Assembly: GCA_016870275.1 (NCBI GenBank)
Contig: VGBZ01000022.1
Location: 1 to 39,414, forward strand
DNA length: 39,414 bases
Reading direction: 5' to 3'
Source of the DNA: Actinomycetota bacterium
Lineage (GTDB): Bacteria > Actinomycetota > Acidimicrobiia > Acidimicrobiales > Microtrichaceae
Made by a program: the position numbers and the translations under genes. Shown here piece by piece: positions 1 through 39,414 of the stretch (positions within the stretch are counted from its first letter, which is position 1; the number at the start of each line of letters is the position of its first letter). The notes beneath the pieces are model-generated. The model was not told the origin of the DNA, searched no databases, and saw only the letters and a list, made by a program, of their open reading frames with translations.

Positions 1-2
1 CG

Positions 3-392
3 CTGTCGACCATGCTCCGGCTGCTGGCGCCGTTCCTCCCCTTCACCTGTGAGGAGGTGTGGTCGTGGTGGATGGACGGGTCCGTCCACACGAGCGCGTG
101 GCCGACTGCCGAGGAGCTGCGCGCCACCGCCGGGCTGGGCGCTTCGACCGGTTCCCCCGAGACGCTCGCGGTTGCCGGCGCGGTCCTGAGCGAGCTGCGC
201 GGCGCCAAGTCCGCGGCGAAGGTCGGGATGAAGGCCGTGATCCAACGAGCCGAGGTGGTCGACGACCCGGTCCGGCTCGAACTGCTCCGGTCCGTGCTCG
301 ACGACCTGACCGAGGCGGGCAGGGTTGAGGAGTTCGTGCTGAACGAAGGCGCGGAGCTCTCCGTCACCTGCACGCTCGCCGCCTCAGCGTGA
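3..392 (+). CDS. valS: Valine--tRNA ligase, C-terminal part (5' end outside window)
   Basis: This is the last 129 residues of a class I aminoacyl-tRNA synthetase, open from the window edge. The segment LLAPFLPFTCEEVWSWW is the typical helix of the ValS/IleS anticodon-binding domain (all-alpha, tRNA anticodon stem recognition). The remainder (AKVGMKAVIQRAEV and onward) resembles the C-terminal arm of actinobacterial ValS. The enzyme charges tRNA-Val in the cytoplasm. The catalytic HIGH and KMSKS regions lie upstream and cannot be checked. Its stop codon overlaps the convergent MscS gene by 9 nt. IleS or LeuS are the alternatives, but the helix sequence and short tail favour ValS. Confidence 0.82.
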   Translation: MSTMLRLLAPFLPFTCEEVWSWWMDGSVHTSAWPTAEELRATAGLGASTGSPETLAVAGAVLSELRGAKSAAKVGMKAVIQRAEVVDDPVRLELLRSVLDDLTEAGRVEEFVLNEGAELSVTCTLAASA

Positions 393-1301
393 CACGGGCC
401 CCGGGACGATCACCTGCGCCAATCTGATTCCCGCAGCGTCGAACGCCTGCAGTACCCGGAACCGGAACTCGCGCTCAACGAGGAACTGCTCGGCTGGTTG
501 CGTGTCACACATGGCCCGGAGTGTGATCCCGGTCGGATCGATCAGGACGACACCGAGCACCTCGACGTCACCGGTGATCCGGTCGTCCCACGACTCATCC
601 GCCCGAAGGTGCGCTCCGACCTCGGCGAGCACGGCCACCGCCCGCTCCACGTCGGTCTCGGGAGCGACGACCACGTCGACCACGGCCCGTGACCAACTCT
701 GGGACTTGTTCCCCACCGAGAGCACCTCACCGTTGGCGATGTGCCAGACGGTGCCGTTGACGTCGCGCACCCGGGTGGAGCGCAACGTCACCCGCTCCAC
801 GACTCCCGTCACCGGTTGGCCGCAGTCGACGATGTCACCCACGCCGTAGCGGTCCTCAACCACGATGAAGAACCCGGCGAGGACGTCACGGACGAGCGTC
901 TGGGCTCCGAACCCGAGCGCCACACCGACGACGCCGGCCGAGGCCAGGATCGCCGGGAGGCTCGCTCCGAGCTCAGCGAGCACCAGCGCCGCAGCGACGA
1001 CCACCACGACGAACGACGCCATCGAACGAGCGATCGCAGTGACCGTCTCGCTGCGGGCCTGCAAGCGGTTCGAGGAGCCACCGGAACGGACCTCGTCGGG
1101 GACGAAGTCGCCCAGGCGATCGGCGCTGGCGATCATGCGCAGACCGATCCGCCGGATGAGCCACCTCAGAACGAGGTTCACGACCCACGCTGCGAGCAGG
1201 ATCAGCGGGATCACCACCACCTGGCGTGGGGTGCGATCGGCGATCGACTGGAAGTCCACGGCGAATACGCCCGCCGGGTTCGGGCCGAGCGTGGTCGCCA
1301 C
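384..1301 (-). CDS. MscS-family small-conductance mechanosensitive channel
   Basis: The predicted protein has 305 residues. A hydrophobic segment near residues 25-48 is followed by a pore-region block near 90-140 with the MscS signature: ASAGVVGVALGFGAQTLVRD, then FFIVVEDRYGVGDIVD. After this comes the cytoplasmic beta domain (LRSTRVRDVNGTVWHIANGE). Such channels open under membrane tension and release solutes during osmotic downshock. The frame is open further upstream. I chose GTG at 1301 because TACGCT lies 7 nt before it, the leaderless pattern seen throughout the window, and because the upstream extension is arginine-rich and overlaps the divergent gene. The 3' end overlaps valS by 9 nt. 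Confidence 0.85.
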   Translation of the reverse strand: MATTLGPNPAGVFAVDFQSIADRTPRQVVVIPLILLAAWVVNLVLRWLIRRIGLRMIASADRLGDFVPDEVRSGGSSNRLQARSETVTAIARSMASFVVVVVAAALVLAELGASLPAILASAGVVGVALGFGAQTLVRDVLAGFFIVVEDRYGVGDIVDCGQPVTGVVERVTLRSTRVRDVNGTVWHIANGEVLSVGNKSQSWSRAVVDVVVAPETDVERAVAVLAEVGAHLRADESWDDRITGDVEVLGVVLIDPTGITLRAMCDTQPAEQFLVEREFRFRVLQAFDAAGIRLAQVIVPGPVSR

Positions 1302-1308
1302 GTCGGAG

Positions 1309-1314
1309 AGCGTA
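1309..1314 (-). promoter_or_regulatory. -10-like hexamer of the MscS gene
   Basis: TACGCT on the minus strand ends 7 nt before the GTG at 1301, so a transcript would start at or very near the start codon. No Shine-Dalgarno sequence sits at a usable distance. Inferred from position and from recurrence in the window. Confidence 0.5.
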
Positions 1315-1375
1315 GCGATGCCTCCTCGACGTGCCGGGGACCGACACCATCCACGGCACGCGTGTCGGGCGTCAC

Positions 1376-1381
1376 TACCGT
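1376..1381 (+). promoter_or_regulatory. -10-like hexamer of the GGDEF-EAL gene
   Basis: TACCGT is followed by 8 nt and then GTG at 1390. This suggests a leaderless transcript and favours GTG 1390 over GTG 1384, which lies too close to the hexamer. Confidence 0.5.
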
Positions 1382-1389
1382 AAGTGGCC

Positions 1390-3435
1390 GTGGCCTGGTT
1401 CCGAGCCCGCCGTGCACTCCTGGTGGATGAAGCACGCGCCCGAGCCGCAGCCGACCACGACGCCCTGCTCGACGCCGCTGGAATCGTCCTCGTCCGGGAG
1501 CAGAGCGTCTCACCGTCCATGACGGCGGCGTTCGGCTGGGATCACGAGTCGTTCCAGATCCCGGGGACGCTCCGTGGGCTCGTGCACCCCGACGACACCG
1601 AACGCTTCGACAAGCTCGAACAGCAGGTGATGGTCCGGCTCCTCGCCTCCGACGGCTCGTACCGGCCCGCGCTCGTTCTTCGTACCGTCACCCACGACCT
1701 CCTCGTCGACCTGAGCCGGCACCGCAGCCACCTCGAGGAGACGACACGCCACGCCGAGGTGGTCGAGCACTCTCCGAACGGCGTGGCCGTGTTCGAGTTC
1801 ACCGACCTGAGCGATCCGGAGTCCATGGTCCTGCGATCTGCCAACCCTGCAGCGCAACGACTCCTGCACCTCGAGCACCACTCGCCCGACGGGACGCGAC
1901 TCGATGAGATCCTGACCCGACCCTCGGCTCGGTTGGTGAGCTCGGTGGCGTTCGACGTGGCCCACACGGGGCAGTCGCTGACCGCCGAGCGCCTCACGTT
2001 CAGCGAGCTACCCGACTCCTGGATCGACGTGAGAGTCGACCGACTCGCCGACGGGTCGCTCGCAGCCACGTTCAGCGACGTGACCAAGCACGTCGTGACC
2101 GAGGAGGGACTCCGCCACCGAGCCGGACACGACGCCCTCACCGGCCTGCCCAACCAGTCGATGCTCGAGGACCGACTCGCCGTGCTCACCGCCGAACTCC
2201 TCACCGGAAGGCACGTGGCCCTCGTCCTCGTCGACGTGGACTGCCTCGCCGAGGTCAACGAGTCCCTGGGGCATCGGCTCGGTGACCGGTTCGTCGTGGA
2301 GGTGGCCAACCGGCTCGCCCGCAACGTCGTGGGCGCCGAGTTGATCGCCCGGACGGGCAGCAGCGACTTCGCTGTCATCACCCGACCCGCTGACACCCGG
2401 GCCGAGACCATGGAGCGGGCCCAGTCGGTGGCCGAGGCGCTCGAGACGCCCATCGACGTGGACGGCCACCTGCTCACCGTGCAGGCCCGCCTGGGCGTGG
2501 CGATCGCCCCCGGGCACGGCTCCGACCCGAGGACGTTGCTGCATGCTGCTGAGGCCGCCCGGCGCCAGACCCGTCCGGTCGTACCGGTCGACTCGAGCGA
2601 ACCGACCGAGGGGCTCATCGCCAGGCTCCGGCGGGGCCTCGCCGATCAGGACCTCGAGGTCCGTTACCAACCGATCGTCGAACTCCGGACGGGGCGGGTT
2701 GCCAAGGTGGAGGCGATCCTGCGGTGGCGACGTTCCGATGCGCGCAGCGGTCCGTCGGAGCTGCTCGAGCTCGCCGAACAGTCAGGTCTGGTCCGCGAGC
2801 TCACCCGTTGGATCTTCAGCGAAGCGGCACGGGCGGCCCGCACGGTCTCCGGGGCGGACCGACCCACCCGGGTGTGCGTCAACCTTCCGCTCGCCGCTCT
2901 CGCCAACTCCGACATCCTCACGTTCGTCGACCTGATGATCACCGCTGGGGAACTCGACTGTGAACGGATCGAAATCGAGGTCGCAGAGAGCGAGCTCGCC
3001 GCTGACGCCGTGCGCGCCCAACTCGTCGCCGGACGATTGAACTCACTCGGTATCCGGATGGTCATCGACGGATTCGGAACGGGTTACACCTCGGCGTCCA
3101 CCCTCGAGCACCTGTTGGTCCGCGGCATCAAGGTCGACCGGAGCTTCATCTCGACGCTGGCAGCGGTGCCCGCAGACCTCGTGGCGGTCTGTTCCACCGT
3201 CGAGCTCGCCCACGAGCTCGGACTGACCGTCGGAGCCGAAGGTGTCTCCGACAGCGCCTCGCTCGACCTCCTCGCCGGCGCCGGATGCGACTACGCCCAG
3301 GGCTTCCACATCTCCGGGCCCGTCACCCTCGAGGCGCTGGCCAAGCGGACGAGCGAACTCGAACAGGCCATGGGGAGTTGGTCGACGTCGCTAACGTCCG
3401 GGAGTGACCACGTCCCAGGCCAGTTCGGCGGCTGA
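1390..3435 (+). CDS. GGDEF-EAL domain protein with degenerate active sites
   Basis: The protein has 681 residues. A PAS-like N-terminal part (about 120-240, ending in a DVT segment) precedes a GGDEF domain (about 245-400, opening with DALTGLPNQ) and an EAL domain (about 405-660). The family makes and breaks cyclic di-GMP. Here the GGDEF signature reads GSSDF, so cyclase activity is unlikely. The EAL motif reads EAI, which is tolerated. The normal DDFG metal-binding pair reads DGFG, losing the second aspartate. The EAL-domain Asn (VCVNLP), Glu (VAES), Lys (GIKVDRSF) and late AEG remain. It is probably a c-di-GMP or GTP sensor, or a weak phosphodiesterase. No transmembrane segment is visible. 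GTG 1384 is an alternative start. Confidence 0.88.
   Translation: MAWFRARRALLVDEARARAAADHDALLDAAGIVLVREQSVSPSMTAAFGWDHESFQIPGTLRGLVHPDDTERFDKLEQQVMVRLLASDGSYRPALVLRTVTHDLLVDLSRHRSHLEETTRHAEVVEHSPNGVAVFEFTDLSDPESMVLRSANPAAQRLLHLEHHSPDGTRLDEILTRPSARLVSSVAFDVAHTGQSLTAERLTFSELPDSWIDVRVDRLADGSLAATFSDVTKHVVTEEGLRHRAGHDALTGLPNQSMLEDRLAVLTAELLTGRHVALVLVDVDCLAEVNESLGHRLGDRFVVEVANRLARNVVGAELIARTGSSDFAVITRPADTRAETMERAQSVAEALETPIDVDGHLLTVQARLGVAIAPGHGSDPRTLLHAAEAARRQTRPVVPVDSSEPTEGLIARLRRGLADQDLEVRYQPIVELRTGRVAKVEAILRWRRSDARSGPSELLELAEQSGLVRELTRWIFSEAARAARTVSGADRPTRVCVNLPLAALANSDILTFVDLMITAGELDCERIEIEVAESELAADAVRAQLVAGRLNSLGIRMVIDGFGTGYTSASTLEHLLVRGIKVDRSFISTLAAVPADLVAVCSTVELAHELGLTVGAEGVSDSASLDLLAGAGCDYAQGFHISGPVTLEALAKRTSELEQAMGSWSTSLTSGSDHVPGQFGG
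3392..3397 (+). promoter_or_regulatory. -10-like hexamer inside the preceding gene
   Basis: TAACGT lies 6 nt before GTG 3404 and inside the last codons of the GGDEF-EAL gene. The downstream gene could therefore be transcribed separately as a leaderless message despite the overlap. Confidence 0.45.
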
Positions 3436-4705
3436 AGCCGCCGCCACGCTCCGACCAGAGGACTCCCTGGCGATCGGGCTCGGGCCCGCCCATCCGATTG
3501 CATTCCTCCACGCCCTCGGTGAACGTGACGACTGGCGGGACCTGCACATCTTCGGTGCGCTCCTGACCGACCTGTACGAGATCATCGCTCGACCGAACGT
3601 GCGCTACCGGAGCGGATTCTTCGGGCCGGCGGAGCGCTTCTTCCGTGACAACGGGGCCGCAGTCGAGTACGTGCCCGCCGACTTCCGGCGTTTCGAACCC
3701 ATCGTCCAGAAGCTGTCGCCGCGGGTCATGGCGACCGCTGCGGCCCCGCCGGACGCCGACGGCCACCTGAGCCTCTCGCTGCACGCCGGAGCGCTCGTCG
3801 ACGAGTGGCACCGGTGCGGCGCCGATCCCGAACGGGTGCTGATCGTGGAGTACTCCTCGGCGTTCCCACGGACGCACGGACTCCCACCCGACCATCCGCA
3901 CCGCCTCCACATCGACGAGATCGACGTGTTGTTCGAGAGCGACGCCAGGCCGATCGAACTCGCCGACGCCGAGCCGGACGACACCGACCGGGCGATCGCC
4001 GCCGAGGCGAAGCGGTTCATCCCCGACGAGGCGACCTTGCAGACCGGCATCGGAGCGATCCCGTCGCTGCTCGCCACGCTCATCGCCGAGGGCGACGGCG
4101 GTGGCTACGGCGTCCACTCGGAGATGTTCACCAACGGGCTGATGCGGCTCCACCAGGCGGGGAAGGTGACCAACGCCAACAAGGGCGAGTTCGACGGGTT
4201 CTCGGTCACGACGTTCGCCGCCGGCGTGAGCGAGCTCTACGAGTTCCTCGACGACAACCCCGATGTCCGGTTCCTGCCGGTCGACGTGGTCAACGACGCT
4301 CGACTCATCGCAACGAACCGCCGCTTCGTGTCGATCAACGGGGCCACGGCGATCGACCTGTACGGCCAGGTGGCCGCCGACACCATCGGTAGCCGCCAGT
4401 TCTCCGGCACGGGCGGTCACGAGGACTTCCTCGCCGGTGCCGGCCTGAAGCTCGACGACACGTCGCTGCTGTGCCTGCGCTCGTCGGTCGAGCGACCCGA
4501 GGGCCGGGTATCGCGCATCGTGACCAACCTCGGGCCGGAGATGCTCGTCACCACTCCCCGACACCAGGTCGATGTGGTCGTCACCGAGTGGGGCGCAGCC
4601 GAGCTCGAGGGCCTGACAGTGCGCGAACGGGCCGAGGCGCTCGCTCGGATCGCCCACCCCGACCATCGGGACGAACTGATCGAGGCCGCCGGGACGCTCA
4701 GCTGA
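3404..4705 (+). CDS. Acetyl-CoA hydrolase/transferase family protein (4-hydroxybutyrate CoA-transferase-like)
   Basis: The protein has 433 residues, the usual length of the Cat1/AbfT/acetyl-CoA hydrolase family, which moves CoA between acyl-CoA and a free carboxylate through a glutamyl-CoA intermediate. The C-terminal half shows the family blocks: LQTGIGAIPSLL (CoA site) at about 210-220, then YGVHSEMFTNG with the candidate catalytic Glu, then INGATAIDLYGQVAAD and QFSGTGGHEDF. It appears cytosolic, with no signal peptide. The start GTG overlaps the preceding gene by 32 nt and follows a TAACGT hexamer. The true acyl substrate cannot be read from sequence. The 3' end overlaps the convergent beta-galactosidase by 8 nt within a CTCAGCTGAG palindrome. 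Confidence 0.87.
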   Translation: MTTSQASSAAEAAATLRPEDSLAIGLGPAHPIAFLHALGERDDWRDLHIFGALLTDLYEIIARPNVRYRSGFFGPAERFFRDNGAAVEYVPADFRRFEPIVQKLSPRVMATAAAPPDADGHLSLSLHAGALVDEWHRCGADPERVLIVEYSSAFPRTHGLPPDHPHRLHIDEIDVLFESDARPIELADAEPDDTDRAIAAEAKRFIPDEATLQTGIGAIPSLLATLIAEGDGGGYGVHSEMFTNGLMRLHQAGKVTNANKGEFDGFSVTTFAAGVSELYEFLDDNPDVRFLPVDVVNDARLIATNRRFVSINGATAIDLYGQVAADTIGSRQFSGTGGHEDFLAGAGLKLDDTSLLCLRSSVERPEGRVSRIVTNLGPEMLVTTPRHQVDVVVTEWGAAELEGLTVRERAEALARIAHPDHRDELIEAAGTLS

Positions 4706-7688
4706 GCTTCACCCAGCGGAACCGGGATCGGAGCCGGTGCCGACCGGCGCCGATCCGGTACTGCGACAGCGTCTCGGGACCGCACGACTCGGTGCCCAGA
4801 CCGCGGGTCCAACCGAGGTGGAGTTCGGTGACCGGCGCCTCGTCGAACGCAACGAGCTCATCGACGTGGCGGGCGGCGAAGAGTTCGGCGTCGGTGTGGT
4901 GCCGGGCCGAGAAGCCCACGCCGGGCGTGTCGAGGACGATCTCGAGTGCGACGCCGGCCTCTGGATCACCGAGTCGCAGCCAGCGTGCCTCGGTGTGGAA
5001 ACCGTGGTCCTGAGGGAAGGCGTAACCGACGTACTGCTCAGCGACCGTCGACCTCCAACGGTTCACCGTGGCGGCAGCTCGGCGATCGGGGTAGGACTCG
5101 TGCGGACCGTCCCCGTACCACTCGAGCACCCGCATCGACGCCGGCAGGTACGCCACCACCCCGAGCCTCGGCACATCGGCGGCGGGATCCAGCAGGACGA
5201 ACCGGGCGTCGAGCTCCGACCATCCGTCACTCCTCTGCTTGACGGCCACTGCGGCGTCGACATCGCTGGGCCAGGTGGTGGCGAGTTCGGACCACGGCGA
5301 CAGGTGCGACGACCACTGCGACATCCACGACGTCTGGATGGCGTCGTTGTCGACCAACGCCCGAAACAGCGTTGGCACGAACTCGACCTCGACTGGTGCG
5401 GCGGCCGGTCGGGCCGGCGGCGGCTGGGACCGGCCGGGACGGTCCACCGGAACGGGGAACTGCTCACGGGCGACCATGTGCGACGACGACGCCCACGCCG
5501 CACTGCGGCGGAGGGTCCAGGTCAGCGTGAGGAACGCCTCGCCGGCCGATTCCGGCGGGACGCGGTAGCCGAGCCGGACCGTGCGGGTGCTGCGGGCAGG
5601 GATCGGCGCCACATCGATCACACCGCCGTCGATGCGGCGTCCATCGACCTCGAGCACCCACCGACCCCGCAGGTCGGAGGTGTCGGTGAACCACCGCCGA
5701 TTGGTGATGCGCAGGCGCCCGGTTCGGGCGTCGAGGACCTCGGCGCGCACAGGTCGGCCGACGTGGTGGACCTCGGTCATCGCCGGGTGCGGCGTCCGGT
5801 CCGCAGCGACGAGCCCGTCGCAGATGAAGTTGCCGTCGTTCGGTCGATCGCCGAAGTCGCCGCCGTATCCCCAGCACGGCGAACCATCCGGACCGAGACG
5901 CTCGTCGCCGTGGTCGTCGGTGAGCGGGATGCCGTGTTCGAGCCACTCCCAGATGAACCCGCCCTGGAGGCCCGGGGTGGCGTCGATCGCCGTCCAGTAG
6001 TCCGCCAGCGAGCCGTTGGAGTTGCCCATGGCGTGGGAGTACTCGCACAGGATCACCGGCCGCCGCTGGTCCTCCGGTGCACCGGCGCGAGCGACGAGTT
6101 CGTCGATGCCGGTGTACATCGGGCACACGATGTCGGTGACCGGCGCCGCTGCGAACAGGTCGTGCATGAGCGGGCCCTCGTACTGCACCGGCCGGGACGG
6201 ATCGTACCGACGCAGAAACGCAGCGGCCTCGGCCTGGGGTGGCCCGTCGCCGGATTCGTTGCCGAGCGACCACGCCACGATCGACGGGTGGTTCCGGTCG
6301 CGACGGCACATCCGCTCGACCCGCTCGACCATGGTCCGGGTGAACCTCGGATCACGACACAGCGACACCTGTCGGGCGTGGGACTCGACGTTCGCCTCAT
6401 CCACGAGGTACACGCCGAGCTGATCGCAGAGCTCGGCGAGGTGTTCGTCGTGCGGATAGTGCGCAGCCCGCACGGCGTTGAGGTTGTGGGCCCGCAGCAG
6501 TTCGAGGTCCCGGCGGGTGGTCGCTGCGGGAACGGACCGACCGGTCTGCGGATGGTGCTCATGGAGGTTGACCCCGTGGATCTCCACGGGGGCCCCGTTG
6601 ATGCGAAGCTCCCGATCGACGACCTCGACCGAGCGGAACCCGGTCCGGCGGGCCACGACCTCAACGATCTCGCCGGCCGGGTCACGCAACGTCACGACCG
6701 CCCGGTAGGTCGTCGGCGACTCTGCGGACCACGCCTTCACCCCGGGAACCCGGAGATGGGAGGTGACCGAGCCGGGTTGTACCCAGGTGCCCGACACCAG
6801 GGCGGCCCCCTCGTCACTCGAGTCCCAGCGGATCAGCGCCAGGCGACCAGTGGAGGCCAGGCGCCGGCCGCCGTGGGTCTCGACGTGGACCTCAGAAGTC
6901 CAACCGTCCTCCCGTTGGGCCGGACCATCCACCTGCAGATCCACGACGAGGGTGCCGGTGACGGCCCGGTCGGACGGGATCGGACCCCGGCGGAGGTCCT
7001 CGGGTGCGAGGCCGGGCACCAACCCGACGTCGCTCAGGTGGTTCTCGCCGGGCGACCACAGGGCCACGGACCGCTGCAGACCGCCGTGCCACCACTGATC
7101 CTGGTCCTCGACCCAGCTCTGCGCCGAGAAACGGAACACCACGATCGTCAGCTCGAACGCCCGGCCGGCGCGAACCCGCCCGGTGAGGTCGTACTCCGAC
7201 GGGAGACGAGTGTCGGTGCCGTAGCCGACCAGTTCGCCATCGACCGCCACTGCGTGGAACGACTCGGCGGCTCCGATCCGCAGGACGGAGCCGCGACCCC
7301 GCCACGATCTCGGCACGACGACCCGACGTCGGTACACCCCGACGGAGTTCGATTCAGGGACGCCCGGCGGGTCGATGTCGAAGGGCATCACGATGTTCGT
7401 GTAGTGCGGTGCGTCCCGACCCTGGAGCGTCCAGGCGCCGGGCACCTCGACGGGCCCACTGGTCCGGGTGCCGGCGGCGTCGGTGTGGTCGAGTTCCCAG
7501 GTGCCGTCGAGCGACTGCCACCATGGCGACTCGACGAACGTGGCGGAATCAGCGAGGTCGATTCTCCGGGCCGTGTCGAGATCGGGGGCAGGAACGAGGA
7601 GGGGCCGTGCCGGGAGTCGGTTCAAGGACGTGGCCTCTGGATCGGTCCACGGCCGACCCGGCAGCATCGCTTCGATGGGATCGGTCAT
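4698..7688 (-). CDS. lacZ: Beta-galactosidase, glycoside hydrolase family 2 (LacZ type)
   Basis: The protein has 996 residues, close to E. coli LacZ. The order is a jelly-roll sugar-binding domain (about 50-215), an immunoglobulin-like domain, the TIM barrel (about 340-640), and a C-terminal beta-sandwich of the Bgal small-chain type. Motifs visible: GVNLHEHHP near 372, NAVRAAHYPHD near 405, VDEANVESH near 429, acid/base Glu478 in WSLGNESG, and nucleophile Glu549 in ILCEYSHAMGNS. It cleaves terminal beta-galactosides such as lactose. No signal peptide is seen, so it is probably cytoplasmic. TACGAT lies 9 nt before the ATG. No lac-type permease or repressor is adjacent. Confidence 0.95.
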   Translation of the reverse strand: MTDPIEAMLPGRPWTDPEATSLNRLPARPLLVPAPDLDTARRIDLADSATFVESPWWQSLDGTWELDHTDAAGTRTSGPVEVPGAWTLQGRDAPHYTNIVMPFDIDPPGVPESNSVGVYRRRVVVPRSWRGRGSVLRIGAAESFHAVAVDGELVGYGTDTRLPSEYDLTGRVRAGRAFELTIVVFRFSAQSWVEDQDQWWHGGLQRSVALWSPGENHLSDVGLVPGLAPEDLRRGPIPSDRAVTGTLVVDLQVDGPAQREDGWTSEVHVETHGGRRLASTGRLALIRWDSSDEGAALVSGTWVQPGSVTSHLRVPGVKAWSAESPTTYRAVVTLRDPAGEIVEVVARRTGFRSVEVVDRELRINGAPVEIHGVNLHEHHPQTGRSVPAATTRRDLELLRAHNLNAVRAAHYPHDEHLAELCDQLGVYLVDEANVESHARQVSLCRDPRFTRTMVERVERMCRRDRNHPSIVAWSLGNESGDGPPQAEAAAFLRRYDPSRPVQYEGPLMHDLFAAAPVTDIVCPMYTGIDELVARAGAPEDQRRPVILCEYSHAMGNSNGSLADYWTAIDATPGLQGGFIWEWLEHGIPLTDDHGDERLGPDGSPCWGYGGDFGDRPNDGNFICDGLVAADRTPHPAMTEVHHVGRPVRAEVLDARTGRLRITNRRWFTDTSDLRGRWVLEVDGRRIDGGVIDVAPIPARSTRTVRLGYRVPPESAGEAFLTLTWTLRRSAAWASSSHMVAREQFPVPVDRPGRSQPPPARPAAAPVEVEFVPTLFRALVDNDAIQTSWMSQWSSHLSPWSELATTWPSDVDAAVAVKQRSDGWSELDARFVLLDPAADVPRLGVVAYLPASMRVLEWYGDGPHESYPDRRAAATVNRWRSTVAEQYVGYAFPQDHGFHTEARWLRLGDPEAGVALEIVLDTPGVGFSARHHTDAELFAARHVDELVAFDEAPVTELHLGWTRGLGTESCGPETLSQYRIGAGRHRLRSRFRWVKLS

Positions 7689-7697
7689 CGCTGCGGG

Positions 7698-7703
7698 ATC
7701 GTA
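7698..7703 (-). promoter_or_regulatory. -10-like hexamer of lacZ
   Basis: TACGAT on the minus strand lies 9 nt before ATG 7688, in the 36-nt gap after the photolyase gene. This suggests that lacZ has its own promoter and is not merely the tail of the upstream operon. Confidence 0.4.
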
Positions 7704-7724
7704 CGGGACTCAGCGGTGGGAGAC

Positions 7725-9245
7725 TCAGAGCTCGCCGGCGTCGAGCAGTGCGAGCACCTCCACAGCGCGCTCCCTCACCGCATCGAGGTCCGACAGGCGG
7801 CGCAGCCCGGCGAGTTGGTTGCGCATCCGCCCGTTGGAACCGAACCGGTCGCGATGGCGGGCCATGAAGTCCCAGTAGAGCGTCGTGAAGGGGCACGCAT
7901 CGTCGCCGGTGCGCCGCTTGGGGTCGTAGCGACACCCCCGACAGTGGTCGCTCATCTTGTTGATGTAGGCGCCACCACTGGCGTAGGGCTTGGTGGCCAT
8001 CCGCCCGCCGTCGGCGTGCTGCGACATGCCGATCACGTTCGGGAGCATCACCCACTCGGCACCGTCGACGAAGCGTTCCCACATCCAACGGGTCAGCTCG
8101 TCGGGACGCACCCCGGCGATGAGACTGAGGTTGCCCAACACCATGAGGCGTTCGATGTGGTGGGCGTAGCCGTTGGCCTCGATGTGCCCGCAGACGTTGG
8201 CCACGCACGCCATGTGCGTCTCACCCGTCGACAGCGCCGGCGGCAACGGCCGATCGGCTCCGAGTTCGTTCCAGTGCCACCATCCACCGTCGGGTCCGTC
8301 GGCCCAGAGCCACGACAGCCCCCAGACGTACTCCCGCCAGCCGAGGATCTGACGGATGAAACCCTCGGCAGACGCCAGCGGCACTCGGCTGTCGAGGTAC
8401 GCCGACTCGGCGGCGCGGACCACCTCCATCGGACGCAGGAGACCGAGGTTGAGGCTCGAGGACAGCACCGAGTGGGCGAGTTTCCACTCCGCAGCGAGCA
8501 TGGCGTCCTCGTGCGGGCCGAAGACCGGCAGGCCGTCGGCGATGAACGCATCCAGACGCTCGAGCGCCTGGCTGCGAGTGACGGGCCAGCGACCATCGGG
8601 TGGCGCTCCAACACAGGTGTCGGGCAGTTCGGCGATCACCCGCTCGTCGATGTCGTCGTAGGTGATCGCCGGTGCAGTCGGCCACGAGCGGCCATCCTTG
8701 GGCGGGGGCTCCCGGTTGTCGGCGTCGAGGTTCCAGACCCCACCGATCGGCTGGTCGCCGTCGACGAGCACGCCGAGCCGGGTGCGCTGCCAGCGATAGA
8801 AGTCCTCCATGCGCAGACGACCGGGACGACCCTGCGCCCACTCGGCGAACTCGTCGGGATGGCAGAGGAACTGCGTCGATCGCAACGTCCGCACCCCGAG
8901 ACGCCGCTGGAGCCGGCGGGCTCCCGGGGAGTTGGCCTCGGTGGCAACCACCTCGTCGGGTCGAGCTTGCGCCACGTGGGCCGCAATGCCCTCGGCGAGC
9001 GACGGAGCCCGCCGCTCGTCGACGACGAACCCGGCGGAGCGGAGCTCCTCGGCGAGGTGCGCCGCTGCGCTCTGGATCAGGTGCAGACGCTGGCGGTGCC
9101 AGGGGCGACCATCGACGAGACGATTCGAGGTGACGAACAGAACGGTGTCACGTTCCGGATCGGCCTCGGCGAGTGCCGGAAGCCCGGCATCGATCTGGTC
9201 GAACAGTATCCAGCGGGAACTCCCGCCGGTGCGGACGGTGCTCAG
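7725..9245 (-). CDS. Iron-sulfur bacterial photolyase/cryptochrome (PhrB/CryB class), probable CTG start
   Basis: This flavoprotein of the FeS-BCP class uses blue light, FAD and a [4Fe-4S] cluster to repair DNA photolesions, typically (6-4) photoproducts. Read from CTG 9245 it has 506 residues, starting with a Rossmann domain (RWILFDQ, then DTVLFVTSNR). The helical FAD domain carries WREYVWG, NVIGMSQHADGG and the segment around DHCRGC. Cysteines 347, 435, 438 and 451 have spacings of 88, 3 and 13, the same as the four cluster cysteines of Agrobacterium PhrB (350, 438, 441, 454). No in-frame ATG, GTG or TTG precedes the Rossmann domain nearby. The first GTG (8975) would delete 90 residues. CTG 9245 overlaps the bcp stop as CTGA, suggesting coupled translation. 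Confidence 0.88.
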   Translation of the reverse strand: MSTVRTGGSSRWILFDQIDAGLPALAEADPERDTVLFVTSNRLVDGRPWHRQRLHLIQSAAAHLAEELRSAGFVVDERRAPSLAEGIAAHVAQARPDEVVATEANSPGARRLQRRLGVRTLRSTQFLCHPDEFAEWAQGRPGRLRMEDFYRWQRTRLGVLVDGDQPIGGVWNLDADNREPPPKDGRSWPTAPAITYDDIDERVIAELPDTCVGAPPDGRWPVTRSQALERLDAFIADGLPVFGPHEDAMLAAEWKLAHSVLSSSLNLGLLRPMEVVRAAESAYLDSRVPLASAEGFIRQILGWREYVWGLSWLWADGPDGGWWHWNELGADRPLPPALSTGETHMACVANVCGHIEANGYAHHIERLMVLGNLSLIAGVRPDELTRWMWERFVDGAEWVMLPNVIGMSQHADGGRMATKPYASGGAYINKMSDHCRGCRYDPKRRTGDDACPFTTLYWDFMARHRDRFGSNGRMRNQLAGLRRLSDLDAVRERAVEVLALLDAGEL

Positions 9246-9700
9246 CTCGCCGTGGCCCGACGCAGCACGTCGAGCGCCTCGTCGGCGTGAACGTCCATGT
9301 TGGTCTCCGATGTGATGGCAGCGAGCACCCGACGGTCGCTCCCGATCACGAACGTCGCCCGCTTGTTCATCAGCGGACCCGGGCGTTTCACACCGAACAT
9401 CTTCGCCACCGAGCGGTCCGGATCGGACAGGAGGGGGTAGCCGAGCGAGTGCTTGGCGTCGAAGGCCGCCTGACGATCCACCCGGTCTGTCGAGATCCCG
9501 ACCCGCTGAGCCCCCAGTTCGGCGAACTCCGATCCCAGGTCACGGAAGTGGCACGACTCCTTGGTGCACCCCGCCGTCATGGCCTTCGGGTAGAAGAACA
9601 ACACCACTGGGCCGTCGGCGACGAGCGATTCGAAGGACCGAGGGTTTCCGCTCTGGTCGGCGAGCGTGAAGTCGGGTACGAGGTCTCCAATTGCGAGCAT
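9242..9700 (-). CDS. bcp: Thiol peroxidase, Bcp-type peroxiredoxin
   Basis: The protein has 152 residues, a full-length atypical 2-Cys peroxiredoxin. Peroxidatic Cys45 lies in PKAMTAGC (PxxxTxxC motif) and resolving Cys50 follows five residues later, as in E. coli Bcp. The thioredoxin fold runs from VPDFTLADQSG to the C terminus. It reduces hydrogen peroxide and organic or lipid hydroperoxides in the cytosol using thioredoxin. The gene sits between a phosphatase and a photolyase on the same strand, and its stop overlaps the photolyase start. A GGAAT-N18-GTT element like SigR/SigH promoters ends about 10 nt before the ATG. This suggests extra induction by thiol-oxidative stress on top of operon transcription. 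Confidence 0.93.
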   Translation of the reverse strand: MLAIGDLVPDFTLADQSGNPRSFESLVADGPVVLFFYPKAMTAGCTKESCHFRDLGSEFAELGAQRVGISTDRVDRQAAFDAKHSLGYPLLSDPDRSVAKMFGVKRPGPLMNKRATFVIGSDRRVLAAITSETNMDVHADEALDVLRRATAS

Positions 9701-9709
9701 GCCTCAAAC

Positions 9710-9735
9710 AACCACCCGGCGGACGGGGGTATTCC
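9710..9735 (-). promoter_or_regulatory. SigR/SigH-like promoter of bcp (GGAAT-N18-GTT)
   Basis: On the minus strand GGAAT (9735-9731) and GTT (9712-9710) are separated by exactly 18 nt. This is the published Streptomyces SigR consensus arrangement, and it lies in the 45-nt gap before the bcp ATG. The transcript would begin only a few bases before the start codon. Inferred from sequence match only. Confidence 0.45.
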
Positions 9736-9745
9736 GGGACCGGCG

Positions 9746-10480
9746 TCAATCGGTCTCGATGAGTCGCCCTCGGATCTCCTCGAGTGCCTCGGGCGGCGTC
9801 CCGGCGTCGATCAGGTACCCGATTGCGCCCCCGTGGGATCGGCGCAGCCACTCGAGTGCCGACAACATGGTCTCGGGTCGAGCCGACCAAACGCCCTCGG
9901 CGAGCTCGGCGTCGGTGACGGGTCGGTCGTAGAACCCCTTCAGGGTCGACCAGTTGGCCATCATCGTCGTCGCCCGGGCTGAGCGGGCGTAGTCGGCGGC
10001 GATCGTCTCGGCGTCGGCGCCGAGCAGATCCAGGAGGAGGGCAGTGAGCAGTCCCGTACGGTCCTTCCCGACGGCGCAGTGGTAGGCCACTCCCCCGTCG
10101 GAACGGGCCACGACCTCGACCGCCACGCCGAACCGGTCACCGAAGTTCGCCAGGATCTCCACGTAGCGATCGGCGAGGGGAGCGTCACGGTCGTACCACT
10201 CGTAGCTGGGGTCGAGCACGGGAGCGTGCACCGTCTCGACCCCCCGAGCCTCGAACGCTCCTTCGCGCTCACGCTCGGAGGCATCACGCAGGTCGATCAC
10301 GGCCACGACGCCGTGGTCGATCAGCCCCCGGACGGCCTCTGGACCGGCTCGGTGGAGCGCATCGCCGCGCACGAGCCGGCCGGGGCGCACGCTGCCACTG
10401 TCGACAGGCACGCCTCCGAGGTCCCGGACGTTGAAGATGCCGTCACGAGCGAGGATCGGTCGGAGCGCAGGGGTGGGCAC
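9746..10480 (-). CDS. Tyrosine/serine protein phosphatase of the IphP/LipA-like family
   Basis: The protein has 244 residues. The N-terminal FNVRDLGGVPVDSG and GRLVRGDALHR blocks are typical of the prokaryotic tyrosine-phosphatase-like family (Y_phosphatase3), which dephosphorylates phosphotyrosine and sometimes phosphoinositides. The P-loop HCAVGKDRTG contains nucleophile Cys135 and Arg141 (HCX5R). The general acid is probably among the aspartates near residues 90-101. No signal peptide is visible. The GTG start lies 12 nt after the stop of the upstream unknown gene, so the two are likely co-transcribed. A role in signalling within the light/stress operon is possible but not shown. Confidence 0.88.
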   Translation of the reverse strand: MPTPALRPILARDGIFNVRDLGGVPVDSGSVRPGRLVRGDALHRAGPEAVRGLIDHGVVAVIDLRDASEREREGAFEARGVETVHAPVLDPSYEWYDRDAPLADRYVEILANFGDRFGVAVEVVARSDGGVAYHCAVGKDRTGLLTALLLDLLGADAETIAADYARSARATTMMANWSTLKGFYDRPVTDAELAEGVWSARPETMLSALEWLRRSHGGAIGYLIDAGTPPEALEEIRGRLIETD

Positions 10481-10492
10481 GGCGTGTTCAGG

Positions 10493-11656
10493 TCACACGA
10501 GCGCCAGCGCCACGCCGACACCGGCCGCGGTGAGGCGGATCTCCTCGACGCAAATCGGCACGGTGTCGCCGGTGTCGCCGACAGGGATGTTGACGGTGGC
10601 AGGAAAGCGGAGCCGGGCCGGGGCGAGCGACACCAGACCACCGGCCCGTCGACTGAGGTCGTTGATCACCGCCGGTACGACCGACGGGAGTTCCAGCCAC
10701 GCCGCCTGCAGGCTGACCTCGAGCCGGCCGTCGATCAGGCGGGGACGGAGGTCGGTGCGCAGAGCGGGCCGCAGGTCGGGCAGCTGCTCGAACAGCCGCG
10801 AGTTGCGAAGGCGTCCCCCCAGCTGTTGTTCACCCACCTCGATTTCGAGGTCGAATGGCAACCGGGCGGATCCGAGCACTCGCTCGAGCAGCAGCCGACC
10901 GAGGTGGTCCAGACCGGACGCCGAGAGCCCGACGCCGATCCGCTTCCCTGCGACCGGGACGGGCTCAGCATGTCCCGAGATGTGTTCATCGGCGGCGAAG
11001 GCCACGGTGAGCGTGCCGGAACCGACACGTACCGCAGCCGGCCCAACGGCTACTCCGAGCTCGGCGAGCAACACTGCGACATCCGGCCCGAGGACCGCTC
11101 CGACCTCGCCGACGTGCTCACCGAGTGCGGCCCAGAGGTCCGCACCGAGGGAGTGGAACATGACCTGCACGATCTGGGTGATGCCCGTCCACGCCGCCGC
11201 ATCAACGCCGTCGGGGACGTCGGCGTCGGTGTCGACGAGCAGCGAGACGAGTTCCGCCCCGGCGAGATCGAGTCCGAGCGCCAGGGTCTGATCGGCACGG
11301 AGCTCGATCGCCGGGGCGATCAGCGCCTCGACGCGCACCGGGATGGGAGCGGGAACATCGGGGAGTCCGAGGGCGCCGGCCTCGGCTTCCTCTCCGCCGT
11401 AGGCACTCCCGCGGACCGAGACCACCCCGATGCCGTTGGCAATGGCCCGCGCCCGGCCGCCCTCGCCGGGCCGGAGTTCGACCCTACCCCCGGTCACGGT
11501 GAGTTCGAGGCGCAGGTCGACCTCTCCCATGCCCGGCAGCGTCACTACCTGTTCGAGCGGGTCCACCTCGATTCCAGCTCCGATCACCACGGCGATGACA
11601 TCGTTGAGCAGGTCCTCGGTCACTGAGGCGATCAGCGCCGACGGTCGGGTGGTCAT
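10493..11656 (-). CDS. Protein of unknown function in the sigma/photoreceptor operon
   Basis: I do not recognise this 387-residue protein. It is rich in Val, Leu, Ala and Gly, almost free of Cys, and without a signal peptide or clear transmembrane helix. Its pattern is alternating hydrophobic strands with amphipathic helices. A short helical segment (ASVTEDLLNDVIAVVIGAG) near the N terminus has a loose echo (GLDHLGRLLLERVLG) in the second half, so a two-lobed fold is possible. The ATG at 11656 was chosen because further upstream the frame is arginine-rich and overlaps the regulator gene. It lies 64 nt after the regulator and 12 nt before the phosphatase. Confidence 0.7.
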   Translation of the reverse strand: MTTRPSALIASVTEDLLNDVIAVVIGAGIEVDPLEQVVTLPGMGEVDLRLELTVTGGRVELRPGEGGRARAIANGIGVVSVRGSAYGGEEAEAGALGLPDVPAPIPVRVEALIAPAIELRADQTLALGLDLAGAELVSLLVDTDADVPDGVDAAAWTGITQIVQVMFHSLGADLWAALGEHVGEVGAVLGPDVAVLLAELGVAVGPAAVRVGSGTLTVAFAADEHISGHAEPVPVAGKRIGVGLSASGLDHLGRLLLERVLGSARLPFDLEIEVGEQQLGGRLRNSRLFEQLPDLRPALRTDLRPRLIDGRLEVSLQAAWLELPSVVPAVINDLSRRAGGLVSLAPARLRFPATVNIPVGDTGDTVPICVEEIRLTAAGVGVALALV

Positions 11657-11720
11657 GGACTCAGTCCACCACGCACGGCCGAGGCGATGCGAACACGATG
11701 CGGTGGGAGTCCACCAGCGC

Positions 11721-12557
11721 TCAGGACGACGTGGTCGAGAACAGCGCCACCACGTCGGCCGTTGTCGCTGCGAATCCGTCGGATCCAAGGGCGGTCGCAC
11801 CCGCTTCGGATTCGATGGCGCCACCACCGACGTAGATGGGGACACCGGGGACCCCCGCACGGACGGCACGAACGAATGTCGGAATGGAGTCGAGGAGTGC
11901 CGAGTCGGAGACACAGACTCCAATGGCGTGCAACCGGTCCACGTTCGCAGCGGTGGCCACGAAGCACTCAGCGGGGGTGTTCGGCCCGAGGTCTATCACC
12001 TCGAACATTTTTCCCCGCAGCAGGTCGCTGAGAATGGCGGAGGGCAGGGCGTGGGGGTCGCCGGCCACGGATCCGAGCACGACGCTCCCACGGCGTCGTC
12101 CGGGGCGAACGAAGGACGGTCCCAGACGAGCGACGAGGCGCTGGGCCACAGCAGTGGCACGGTGTTCATCAGCAATGCTCAGGTCCCCAGACGACCATGC
12201 CTTCCCGATGTGGCCCATGACGGGAGCGAGGAGCGCCGTCAGGATGTCGTCGGGGCTGGCACCTGCAGCACCCGCCGCCTCCATGACGCTCCAGGCACCC
12301 GCCTCGTCGCCGGCGAGCATCCGATTCTCGAGGCGGTTCCGGATCTCGCCGCGGTCGGGCGAGCCACGCTTCGCCGGAGGACGACCGGATGTGGGTCGGA
12401 CAGCACCGAGATCGGTTGGGTCCACACGCCATGTGTCGCCGACTTTGTGCGCCGGTAGCCGACCGCTGCGGACGTACCGGTAGGCCGTCATGTAGTGCAC
12501 ATCTAGGCGGGACGCAGCCTCCTTCAGGGAGATCATCTCGGCGACGGCGTCGTTCAC
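11721..12557 (-). CDS. HTH and cobalamin-binding photoreceptor-type regulator (LitR/CarH-like)
   Basis: The protein has 278 residues from GTG 12557. Residues 9-50 form an excisionase/MerR-like winged helix (SLKEAASRLDVHYMTAYRYV, then GRLPAHKVGDTWRV). Residues 70-150 form the helical bundle that caps the cofactor, with an exact Wx9EH motif (W121, E131, H132) diagnostic of CarH/LitR proteins. A B12 Rossmann domain follows; its cobalamin-ligating motif reads DPHALP, keeping the His but lacking the Gly of E/DxHxxG. Known relatives repress light-inducible carotenoid and photolyase genes until light splits adenosylcobalamin. The start overlaps the sigma gene stop as GTGA, so the two are translationally coupled. 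GTG 12587 is an alternative start. Confidence 0.85.
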   Translation of the reverse strand: MNDAVAEMISLKEAASRLDVHYMTAYRYVRSGRLPAHKVGDTWRVDPTDLGAVRPTSGRPPAKRGSPDRGEIRNRLENRMLAGDEAGAWSVMEAAGAAGASPDDILTALLAPVMGHIGKAWSSGDLSIADEHRATAVAQRLVARLGPSFVRPGRRRGSVVLGSVAGDPHALPSAILSDLLRGKMFEVIDLGPNTPAECFVATAANVDRLHAIGVCVSDSALLDSIPTFVRAVRAGVPGVPIYVGGGAIESEAGATALGSDGFAATTADVVALFSTTSS

Positions 12558-13502
12558 GGGAGCAGGTACTTGGTCATGGCTCGCCACGAGGGGTGCATGA
12601 GCTTGGCCAACCCGCGGTGCTCGAGCTGGCGGATCCGCTCACGTGAGAGCCCGACCACGTCGGCGACCTGAGCCACCGAGAGCGGATCACCTCCGGTGAA
12701 GCCGAACCGCAGGCTCAGGATGTGTCGTTCCCGGTCGTCGAGAACCGACATCATCTCGTCGAACTCCTCTGGGAGGAGATGCGAGCTGACGCTCTCGAGT
12801 TCGGCGGTCGAACGCTCGTCCTCGATGAAGTCGCCCAGCTCAGCCGTTCCATCGTCGCTGAAGGACGACGACAACGACACCGGCTCGGCCGAGACGCGTT
12901 GCAACTCGACGATCCGATCCTCGGTGAGGTTGGCTGCGTCGGCGATCTCGAACAGCGTGGGGGCACGGCCGAGAGTCTGTTCGAGGAACGTGGTCGTCTC
13001 CCGCACCCGGAGCAACTCATCGTTCGCCCGTGACGGGAGCCGGACCGACGAGCGGCTGCTCGCAATTCCTCGGGAGATGAACTGCCGGATCCACCACACC
13101 GCGTAGGTCGAGAAGCGGAACCCCTTCTCGGCGTCGAACTTCTCCACGGCGCGAATCAGGCCGAGATTGCCCTCCTGGATCAGATCTAGGAGAGGCACCC
13201 CCGAGGACTGGTAGCGCTTGGCGACCGACACCACGAGACGGAGGTTCGCGTTGACGAACTGCTCCGCGGCGGTCCGACCGTCGCGGGCCTGCTGGCGCAG
13301 GCGCCGCCGTTCGGCGGCGGTGAGGGCACGACCTGATTCCTGCTCGGCGCTCAGAGCCGCTTCGGCCCGTTGGCCAGCAGTGATGCTGCGGGCGAGGGAC
13401 TTCTCCCGCTCAGGCGTCAGGAGCTCGTGGCGGCCGATCTCCTCGAGGTACTGCGACACGGGGTCGCTGCTGCCGCGGTTCTTGGTGGATGCACTGGTCA
13501 CG
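12554..13502 (-). CDS. RNA polymerase sigma factor, sigma-70 family group 2 type
   Basis: The protein has about 315 residues from GTG 13502. Region 1.2 (DPVSQYLEEIGRHELLT), region 2 (NLRLVVSVAKRY, LLDLIQEGNLGLIRAVEKFD, FRFSTYAVWWIRQFI), region 3 (PTLFEIADAANLT) and region 4 (LDDRERHILSLRFGF, ending in the helix around LSRERIRQLE) are all present. It lacks the long region 1.1 of primary sigma factors. Region 2.4 reads SRGIASSRSSVRLPSR, which differs from the housekeeping form, so promoter choice may differ. Cotranscribed with the B12 regulator gene (GTGA overlap). LitR in Streptomyces is paired with an ECF sigma factor (LitS), whereas here the partner is a group 2 type. Confidence 0.9.
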
Positions 13503-13507
13503 ACTGT

Positions 13508-13613
13508 TTGAACACCGCGTTTCAATGATAAATGCCCGGACCTTCGATGTGACGTTCGTCGTCGATCGGGTGAACAGCGTTTGACCCCGCTGGTGAACAG
13601 TGTAAAGATAATG
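13508..13613. promoter_or_regulatory. Divergent control region between sigma/regulator operon and carotenoid oxygenase
   Basis: This AT-richer patch holds three plus-strand TGAACA elements (13509, 13571, 13594). The last two lie in a repeated GGTGAACAGYGT with a 23-bp period, about two helical turns. GATAAATGC (13527) and GATAATGC (13608) are also duplicated. A TTGACC at 13581 with TAAAGATAAT at 13604-13613 could form a plus-strand promoter. TATCAT on the minus strand could serve the sigma gene with a leader of about 20 nt. The layout fits an operator for the adjacent HTH-B12 regulator, but binding is inferred. Confidence 0.45.
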
Positions 13614-13658
13614 CAGCGTCGGCTCCGGCTGCCGGCGCACCGATCGAACGGAGTCACC

Positions 13659-15350
13659 GTGGGAGTTCCAACCAGCGCAATCTCAGCTCCGCATCAGGAC
13701 CTTGATCTCGAGGTCGTGGCTGGAGCGTGGCCCGAGGGCGTCCGAGGCGACGTCGTGTTCAGCGCCCCCCAGGTCGCCACCGACCTGCCGTTCGCCCTGT
13801 TCGGGTTCGGCGTGATGTGCCGGCTCTCGTTGCGGCCGGGTCAGCACGGAGCTGCAGCGGACCGATTCGCATGGCGCGCATCGGTCATCGACTCGCCCTC
13901 GCAACGCCTGCACGCGGCTGCGGCCTCGACGTTCCGCCCCGGACCGACCGGCTACATGTCGTCCTTCGGGTTCCCCAACGCCACCAACACCGCACCACTG
14001 CCCTGGGACGGTCGACTGTTCGCCACCTGGGACGTCGGCCGACCTGTCGAGTTGGACCCGACCGACCTCACGTTCCTCGGCGACGTCGGATCGCAGCGCT
14101 CATGGGGCGATGCCACACTCCCGGGCAACAACGTCCTGCCCTTCTACTTCTCCACTGCGCACCCCGTCATCGATCCGGAACGCCAGTGCCTGTGGACGGT
14201 CAAGCAGTCCTTCAACCTCGACGGCAGCACGCAGTTGCACGTCGTGCACTGGGACGGCCTCGGGACCGAGGTCAGCGTGTGGCCCATCACCAACGGGGTC
14301 CTGTTCGGTTCGTCCCACACCGTGAGTCAGACCCGCGACTACCTCGTCCTGGCCGATTCGGGGAACTTCAAGGCCGACCCCGGCGAGATGGCCGGTGGGC
14401 CGCGCACGGTCACCATCGACGACGACGCCGCCGTCTACCTCGTCCGCAAGGATGCGCTGCTGGAATCGCCCGTGGGCACGCCGCACGAAGGAGCGGTGTT
14501 CCGTGTCGCCCCGACGACAGGCCACTACTACGCCTGCTGGGACGATGCCGACGGCGTGCGCGTGCTGTTCGAGCACATGGACCGCATGGACCTTGGGCTC
14601 AAGCTCGAACCCGGCGACCTCGATGCGCTCGGACGACCGGTCGATCCGGGTCTGATCGGCTTCTACAACACCGCCATGGCGCCGAGCACCGTCTCAGAGG
14701 TGCTCTACGACCCGGTCACCGGACAGCAGAAGGTCGAGGCACACCATCGCGACGAGTGGAGTTGGAACCTCGAGCTCTCGGCGATGGACTGGAGTCTCGA
14801 GTCGCTCGAGAACCCTGTCCTCCATCACATCGCCTATCAGGGTTACCGACCCGGGACCGTCAGCCGTCGCGCCCTGGACCTCTACGGAGACCGCATCGGC
14901 CCACTGCCCGGCGAGGACACACCCGGTTCACTCGTCTCGTTCCAGCGGGGCTCACTCGATGTGCACAGCCGTTGGGAGTACCCCGACGTGAACGACCACA
15001 TCACATCGCCGGCGTTCGCTCCCGACCTCGAACAAGCGCGGGGTGGCCAGCACGGCTGGGTCGTGCTCCCGGTGCTCTCCGACGAGGGGTTCCGGGTGGA
15101 GCTCTTCGATGCCGGCGAGGTCGGCCGGGGACCTGTCGCGGTGCTCGCATCGCCGGGTCGTGAGTGTGTGCCGGTGCTGTTGCACTCGGCCTGGATGCGT
15201 GATGACGACACACCGGTCGACTGCGAACGACTGCGGTTCGGCGACGACATCCCCGACGGCGCACTCGATGCGCTCACCCCGGAGCTCGCCGGAATCGTCA
15301 ACGATGTGGTCGCCGACCTCGATGCGGCGGCCGTCGCACGCCACGCCTGA
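13659..15350 (+). CDS. Carotenoid oxygenase (RPE65/CCD family)
   Basis: The protein has 563 residues from GTG 13659, preceded at 5 nt by GGAG. Members cleave double bonds of carotenoids, apocarotenoids or stilbenes with a non-heme iron held by four histidines in a seven-bladed propeller. Family blocks: GDVVFSAPQ at the N terminus, then TAHPVIDPERQCLW (first iron His candidate), GSSHTVSQTRDYLVLADS (second), the segment around TGHYYACWDD (third), and QHGWVVLPV near the C terminus (fourth). No signal peptide is visible. It is divergent from a sigma/B12-photoreceptor operon, which suggests light control and a pigment-related substrate. The substrate cannot be read from the sequence. Confidence 0.85.
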   Translation: MGVPTSAISAPHQDLDLEVVAGAWPEGVRGDVVFSAPQVATDLPFALFGFGVMCRLSLRPGQHGAAADRFAWRASVIDSPSQRLHAAAASTFRPGPTGYMSSFGFPNATNTAPLPWDGRLFATWDVGRPVELDPTDLTFLGDVGSQRSWGDATLPGNNVLPFYFSTAHPVIDPERQCLWTVKQSFNLDGSTQLHVVHWDGLGTEVSVWPITNGVLFGSSHTVSQTRDYLVLADSGNFKADPGEMAGGPRTVTIDDDAAVYLVRKDALLESPVGTPHEGAVFRVAPTTGHYYACWDDADGVRVLFEHMDRMDLGLKLEPGDLDALGRPVDPGLIGFYNTAMAPSTVSEVLYDPVTGQQKVEAHHRDEWSWNLELSAMDWSLESLENPVLHHIAYQGYRPGTVSRRALDLYGDRIGPLPGEDTPGSLVSFQRGSLDVHSRWEYPDVNDHITSPAFAPDLEQARGGQHGWVVLPVLSDEGFRVELFDAGEVGRGPVAVLASPGRECVPVLLHSAWMRDDDTPVDCERLRFGDDIPDGALDALTPELAGIVNDVVADLDAAAVARHA

Positions 15351-15381
15351 CGTCTCCGAGTCCGATATCGTCGTCAATACT

Positions 15382-15813
15382 GTGGCGGTGGAGGATGAGC
15401 AATCAGAGCACCCGGCCCGAGACGCCGTGGTTGCAGCAGCGTTCGAGGCGGAGCGCCTCACCGGGCGGGCCGAGGAGACCGAGGACCAACTCCGGCGCGG
15501 CGTCGCCATCCGGCTCGCCCGGATGATCGGAGGGTTCGTCCTGATCGGAATCGGGATCGCCCTGCTCCCACTCCCGGGCCCGGGGTGGCTCACCATCGTG
15601 ATCGGCCTGAGCCTGCTCCCGTTCGCCTGGGCTGAACGAACGATCGTCCAGATCCGACGTCGGATCCCGGGAATCCCCGACGAGGGACGCATCCCTCCCC
15701 GGACGTGGATCATCATGGGCGTGATGACCGCAGCGTTCGTGGCCGGCTCGATCCTGCTCGGTGATGTGATCGGCCGGTGGATCTCCGGAGCGTGGGAGTC
15801 GATCTGGTCGTGA
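15382..15813 (+). CDS. PGPGW-motif transmembrane protein
   Basis: The protein has 143 residues. The hallmark segment LLPLPGPGWLTIVIG joins two hydrophobic stretches (about residues 50-90), and a third hydrophobic segment (IIMGVMTAAFVAGSILL) lies near the C terminus. The family (putative transmembrane protein PGPGW) is common in Actinomycetota and has no known function. An acidic, helical N-terminal tail of about 45 residues is predicted to face the cytoplasm. The start could be GTG 15382 or 15388. TATCGT lies 10 nt before the first. The stop overlaps the epoxide hydrolase start as GTGA. It lies 31 nt after the carotenoid oxygenase. Confidence 0.8.
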   Translation: MAVEDEQSEHPARDAVVAAAFEAERLTGRAEETEDQLRRGVAIRLARMIGGFVLIGIGIALLPLPGPGWLTIVIGLSLLPFAWAERTIVQIRRRIPGIPDEGRIPPRTWIIMGVMTAAFVAGSILLGDVIGRWISGAWESIWS

Positions 15814-16784
15814 GCGAACCGCAGGTGCGGAACATCTCGACGACCGATGGCTCCGGACGGTCCGTCTCGTTGCAGGTCACCGTGGTCGACGGCGATACCG
15901 AGCGCCGACGGCCGCCGGTGGTGTTCTGCCACGGCTTTCCCGAACTGGCGCACTCCTGGCGATACCAACTCCCCGCTGTGGCAGCTGCCGGATTCACAGC
16001 GGTGGCGCCGGACATGCGGGGCTACGGCGAGACCGACGCCCCCGACGACGTCGACGCCTATCGGATCGATCGACTCACCGACGACGTGGTCGGGATCCTC
16101 GACGCACTCGACGCACCCACGGGGATCGTCGTCGGTCACGATTGGGGTGGCTTCGTTGCGTGGGCCGCACCCGTGCTTCATCCGGATCGCTGGGCCGGCG
16201 TCGTCGGCGTCTGCACGCCCTACCTTCCCTTCCCGACGACCGAGGTGCTCCGCAGCCTCTTCGGCGACGACGAGGCCATGTACATGCTGTGGTTCCAGGA
16301 ACGAGGCGTGGCAGAGGCGGTCCTCGATCCTCGGGCGGAGGCCGTGTTCACCAAGCTGCTCCGCGGCGGAATCGACCTGTCATCGGTCGGCCCCGATCTC
16401 GCCCGGTTCGGCGCCAACCCGTTCCTCCACATCGACGAACTCGAACCGATCGGACCGGAGATCGTCGACCCCGCCGATGTCGCCCACTACGTCGAGGTCT
16501 TCGCTCGCACCGGGTTCGCCGGTGGCATCAACTGGTATCGCAACATCGATGCCAACGCCGCCCGGTTCCCCCAGCTCGGCACTGCGCCGCTGACGTTGCC
16601 TGCGCTCATGTTGTGCGCCGAATGGGACCCGGCGTTGCGGCCCGAACTCGCCGCCGGGATGCCAGCGCTGTGCTCCGATCTGGAGACACACGTGATTCCC
16701 GGAGCCGGCCACTGGGTCCAACAAGAAGCACCCGCCGCCGTCAACAGCCTCCTGGTGGACTGGCTCCTCCGCCGCTTCAGTTGA
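15810..16784 (+). CDS. Alpha/beta hydrolase, epoxide hydrolase type
   Basis: The protein has 324 residues. The oxyanion motif HGFPE (about 41-45) and the nucleophile elbow GHDWGG (Asp111) are those of soluble epoxide hydrolases, which open epoxides to diols through an ester intermediate. The acid Asp (CAEWDPALR) and catalytic His (GAGHWVQQE) are in place near the C terminus. The cap domain contains candidate Tyr residues (MYMLWFQ, INWYRN) for epoxide activation. Mycobacterial EphA/EphB are similar in length. Haloalkane dehalogenase is the alternative but would need a different halide site. Translationally coupled to the PGPGW gene. Its end overlaps the convergent glycosyltransferase by 8 nt. 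Confidence 0.85.
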   Translation: MSEPQVRNISTTDGSGRSVSLQVTVVDGDTERRRPPVVFCHGFPELAHSWRYQLPAVAAAGFTAVAPDMRGYGETDAPDDVDAYRIDRLTDDVVGILDALDAPTGIVVGHDWGGFVAWAAPVLHPDRWAGVVGVCTPYLPFPTTEVLRSLFGDDEAMYMLWFQERGVAEAVLDPRAEAVFTKLLRGGIDLSSVGPDLARFGANPFLHIDELEPIGPEIVDPADVAHYVEVFARTGFAGGINWYRNIDANAARFPQLGTAPLTLPALMLCAEWDPALRPELAAGMPALCSDLETHVIPGAGHWVQQEAPAAVNSLLVDWLLRRFS

Positions 16785-17907
16785 GCGCCTCGAGGAGTTT
16801 GCGGAGGTCGGCGGTGCGTCCGGCCCACGTGAAGTTGCTCGCCACCCGAGCCGCTGCCGCCTCACCCATGGTCCGGCAGCGTTGCGGATCGGTGAGGAGA
16901 TCGGCGAGAGACGCGAGCACAGCGGCGTCGTCGGACGGATCGACGAGTACGCCTGCGGTGGGTGCGCCGACTGCGTCGGGGACACCACCGGTGCGGCCGC
17001 CCACGACCGGCAGTCCCACCGCACCGGCCTGGATGACCACGATCCCGAACGCCTCGACCTCCAGGCCCCGCCGGCGTTCCCGCGGGACGAAGGCGAACAC
17101 GTCTCCGGCGGCGTAGTACTCAGGGAGGTCGGCGTCAGGAACCTCCCCTGCGAACACCACCACATCGGCCACACCGTGCCGCTCGGCAGAAGAGGCGAGC
17201 GCGGCTCGATGGGGGCCGTCGCCGACAACGAGCAGAGCGGTGTCGGGTACCAGTAGACGCAGGTCGGCCAGCACACGGATGAGCGTGTCCTGACCCTTTC
17301 GCTCGACGAGACGGGAGACGGTGACGACGACGGGCCGATCGAGGAGGCTGTGACGCTCACGCACCCGGGCACCGGAGACTCCCGGGTGGAACGCCGCCGG
17401 GTCGATCGCTGGGGCCAGGCGTTGGTGGATCGGCCCGGAGCCGAACGCCGGCTGCAACTCCGACTCACACCACGCAGACACGAAGGTCAGTGCTGCCACC
17501 GAGGAGCCGATCCGGCGGAGCAGCCGACGACCGAGCCACGTCCGAGCGGCAGTCACCTCGAGGCCGTGGGTGAACCCGACGATCGGCACCCCGCAGCGAC
17601 GCCGGAGCCGTGCCCCGAGCAGGCCGAGCGGGAACGCCGCACCGAACAGCACGACGTCGGCTCGATGCTCGGCGATCAGGTCGATCACCTGTCGGCCCAC
17701 CGCCGGAGTGGGGAGCAGCGTCGCGGTGCGACGCCGGACGACCCGATAGGGAGAGGTGGCGTCGAACGTCTCAGCGCCGGGTGAAGTGGAACCGAACACG
17801 ACGACGTCGTCGCCGGCAGCGACCAGACCGCGGGCGAGTTGGTCGACGTAGTACTGGATCCCTCCGACCTTCGGCGGCAGGTCGTTGGTGACGATCAGAA
17901 CCTGCAC
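16777..17907 (-). CDS. Group 1 (GT4) glycosyltransferase, PimB-like mannosyltransferase
   Basis: The protein has 376 residues with the GT-B fold of family GT4. The N-terminal VTNDLPPKVGGIQYYVDQLA is characteristic of PimB/PimC-type enzymes that add mannose from GDP-mannose to phosphatidylinositol mannosides at the inner membrane face. The C-terminal half has the acceptor/donor site TVSRLVERKGQDTLI, the VVGDGPHR segment, and the EX7E-like block EVEAFGIVVIQAGAVGLP. Start GTG 17907 lies 2 nt after the stop of the dienelactone hydrolase gene, so the two are co-transcribed. Whether it makes phosphatidylinositol mannosides or another glycolipid is not decidable here. Confidence 0.83.
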   Translation of the reverse strand: MQVLIVTNDLPPKVGGIQYYVDQLARGLVAAGDDVVVFGSTSPGAETFDATSPYRVVRRRTATLLPTPAVGRQVIDLIAEHRADVVLFGAAFPLGLLGARLRRRCGVPIVGFTHGLEVTAARTWLGRRLLRRIGSSVAALTFVSAWCESELQPAFGSGPIHQRLAPAIDPAAFHPGVSGARVRERHSLLDRPVVVTVSRLVERKGQDTLIRVLADLRLLVPDTALLVVGDGPHRAALASSAERHGVADVVVFAGEVPDADLPEYYAAGDVFAFVPRERRRGLEVEAFGIVVIQAGAVGLPVVGGRTGGVPDAVGAPTAGVLVDPSDDAAVLASLADLLTDPQRCRTMGEAAAARVASNFTWAGRTADLRKLLEALN

Positions 17908-17909
17908 AC

Positions 17910-18599
17910 TCAGCGGACGGTGGACCGGAAGAACTCCACGGTGTCGTTCCACGCCGACTCCGCAGCAGCGGCATCGAACACCTCAGGGCGGTGATCGTTG
18001 AAGAAGGCGTGGTCCACGCCCTCGTGCACGGTCAACACGGCGTCGACACCGTGCTCGTCAACGAGTTCCCGCTCGAGTGAGCGGACCATGTCCGCAGTGA
18101 AGAACCCGTCCTCCGCTGCGTAGTGTCCGCGAACCGGCGCCCGCAGTTGTGAGTAGTCCGGTGCGGCGTACTCCCATGGGATCACTCCGTAGAACGGGGC
18201 GACGGCTGCGATGGCGTCCGGCTCGGCACACGCCACGACGAGCGCCAGGCCCCCGCCCATGCAGAAGCCGACCACGCCCACACCAGATGAGCTGACGGCG
18301 TCGCTGGCCAGCAGGTACGCAATACCGCCTCGCAGTTCGAGTGCCGCCTGATCCACGTTGAGCGCCATCATGAGCTTGCCGGCAGCGTCGGGCTCGGTCG
18401 TGGTGGCGCCGTCGAACAGGTCGGGAGCGAGGGCGGTGAAGCCCGCAGCAGCGAACCGGTCGCAGACCTCTTCGATGTGCGGCACGAGCCCCCACCACTC
18501 CTGGATCACGAGCACTCCGGGTCCAGAACCGGACTCCGGCACCGACAGGTACCCGGAGCCCTCCCGACCATTCACCGGGAACCTGACCAACTCGCCCAC
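17910..18599 (-). CDS. Dienelactone hydrolase family protein
   Basis: The protein has 229 residues from GTG 18599, with GGGAG 7 nt upstream. The alpha/beta hydrolase fold uses a Cys nucleophile, seen as GFCMGGG. The Asp (AAEDGFF) and His (VDHAFFND) of the triad are present. The N-terminal QEWWGLVPHIEEVCDRFA segment is typical. Family members hydrolyse dienelactones in chlorocatechol breakdown, but most actinobacterial copies have unknown substrates. A TACGTT hexamer at 18657-18652 would give a leader of about 45 nt. The longer open frame upstream of 18599 is arginine-rich and probably non-coding. Confidence 0.86.
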   Translation of the reverse strand: MGELVRFPVNGREGSGYLSVPESGSGPGVLVIQEWWGLVPHIEEVCDRFAAAGFTALAPDLFDGATTTEPDAAGKLMMALNVDQAALELRGGIAYLLASDAVSSSGVGVVGFCMGGGLALVVACAEPDAIAAVAPFYGVIPWEYAAPDYSQLRAPVRGHYAAEDGFFTADMVRSLERELVDEHGVDAVLTVHEGVDHAFFNDHRPEVFDAAAAESAWNDTVEFFRSTVR

Positions 18600-18705
18600 T
18601 CGCCGACTCCCGTTTCGTGGCCCGTCCCGTGCGGACGAGCGCCATCGGCTCAACGTAGCGGAACCGTCGTCGAACGGACAGGGCCACAACTGCGATCATG
18701 GACCC

Positions 18706-20010
18706 GTGAGCAGACGTCCCGGTCCCCGCACGGCGATCGTCCTGGCGGGTGGCGGCTTCAAGGCGGCGTTCGAGCTCGGAGCCTTCCGCCATCTCGCCGA
18801 GCACCACGACGTCGTCCCCGACGTGATCACCGCCACCTCGGCCGGGGCGATCCTCGGGACCGTGGCCGCCCAGGCCAGAACCCCGGCCGAACTCCTCCAC
18901 CGGCTCGATGAGGCCGACGGCGACCTGATGGCGATGACGCAGATCGACGTCGTGTTCGGCGAGCAGCCCTGGCTCCGCGAACTCGACGGCACCGAGGCCG
19001 CTGAGCGGATCCGCGCCCTGATCACCGGTGGCGCGCCCGACTCGAGCGGCAACGACGAAGGGCACCACCCGTTCCGAGATGCGATCGAAGTCGCCCGTCG
19101 ACTCCCCAGGGCGCACAGCGCCAGTTCCGACCCGAGGGATCGGGGCATCTTGAACCTCGACCCGTTCGAGGCGGCGCTGCGCGGGAAGACCGATGTGGGC
19201 GTGGCGTCGCTCGATCCGGTATGCGTCGCCCGTGACGGACTCGACCTCCGTCTGGCCACGACCCATTACAAGGCTCGCGCCACCCACTACGTGACCGGAA
19301 ACGCCGAGCTGCTCGACTCCGACGCCCGCACCCCGGTCGCCGACGCCGGCCACTTCGACCTGATCGACGGGCTGATCGCATCGGCGAGCGTCCCCGGTGT
19401 GTTCCCGGCGCGCCGACTCGGTTCGTCCGAGTACGTCGACGGCGGCGTGCTCGCCAACATCCCGCTCGCAGCTGCCGCAGCGCTCGACCCCGGGCGAATC
19501 TTCACGCTCGCAGCCTCACCCGTACGGGAACCAGCGCATCGGGCCGTAGCGCAGGCAGCAGAAGGTCTGGGCTACCTCGCCACGCAGGTCCACAACCTCG
19601 CCGTGCCGCTTCCCGACGGCTGCACCAACACGCTGATCCAACCGTCGATGCTCGTCGTCGACACCTTCGAGGTGCACCCCGGCCGGATGCGCATCGACAT
19701 CGACTACGGGTGGCTGCGCGCCCAGGAGACCGTCGCCGACCTCGACGAGGGAGCCGGACCGATCCTCTCTGCAGCCACCGACACGATCATCGGTCTCCGC
19801 CAACAGGCCTGGGCGCTCGAGAAGCAACTGATCGAACACCACGACGGCGACCTGAGTCGACTCGCATCGATCAAGGGAGCGATTCGCTCGGCGCTCGCCG
19901 CCCGCTCGGCCATGGGATTCGAAGCACCCGAGTCCGCCGAGGACTGGGGGCACCGATGGGAGCGGCACACCGTGGCGAGGGGCGACGACCTCCCGGAGAC
20001 GTTCGACTGA
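18706..20010 (+). CDS. Patatin-like phospholipase/acylhydrolase
   Basis: The protein has 434 residues from GTG 18706. It shows the glycine-rich oxyanion loop VLAGGGFKAAFELGAF at about 12-26, the nucleophile serine in ATSAGAI (AxSxG where GxSxG is usual), and the catalytic Asp in VDGGVLANIPL. This is a Ser-Asp dyad lipase fold. Substrates are likely membrane or storage acyl lipids. No signal peptide is visible. The C-terminal 100 residues are helical and charged. Divergent from the dienelactone hydrolase gene. A weak GATCAT lies 6 nt before the start. Confidence 0.85.
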   Translation: MSRRPGPRTAIVLAGGGFKAAFELGAFRHLAEHHDVVPDVITATSAGAILGTVAAQARTPAELLHRLDEADGDLMAMTQIDVVFGEQPWLRELDGTEAAERIRALITGGAPDSSGNDEGHHPFRDAIEVARRLPRAHSASSDPRDRGILNLDPFEAALRGKTDVGVASLDPVCVARDGLDLRLATTHYKARATHYVTGNAELLDSDARTPVADAGHFDLIDGLIASASVPGVFPARRLGSSEYVDGGVLANIPLAAAAALDPGRIFTLAASPVREPAHRAVAQAAEGLGYLATQVHNLAVPLPDGCTNTLIQPSMLVVDTFEVHPGRMRIDIDYGWLRAQETVADLDEGAGPILSAATDTIIGLRQQAWALEKQLIEHHDGDLSRLASIKGAIRSALAARSAMGFEAPESAEDWGHRWERHTVARGDDLPETFD

Positions 20011-20017
20011 CCCGGCG

Positions 20018-20623
20018 TCACCCGGCGAGACGAAAGAGTTCCGGTGCGACGGGGCAGTCCGCTCGACGCAGAGCCCGTTCCGGGTTCATGCGACCGCCGG
20101 GACGGACCACTGCGGCGAAGGTCGAGACCTCGACCAGGTCGAGACGGTCACCCCGGTTCGCTCCGTCCGCACCCTCGGACCACCGTCGGCAGAGGACGTC
20201 GAACGTGGCTGGTGGAAGGACGGTGCCGATCGGAGCGACGAGCCACGTCGGTCCATCGTGCAACCGGCCGACCACGAGTGCCGATGACGAGCCGCACGCC
20301 CGAGCCTCCACAACAACCGGGAGCCGATCGTCACCGAGTTCCGCAAGGGCCTCGGCGAGTCGATCCGCCGTGGGGTCGGCGGTGAACTCCTCCACCGACC
20401 GCCTCGCCTCCTCGAGGACGTCGAACCCGCAGAGGATCCTCGAGCACAGCCACCAGAGAGGCCCGCAGTCGCTCTGCCGGTCGATGATCCGGCGGCAGGC
20501 CGACACCATCCCCGCCGGGTCGTGACGAAACGCCATGAGCGCCGCCGCCGCCTCCGGGACCAGCACACTGGCGGGAACCCCTTGGGAGCGGGCCACGTAT
20601 CGGAGCCGCTCGATCGGGTGCAT
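20018..20623 (-). CDS. Conserved actinobacterial protein of unknown function (GPLWWLC protein)
   Basis: The protein has 201 residues. The N-terminal 75 residues are helical with the block DPAGMVSACRRIIDRQ followed by GPLWWLCSRIL. I recall this as a recurrent signature of an uncharacterised actinobacterial family, but no function is known to me. The second half reads like a Rossmann-type alpha/beta fold (RLPVVVEARACG, ALVVGRL, TWLVAPIGTVL). ATG 20623 was preferred because TACACT lies exactly 6 nt upstream. The gene is divergent from a thioredoxin-fold orphan. Convergent with the patatin gene, 7 nt apart. Confidence 0.72.
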   Translation of the reverse strand: MHPIERLRYVARSQGVPASVLVPEAAAALMAFRHDPAGMVSACRRIIDRQSDCGPLWWLCSRILCGFDVLEEARRSVEEFTADPTADRLAEALAELGDDRLPVVVEARACGSSSALVVGRLHDGPTWLVAPIGTVLPPATFDVLCRRWSEGADGANRGDRLDLVEVSTFAAVVRPGGRMNPERALRRADCPVAPELFRLAG

Positions 20624-20629
20624 CGGCGG

Positions 20630-20635
20630 AGTGTA
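20630..20635 (-). promoter_or_regulatory. -10-like hexamer of the GPLWWLC gene
   Basis: TACACT on the minus strand, 6 nt before ATG 20623, fits a leaderless start. Confidence 0.45.
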
Positions 20636-20643
20636 CGCCGCGC

Positions 20644-20649
20644 TACGTT
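20644..20649 (+). promoter_or_regulatory. -10-like hexamer of the thioredoxin-fold orphan
   Basis: TACGTT lies 9 nt before ATG 20659. The opposing hexamer is 8 bp away, so the two promoters share a very short divergent region. Confidence 0.45.
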
Positions 20650-20658
20650 CAGGGCTCG

Positions 20659-21144
20659 ATGAGCACCGTCCCCGCTGACGCCCCATTGCAACCGATCGAC
20701 GGCGAAGCCCTCACCTTCGCCGACCAGACCGCCATGTTCCACCTGGTCGTTGTGGCACTCGACCCCTACACGCACGAGAGTTCGTGGATCCTCGAGACCG
20801 CCGGTCGCATCCTCACCAACTTCCACGGTGCGGACTGCCGCGTGGCCTGGCTGGTCCGGGCCCCGGCGGTCGATGCCGAGGCGTTCCTCGGGTCGTGGGC
20901 CGAGCGCGTGCTCACCTTCGCCGATCCGGACGGCAACGCCATCGAGGCGCTCGGCATCACGGCGATCCCGGCGCTCGTGCACGTCGGAACCAACTTGGAC
21001 ATCGTCGGGCGGGCCGACGGCTGGGACCCGGCCGAATGGAAGGCCGTGACCGACAACCTGGCCGGGTTGATGGCGTGGAACCGGGTGCCGCTCCCCCGGC
21101 CCGGGGACCCGGTCGCCTTCCCGGGTGTGCCCGTCAGCGGCTGA
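20659..21144 (+). CDS. Thioredoxin-fold protein without CxxC, unknown function
   Basis: The protein has 161 residues. The pattern beta (FHLVVVALDPY), helix (ESSWILETAGRILTNFHG), beta (CRVAWLVRA) and a cis-proline-like ITAIPALVHVG near residue 105 suggests a thioredoxin-like fold. There is no CxxC, so it is unlikely to be a redox enzyme. GRADGWDPAEWKAV follows the cis-Pro, as in the last helix of thioredoxins. No signal peptide is seen. Its head-to-head arrangement with the GPLWWLC protein suggests related roles. I cannot assign a function. Confidence 0.75.
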   Translation: MSTVPADAPLQPIDGEALTFADQTAMFHLVVVALDPYTHESSWILETAGRILTNFHGADCRVAWLVRAPAVDAEAFLGSWAERVLTFADPDGNAIEALGITAIPALVHVGTNLDIVGRADGWDPAEWKAVTDNLAGLMAWNRVPLPRPGDPVAFPGVPVSG

Positions 21145-21167
21145 CCCGGCCCCGGCTCAACGTGGTC

Positions 21168-21926
21168 TCAGCGGGCCAACCAGCCCCCGTCGACGGCGAG
21201 CACCTCTCCTGTGACATAGGACGAGGCGTCGCTCGCCAGGAACAGGAGCGGGCCGTCGAGTTCGCTGAGTTCACCGGCCCGTCCGATCGGCGTGTTCCGC
21301 TTGATGTAGCTGCGGCCGGACTCCTGCTCGAACATCGTCTCGGAGGTCATCTCCGTCGGGAACCAGCCCGGAGCAATCGCATTGACCCGGACGCCGCGCC
21401 GAGACCATTCGCAGCCGAGTTGACGGGTCATGTTGACCACGGCGCCCTTGGACACGCAGTACGACGCCTCCTTCAGCGGGGCTGATCCGACCACGCCGAA
21501 GATCGATGCGATGTTGATGATGCTTCCCCGACCCCGCTCGAGCATGTGCTGCGCTGCGATCTGGCTCAGGTGGTACGGAGCGATCACGTTCACCGCCATG
21601 GTCAGCTCGACCTGGTCGAGCGCCTCCTCCTCGGCCGGGGTCGGCACGCCGTAGCCGGCGTTGTTGACCAACACGTCGAGGGCCCCGGTCGCCTCGATGG
21701 CGTCACGAACGAGCGACTCACGCTCGTGGCGCACCGTCAGGTCGGCCGGGAGCACGACCACCCCCTCCCCGAGTTCCTCTGCGAGAGCCTCCAGGCGGTC
21801 CGCTCGTCGTGCGGTCAGGACGACGGTCGCTCCGGCGCCGTGCAGCGCCCGGGCGAACTGCACCCCGAGACCCGACGATGCGCCGGTCACGAGCGCCACC
21901 CTGCCGTTGAGTCGGAACAGCTCCAC
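21168..21926 (-). CDS. Short-chain dehydrogenase/reductase (SDR)
   Basis: The protein has 252 residues, a classical SDR. The cofactor motif TGASSGLG is at about 15-22, NNAG near 88, catalytic Ser in NIASIFG, and YCVSK with the active-site Tyr and Lys. The C-terminal VTGEVLAVDGGW block is typical. Arginine after the second strand (LTARRADRL) suggests NADP(H) preference, which is an inference. It oxidises or reduces an unknown alcohol/ketone. The start is GTG 21926, 7 nt after TACGTT. The TTG at 21935 overlaps that hexamer and is less likely. Confidence 0.9.
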   Translation of the reverse strand: MELFRLNGRVALVTGASSGLGVQFARALHGAGATVVLTARRADRLEALAEELGEGVVVLPADLTVRHERESLVRDAIEATGALDVLVNNAGYGVPTPAEEEALDQVELTMAVNVIAPYHLSQIAAQHMLERGRGSIINIASIFGVVGSAPLKEASYCVSKGAVVNMTRQLGCEWSRRGVRVNAIAPGWFPTEMTSETMFEQESGRSYIKRNTPIGRAGELSELDGPLLFLASDASSYVTGEVLAVDGGWLAR

Positions 21927-21933
21927 GCTGGGC

Positions 21934-21943
21934 AACGTAGCGT
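21934..21943. promoter_or_regulatory. Symmetric bidirectional promoter (SDR / VOC genes)
   Basis: The 10 bp AACGTAGCGT holds TACGTT on the minus strand and TAGCGT on the plus strand, sharing the central TA. The minus hexamer is 7 nt from GTG 21926 and the plus hexamer 6 nt from GTG 21950, so both messages would be leaderless from one overlapping element. Confidence 0.5.
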
Positions 21944-21949
21944 GGTCAG

Positions 21950-22384
21950 GTGCCGCCGTCCCACGACCACGGGTTCACCCACGTCGCTCTCGCCGTGTCC
22001 GACCTCGACGCCAGCCTGGACTTCTACCGACGATTCGCCGACATGACGCCGGTCCACCAGCGGACGTCCGACGACGGTACTCGAGTGGCGTGGATCACCG
22101 ACCACACCCGGCCGTTCGTCGTCGTCCTGCTCGAACACGACGTCACCCACACGCTCGGCGGGTGGGCCCATCTCGGAGTGGGGTTGGACTCGACTGTGGA
22201 GGTCGATCGACGGCTCGCTGCGGCCGCTGCTGAGGGTCGGACCGTCTTCGGTCCGACCGACGCAGGTGCGCCGACCGGCTACTACGGCGTGATCGTCGAC
22301 CCCGACGGCCACAACCTCGAGGTGTCGTTCGGCCAGGAGGTCGGCATCACCGTCACCGGTCCCGACGGAACCGACGCAACCTGA
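21950..22384 (+). CDS. VOC-superfamily (glyoxalase/bleomycin resistance-like) protein
   Basis: The protein has 144 residues. The fold opens with [20 protein letters not shown] and closes with [16 protein letters not shown], the two characteristic beta-alpha-beta-beta-beta modules. Candidate metal ligands are the His in FTHVAL, the His of WAHLGVGL and the Glu of LEVSFG. Members include glyoxalase I, extradiol dioxygenases and drug-binding proteins, and I cannot choose between them. The 3' end overlaps the convergent copA by 32 nt, longer than the other convergent overlaps here. Confidence 0.85.
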
Positions 22385-24611
22385 GCGAGTTGGTCACCAC
22401 GAAGATGCTCGATGCCGCCATGGCCGCTGCGGCGACCATCGGGTTGAGCAGACCCAGCGCTGCGACCGGGATCGCAGCGACGTTGTAGGCGAACGCCCAG
22501 AACAGGTTGCCCTTGATCGTGGCGAGCGTTCGCCGGGACAGGCGGATGGCGTCGGCGGCCCCCCGAAGATCCGCTCCAACGAGCGTGAGGTCGGACGCCT
22601 CGATCGCCGCATCGGTCCCCCCGCCGACAGCGATCCCCAGGTCGGCGGTCGCCAGTGCAGCGGCGTCGTTCACGCCGTCCCCGACCATCGCCACGACCCG
22701 CCCCTCCTCCTGCAGCCTCCGCACCTCGTCGACCTTCCCCTGAGGCAGCACCCCGGCGACGACCGTGTCGATGCCGACGACGTCGGCCACCGAGCGCGCC
22801 GGGCCCGGAGCGTCTCCGGTGAGCAGGATCGGCATCAGGCCGAGGCTCCGGAACTCCTCCACGGCCTCACGGGCGTTCTCCTTGGGTTGGTCGGCCACAG
22901 CGAGGACCACCTGCACCCCGCCGTCCCACCCGGCGAGGACCACTGTCCGTCCGAGCGACTCCTGCTCGGCGACGGCGGCCCGCAGGGTGCGACCGAGCAC
23001 CAGACCGGACTCGGTGACGAATGCCGGGCGTCCAGCCACGACCCGACGGGCCGGGGCGGCGGGACGGGTCACCACACCCGTGACTCCCAGGCCGGCGGTG
23101 TTGAGGAACTCGGTGGGCGCCACCACGAGGAGGCCCTCGGAGCGCACGTGCTCCACGATCGCCCGAGCGATCGGATGCTCCGAGGCCGACTCGAGCGAAG
23201 CGACCACTGACAACACCTCGGCTTCATCGGATGAGGGTGCTGTCACGATGTCGACCACGCTGATCGCTCCGGTCGTGACCGTGCCGGTCTTGTCGAGCAC
23301 GACGGTGTCGACCCGGCGGGTGGACTCGAGCACCTCGGGCCCCTTGATGAGAATCCCCAGTTGAGCTCCTCGCCCGGTCCCGACGAGCAGGGCCACGGGC
23401 GTGGCCAGGCCCAGAGCACACGGACACGCAATGATCAGCACCGCAACGGCTGCGCTGAACCCGTGGGCCGGATCGCCGAGAAGCGACCAGACACCGAGCG
23501 TCAGGACGGCGAGCACCAGGACCACCGGGACGAAGACACCGGCAACCCGGTCTGCGAGCCGCTGAATCTGGGCCTTGCCGGTCTGGGCGTCGGCGACGAG
23601 CCGGGCCATGTGGGCGAGTTGTGTGTCGGCGCCGACGCGGGTCGCCTCCACGACCAGTCGACCGGAGACGTTGACGGTCGCTCCGACGACGGCGTCGCCG
23701 ACGCTGACGTCGACCGGGACGCTCTCACCGGTGAGCATGCTGACATCGACTGCTGAGGCGCCCTCGGTGACCGTCCCGTCGGTGGCGATGCGCTCGCCCG
23801 GACGGACGACGAACCGGTCGCCGACATCGAGCTCGTCGACGGCGACGGTACGTTCGGCACCGTCGGCGCCGAGCAGCGTGGCGCTGTCCACGCTGAGCGA
23901 CAGGAGCGCCTCGACAGCGGCGCCTGCGCGGCGCTTGGCCCGCTCCTCGAGCCACCGCCCCAACAGGATGAACGCTGGAACGACGGCGGCCACCTCGAGG
24001 TAGGTGTGGTCGCCACCGCGCAGGATGTCGGCGACTGATGTGAGGTACGCCGCCAGGACACCGACCGACACGAGCGTGTCCATGGTGGCCACGCCGTGAC
24101 GAGCGTTTCGCCAGGCCGCAGCATGGAACGGCCAGGCGCACCAGAGCGCAACCGGGGTGGTGAGCGCGAGTGCGAACCACTGCCAACCGCCGAACTGCAG
24201 CGCCGGCACCATGGAGAGCAGCGCGACCGGGAGCCCGAGCACCAGGCTGACCACGAGTCGTACCGCAAACCCCGACGGAGGTGCGTGCCCGGCATGCCCG
24301 GCATGCCCGGCGTGCCCGTCGGCGTCGGTGGGGTCGTGACCCACCTCGGCGTGACAGCTGACCGTCGGCGTGGCGCCGTAGCCGAGCGACTCCACCGCAC
24401 CGACGAGCTGCTCGACGCCCACCTCGTCGGCGACGTAGCGGACGCGCGCTGTGCCCAGGGCGAAGTTGACGGTCGCCTCGACCCCGACGAGTTCGTTGAG
24501 GCGGCCCTCGACGCGGCTGGCGCAGGACGCACAGGTCATCCCGGTGACGATCATGTCGAGCTGGTCGAGCCCGGCGACGTGCTCCGTCCGATGCTCAGCG
24601 GTGTCGGCCAT
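22353..24611 (-). CDS. copA: Copper-exporting P1B-1 ATPase with His-rich linker
   Basis: The protein has 752 residues. An N-terminal heavy-metal-associated domain has GMTCASC (Cys27, Cys30), followed by a linker with four GHA repeats (His100, 103, 106, 109). Further on come the actuator domain (LTGESVP), the CPC transmembrane motif (Cys396, Cys398), phosphorylation Asp440 in DKTGTVTTG, the nucleotide-binding HP (SEHPIAR) and the hinge [10 protein letters not shown]. The last helices have FAYNVAAIP and [15 protein letters not shown], the YN and MxxSS features of Cu(I) pumps. It exports cuprous ion across the cytoplasmic membrane. TAGCGT lies 9 nt before the ATG. It lies 32 nt downstream of a TrmH gene. 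Confidence 0.95.
24285..24320 (+). repeat. Tandem 9-bp repeat in copA linker (4 units)
   Basis: Four near-identical 9-mers (RTGCCCGKC) run end to end and encode the Gly-His-Ala repeats of the CopA linker on the minus strand. The unit is in frame, so copy-number change would alter linker length without breaking the gene. Confidence 0.8.
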
Positions 24612-24620
24612 GCAGCCCTG

Positions 24621-24626
24621 ACGCTA
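24621..24626 (-). promoter_or_regulatory. -10-like hexamer of copA
   Basis: TAGCGT on the minus strand lies 9 nt before ATG 24611 in the gap after the methyltransferase gene. It could permit copA transcription apart from the upstream gene. Confidence 0.4.
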
Positions 24627-24643
24627 CCCCGGGGCGCCTTCAG

Positions 24644-25270
24644 TCAGACTCCGGGCGACTCGCCGTGGTGTCGCAACCACGCCGTCATGGCGATACCCGA
24701 GGCCACCCCGACATTCACCGATCGGGTGGAGCCGTACATCGGGATGTGGCGCACCTCGGCGCAGGCCTCGAGTGCCTCCGGCGACAGTCCGCTGCCCTCC
24801 TGGCCGAACAGCAGGATGCAGCCGAGTGGCAACGGCCGGGCGTCGATCGGCACGGACCCGTCGACGACATCGATGCCGACGACTGCGAGGTCCAGACCGA
24901 CTGCAGTTGCGACGAGCGATCCCACATCAGGGTGGTGGTGTACGTGCAGGTACCGGTCGGTGACCATCGCTCCCCGACGGTTCCACTGACGGCGACCGAC
25001 GATGTGCACCGCCGCTGCGCCAAAGGCGTTGGCGTTCCGGACGACGGTTCCGATGTTCAGATCGTGTCGCAGGTTCTCGATGGCCACGTGGTAACCGAAG
25101 CGACGGGTGTCGAGGTCGGCGACGATCGCCTCGACTGACCAGTAGCGGTAGCGGTCGACGACGTTGCGGGTGTCGCCGCTCTCGAGCAGCTCCGGGTCGA
25201 GTCGCGGGTCCTCGGGCCACGGACGGGCGTGCGGTCCGACGCCGTGGGTTCGTCCTGCGTTGTCGGCCAC
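24644..25270 (-). CDS. TrmH/SpoU-family RNA 2'-O-methyltransferase
   Basis: The protein has 208 residues from GTG 25270. The three SPOUT motifs are present: NIGTVVRNANAFG (motif 1 with Asn and Arg), ILLFGQEGSGLS (motif 2) and PMYGSTRSVNVGVASGIAM (motif 3). The enzyme methylates a ribose 2'-hydroxyl in rRNA or tRNA using S-adenosylmethionine bound in a trefoil knot. About 45 N-terminal residues precede the catalytic fold. The longer open frame upstream overlaps the divergent cbiX gene and lacks support. TACGGT lies 8 nt before the start. The RNA target cannot be told. Confidence 0.88.
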   Translation of the reverse strand: MADNAGRTHGVGPHARPWPEDPRLDPELLESGDTRNVVDRYRYWSVEAIVADLDTRRFGYHVAIENLRHDLNIGTVVRNANAFGAAAVHIVGRRQWNRRGAMVTDRYLHVHHHPDVGSLVATAVGLDLAVVGIDVVDGSVPIDARPLPLGCILLFGQEGSGLSPEALEACAEVRHIPMYGSTRSVNVGVASGIAMTAWLRHHGESPGV

Positions 25271-25278
25271 CGTGGCGG

Positions 25279-25288
25279 ACCGTACCGT
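25279..25288. promoter_or_regulatory. Symmetric bidirectional promoter (TrmH / CbiX genes)
   Basis: ACCGTACCGT contains TACGGT on the minus strand (8 nt from GTG 25270) and TACCGT on the plus strand (6 nt from GTG 25295). They share the TA at 25283-25284. This is the second such overlapping element in the window. Confidence 0.5.
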
Positions 25289-25294
25289 AGCGAT

Positions 25295-25645
25295 GTGCCC
25301 GACACCGTTCTGTTGATCGCCCACGGAAGCCGGAACCCCGCAGCCCAGACCGACCACGAACGCCTCTGCGGATCGGTCGGAGCCGCTGCCGGGATCACGG
25401 TGCGCCCCGCCTACCTCGAGTTGGCCGAGCCGAGCATCACCGATGCCATCGACTCCGCCGTGGCAGACGGAGCCGCACAGGTTCGGCTGGTGCCGTTGTT
25501 CCTCCACACCGGGAACCATGTCGCTCGTGACATCCCTGAGATCGTCGAAGCCGCCCGGAGGGCCCATCCGGAGGTCGTGATCATCCTCGACGAGCACGTG
25601 GGGGCCGATCCGGCGCTGGTCGATCTGATCGCTGCGCGGATCTGA
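25295..25645 (+). CDS. cbiX: Sirohydrochlorin chelatase, short CbiX type
   Basis: The protein has 116 residues, the single-domain CbiX-S length, which works as a homodimer. LLIAHGSRNP holds the metal-binding His near the N terminus, and LVPLFLHTGNHVARDIP the second His pair. The enzyme inserts cobalt (toward B12) or iron (toward siroheme) into sirohydrochlorin. No other B12 or siroheme gene is adjacent, so the direction is unknown. The gene is leaderless by position and divergent from the methyltransferase gene. Confidence 0.85.
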   Translation: MPDTVLLIAHGSRNPAAQTDHERLCGSVGAAAGITVRPAYLELAEPSITDAIDSAVADGAAQVRLVPLFLHTGNHVARDIPEIVEAARRAHPEVVIILDEHVGADPALVDLIAARI

Positions 25646-25698
25646 GCGCCTGCAGCGGCGACACGAGGCGGTGAGGCGGACAGGCGACGCCTGACGGT

Positions 25699-25704
25699 TA
25701 CCGT
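25699..25704 (+). promoter_or_regulatory. -10-like hexamer of the DUF4230/ABC operon, with upstream inverted repeat
   Basis: TACCGT lies 6 nt before GTG 25711. Just upstream, 25681-25693 is an inverted repeat CAGGCG-A-CGCCTG, placed where a repressor could cover the promoter spacer. That role is inferred. Confidence 0.42.
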
Positions 25705-25710
25705 GGTCCC

Positions 25711-26376
25711 GTGGGCCGGTTGAGCAATCCGAAGCAGCGTGTGGCGCTCGCCCCTGTCGCCACCGTCTCGCTCGTGATCATTGCGCTCGGGCTCGTGGGG
25801 CTGGTCGTCGTGGGAGCCCTCAACTGGTTCGACCCGTTCGGGTCGACCAGCGTGGACCGCTCCGGGCCGTCGGTGCTCGAACGAATCCGACAGCTGGAGG
25901 AGTTCACTGCCGCAGAGGCCACCTTCACCCAGGACGTCGACCTGACCGAGGATGCCAACCTGCTACCCGACTTCATCCAGGGTGAGCGGGTCACCGCAAT
26001 CGTGACCGGGACGGTTCGGGCCACGGTTGACTTCGGCCAGCTCACCGACGACGCCGTTCAGGTCTCCGACGACCGCACGACCATCCGCCTGCGCCTTCCC
26101 GAACCGACACTCAGCGATCCCGAGATCGACGAGGGATCCGCCCGAGTGGTGTCACGAGATCGGGGCATCCTCGACCGGATCGAGGACGCATTCGTCTCCA
26201 ACCCGGTCGACGACGGTCCGGTCTACCAGGCAGCCGAGCAGAAACTCGCCGACGCCGCTGCCAACACCGACGTGCTCGACCAGGCCAAGGTCAACACCGA
26301 GCGCTGGCTCAGCACGTTCCTGCAGGCCGCCGGGTTCTCCACGGTGGAGATCGACTGGGCCGAGTCCCCGTCGTGA
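25711..26376 (+). CDS. DUF4230 family membrane-anchored protein
   Basis: The protein has 221 residues. One N-terminal transmembrane helix (about 15-39) follows a short basic tail, placing the rest outside the membrane. The extracytoplasmic domain (FTQDVDLTEDANLLPDFIQG, ERVTAIVTGTVRATVDFGQL, IRLRLPEPTLSDPEID) fits DUF4230, a family of unknown function. Its stop overlaps the start of an ABC ATPase gene as GTGA, and an FtsX-like permease follows. It may be an accessory subunit of that ABC system, an inference from context. Confidence 0.8.
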   Translation: MGRLSNPKQRVALAPVATVSLVIIALGLVGLVVVGALNWFDPFGSTSVDRSGPSVLERIRQLEEFTAAEATFTQDVDLTEDANLLPDFIQGERVTAIVTGTVRATVDFGQLTDDAVQVSDDRTTIRLRLPEPTLSDPEIDEGSARVVSRDRGILDRIEDAFVSNPVDDGPVYQAAEQKLADAAANTDVLDQAKVNTERWLSTFLQAAGFSTVEIDWAESPS

Positions 26377-27119
26377 GTGCCGACGGCAGCGCCGTCGCGT
26401 GGGCGGCACAGGTTCTCGGGGCCACCAAGATCTACGGCAGCGGCGAGGCTGCGGTGCGGGCACTCGACGGAGTGACCGTCGGGTTCGAACGAGGCCGGTT
26501 CACCGCCATCATGGGTCCGTCCGGTTCCGGCAAGTCGACGCTCGTCCAGTGCGCAGCCTGCCTCGATCGTCTCACCGCCGGACAGGTGATCATCGGTGAT
26601 GTCGACGCCACCGGACTCGACGAGAAACGCCTGACCCGGCTCCGTCGCGACCGGATCGGATTCATCTTCCAGCAGTTCAACCTGCTCCCGACGCTCACGG
26701 CCCGTGAGAACATCGCGTTTCCGTCCGACCTTGCAGGACGCCGGCCGGACCAGGCGTGGTTCGATCACGTCGTCGACGCCGTCGGGCTGCGCGACCGCCT
26801 CGACCACCGACCGAGCGAACTCTCCGGTGGTCAACAACAACGTGTCGCCGTGGCGCGGGCGCTGGTCGAGCGACCCGACGTGATCGTCGCCGACGAACCG
26901 ACCGGCAACCTCGACTCGGTCTCCTCCAACGAGATCCTCGACTTCCTCTCACGCGCCACCACGGAGTTCGGTCAGTCGGTCGTGATGGTCACCCACGACC
27001 CGGTGGCGGCCGCTCGCGCCGACCGCGTCGTGTTCCTCGCCGACGGCCGGATCGTCGACGACGTCGTCGCTCCGACACGGGAACAGCTCCTCGCCCGCAT
27101 GGGCACGCTGGCACGCTGA
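26373..27119 (+). CDS. ABC transporter ATP-binding protein (MacB/LolD type)
   Basis: The protein has 248 residues. Walker A GPSGSGKST is at about 48-56, the Q-loop in FIFQQFNLLPTLTARENI, the signature LSGGQQQRVAVARAL near 142, Walker B VIVADEPTGNLD, and the switch His in MVTHDP. The LTARENI/PTGNLD pattern is typical of type VII ABC systems that pair with FtsX-fold permeases for mechanotransmission or export. The gene is coupled to DUF4230 upstream. The permease starts 2 nt after its stop. Confidence 0.93.
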   Translation: MSADGSAVAWAAQVLGATKIYGSGEAAVRALDGVTVGFERGRFTAIMGPSGSGKSTLVQCAACLDRLTAGQVIIGDVDATGLDEKRLTRLRRDRIGFIFQQFNLLPTLTARENIAFPSDLAGRRPDQAWFDHVVDAVGLRDRLDHRPSELSGGQQQRVAVARALVERPDVIVADEPTGNLDSVSSNEILDFLSRATTEFGQSVVMVTHDPVAAARADRVVFLADGRIVDDVVAPTREQLLARMGTLAR

Positions 27120-27121
27120 CC

Positions 27122-29686
27122 GTGCTCCACTTCACCCTCCGGAACCTCCGCGCCTACGCACCCCGGTTCCTCGCCACGGCGCTGGCAGTGATCGTGGGGA
27201 TCGGGTTCATGGCCGCCGGCCTGATGTTGACCGGCGCCATGAAGTCGGCGCTGCTCGGCTCGGTCGACCGGCAGTACGCAGCGGTGGACGCCGCAGTGTT
27301 GTCCTTCATCGAGTTCGAGGGTCTGAGCCCCGGGGTCGCACCGGAGGCGCTCGAGATCATCGAGCGCACCCCGGGCGTGGCGGCCGCTGCCGGCGAGCTG
27401 ACCGCACCCGTCCGTGTCCTCGGCGACGACGGAGAGAGCCGCACCTCGCGAACCGTCGGACGGGCGTGGATCGAGGACCCGGGCCTGAGTCCCCTCGAGA
27501 TCATCGACGGCACCGCCCCGGGGGACGGCGTCGTACTCGACCGGCGAACCGCAGCGGACCTCGGCGTGGAGATCGGCGAGTCCCTCACGCTCGCAACCCC
27601 CATTGGTCGGGTGACCCGACCCCTGGTCGGACTCAGCGAGTTCGACGGCGCCGACTCCATCGACGACGGAGGAACCGTGTCGTTCGCTCCAGCGGACGCA
27701 CTCGCCGTGCTCGCCACCGAGGCACGCGGCTGGGACGCTGTTCTCGTCCGCGGCGAGCCGGACTCCCCTGATCTCCTCTCGCGGCTCGCCGGCGAGCTCG
27801 ACTCGGCCTACCGAGTGATCACCGGGGAGACGCTCCGGGACGAACGGCAGGCGGTCACCGCCGGAGTCGTCGACGTCCTGCGACCGGTGCTCAACGGGTT
27901 CGCCTGGGTGGCGTTGTTCGTGGCCGGCTTCGTGATCGCCAATACGTTTGCGATCGTCGTGGCCCAGCGCCGACGTGAACTGGCGCTGGTCCGAGCCATC
28001 GGGGGTACCCCGGGCCAGGTGCAACGAGCACTCCTCGCAGAGGGGCTCGCTGTCGGAGTGGTGGCGAGCGCCCTCGGGATCGTCACCGGGGCGTTGGTCT
28101 CGACCGGCGTCGTGGTGGCTGTCGACCGTCTCGGCTACCGGCTTCCCGGAGCGGGACTCTCGGTCACGCCTCTGCTCGTGATCGGCTGCCTCCTCGCCGG
28201 CACGATCGTCACGACGCTCGCCGTCCTGGCGCCCGCCATCCGGGCGGGTCGCACGAGGCCGGTCGAGGCGATGCGGGAAGGGGCCGTCGACCGGTCCGGA
28301 ACCTCGAGTGTCCGAGCGGTCATCGGCGGGATCCTGCTCGGCCTGGGCATCATGGTGCTCCTCGGAGTGCAGGTGCTCGACTGGCCGGTCTGGATGCTCG
28401 GGCCCGGGGCCCTGAGCCTGTTCGGTGGAGTGGTCGTCGGCGGGCCGCTGCTCGCACGGGGCTTCGCCCGTCTGATGCAGCCGGTGGCGCAGCGAGCGGG
28501 CCTCACCGCACGACTCGCAGTCGACAACACCGTGCGCAATCCACGTCGGACCGCCACCACCGCCAATGCCCTCGTGATCGGACTGTTCCTGGTCACCGTC
28601 GTGACCACCTCGGGCGAGGCCTTCAAGACGTGGGCCACCGACCAACTCGACGCCTTGTCTGCGTCGGACTTCATCGTGGCGAGTTCGGGCGCACCCATCG
28701 CCGACGACGTGACCTCTGCGATCGACGAGGTGCCCGGTGTCCGACGGACCGCACCGGTGCGGACGACGCTGGTCGTCGGCAACACAGCCGGCGAGGTCCC
28801 CGTGTCCGGGGCCGACGTGGAGGCGCTCCGAGAGACGACCGGTCTCGAGGTCGTGGCCGGATCCCTCGACGATGTGATCGCCGGGAGCGCAGCCGCCGTG
28901 GTCGACTTCTCGACGCTCACGCTCGGCGGAATCGGTGATTCCGAGGGATCTGCGAACAGTGGTGATCCCGGCGCAGGTTCGCCTTTCGGGGAGGGAGCCG
29001 GCGTCGGCGACAACGTGGAGCTCGTCCTCCCTGACGGAACGGTCCGCACGCTGCCCGTCGCCGCCACACTTCGGGCCCGCATCGACTCGCTCACTCTGGG
29101 GGTTCTCGTGTCGACCGCCACCCTCGAGGACCTCGTCGGGCCCCAGCCGGTCAACTTGGTCTACGTCCGTACCGACGCCGACGCCGCCGATTCGGTCGGG
29201 GTGGAACTCGATCGCATCGTGCGCGACTTCACCGGCATCGAGGTGGTCCCGGGGAACGTCTTCGGACAGATCGTGGGTCAGGTCCTCGACTTCCTGATCG
29301 CTGCGGTCAACGCCCTGCTCGGTGTCAGCATCATCGTCGCTCTGGTCGGGATCGTGAACACGACGACATTGTCGATCCACGAACGGCGATCCGAGCTCGG
29401 GGTCGTGCGGGCGCTCGGCACGACGCGCGGTCAGGTCGGACGGATGGTGGTCGGTGAGTCGGTCCTCGTGGCGGTGCTCGGCACGGCGCTCGGAGTGGGA
29501 TGCGGCGTGTTCGTCGGGTGGGTCCTGATCGGCACCCTCGGCGACGGGGCGGTTCCGTTCACGCTCAATGCAGTCCGCGTCGGGTCCATCATCGCCGCCG
29601 GCGTCCTCGTGGGGGTGATCGCCTCGATCTTCCCGGCACGCCGAGCGGTCCGCATCGACGTCCTCGACGCGATCCGGGCCGTCTGA
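27122..29686 (+). CDS. FtsX-like ABC permease with two FtsX domains
   Basis: The protein has 854 residues from GTG 27122. An N-terminal transmembrane helix (about 15-38) is followed by a large extracytoplasmic domain (about 45-245) and a first FtsX block (FVIVAQRRRELALVRAIGGT region, about 255-400). Central helices follow, then a second extracytoplasmic domain (about 510-715) and a second FtsX block (SIHERRSELGVVRALGTT, about 725-850). This duplicated MacB-like layout moves lipids, peptides or lipoproteins, or transmits ATP energy across the membrane. Substrate unknown. Confidence 0.9.
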   Translation: MLHFTLRNLRAYAPRFLATALAVIVGIGFMAAGLMLTGAMKSALLGSVDRQYAAVDAAVLSFIEFEGLSPGVAPEALEIIERTPGVAAAAGELTAPVRVLGDDGESRTSRTVGRAWIEDPGLSPLEIIDGTAPGDGVVLDRRTAADLGVEIGESLTLATPIGRVTRPLVGLSEFDGADSIDDGGTVSFAPADALAVLATEARGWDAVLVRGEPDSPDLLSRLAGELDSAYRVITGETLRDERQAVTAGVVDVLRPVLNGFAWVALFVAGFVIANTFAIVVAQRRRELALVRAIGGTPGQVQRALLAEGLAVGVVASALGIVTGALVSTGVVVAVDRLGYRLPGAGLSVTPLLVIGCLLAGTIVTTLAVLAPAIRAGRTRPVEAMREGAVDRSGTSSVRAVIGGILLGLGIMVLLGVQVLDWPVWMLGPGALSLFGGVVVGGPLLARGFARLMQPVAQRAGLTARLAVDNTVRNPRRTATTANALVIGLFLVTVVTTSGEAFKTWATDQLDALSASDFIVASSGAPIADDVTSAIDEVPGVRRTAPVRTTLVVGNTAGEVPVSGADVEALRETTGLEVVAGSLDDVIAGSAAAVVDFSTLTLGGIGDSEGSANSGDPGAGSPFGEGAGVGDNVELVLPDGTVRTLPVAATLRARIDSLTLGVLVSTATLEDLVGPQPVNLVYVRTDADAADSVGVELDRIVRDFTGIEVVPGNVFGQIVGQVLDFLIAAVNALLGVSIIVALVGIVNTTTLSIHERRSELGVVRALGTTRGQVGRMVVGESVLVAVLGTALGVGCGVFVGWVLIGTLGDGAVPFTLNAVRVGSIIAAGVLVGVIASIFPARRAVRIDVLDAIRAV

Positions 29687-29700
29687 GCTGTTTTCCTTAC

Positions 29701-29712
29701 ACCCCTAGGGGT
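29701..29712. promoter_or_regulatory. Palindromic CsoR/CstR-like operator of the sulfur operon
   Basis: ACCCCTAGGGGT is a perfect 12-bp palindrome 14 nt after the FtsX-like gene and 38 nt before the preferred TSUP start. The C-tract/TA/G-tract form matches the type of site bound by CsoR-family repressors, including the persulfide sensor CstR, whose known targets encode TauE-like and persulfide-dioxygenase/rhodanese proteins as here. No such repressor gene is in the window. Confidence 0.6.
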
Positions 29713-29750
29713 ACGTGACGGAACTGGTGTGCTCGGCCAAGGATGGTCGG

Positions 29751-30383
29751 GTGATCCTGGTCATCGCCTCGTTGCTGGCGCTCCTGATCGGCCTGTCGCT
29801 CGGCGCCGTCGGCGGAGGCGGGAGCATCCTGGCGGTGCCCGTCCTCGTCAGCGTGCTCGGTTTGTCCGTCGAGGAGGCGACGGCCTCATCGCTGGTCGTG
29901 GTCGGCGTGGCGTCGCTCGTCGGCGTGCTGAGCCACGCCCGGGCAGGGCGGGTCGCCGTGTCGGTCGGACTCGGGTTCGCTGCAGTCGGTGTCGCGGGCT
30001 CCTATCTAGGCACCCGTCTGAACGAACGGATCGACGGCGACGTCCTGCTGCTGGGCTTCGCCGTCCTCATGGGCGTCGTGGGCACCCGCATGCTCCAGGG
30101 TCTGCGCCGCGCCGACTCGCTCCCGGTCGATGACGTCCCGCTCGGACGGCTGCGACCGGACCCCGTGGCCGGTGAGCGCTCAGCCGCCCTGCCGCGCTGC
30201 TCCGACGGTGCTCGCCTGCACCGCTACGTCAGCACCGTCACCGAGGCAGATCCGGTTCAGACGGCCCGAGGTCTGAGTGGTCACCCGTTCGGGTGGTGTT
30301 GCTCGCCGCCAAGGGAACTGTGGTCGGTTTACTCACTGGCCTGTTCGGCGTCGGAGGCGGGTTCGTCATCGTCTCGGCGCTGA
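29751..30383 (+). pseudogene. TSUP (TauE/SafE) permease, N-terminal fragment ending after a frameshift
   Basis: This is the first half of a TSUP anion exporter/importer (sulfite, sulfonate or thiosulfate). LLIGLSLGAVGGGGSILAVP is the conserved first repeat, followed by VEEATASSLVVVGVASLVGV and further helices. Start GTG 29751 has AAGGA 7 nt upstream. GTG 29715 is possible. Near 30290 the frame should pass into the second repeat, but the sequence TTCGGGTGG sends it into 30 unrelated residues and a stop at 30383. The continuation lies one frame back at 30293. Loss of one G in a GGG run explains this. A sequencing error is equally possible. Confidence 0.75.
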
Positions 30384-30664
30384 TCCTCGTGCTCGGCTTC
30401 CCCATCTCGATCGCCGCTGCCACCTCGCTGCTCGTGATCGCCATCAAAGCCGCAGTGGCGCTGATGTTCCGCAGCGGCTCGATCGCCGTCGACTGGGGCA
30501 TCGTCACCCCGTTCACAGCCGCAGCGATCGTCGGCGTCCTGGGCGGTCGTCGAATCGCCGACCGGGTACCGGCCCGCCAACTGACCGCTGCGCTGGGCGT
30601 CGGAGTCATCGTCGTGGGCCTCTGGACCGGCCTCGACGCTGCACGCAACCTCATCGCCCCATGA
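30293..30664 (+). pseudogene. TSUP permease, C-terminal fragment (other frame)
   Basis: This is the second repeat of the same permease. VVGLLTGLFGVGGGFVIVSALI mirrors the glycine-rich helix of the first half, followed by TSLLVIAIKAAVALMF and three more hydrophobic segments to the end (123 residues). GTG 30293 would be the first possible start in this frame, but with no Shine-Dalgarno sequence and no -10-like element it looks like the tail of a broken gene. Its stop overlaps an ATG (ATGA at 30661), so translation into the next gene was originally coupled. Confidence 0.75.
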
Positions 30665-30693
30665 CCACACAGACCAACCCCGGGAGCACCACC

Positions 30694-31953
30694 ATGATCT
30701 TCGAACAGCACTACCTCGACTGCCTCTCGCAGGCGTCCTACCTGATCGGCGACGAACGAACCGGTCGCGCCGTCGTGGTCGATCCGCGTCGAGACATCGC
30801 CGACTACCTCGCCTCGGCAGAAGAACACGGGCTCAGCATCGAGCTCGTGATCGAGACCCACTTCCACGCCGACTTCCTCTCGGGTCACCTGGAACTGGCC
30901 CGAGCGACCGGCGCCGAGATCGGCGTGGGCGCCGCCGGCCAACCGGAGTTCGCCCACCGCTCGCTGCACGACGGCGAACGCATCGAGCTCGGCGACGTCG
31001 GCCGACCGGACCTGCTGGCATCGGTGGGTGTCACCGCCGATGAGCTCGGCCGGTCGCTCTACCACTCGCTGCGCAATCAGTTCCTGACCCTGCCCGATGA
31101 CACGAAGGTGTTCCCCGCCCACGGTGCCGGCTCGGCGTGCGGCAAGCAGCTCTCGACCGAGACCGTCTCCACGATCGGCGAACAGCGGGCCACGAACTAC
31201 GCACTCGCAGCGATGCTGGTGGCGGAGTTCCTGAGCGTCGTCACCGAGGGTCAGCCCGCTGCACCCGGCTACTTCAGCTACGACGCCCAGCTCAACAAGT
31301 CCGAACGTCTGGTCTTCGACGAGGCCGCACCGGCAGCACCCCTGAGGCTCGATGAGGTGCTGGCCCACCAGGCCAGGGGTGCTGTGGTGATCGACACCCG
31401 CGACGCCGCCACCTTCGCCGCCGGCCACCTGTCCGGTTCGATCAACGTGGCGCTCGACGGACGGTTCGCCGAGTTCGCCGGATCGGTTGCGCAACCCAGT
31501 GACACGCTCGTGGTCGTGACCGAACCGGGCGACGAACGAGAGGCCCGCGTGCGACTGGCCCGGATCGGCTTCGACCGTCTGGCCGGGTTCCTCGCCGAGC
31601 CGTATCGACAGCTCGTCGAACACCCCGAACTGATGCGACAGGCCTCTCGTCTCACCGCTGAGGAGTTCGTCCGCAGGTGCAACAGCGTGCCCGGTCTCCG
31701 GGTGATCGACGTCCGGACCCACGGGGAACACTCGCTCGGCAGCGTCCCGGGCGCAGACGTCGTCCCGGTCGCCGAGCTTCGTGACGAGGTGGCGCACCTC
31801 TCAACAGACCTCGACGCACCGGTCGTCGTGTTCTGCGCTGGCGGCTACCGCTCGTCGCTGGCGGCGAGCCTGCTCCGTGCACACGGGTTCACCGACGTCT
31901 CCGACGTGCTCGGCGGCTACGGCGCATGTGAGCCCCTCCTGACCGCCGACTGA
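30694..31953 (+). CDS. Persulfide dioxygenase-rhodanese fusion (CstB/BLH-like) with internal deletion
   Basis: The protein has 419 residues. Family members pair an ETHE1-type metallo-beta-lactamase domain (oxidises persulfides to sulfite) with two rhodanese domains. Seen: THFHADFLSGH (His56, His58, Asp60), PAHGAGSACG (140-149), a Cys-less first rhodanese (about 215-305), and a second with active loop CAGGYRS (Cys381). At residues 98-105 the text jumps from IELGDV straight to GRPDLL. The TPGHT...GDTLF segment that normally lies between, with the His and Asp iron ligands, is absent. ATG 30694 has GGGAG at 7 nt and matches the usual MIF start. ATG 30661 overlaps the TSUP stop. Confidence 0.87.
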   Translation: MIFEQHYLDCLSQASYLIGDERTGRAVVVDPRRDIADYLASAEEHGLSIELVIETHFHADFLSGHLELARATGAEIGVGAAGQPEFAHRSLHDGERIELGDVGRPDLLASVGVTADELGRSLYHSLRNQFLTLPDDTKVFPAHGAGSACGKQLSTETVSTIGEQRATNYALAAMLVAEFLSVVTEGQPAAPGYFSYDAQLNKSERLVFDEAAPAAPLRLDEVLAHQARGAVVIDTRDAATFAAGHLSGSINVALDGRFAEFAGSVAQPSDTLVVVTEPGDEREARVRLARIGFDRLAGFLAEPYRQLVEHPELMRQASRLTAEEFVRRCNSVPGLRVIDVRTHGEHSLGSVPGADVVPVAELRDEVAHLSTDLDAPVVVFCAGGYRSSLAASLLRAHGFTDVSDVLGGYGACEPLLTAD

Positions 31954-31969
31954 GTAGCGACGCAGGCGG

Positions 31970-32006
31970 TCACGTGGCGGAGATGCGTGTGGCCCGCCTC
32001 ACGTGA
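31970..32006. terminator. Possible bidirectional terminator hairpin between convergent genes
   Basis: TCACGTGGCGG pairs with CCGCCTCACGTGA, leaving a 13-nt loop and a 2-nt bulge. It lies between the converging sulfur operon and hexuronate operon and reaches the end of the GH4 coding region. There is no U-tract, so termination is uncertain. Confidence 0.3.
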
Positions 32007-33366
32007 ACTGAGGCAACCACTCCGACGTGGCGTCGAGCATCTCGTCGGTCATGCGAGCGACGGCGTCGTAGTCGATCCGGCCGGCGAGTGGATCGAGGAG
32101 CATCGCATCGAGCACGAGTGACCTGTCGCCGTTCACCGCAGCGCTGACGACGAGCTCCTGGGATGCGCTGACCCGTCGAACCTGCTCGGCGAGCACCGGC
32201 GGCAACGCAGCCACATCACGGCCTCGTACGCCGTCGCTGTCGACGGTCACGATGCTCTCCACCACGACGTCCGCCGGCAGATCGCTCACCTGGGTCGCAT
32301 TGGCGATGTTCAGAGGGAGGTGACGGACCTCGCCACCGATCAGGGAGTCGATGATCGCAGCCACGAGCTCGCCGCTCGGCTCCGTGGGGAGTTCCTCGGC
32401 GGACCGCAGCCGGTCGAACTCCCCGAGGTAGTGCGAGAGCCACTGCCGACGGTCATCCATGGATGTCAGATGGACACCCCAGCGGCCGCCCCACTCGGAC
32501 TCCTCGGTGAGGAAACCGGCGAAGAACTCGACGAGGTGACGGTCACCGGCAGCCGGCAGCACACCGAACCGCTTGAACATCTCAGCCTTGACGAGATTCG
32601 AATCGAGCAGCGAACCGACGGTGAAGAGTCCACCGAGACTGACCGCCTCGTGACCGGCGGTGGCGGGGATCACGAGCGGCTGCTCGAGCGCTTCTGGATC
32701 GTCGAGCAGCGCGCGCAGACGCTCGAGGCCGTCCTCGCCGTCGACGTCGAGTTGGGTGATGAACGGCAGGTGGTTCACCCCGGCAACGACGGGCCGCAAC
32801 GCAGCAGCCTCCCGCCCGAGGAGCATGGACAACGTGTGGAGGGTGATCGTCACTTCGTGACACAGTCCGATCGCCCGGATCGACGTCTCCTTGAGCACCG
32901 CACGCGTGAGGGTCGTCATGGGATTGGTGAGGTTCAACAACCACGCATCGCCACACCAGCTCTCCATGTCCCGGGCAATGCCGAGCATCACCGGGATGTT
33001 GCGGAGGCCCCGAACGATCCCGCCCGGACCGACCGAGTCGCCGACGGACTGACGGATCCCGAAGCGCTCGGGCACAGCGATGTCGTGGTGCATCGAGTCG
33101 AGGGCGCCCGTGGAGATGCACACGACCACGAAGTCCGCACCGTCGAGCGCCTCACCCTGGTCCGTCGTCCCTGTTGCGGAGAAACCGATTCCCCGCACCG
33201 CAGCGATGTGGTGGACGAACTCGACCATGTCCGGGATCGGCCGGGGATCGATGTCCTGAATGACGATGTGGGCTCCGGCGAGGCTCGGAGTATCGGCGAT
33301 GTCGAGCAGGAGCTTCGGGATCCACTGGTAGGACCCGCCCCCGATGAAGGTGATCTGCGGGCTCAT
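31999..33366 (-). CDS. Glycoside hydrolase family 4, probable alpha-galacturonidase
   Basis: The protein has 455 residues. GH4 enzymes use NAD+ and a divalent metal in a redox-elimination mechanism. Visible are the Rossmann start ITFIGGGSYQWIPKLL, the substrate loop NLTNPM (Asn148), CHEV (Cys169-Val172, metal ligands) and GVNHLPF (Asn198, His199). GH4 activity follows the residues after Cys: CHS for alpha-gluco/galactosidases, CNVP for 6-phospho-beta-glucosidases, and CHEV for alpha-galacturonidases such as Bacillus LplD. It would release galacturonate inside the cell, matching the adjacent catabolic genes. It starts 28 nt after the KDG kinase and has TACGCT 8 nt before its ATG. Confidence 0.85.
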   Translation of the reverse strand: MSPQITFIGGGSYQWIPKLLLDIADTPSLAGAHIVIQDIDPRPIPDMVEFVHHIAAVRGIGFSATGTTDQGEALDGADFVVVCISTGALDSMHHDIAVPERFGIRQSVGDSVGPGGIVRGLRNIPVMLGIARDMESWCGDAWLLNLTNPMTTLTRAVLKETSIRAIGLCHEVTITLHTLSMLLGREAAALRPVVAGVNHLPFITQLDVDGEDGLERLRALLDDPEALEQPLVIPATAGHEAVSLGGLFTVGSLLDSNLVKAEMFKRFGVLPAAGDRHLVEFFAGFLTEESEWGGRWGVHLTSMDDRRQWLSHYLGEFDRLRSAEELPTEPSGELVAAIIDSLIGGEVRHLPLNIANATQVSDLPADVVVESIVTVDSDGVRGRDVAALPPVLAEQVRRVSASQELVVSAAVNGDRSLVLDAMLLDPLAGRIDYDAVARMTDEMLDATSEWLPQFT

Positions 33367-33374
33367 GGCGCCGA

Positions 33375-33380
33375 AGCGTA
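33375..33380 (-). promoter_or_regulatory. -10-like hexamer of the GH4 gene
   Basis: TACGCT on the minus strand lies 8 nt before ATG 33366, so GH4 may have its own leaderless transcript besides operon read-through. Confidence 0.42.
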
Positions 33381-33394
33381 ACAATCGCTCGTGT

Positions 33395-34267
33395 TCACTC
33401 CGGCCAGAGGAGCCCGCCGCGGTGGGCAACGGCCTCGGCGGCCACAGCATGGGCGGCAACCACCGACTCGGGTAGGCCGAAACCACGAAGTCGATGGGCG
33501 AGATAGGCGGCATCGAAGGCGTCACCGGCGCCGGTGGTGTCCACCACGGCAGTCGCCATCGTGGGGACCTCCACGCGGCCCGAACGCCCATCGCCGTCCC
33601 ACCAACGGGTCGGCGCCTCCCCGTCGGTGACCACCAACTCGGGGACGGACGATGCCAACTCCTCGGGTGGCTCGCCGAGGGCGTCGAGATCCTCGCTCGA
33701 TGCGAGGACCACGTCGGCAGCGGCGAACACCGCCCGGGTCCACCGTCGCGTCGTGTCGGGTGAATCCCACAGCGCCTGACGGACGTTGGGATCGAACACG
33801 ACGAGCGACTCAGTGGTGCAGAGCACCTCGAGGAGGGCGTCACGCTGGGGATCGTCGAGCACGGCCATGGTGATCCCGCTGACGAACACGGCGTCGACGG
33901 TGCCGACGGCGAGAGCCAGCGACTCAGGTCCGAGCAGGTCGACGAGCTCTCGAGCGGGGCTGTTCGCCCGCCAGTAGGTGAACCGGCGTTCGGTGCCGTC
34001 GAGTTCGACGAGGTACACGCCGAGTGCGCCGGTCGGGCGGGAGCGGATCAGGTCGGCACCGATCGCCTCCCACTCCAGGCGCTCGAGCAGACCGCGACTG
34101 AAGCTGTCCTCTCCGACGGCGGTGGCGAGATCCACCGACACCCCGTTGCGTGCGAGCTGAACCGCCACGTTGAGGGCGTCGCCGGAGTAGGACACGTCGA
34201 GGGCCCCGTCGGTCCGCAATCGGAGCTCAGCGAGCGGCTCCCCCACCACGATCACCGATGGCGACAT
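33395..34267 (-). CDS. kdgK: PfkB-family sugar kinase, probable 2-keto-3-deoxygluconate kinase
   Basis: The protein has 290 residues of the ribokinase/PfkB fold. VVGEPLAELRL opens the fold, GDALNVAVQLARNG is the first PfkB signature with substrate contacts, and DTTGAGDAFDAAYL (catalytic Asp249) is the second. It phosphorylates KDG to KDPG with ATP. The assignment rests on position between KDPG aldolase and GH4 and on the GDALN motif common in KDG kinases. Start ATG shares its A with the aldolase stop (TGATG), showing coupled translation. Fructokinase is the alternative without the context. Confidence 0.88.
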   Translation of the reverse strand: MSPSVIVVGEPLAELRLRTDGALDVSYSGDALNVAVQLARNGVSVDLATAVGEDSFSRGLLERLEWEAIGADLIRSRPTGALGVYLVELDGTERRFTYWRANSPARELVDLLGPESLALAVGTVDAVFVSGITMAVLDDPQRDALLEVLCTTESLVVFDPNVRQALWDSPDTTRRWTRAVFAAADVVLASSEDLDALGEPPEELASSVPELVVTDGEAPTRWWDGDGRSGRVEVPTMATAVVDTTGAGDAFDAAYLAHRLRGFGLPESVVAAHAVAAEAVAHRGGLLWPE

Positions 34268-34896
34268 CACCCGGGTCGGACCACGTCGAGCGCTGCGGCG
34301 ACGGCCGCCTCGACGTCGGCCCCGCTGTCGTCGGTGGCCGCCGCAGAGAACATCCAACTCCCACCGACCGCCACGACACCGGGCACATCGAGGTAGGCCG
34401 GTGCGGAGTCGGCGTCGATCCCACCGGTGGGAACGAGACCCACGCCACCGACCACGGCACTCAGTGCCCGGAGGTGAACCGGGCCACCGAGAACGCCGGC
34501 CGGGAAGATCTTGAGGACCCCAGCACCGGCGTCACGCAGGGACAACACCTCGCTCGGAGTGGCAGCACCCGGCAGCCATGGAGCACCGGCGGTCACCACC
34601 GCAGCGATCAACGACGGAGTGGAGCCGGGACTCACCAGGTACGCCGCCCCGGCCCGTCGGGCCGCAACCACGTCGTCCGGGTCGACGACGGTGCCGGCAC
34701 CGACCGGGATCGACACCGACTCGACCGCCGCCCGCAACGCCTCGAGGCTGCGGCCGTGACGAAGGCCGATCTCCACCGTCGGCGCACCTGCGCGCTCGGC
34801 CGCCAGCGCCGCGCGGCGAACCACGTCGGGATCGGGGTGGTCGATGAGCGGAAGCAGGCGGCTCCGGAGAACCGCTTCCGGAAGCGGCGTGATCAC
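34267..34896 (-). CDS. eda: KDPG aldolase (2-dehydro-3-deoxy-phosphogluconate aldolase)
   Basis: The protein has 209 residues, a class I aldolase of the TIM-barrel KDPG/KHG family. Glu42 and Arg46 in EIGLRHG, the GAGTV and SPG loops, PGAATPSE, and the Schiff-base Lys129 in LKIFPA match Eda positions. It splits KDPG to pyruvate and glyceraldehyde-3-phosphate, the final step of this pathway. The GTG start overlaps the stop of the reductase gene (GTGA), and the stop overlaps kdgK. This tight packing supports a single polycistronic message. Confidence 0.93.
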   Translation of the reverse strand: MITPLPEAVLRSRLLPLIDHPDPDVVRRAALAAERAGAPTVEIGLRHGRSLEALRAAVESVSIPVGAGTVVDPDDVVAARRAGAAYLVSPGSTPSLIAAVVTAGAPWLPGAATPSEVLSLRDAGAGVLKIFPAGVLGGPVHLRALSAVVGGVGLVPTGGIDADSAPAYLDVPGVVAVGGSWMFSAAATDDSGADVEAAVAAALDVVRPG

Positions 34897-36269
34897 GGCT
34901 TCCCCTCTCGGTCGATCGCCTCACCGAGCGTACGCCGCCAGCCGGCGTCATCCCGAAGCCGAACGGGGGCGAAGCCGTCGAGGTCCATGAGCGCCCCGCC
35001 GAGCGCAAACGGGTCGGTGGTGGACCGGACGAGCGCCGAGAGCTCCTCGGCGCGGGGGTCCTGCAGCTCGGCGGCGGGCGTACGGCGGAGGTGGGCGACC
35101 CACCATGCCAGCGTGGCGCTGAGTGTGTCGACCGACGATCCGGCGTCGAGAGCGTCGGCGATGGTGGGCAGGATGCGCTGGGGCAGCTTGACCGACCCGT
35201 CCATGGCGATCTGTTGGCACCGGTGACCGATCGCCGGGTTGGTGAAGCGGTCCCGCACCGATGCGGCGTACGCACGAGCATCGGTTCCGGCGGGCGGAAC
35301 GAGTACCGCCTGGATCTCCTCGCTGAGCGCATCGATGCGCACTGCGGCCGATCGATCGCCGACCACCTCGTCGATGGTGGAGTGGCCGAGTCGCAGGCCG
35401 AGGTAGGCGCTCGCCGAGTGCAGGCCGTTCAGGACCCTGAGCTTCATCCGTTCCCACGCCGCCACATCGGAACTGAGTTGGACGCCGGCCTCGGCGAGCG
35501 CCGGAACACCCGGGCCGAGGCGGTCCTCGAGCACCCACTGACGGAACGGTTCGGCGATCACCGGCCAGGCGTCGACCACTCCAGCGGCCGACACCTCCTC
35601 CCGCAACTCATCTGTCGTCGCCGGGACGATGCGGTCGACCATCGAGTCGGGAAACACCACGTTGCCGGCGATCCAGCGGGCGGTGTCGGCATCGACGTGG
35701 GTTGCGAACTCCTCGAGGAGCCCGGCGAGCATCGTCCCGTTGCCGGAGACGTTGTCACAACACGCCACGGTCAACGGTCCTGCGCCGGCCCGACGCCTGG
35801 CGTCGAGACCGGCGAACAGGGTGCCGACGACCCCGACCGGCGAGCGAGGGGAGGCGAGGTCGTGCGCCACGGCAGGATGCTGGACGTCGAGTTGCCGTCG
35901 CACCGGGTCGAAGCCGTAGGCCTTCTCGGTGACCGTCGTGGTCACCAACGTGGTCGACGGAGCGGCCAGCGCCGAGAGCACCTGATCGCGCCTCGAGGGA
36001 CCGACCACATCCACCAGCACACCAACCTGTCGGAGGCGATGACCGGCGGCCGACACCTCGACGACCGTGTATCGACCCTCTTGGGATCTCAGCGCCTCAG
36101 GGACGGCCTCGGAGGTCATCGAGGTCCCCAGCACACCGACGTCCTCGGACCCGGCGGTGGCGAGGTCGTCGAGGAACGTCAAGAGGTGCGCCCGGCTGAA
36201 CGCACCGAGTCCGAGGTGGACCACGGAGATCTGCAGCGCCTCCCGGTCGTAGCCGATGGGCTCGATCAC
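34893..36269 (-). CDS. Mannitol dehydrogenase-family hexuronate reductase (UxuB-like; tagaturonate reductase role)
   Basis: The protein has 458 residues, a long-chain polyol dehydrogenase. VVHLGLGAFSRAH at the N terminus is the NAD(P)-binding loop, VTEKAYGF is the family block, and KLRVLNGLHSASAYLGL carries the catalytic Lys-Asn-His set. By sequence style it is closer to fructuronate reductase UxuB and mannitol dehydrogenase than to classical UxaB. Since the cluster has altronate dehydratase and no mannonate dehydratase, it must supply altronate by reducing tagaturonate. GTG 36269 was chosen as the first in-frame start after the uxaC stop, 7 nt away. Confidence 0.85.
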   Translation of the reverse strand: MIEPIGYDREALQISVVHLGLGAFSRAHLLTFLDDLATAGSEDVGVLGTSMTSEAVPEALRSQEGRYTVVEVSAAGHRLRQVGVLVDVVGPSRRDQVLSALAAPSTTLVTTTVTEKAYGFDPVRRQLDVQHPAVAHDLASPRSPVGVVGTLFAGLDARRRAGAGPLTVACCDNVSGNGTMLAGLLEEFATHVDADTARWIAGNVVFPDSMVDRIVPATTDELREEVSAAGVVDAWPVIAEPFRQWVLEDRLGPGVPALAEAGVQLSSDVAAWERMKLRVLNGLHSASAYLGLRLGHSTIDEVVGDRSAAVRIDALSEEIQAVLVPPAGTDARAYAASVRDRFTNPAIGHRCQQIAMDGSVKLPQRILPTIADALDAGSSVDTLSATLAWWVAHLRRTPAAELQDPRAEELSALVRSTTDPFALGGALMDLDGFAPVRLRDDAGWRRTLGEAIDREGKP

Positions 36270-36276
36270 GGCCGAT

Positions 36277-37710
36277 TCACAACCGATATGCACGTCGGGC
36301 CAGACCGACGGCGCAGTCGACCACGAGTTCGCCGGCCGCATCCTCGTCGAGGCGGTGCTCGGCGGTCAGCGTCGCCAGGTAGGCGCAGTCGACTCGTCGG
36401 GCGACGTCGTGTCGGGCGGGGATCGACAGGAACGCCCGGGTGTCATCGTTGAACCCCGCGGTGTTGGCGAAGCCCGCCGTCTCGGTGACTGCGCGCCGGT
36501 AACGCCACATGCCCTCGACACTGTCGAAGAACCACCACGCCGGTCCGAGCGTCAGGCACGGGTAGAAGCCGGCCAGCGGTGCGAGCTCGCGTGCGTAGGC
36601 CGATTCGTCGAGCGTGAACACGATGATGCGCAGACTGCGCTCGAGGCCGAAGCGATCGAGCAGCGGACGCAGCGCATCGACGTAGTCGGTGCGGCCGGGG
36701 ATGTCGGCACCCTTGTCCCGACCGAAGCGAGCCAGCGTCGCCGGACTGTGGTTGCGGCGCGATCCCGGATGCAGTTGCAGGACCATGCCATCGTCGAGAC
36801 TCATCGCCGCCATCTCCACGAGGATCTGGCCGCGGAACAACTCGGCGTCACCCGGCTCGATCGTGCAAGCGAGCGCCCGGTCGAGCAACCTCTGACAGAG
36901 GGCTGGATCCAGGTCGGCGGTCACGGCGCTCGGATGGCCGTGGTCGGTGGCGGTCGCCCCACGCTCCCGGAAGTACTCCCGGCGACGCCGGAGCGCCGCC
37001 AGGTACCCGCTGTAGGAGGTGACGTCCTCACCGGTGAGGTCACCGAGTCGGGCAACGTTGGCTGCGAACCCATCGAAGTCGGGATCGACCACCGGATCAG
37101 GCCGGAACGTCGTAACGACCCGCTCACCCCACCCATCGGCGATCAGACGATCGTGGTGGGCCAGATCGTCGAGCGGGGATTCGGTGGTCGCGAGCAACTC
37201 GATGCCGAACCGTTCGAACAACGCCCGGGGCCGGAACTCCTCGGTGGCGAGGGCTCCGTCGATCCGGTCGTAGTAGACGTCTGCGGTCTCTGATGAGAGT
37301 CGGACATCGAGGCCGAACACCGTGGCGAAGGTGTGGTCGAGCCAGAGACCGGACGGCGTGCCACGGAACAGGTGCGCGTGCTCGGCGAACGTCCGCCATG
37401 CCGATCGAGGGTCGGCGGTCTGCGAGCCGTCGAGGGGCTGCACACCGAGGTCCTCGAGCCGCACGCCCTGGCTGTGCAGCAACCGGGTCAGGTAGTGGTC
37501 CGGCGTGACGAGCAGTTCGGTCGGGTTGGAGAACGGCTCGTCGAGAGCGAACCACGACGGATCGGTGTGGCCGTGAGGGGAGATGATCGGCAGATCGGCG
37601 ACCAACTCGTACAGCCGCCGGGCGATCGAGCGCACGGTCGGGTCAGGGGGGAACAGTCGATCCGGGTGCAACTCGAGTACGAGAGCACCGCCGTTGTCTC
37701 GTTCCGACAC
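36277..37710 (-). CDS. uxaC: Glucuronate/galacturonate isomerase
   Basis: The protein has 477 residues, the usual length of UxaC in the amidohydrolase superfamily. The metal site begins with SPHGHTDP (His46, His48). FFDSVEGMWRYR and HPGSRRNHS are family blocks. It converts D-galacturonate to D-tagaturonate (and glucuronate to fructuronate). First gene of a five-gene minus-strand operon. Its GTG start is 8 nt after TACGAT, and it is divergent from uxaA, 28 bp apart. Confidence 0.94.
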   Translation of the reverse strand: MSERDNGGALVLELHPDRLFPPDPTVRSIARRLYELVADLPIISPHGHTDPSWFALDEPFSNPTELLVTPDHYLTRLLHSQGVRLEDLGVQPLDGSQTADPRSAWRTFAEHAHLFRGTPSGLWLDHTFATVFGLDVRLSSETADVYYDRIDGALATEEFRPRALFERFGIELLATTESPLDDLAHHDRLIADGWGERVVTTFRPDPVVDPDFDGFAANVARLGDLTGEDVTSYSGYLAALRRRREYFRERGATATDHGHPSAVTADLDPALCQRLLDRALACTIEPGDAELFRGQILVEMAAMSLDDGMVLQLHPGSRRNHSPATLARFGRDKGADIPGRTDYVDALRPLLDRFGLERSLRIIVFTLDESAYARELAPLAGFYPCLTLGPAWWFFDSVEGMWRYRRAVTETAGFANTAGFNDDTRAFLSIPARHDVARRVDCAYLATLTAEHRLDEDAAGELVVDCAVGLARRAYRL

Positions 37711-37718
37711 GGACGGCG

Positions 37719-37731
37719 ATCGTAGTACCGT
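37719..37731. promoter_or_regulatory. Head-to-head -10 elements of uxaC and uxaA
   Basis: TACGAT (minus strand, 37724-37719) and TACCGT (plus strand, 37726-37731) are separated by 1 bp, 8 and 7 nt from their GTG starts. Both promoters must reach into the opposing coding sequence, so polymerase binding is likely exclusive. No clear operator palindrome is visible. Confidence 0.5.
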
Positions 37732-37738
37732 CGTCGCG

Positions 37739-39232
37739 GTGACCCGGTCCGTGCAGTCCGATCACGCCCGCACCGAAGCTGTCAGGTTGCACCCCGGTGA
37801 CGACGTACTGATCGTCGTGGCCGACGGCGCAGCAGCACCGCCGGGCCACAAGGTCGCCGCCCGATCGATTGCTGCCGGCGAGCCCGTCCGAAAGAGTGGA
37901 CACATCATCGGGGTGGCTCTGGAGGACATAGCCGAGGGCGACCACGTCCACGTCCACAACCTCGCCAACCCGGACCAGTCCATCGATGACTCGGGTCGAC
38001 ACCCCCAGAACCCCGGCGAACGACCCCTCGTCCGGGCGCCGACCGACGGCGTCACCTTCGACGGGTACCACCGTGCCGATGGTCGCGTCGGCACCCGCAA
38101 CCACCTCCTGGTCCTACCGAGCGTCAACTGTTCGGCAACGGTCTCACGGGTGATCGCCGAACGGGCCCGGTCCCGACTTCCCGCCAACGTCGACGGCGTC
38201 TGGGCGCTCGGTCACCAGGGGGGATGCGGAATCCCTGCGGGAGGGATCCAACTCGACCGCCTCCGCCGGGTTCTCCGGGGGTACGCCACGCACCCCAACA
38301 CCGGGGGCGTCCTGTTCGTCGGACTGGGCTGCGAGGTCAACCAACTCGACGAACTGACCGCCGACCTGCCCGCAGAACGACTCCGCTCGCTGTGCATCCA
38401 GGACGTCGGCGGCACAACAGCCGCCATCGACGCCGGCGTGAACGAGGTGCTGGCGCTCGCAGACGTCGCCGACGCCGACCGTCGACAGCCGGCACCGATC
38501 TCGGCGCTGGTGCTCGGACTGCAGTGCGGTGGTTCCGACGGCTTCTCGGCGATCAGCGCCAACCCGGCTCTCGGAGCGGCATCGGATCGACTCGTCGCTG
38601 CCGGCGGAACGGTGCTGTTGTCGGAGACCCCCGAGCTGATCGGTGCGATCGACGAACTTGCCGGACGGGCATCGGATCCGGTGGCGGCCGAGCTCCGCCG
38701 GCTCGCTCGGTGGTGGATCGATCACGCCGCAGCGCACCGAACGACCCTCGACGCCAACCCATCGCCGGGCAACCTCGCCGGCGGCATCTCCACGATCGTC
38801 GAGAAGTCGATCGGGGCCGCCGCCAAGGGAGGCACGTCGGCGCTCGCCGCTGTGGTGCCGTACGCCCAACGGCCGTCGACCACCGGGCTCGTCGTGATGG
38901 ACTCCCCCGGCTACGACCCGGTCTCCGCCACGGGACAGATCGCCGCTGGGGCACAGGTGGTGTGCTTCACGACGGGTCGCGGGTCGTGCTTCGGCTCGAT
39001 TCCCGCCCCGGCGGTGAAGCTGTCGACGACCTCGGACCTCGCCCGACGGCTACCCGACGACATCGACGTCGACTGTGGTGGCGTGCTCGAGGGAACAGCC
39101 ACCACAGACGAAGTGGGAGCGTTGATCCTCGACACTGTCATCGAGGTGGCGTCGGGTCGGCCGACGTGTTCGGAACGGCTCGGCTACGGACTCGACGAGT
39201 TCGCACCGTGGTCCGACGGGGTCACGCTCTGA
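37739..39232 (+). CDS. uxaA: Altronate dehydratase
   Basis: The protein has 497 residues, full length with an N-terminal SAF domain (about 1-85, VRLHPGDDVLIVVADG) fused to the catalytic part. Conserved cysteine blocks NCSATV, HQGGCG, GLGCE, QCGGSDG and FTTGRGSCFGS are those of UxaA/GarD, iron-dependent dehydratases. It converts D-altronate to 2-keto-3-deoxygluconate. GarD (galactarate dehydratase) is the close alternative, but uxaC next door supports UxaA. Divergent from the rest of the pathway. Start GTG lies 7 nt after TACCGT. Confidence 0.92.
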   Translation: MTRSVQSDHARTEAVRLHPGDDVLIVVADGAAAPPGHKVAARSIAAGEPVRKSGHIIGVALEDIAEGDHVHVHNLANPDQSIDDSGRHPQNPGERPLVRAPTDGVTFDGYHRADGRVGTRNHLLVLPSVNCSATVSRVIAERARSRLPANVDGVWALGHQGGCGIPAGGIQLDRLRRVLRGYATHPNTGGVLFVGLGCEVNQLDELTADLPAERLRSLCIQDVGGTTAAIDAGVNEVLALADVADADRRQPAPISALVLGLQCGGSDGFSAISANPALGAASDRLVAAGGTVLLSETPELIGAIDELAGRASDPVAAELRRLARWWIDHAAAHRTTLDANPSPGNLAGGISTIVEKSIGAAAKGGTSALAAVVPYAQRPSTTGLVVMDSPGYDPVSATGQIAAGAQVVCFTTGRGSCFGSIPAPAVKLSTTSDLARRLPDDIDVDCGGVLEGTATTDEVGALILDTVIEVASGRPTCSERLGYGLDEFAPWSDGVTL

Positions 39233-39261
39233 TTCCTGCCGGCAGCAGTCCGACCGGAGCC

Positions 39262-39414
39262 TCAGCCGGGATGCAGGATGACGTTGGACGTCCCGGCCCG
39301 CCAGTCGAAGACACTGCCCCGACGCACGGCGCTGGCCGGACCGGTAGCGGTCGTTGTCCGGAACTCGACCGTGGCCCGATCCGGGGTGCACTCCATGACG
39401 CCCACGCCACGGCG
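39262..39414 (-). CDS. C-terminal end of an unidentified protein (gene runs out of window)
   Basis: The last 50 codons of a minus-strand gene are open to the window edge and end 29 nt from uxaA. The visible tail, GVGVMECTPDRATVEFRTTT followed by VFDWRAGTSNVILHPG, reads as beta strands with an FDWRAG turn. It resembles the C terminus of PhoD-like alkaline phosphatases (Y-V-x-x-x-VTPDR-x-x-A-x-F), but this is a weak resemblance and I would not name it on this basis. Confidence 0.5.
   Translation of the reverse strand, partial: RRGVGVMECTPDRATVEFRTTTATGPASAVRRGSVFDWRAGTSNVILHPG

Follow-up and report, generated by a model that had tools for sequence, protein, structure and literature searches.

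In-frame loss of two iron ligands from a persulfide dioxygenase-rhodanese gene beside a frame-broken TauE/SafE gene: a likely case of gene decay

In an uncultured actinobacterium, a gene for a persulfide dioxygenase (PDO) fused to rhodanese domains is missing 129 bp from the part that encodes its iron site, and the TauE/SafE exporter gene directly upstream of it is split over two reading frames. The two genes are likely a pair in decay, in which the PDO lost its activity after a deletion mediated by short repeats. A stretch of 129 bp would have been deleted between two short direct repeats, through replication slippage or a similar repeat-mediated event, and the product, left with one of three iron ligands, would no longer be able to bind iron properly or to oxidise persulfide. 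The TauE/SafE gene beside it, which would normally serve to export the sulfite made by the dioxygenase, is frame-broken as well, and a module for sulfane-sulfur oxidation and sulfite export would be in the course of loss, perhaps with the exporter going first, as the relaxed 3' half of its gene suggests. Both genes lie in the window, that is, the whole stretch of 39,414 nucleotides that was analysed. The PDO had been noticed in an earlier, sequence-only reading of the window; the frame change in the TauE/SafE gene (29715-30664) had been overlooked. The features concerned are as follows.

29715-30254, plus strand: 5' part of the TauE/SafE exporter gene, in the frame of ORF 29715-30383; PF01925 positions 3-113; 74% to the TauE of the relative G001.
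30255-30277, plus strand: interval of the TauE reading-frame change, from comparison with congeners and a codon-phase scan.
30278-30664, plus strand: 3' part of the TauE/SafE gene, in the other frame; PF01925 positions 129-235; 11 of 76 otherwise invariant positions replaced.
30694-31953, plus strand: PDO-rhodanese fusion ORF, internally deleted; 419 aa, protein P0001.
30856-30876, plus strand: THFHADF motif with His56, the sole iron ligand retained by motif; from alignment, with ligand roles as in excerpts of PMC6060420 and PMC12856154.
30989-31000, plus strand: deletion junction, where the 12-nt repeat TCGGCGACGTCG survives as a single copy; congeners have 129 bp (43 codons) more here.
31339-31926, plus strand: rhodanese region, residues 216-411 (bounds approximate), intact; PF00581 in two stretches; block means of pLDDT 73-97 (residues 211-419).
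31834-31836, plus strand: codon of Cys381, the Cys of the rhodanese active loop (FCAGGYRSS), which is kept; 108 of 109 loci have Cys here, the remaining one not covering the position.

The ORF at 30694-31953 starts with ATG, with GGGAG 7 nt upstream (30682-30686), and by its sequence it is a type III (CstB-like) PDO-rhodanese fusion, a family in which rhodanese-like domains follow a metallo-beta-lactamase (MBL) domain. The protein is 77-84% identical to its five nearest orthologs, and both sequence and fold indicate common ancestry. Its best solved relatives are 3tp9 (Alicyclobacillus) and 3r2u (Staphylococcus aureus), the latter presumably CstB; 3tp9 comes first in both phmmer (E 4.7e-66, in two pieces) and Foldseek. 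The named matches include many Acidimicrobiales MAGs, plus Mycobacterium and Streptomyces. Two of the homologous loci (L091 and L118) come from public records titled "MAG: Bifidobacterium breve", and their PDO genes resemble those of the Acidimicrobiales matches; the titles look doubtful. As for the marks of a type III PDO, the C-terminal rhodanese domains with the active Cys are present, and the 2-His-1-Asp iron site in a complete MBL domain is not, one of the three ligands being left by motif. Pfam detects Rhodanese as well as Lactamase_B, but the latter is covered only up to position 95 of 196, compared to a match that spans 3-196 in an intact relative (L040). The NCBIfam model for the bifunctional sulfur transferase/dioxygenase Blh (NF040641) gives 39.5 bits against a cut-off of 625; this score carries no weight on the deletion because the intact relative fails too (65.1 bits).

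At the site of the loss, the window residues read ERIELGDVGRPDLLASVG, with the frame unbroken and no stop. Alignment with the five nearest orthologs shows 43 residues (129 bp) to be absent as one block between two GDV codon triplets. TPGHT and LTGDTLF lie within this block, and the TPGHT His and the GDTLF Asp are two of the three iron ligands. The sequence-only reading was right about the in-frame loss of a metal-ligand segment and about the one His and one Asp ligand that went with it; its estimate of 50-60 missing residues was too high, the two GDV triplets being spaced 43 codons apart in four congeners (L004-L007) and in the more distant L008, and 41-47 among the other extracted relatives. 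A search of 61 genomes, own included, returned 30 loci, from which 29 relatives were extracted and aligned, and the segment is present in all of them. In the same search the window gene was matched as one piece, and its close orthologs gave a main match from residue 74-93 together with a separate N-terminal match. Both ligands are kept in every one of the 106 loci that cover the site, out of 109 homologous loci (L115, L118 and L119 do not reach it). These 109 are not all independent, with at least two contigs counted twice (L008/L040 and L027/L082), and the counts leave out three odd genes found afterwards, in the genomes G055 (contig C145), G110 and G118.

The ends of the deletion point to its origin. 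An exact 12-nt direct repeat, TCGGCGACGTCG, is present at both ends in L004 and L007, with its copies 129 nt apart; it is the only 12-nt direct repeat at a spacing of 60-299 nt in the gene of L004 and one of two such repeats in that of L007. The window junction holds one 12-nt copy, with the left flank of the first repeat and the right flank of the second, and this structure, read from the sequence, is what a repeat-mediated deletion leaves. A deletion between GDV-encoding repeats had already been put forward, rightly by this evidence, and the 9-nt repeat given for it, GGCGACGTC, is the core of the 12-nt one. The exact run of repeat at the deletion ends is 7 nt in L005 and L008 and 4 nt in L006, and the full 12 nt were therefore not necessarily present in the parent of the window gene.

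The roles of the lost ligands are taken from other PDOs. According to the excerpts of PMC6060420, the iron ligands of AcPDO are H57, H113, and D130, and little or no activity is left when H113 or D130 is mutated. The metal of PaPDO is coordinated by His71, His146, and Asp163 in the excerpted text of PMC12856154. In the window protein the ligands were assigned by motif rather than by alignment to AcPDO itself, and with the residue roles taken from PMC6060420, as excerpted, the gene has lost residues needed for the ancestral activity, which is one mark of a pseudogene. Structure prediction with AlphaFold2, from alignments of 30 and 29 rows (relatives from 29 of 80 loci), points the same way. The model of the intact L040 has a mean pLDDT of 85.1, and its strands 102-108, 117-123, and 131-137 fall in the stretch lost from the window protein. 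The model of the window protein has a mean of 77.7, with residues 96-112 and 144-155 below 50, and between 91 and 231 it has no strand as long as three residues. Compared to 3tp9 by Foldseek, the intact model reaches a TMq of 0.85 with an rmsd of 3.6, and the window model 0.70 and 5.7. As modelled, the lost piece includes three central beta-strands of the MBL core.

A product with one of three ligands and with three MBL strands gone should therefore neither bind iron properly nor oxidise persulfide. Taking the residues and the models together, the dioxygenase activity of the window PDO has probably been lost, in line with the possible inactivity first suggested. One could suppose that the deleted enzyme still works, for example as a dimer with ligands from another subunit or with a weak iron site, since AcPDO H57A retained 6% of activity and the D130 variants 0.5-2% (PMC6060420, excerpts). 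However, those variants change single ligands, whereas the window protein lost two ligands and three strands, and no complementing intact copy was found in the window genome; a working enzyme of this kind is highly improbable.

The window genome (G000) is a 3.2-Mb draft in 137 contigs, 96.3% complete. An intact PDO-rhodanese copy was not found elsewhere in it by protein search, and neither was the missing segment by protein search or by DNA search, in which the best E was 0.003, for short stretches only. Its other matches to the PDO-rhodanese are two single-domain MBL proteins and one rhodanese-like stretch (C3:48206). The nearest solved relatives of the first MBL protein (L039, contig C8, 3134-4234) are ETHE1-type PDOs, with E about 1e-23 to 1e-22, and it also resembles GloB, below the cut-off. 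Going by this likeness it might supply some persulfide oxidation, but it is not a special replacement since it is present in all seven relatives searched. The second (C3:81868) is GloB-like, below the cut-off.

In a draft, one has to ask whether the gene is intact in the organism and the assembly or library simply skipped 129 bp. Other drafts do break in the PDO gene. In the 395 genomes sampled from the class, of which 89 (own included) match at E 1e-40 or better, only G118 besides the window gave a single listed match across the junction, and its gene (L180, contig C15) has two N at GDTLF and about 20 residues missing, which is an assembly scar near the same site. The G099 locus holds 200 N, its match jumping from residue 49 to 239; contigs of G336, G247, and G258 end inside the gene; and a second match in G005 covers only residues 1-34. 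The fragmentation of the window genome into 137 contigs would also suit such an artefact. On the other hand, the repeat shared in relatives is at most 12 nt, too short for the usual k-mer join by assemblers. Also, the window contains no N, the missing piece does not turn up elsewhere in the assembly as protein or DNA, and the neighbouring TauE lesion bears its own sign of age. An assembly error is thus unlikely.

That sign of age comes from the two halves of the TauE gene. The gene is a single open frame in G001, G003, G005, and G019 (the G004 copy lies only partly within the stretch compared); in the window, no one open frame runs across the PF01925 domain. When positions invariant among three congeners and an outgroup are considered, the 3' half of the window gene has replaced 11 of 76, compared to 0 of 65, 2 of 67, and 0 of 65 in the three congeners, and the 5' half has replaced 5 of 88, compared to 2 of 85, 1 of 84, and 5 of 88. 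The pN/pS of the 3' half is 0.39-0.48 between the window and congeners and 0.17-0.29 among congeners; for the 5' half the values are 0.30-0.32 and 0.19-0.33. Relative-rate tests on the 3' half all lean in the same direction (15:9, 18:10, and 14:7) and are not significant (p 0.19-0.31). From these comparisons the break is taken as real and not very recent. The partnership itself has a precedent in S. coelicolor, in which the genes for PDO and TauE share a transcript and TauE probably exports the sulfite product (PMC7533328, in its excerpted part).

G001, G003, G004, and G005 served for comparison over the rest of the window, with G019 added for part of it. A codon-phase scan of substitutions over 38,684 of the 39,414 positions gave 28 phase segments with 27 changes between them, and when these were read against the ORFs by the author, 26 fell at gene boundaries and one inside a gene, namely TauE. 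Besides the PDO deletion, no break was seen in the window other than the TauE frame change. Poor sequence with many frame errors was considered and ruled out, given that 26 of the 27 changes are at gene boundaries. A suspected frame pair at 24954-25627 proved to be two genes, a SpoU methylase on the minus strand meeting a complete CbiX on the plus strand, and the other candidates outside TauE were read as antisense or cross-gene matches. Gaps of 26-32 aa against some relatives, in 1309-3432, 18655-20007, and 24650-25642, lie in variable or repeated linkers or vanish when another relative is used. With the rest of the window cleared by the phase scan and the gap checks, the two lesions found therefore stand side by side in one functional pair.

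Downstream, about 7 kb (31999-39232) separates the PDO gene from 39257-39414, a piece that directly follows the PDO in G001 (contig C73, 2000-2157). In G003 the matches to this block sit on another contig (C312). By eye, we take the block to hold GH4-type glycosidase, sugar kinase, and aldolase genes.

Among the matches listed from the 395 genomes of the class, the deleted form occurs in no other genome, and the lesion is known from one genome. Two further genes show how PDO genes can come apart.

G055, contig C145, complement of 1157-1948: second PDO copy (L201), an open frame of 263 aa; about 145 residues lost in frame.
G110, contig C22, 695-2013: PDO-rhodanese gene (L185) whose frame changes, with an internal stop and Arg substituted for the first ligand His.

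The intact PDO of G055, a genome of the same order, lies on contig C328. In its second copy LVLET runs into WSTMADQ, and both the MBL active site and the rhodanese Cys loop are gone in frame. Without the Cys loop this copy cannot be a usual rhodanese, and the in-frame gutting of a PDO gene can therefore be simple decay. The G110 gene, judged by its stop, its His-to-Arg substitution, and its frame change, is an independent pseudogene. TauE was not found in the 3.4 to 7 kb stretches around the G055 and G110 genes, so a joint loss of PDO and TauE is not a general rule. A homolog that naturally does without the segment would have spoken against a loss, but no plausible working one emerged from the genomes sampled: the G055 copy is degenerate, G110 has its internal stop and frame change, G118 has NN at an assembly gap, and G099 has its 200 N. 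No PDO with a loss of this kind was recognised in the literature searched.

Alternatively, the deleted protein may have been retained as a sulfurtransferase, in which the MBL remnant serves as a scaffold or as a surface for interactions. The sequence-only reading had allowed for such a repurposing, and it is possible insofar as the rhodanese part is intact, with an open frame, the active Cys in place, and well-predicted domains; further positive evidence was not found, and the TauE break and the G055 copy favour decay. The remaining PDO looks constrained. Its pN/pS is 0.20-0.31 in pairs with the window and 0.16-0.32 among relatives, and it keeps its start and Shine-Dalgarno sequence with no stop. 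This speaks against decay, which is invisible in the PDO beyond the deletion, though the pN/pS and the stop-free frame would be as compatible with a recent deletion as with a retained function. At positions common to the other five genes, the window PDO has 11 replacements of its own; each of the four congeners has 2-5, and L008, which is more distant, has 21.

A difference between the two parts of the protein would be expected if the MBL part alone had been released. With the tree fixed, the branch leading to the window measures 0.088 for the MBL part (0.012-0.047 in the four congeners) and 0.153 for the rhodanese part (0.097-0.139), which is about 2.9-fold and 1.3-fold, respectively, the mean of the four congener branches by the author's ratio. 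Of the eight MBL relative-rate tests, two are significant, both with L008 as the outgroup (10:1 and 12:1, p <0.02, for two of four congeners), but none of the four with L009 is (8:3, 6:4, 9:6, and 7:7), and one of the eight rhodanese tests is significant too (none of four with L008, one of four with L009; 11:2, p <0.05). The MBL part may be freer, as L008 suggests and L009 does not, and the pattern of rates equally fits a recent deletion on which selection is not yet acting. Since the exporter next door is broken and the G055 sister copy, through in-frame losses, is without both its MBL site and its rhodanese Cys loop, decay is favoured over repurposing, which also has to account for a form absent from the other listed matches in the 395 genomes. 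A new role for the protein is accordingly rather unlikely.

A more specific version holds that the gene became a pseudoenzyme in one step: a rhodanese with a metal-free MBL remnant that would pass sulfane sulfur on its Cys but not oxidise it to sulfite any more, with the sulfite exporter, by then of no use, lost alongside. We regard this as quite unlikely. If true, persulfides would no longer be oxidised in this cell and would instead be retained, as a store of sulfur or as a signal.

In the best reading, then, the event is small and is ordinary gene decay, with the rhodanese pseudoenzyme as its one interesting possibility. In the window, nature has cleanly knocked out a conserved iron site and left the remaining protein in frame, beside the loss of a partner exporter. 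If real, it would allow close relatives that do and do not oxidise persulfide to be compared readily, and it would be a warning as well: an annotator going by overall similarity (84% to relatives that have the full site) would label the window enzyme functional.

Set against known systems, the window PDO is like the degenerate duplicate of G055 in its in-frame internal loss of an active site between open flanks. Unlike G055, which has an intact gene on C328 and a broken copy without the Cys, the window genome has no detected intact PDO-rhodanese and keeps the Cys. With the type I and II PDOs (ETHE1, 4chl; Myxococcus xanthus ETHE1, 4ysb; PaPDO, 9g8t), the protein shares half an MBL fold and the first ligand His, and unlike PaPDO with its His71, His146, and Asp163 (PMC12856154, excerpts), it retains one of three ligands. 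It is closest to the type III PDO-rhodanese fusions (3r2u, the Alicyclobacillus 3tp9, and S. coelicolor SCO0618/ScPDO) in its domain order, and it shares with the solved ones the GDVGRPDL- and HGAGSACG-type motifs and the rhodanese domains. The gene also adjoins TauE, as in Streptomyces (PMC7533328, excerpted part). It differs from these fusions in that the TPGHT-GDTLF segment, with two iron ligands and three predicted strands, is gone and the TauE beside it is broken.
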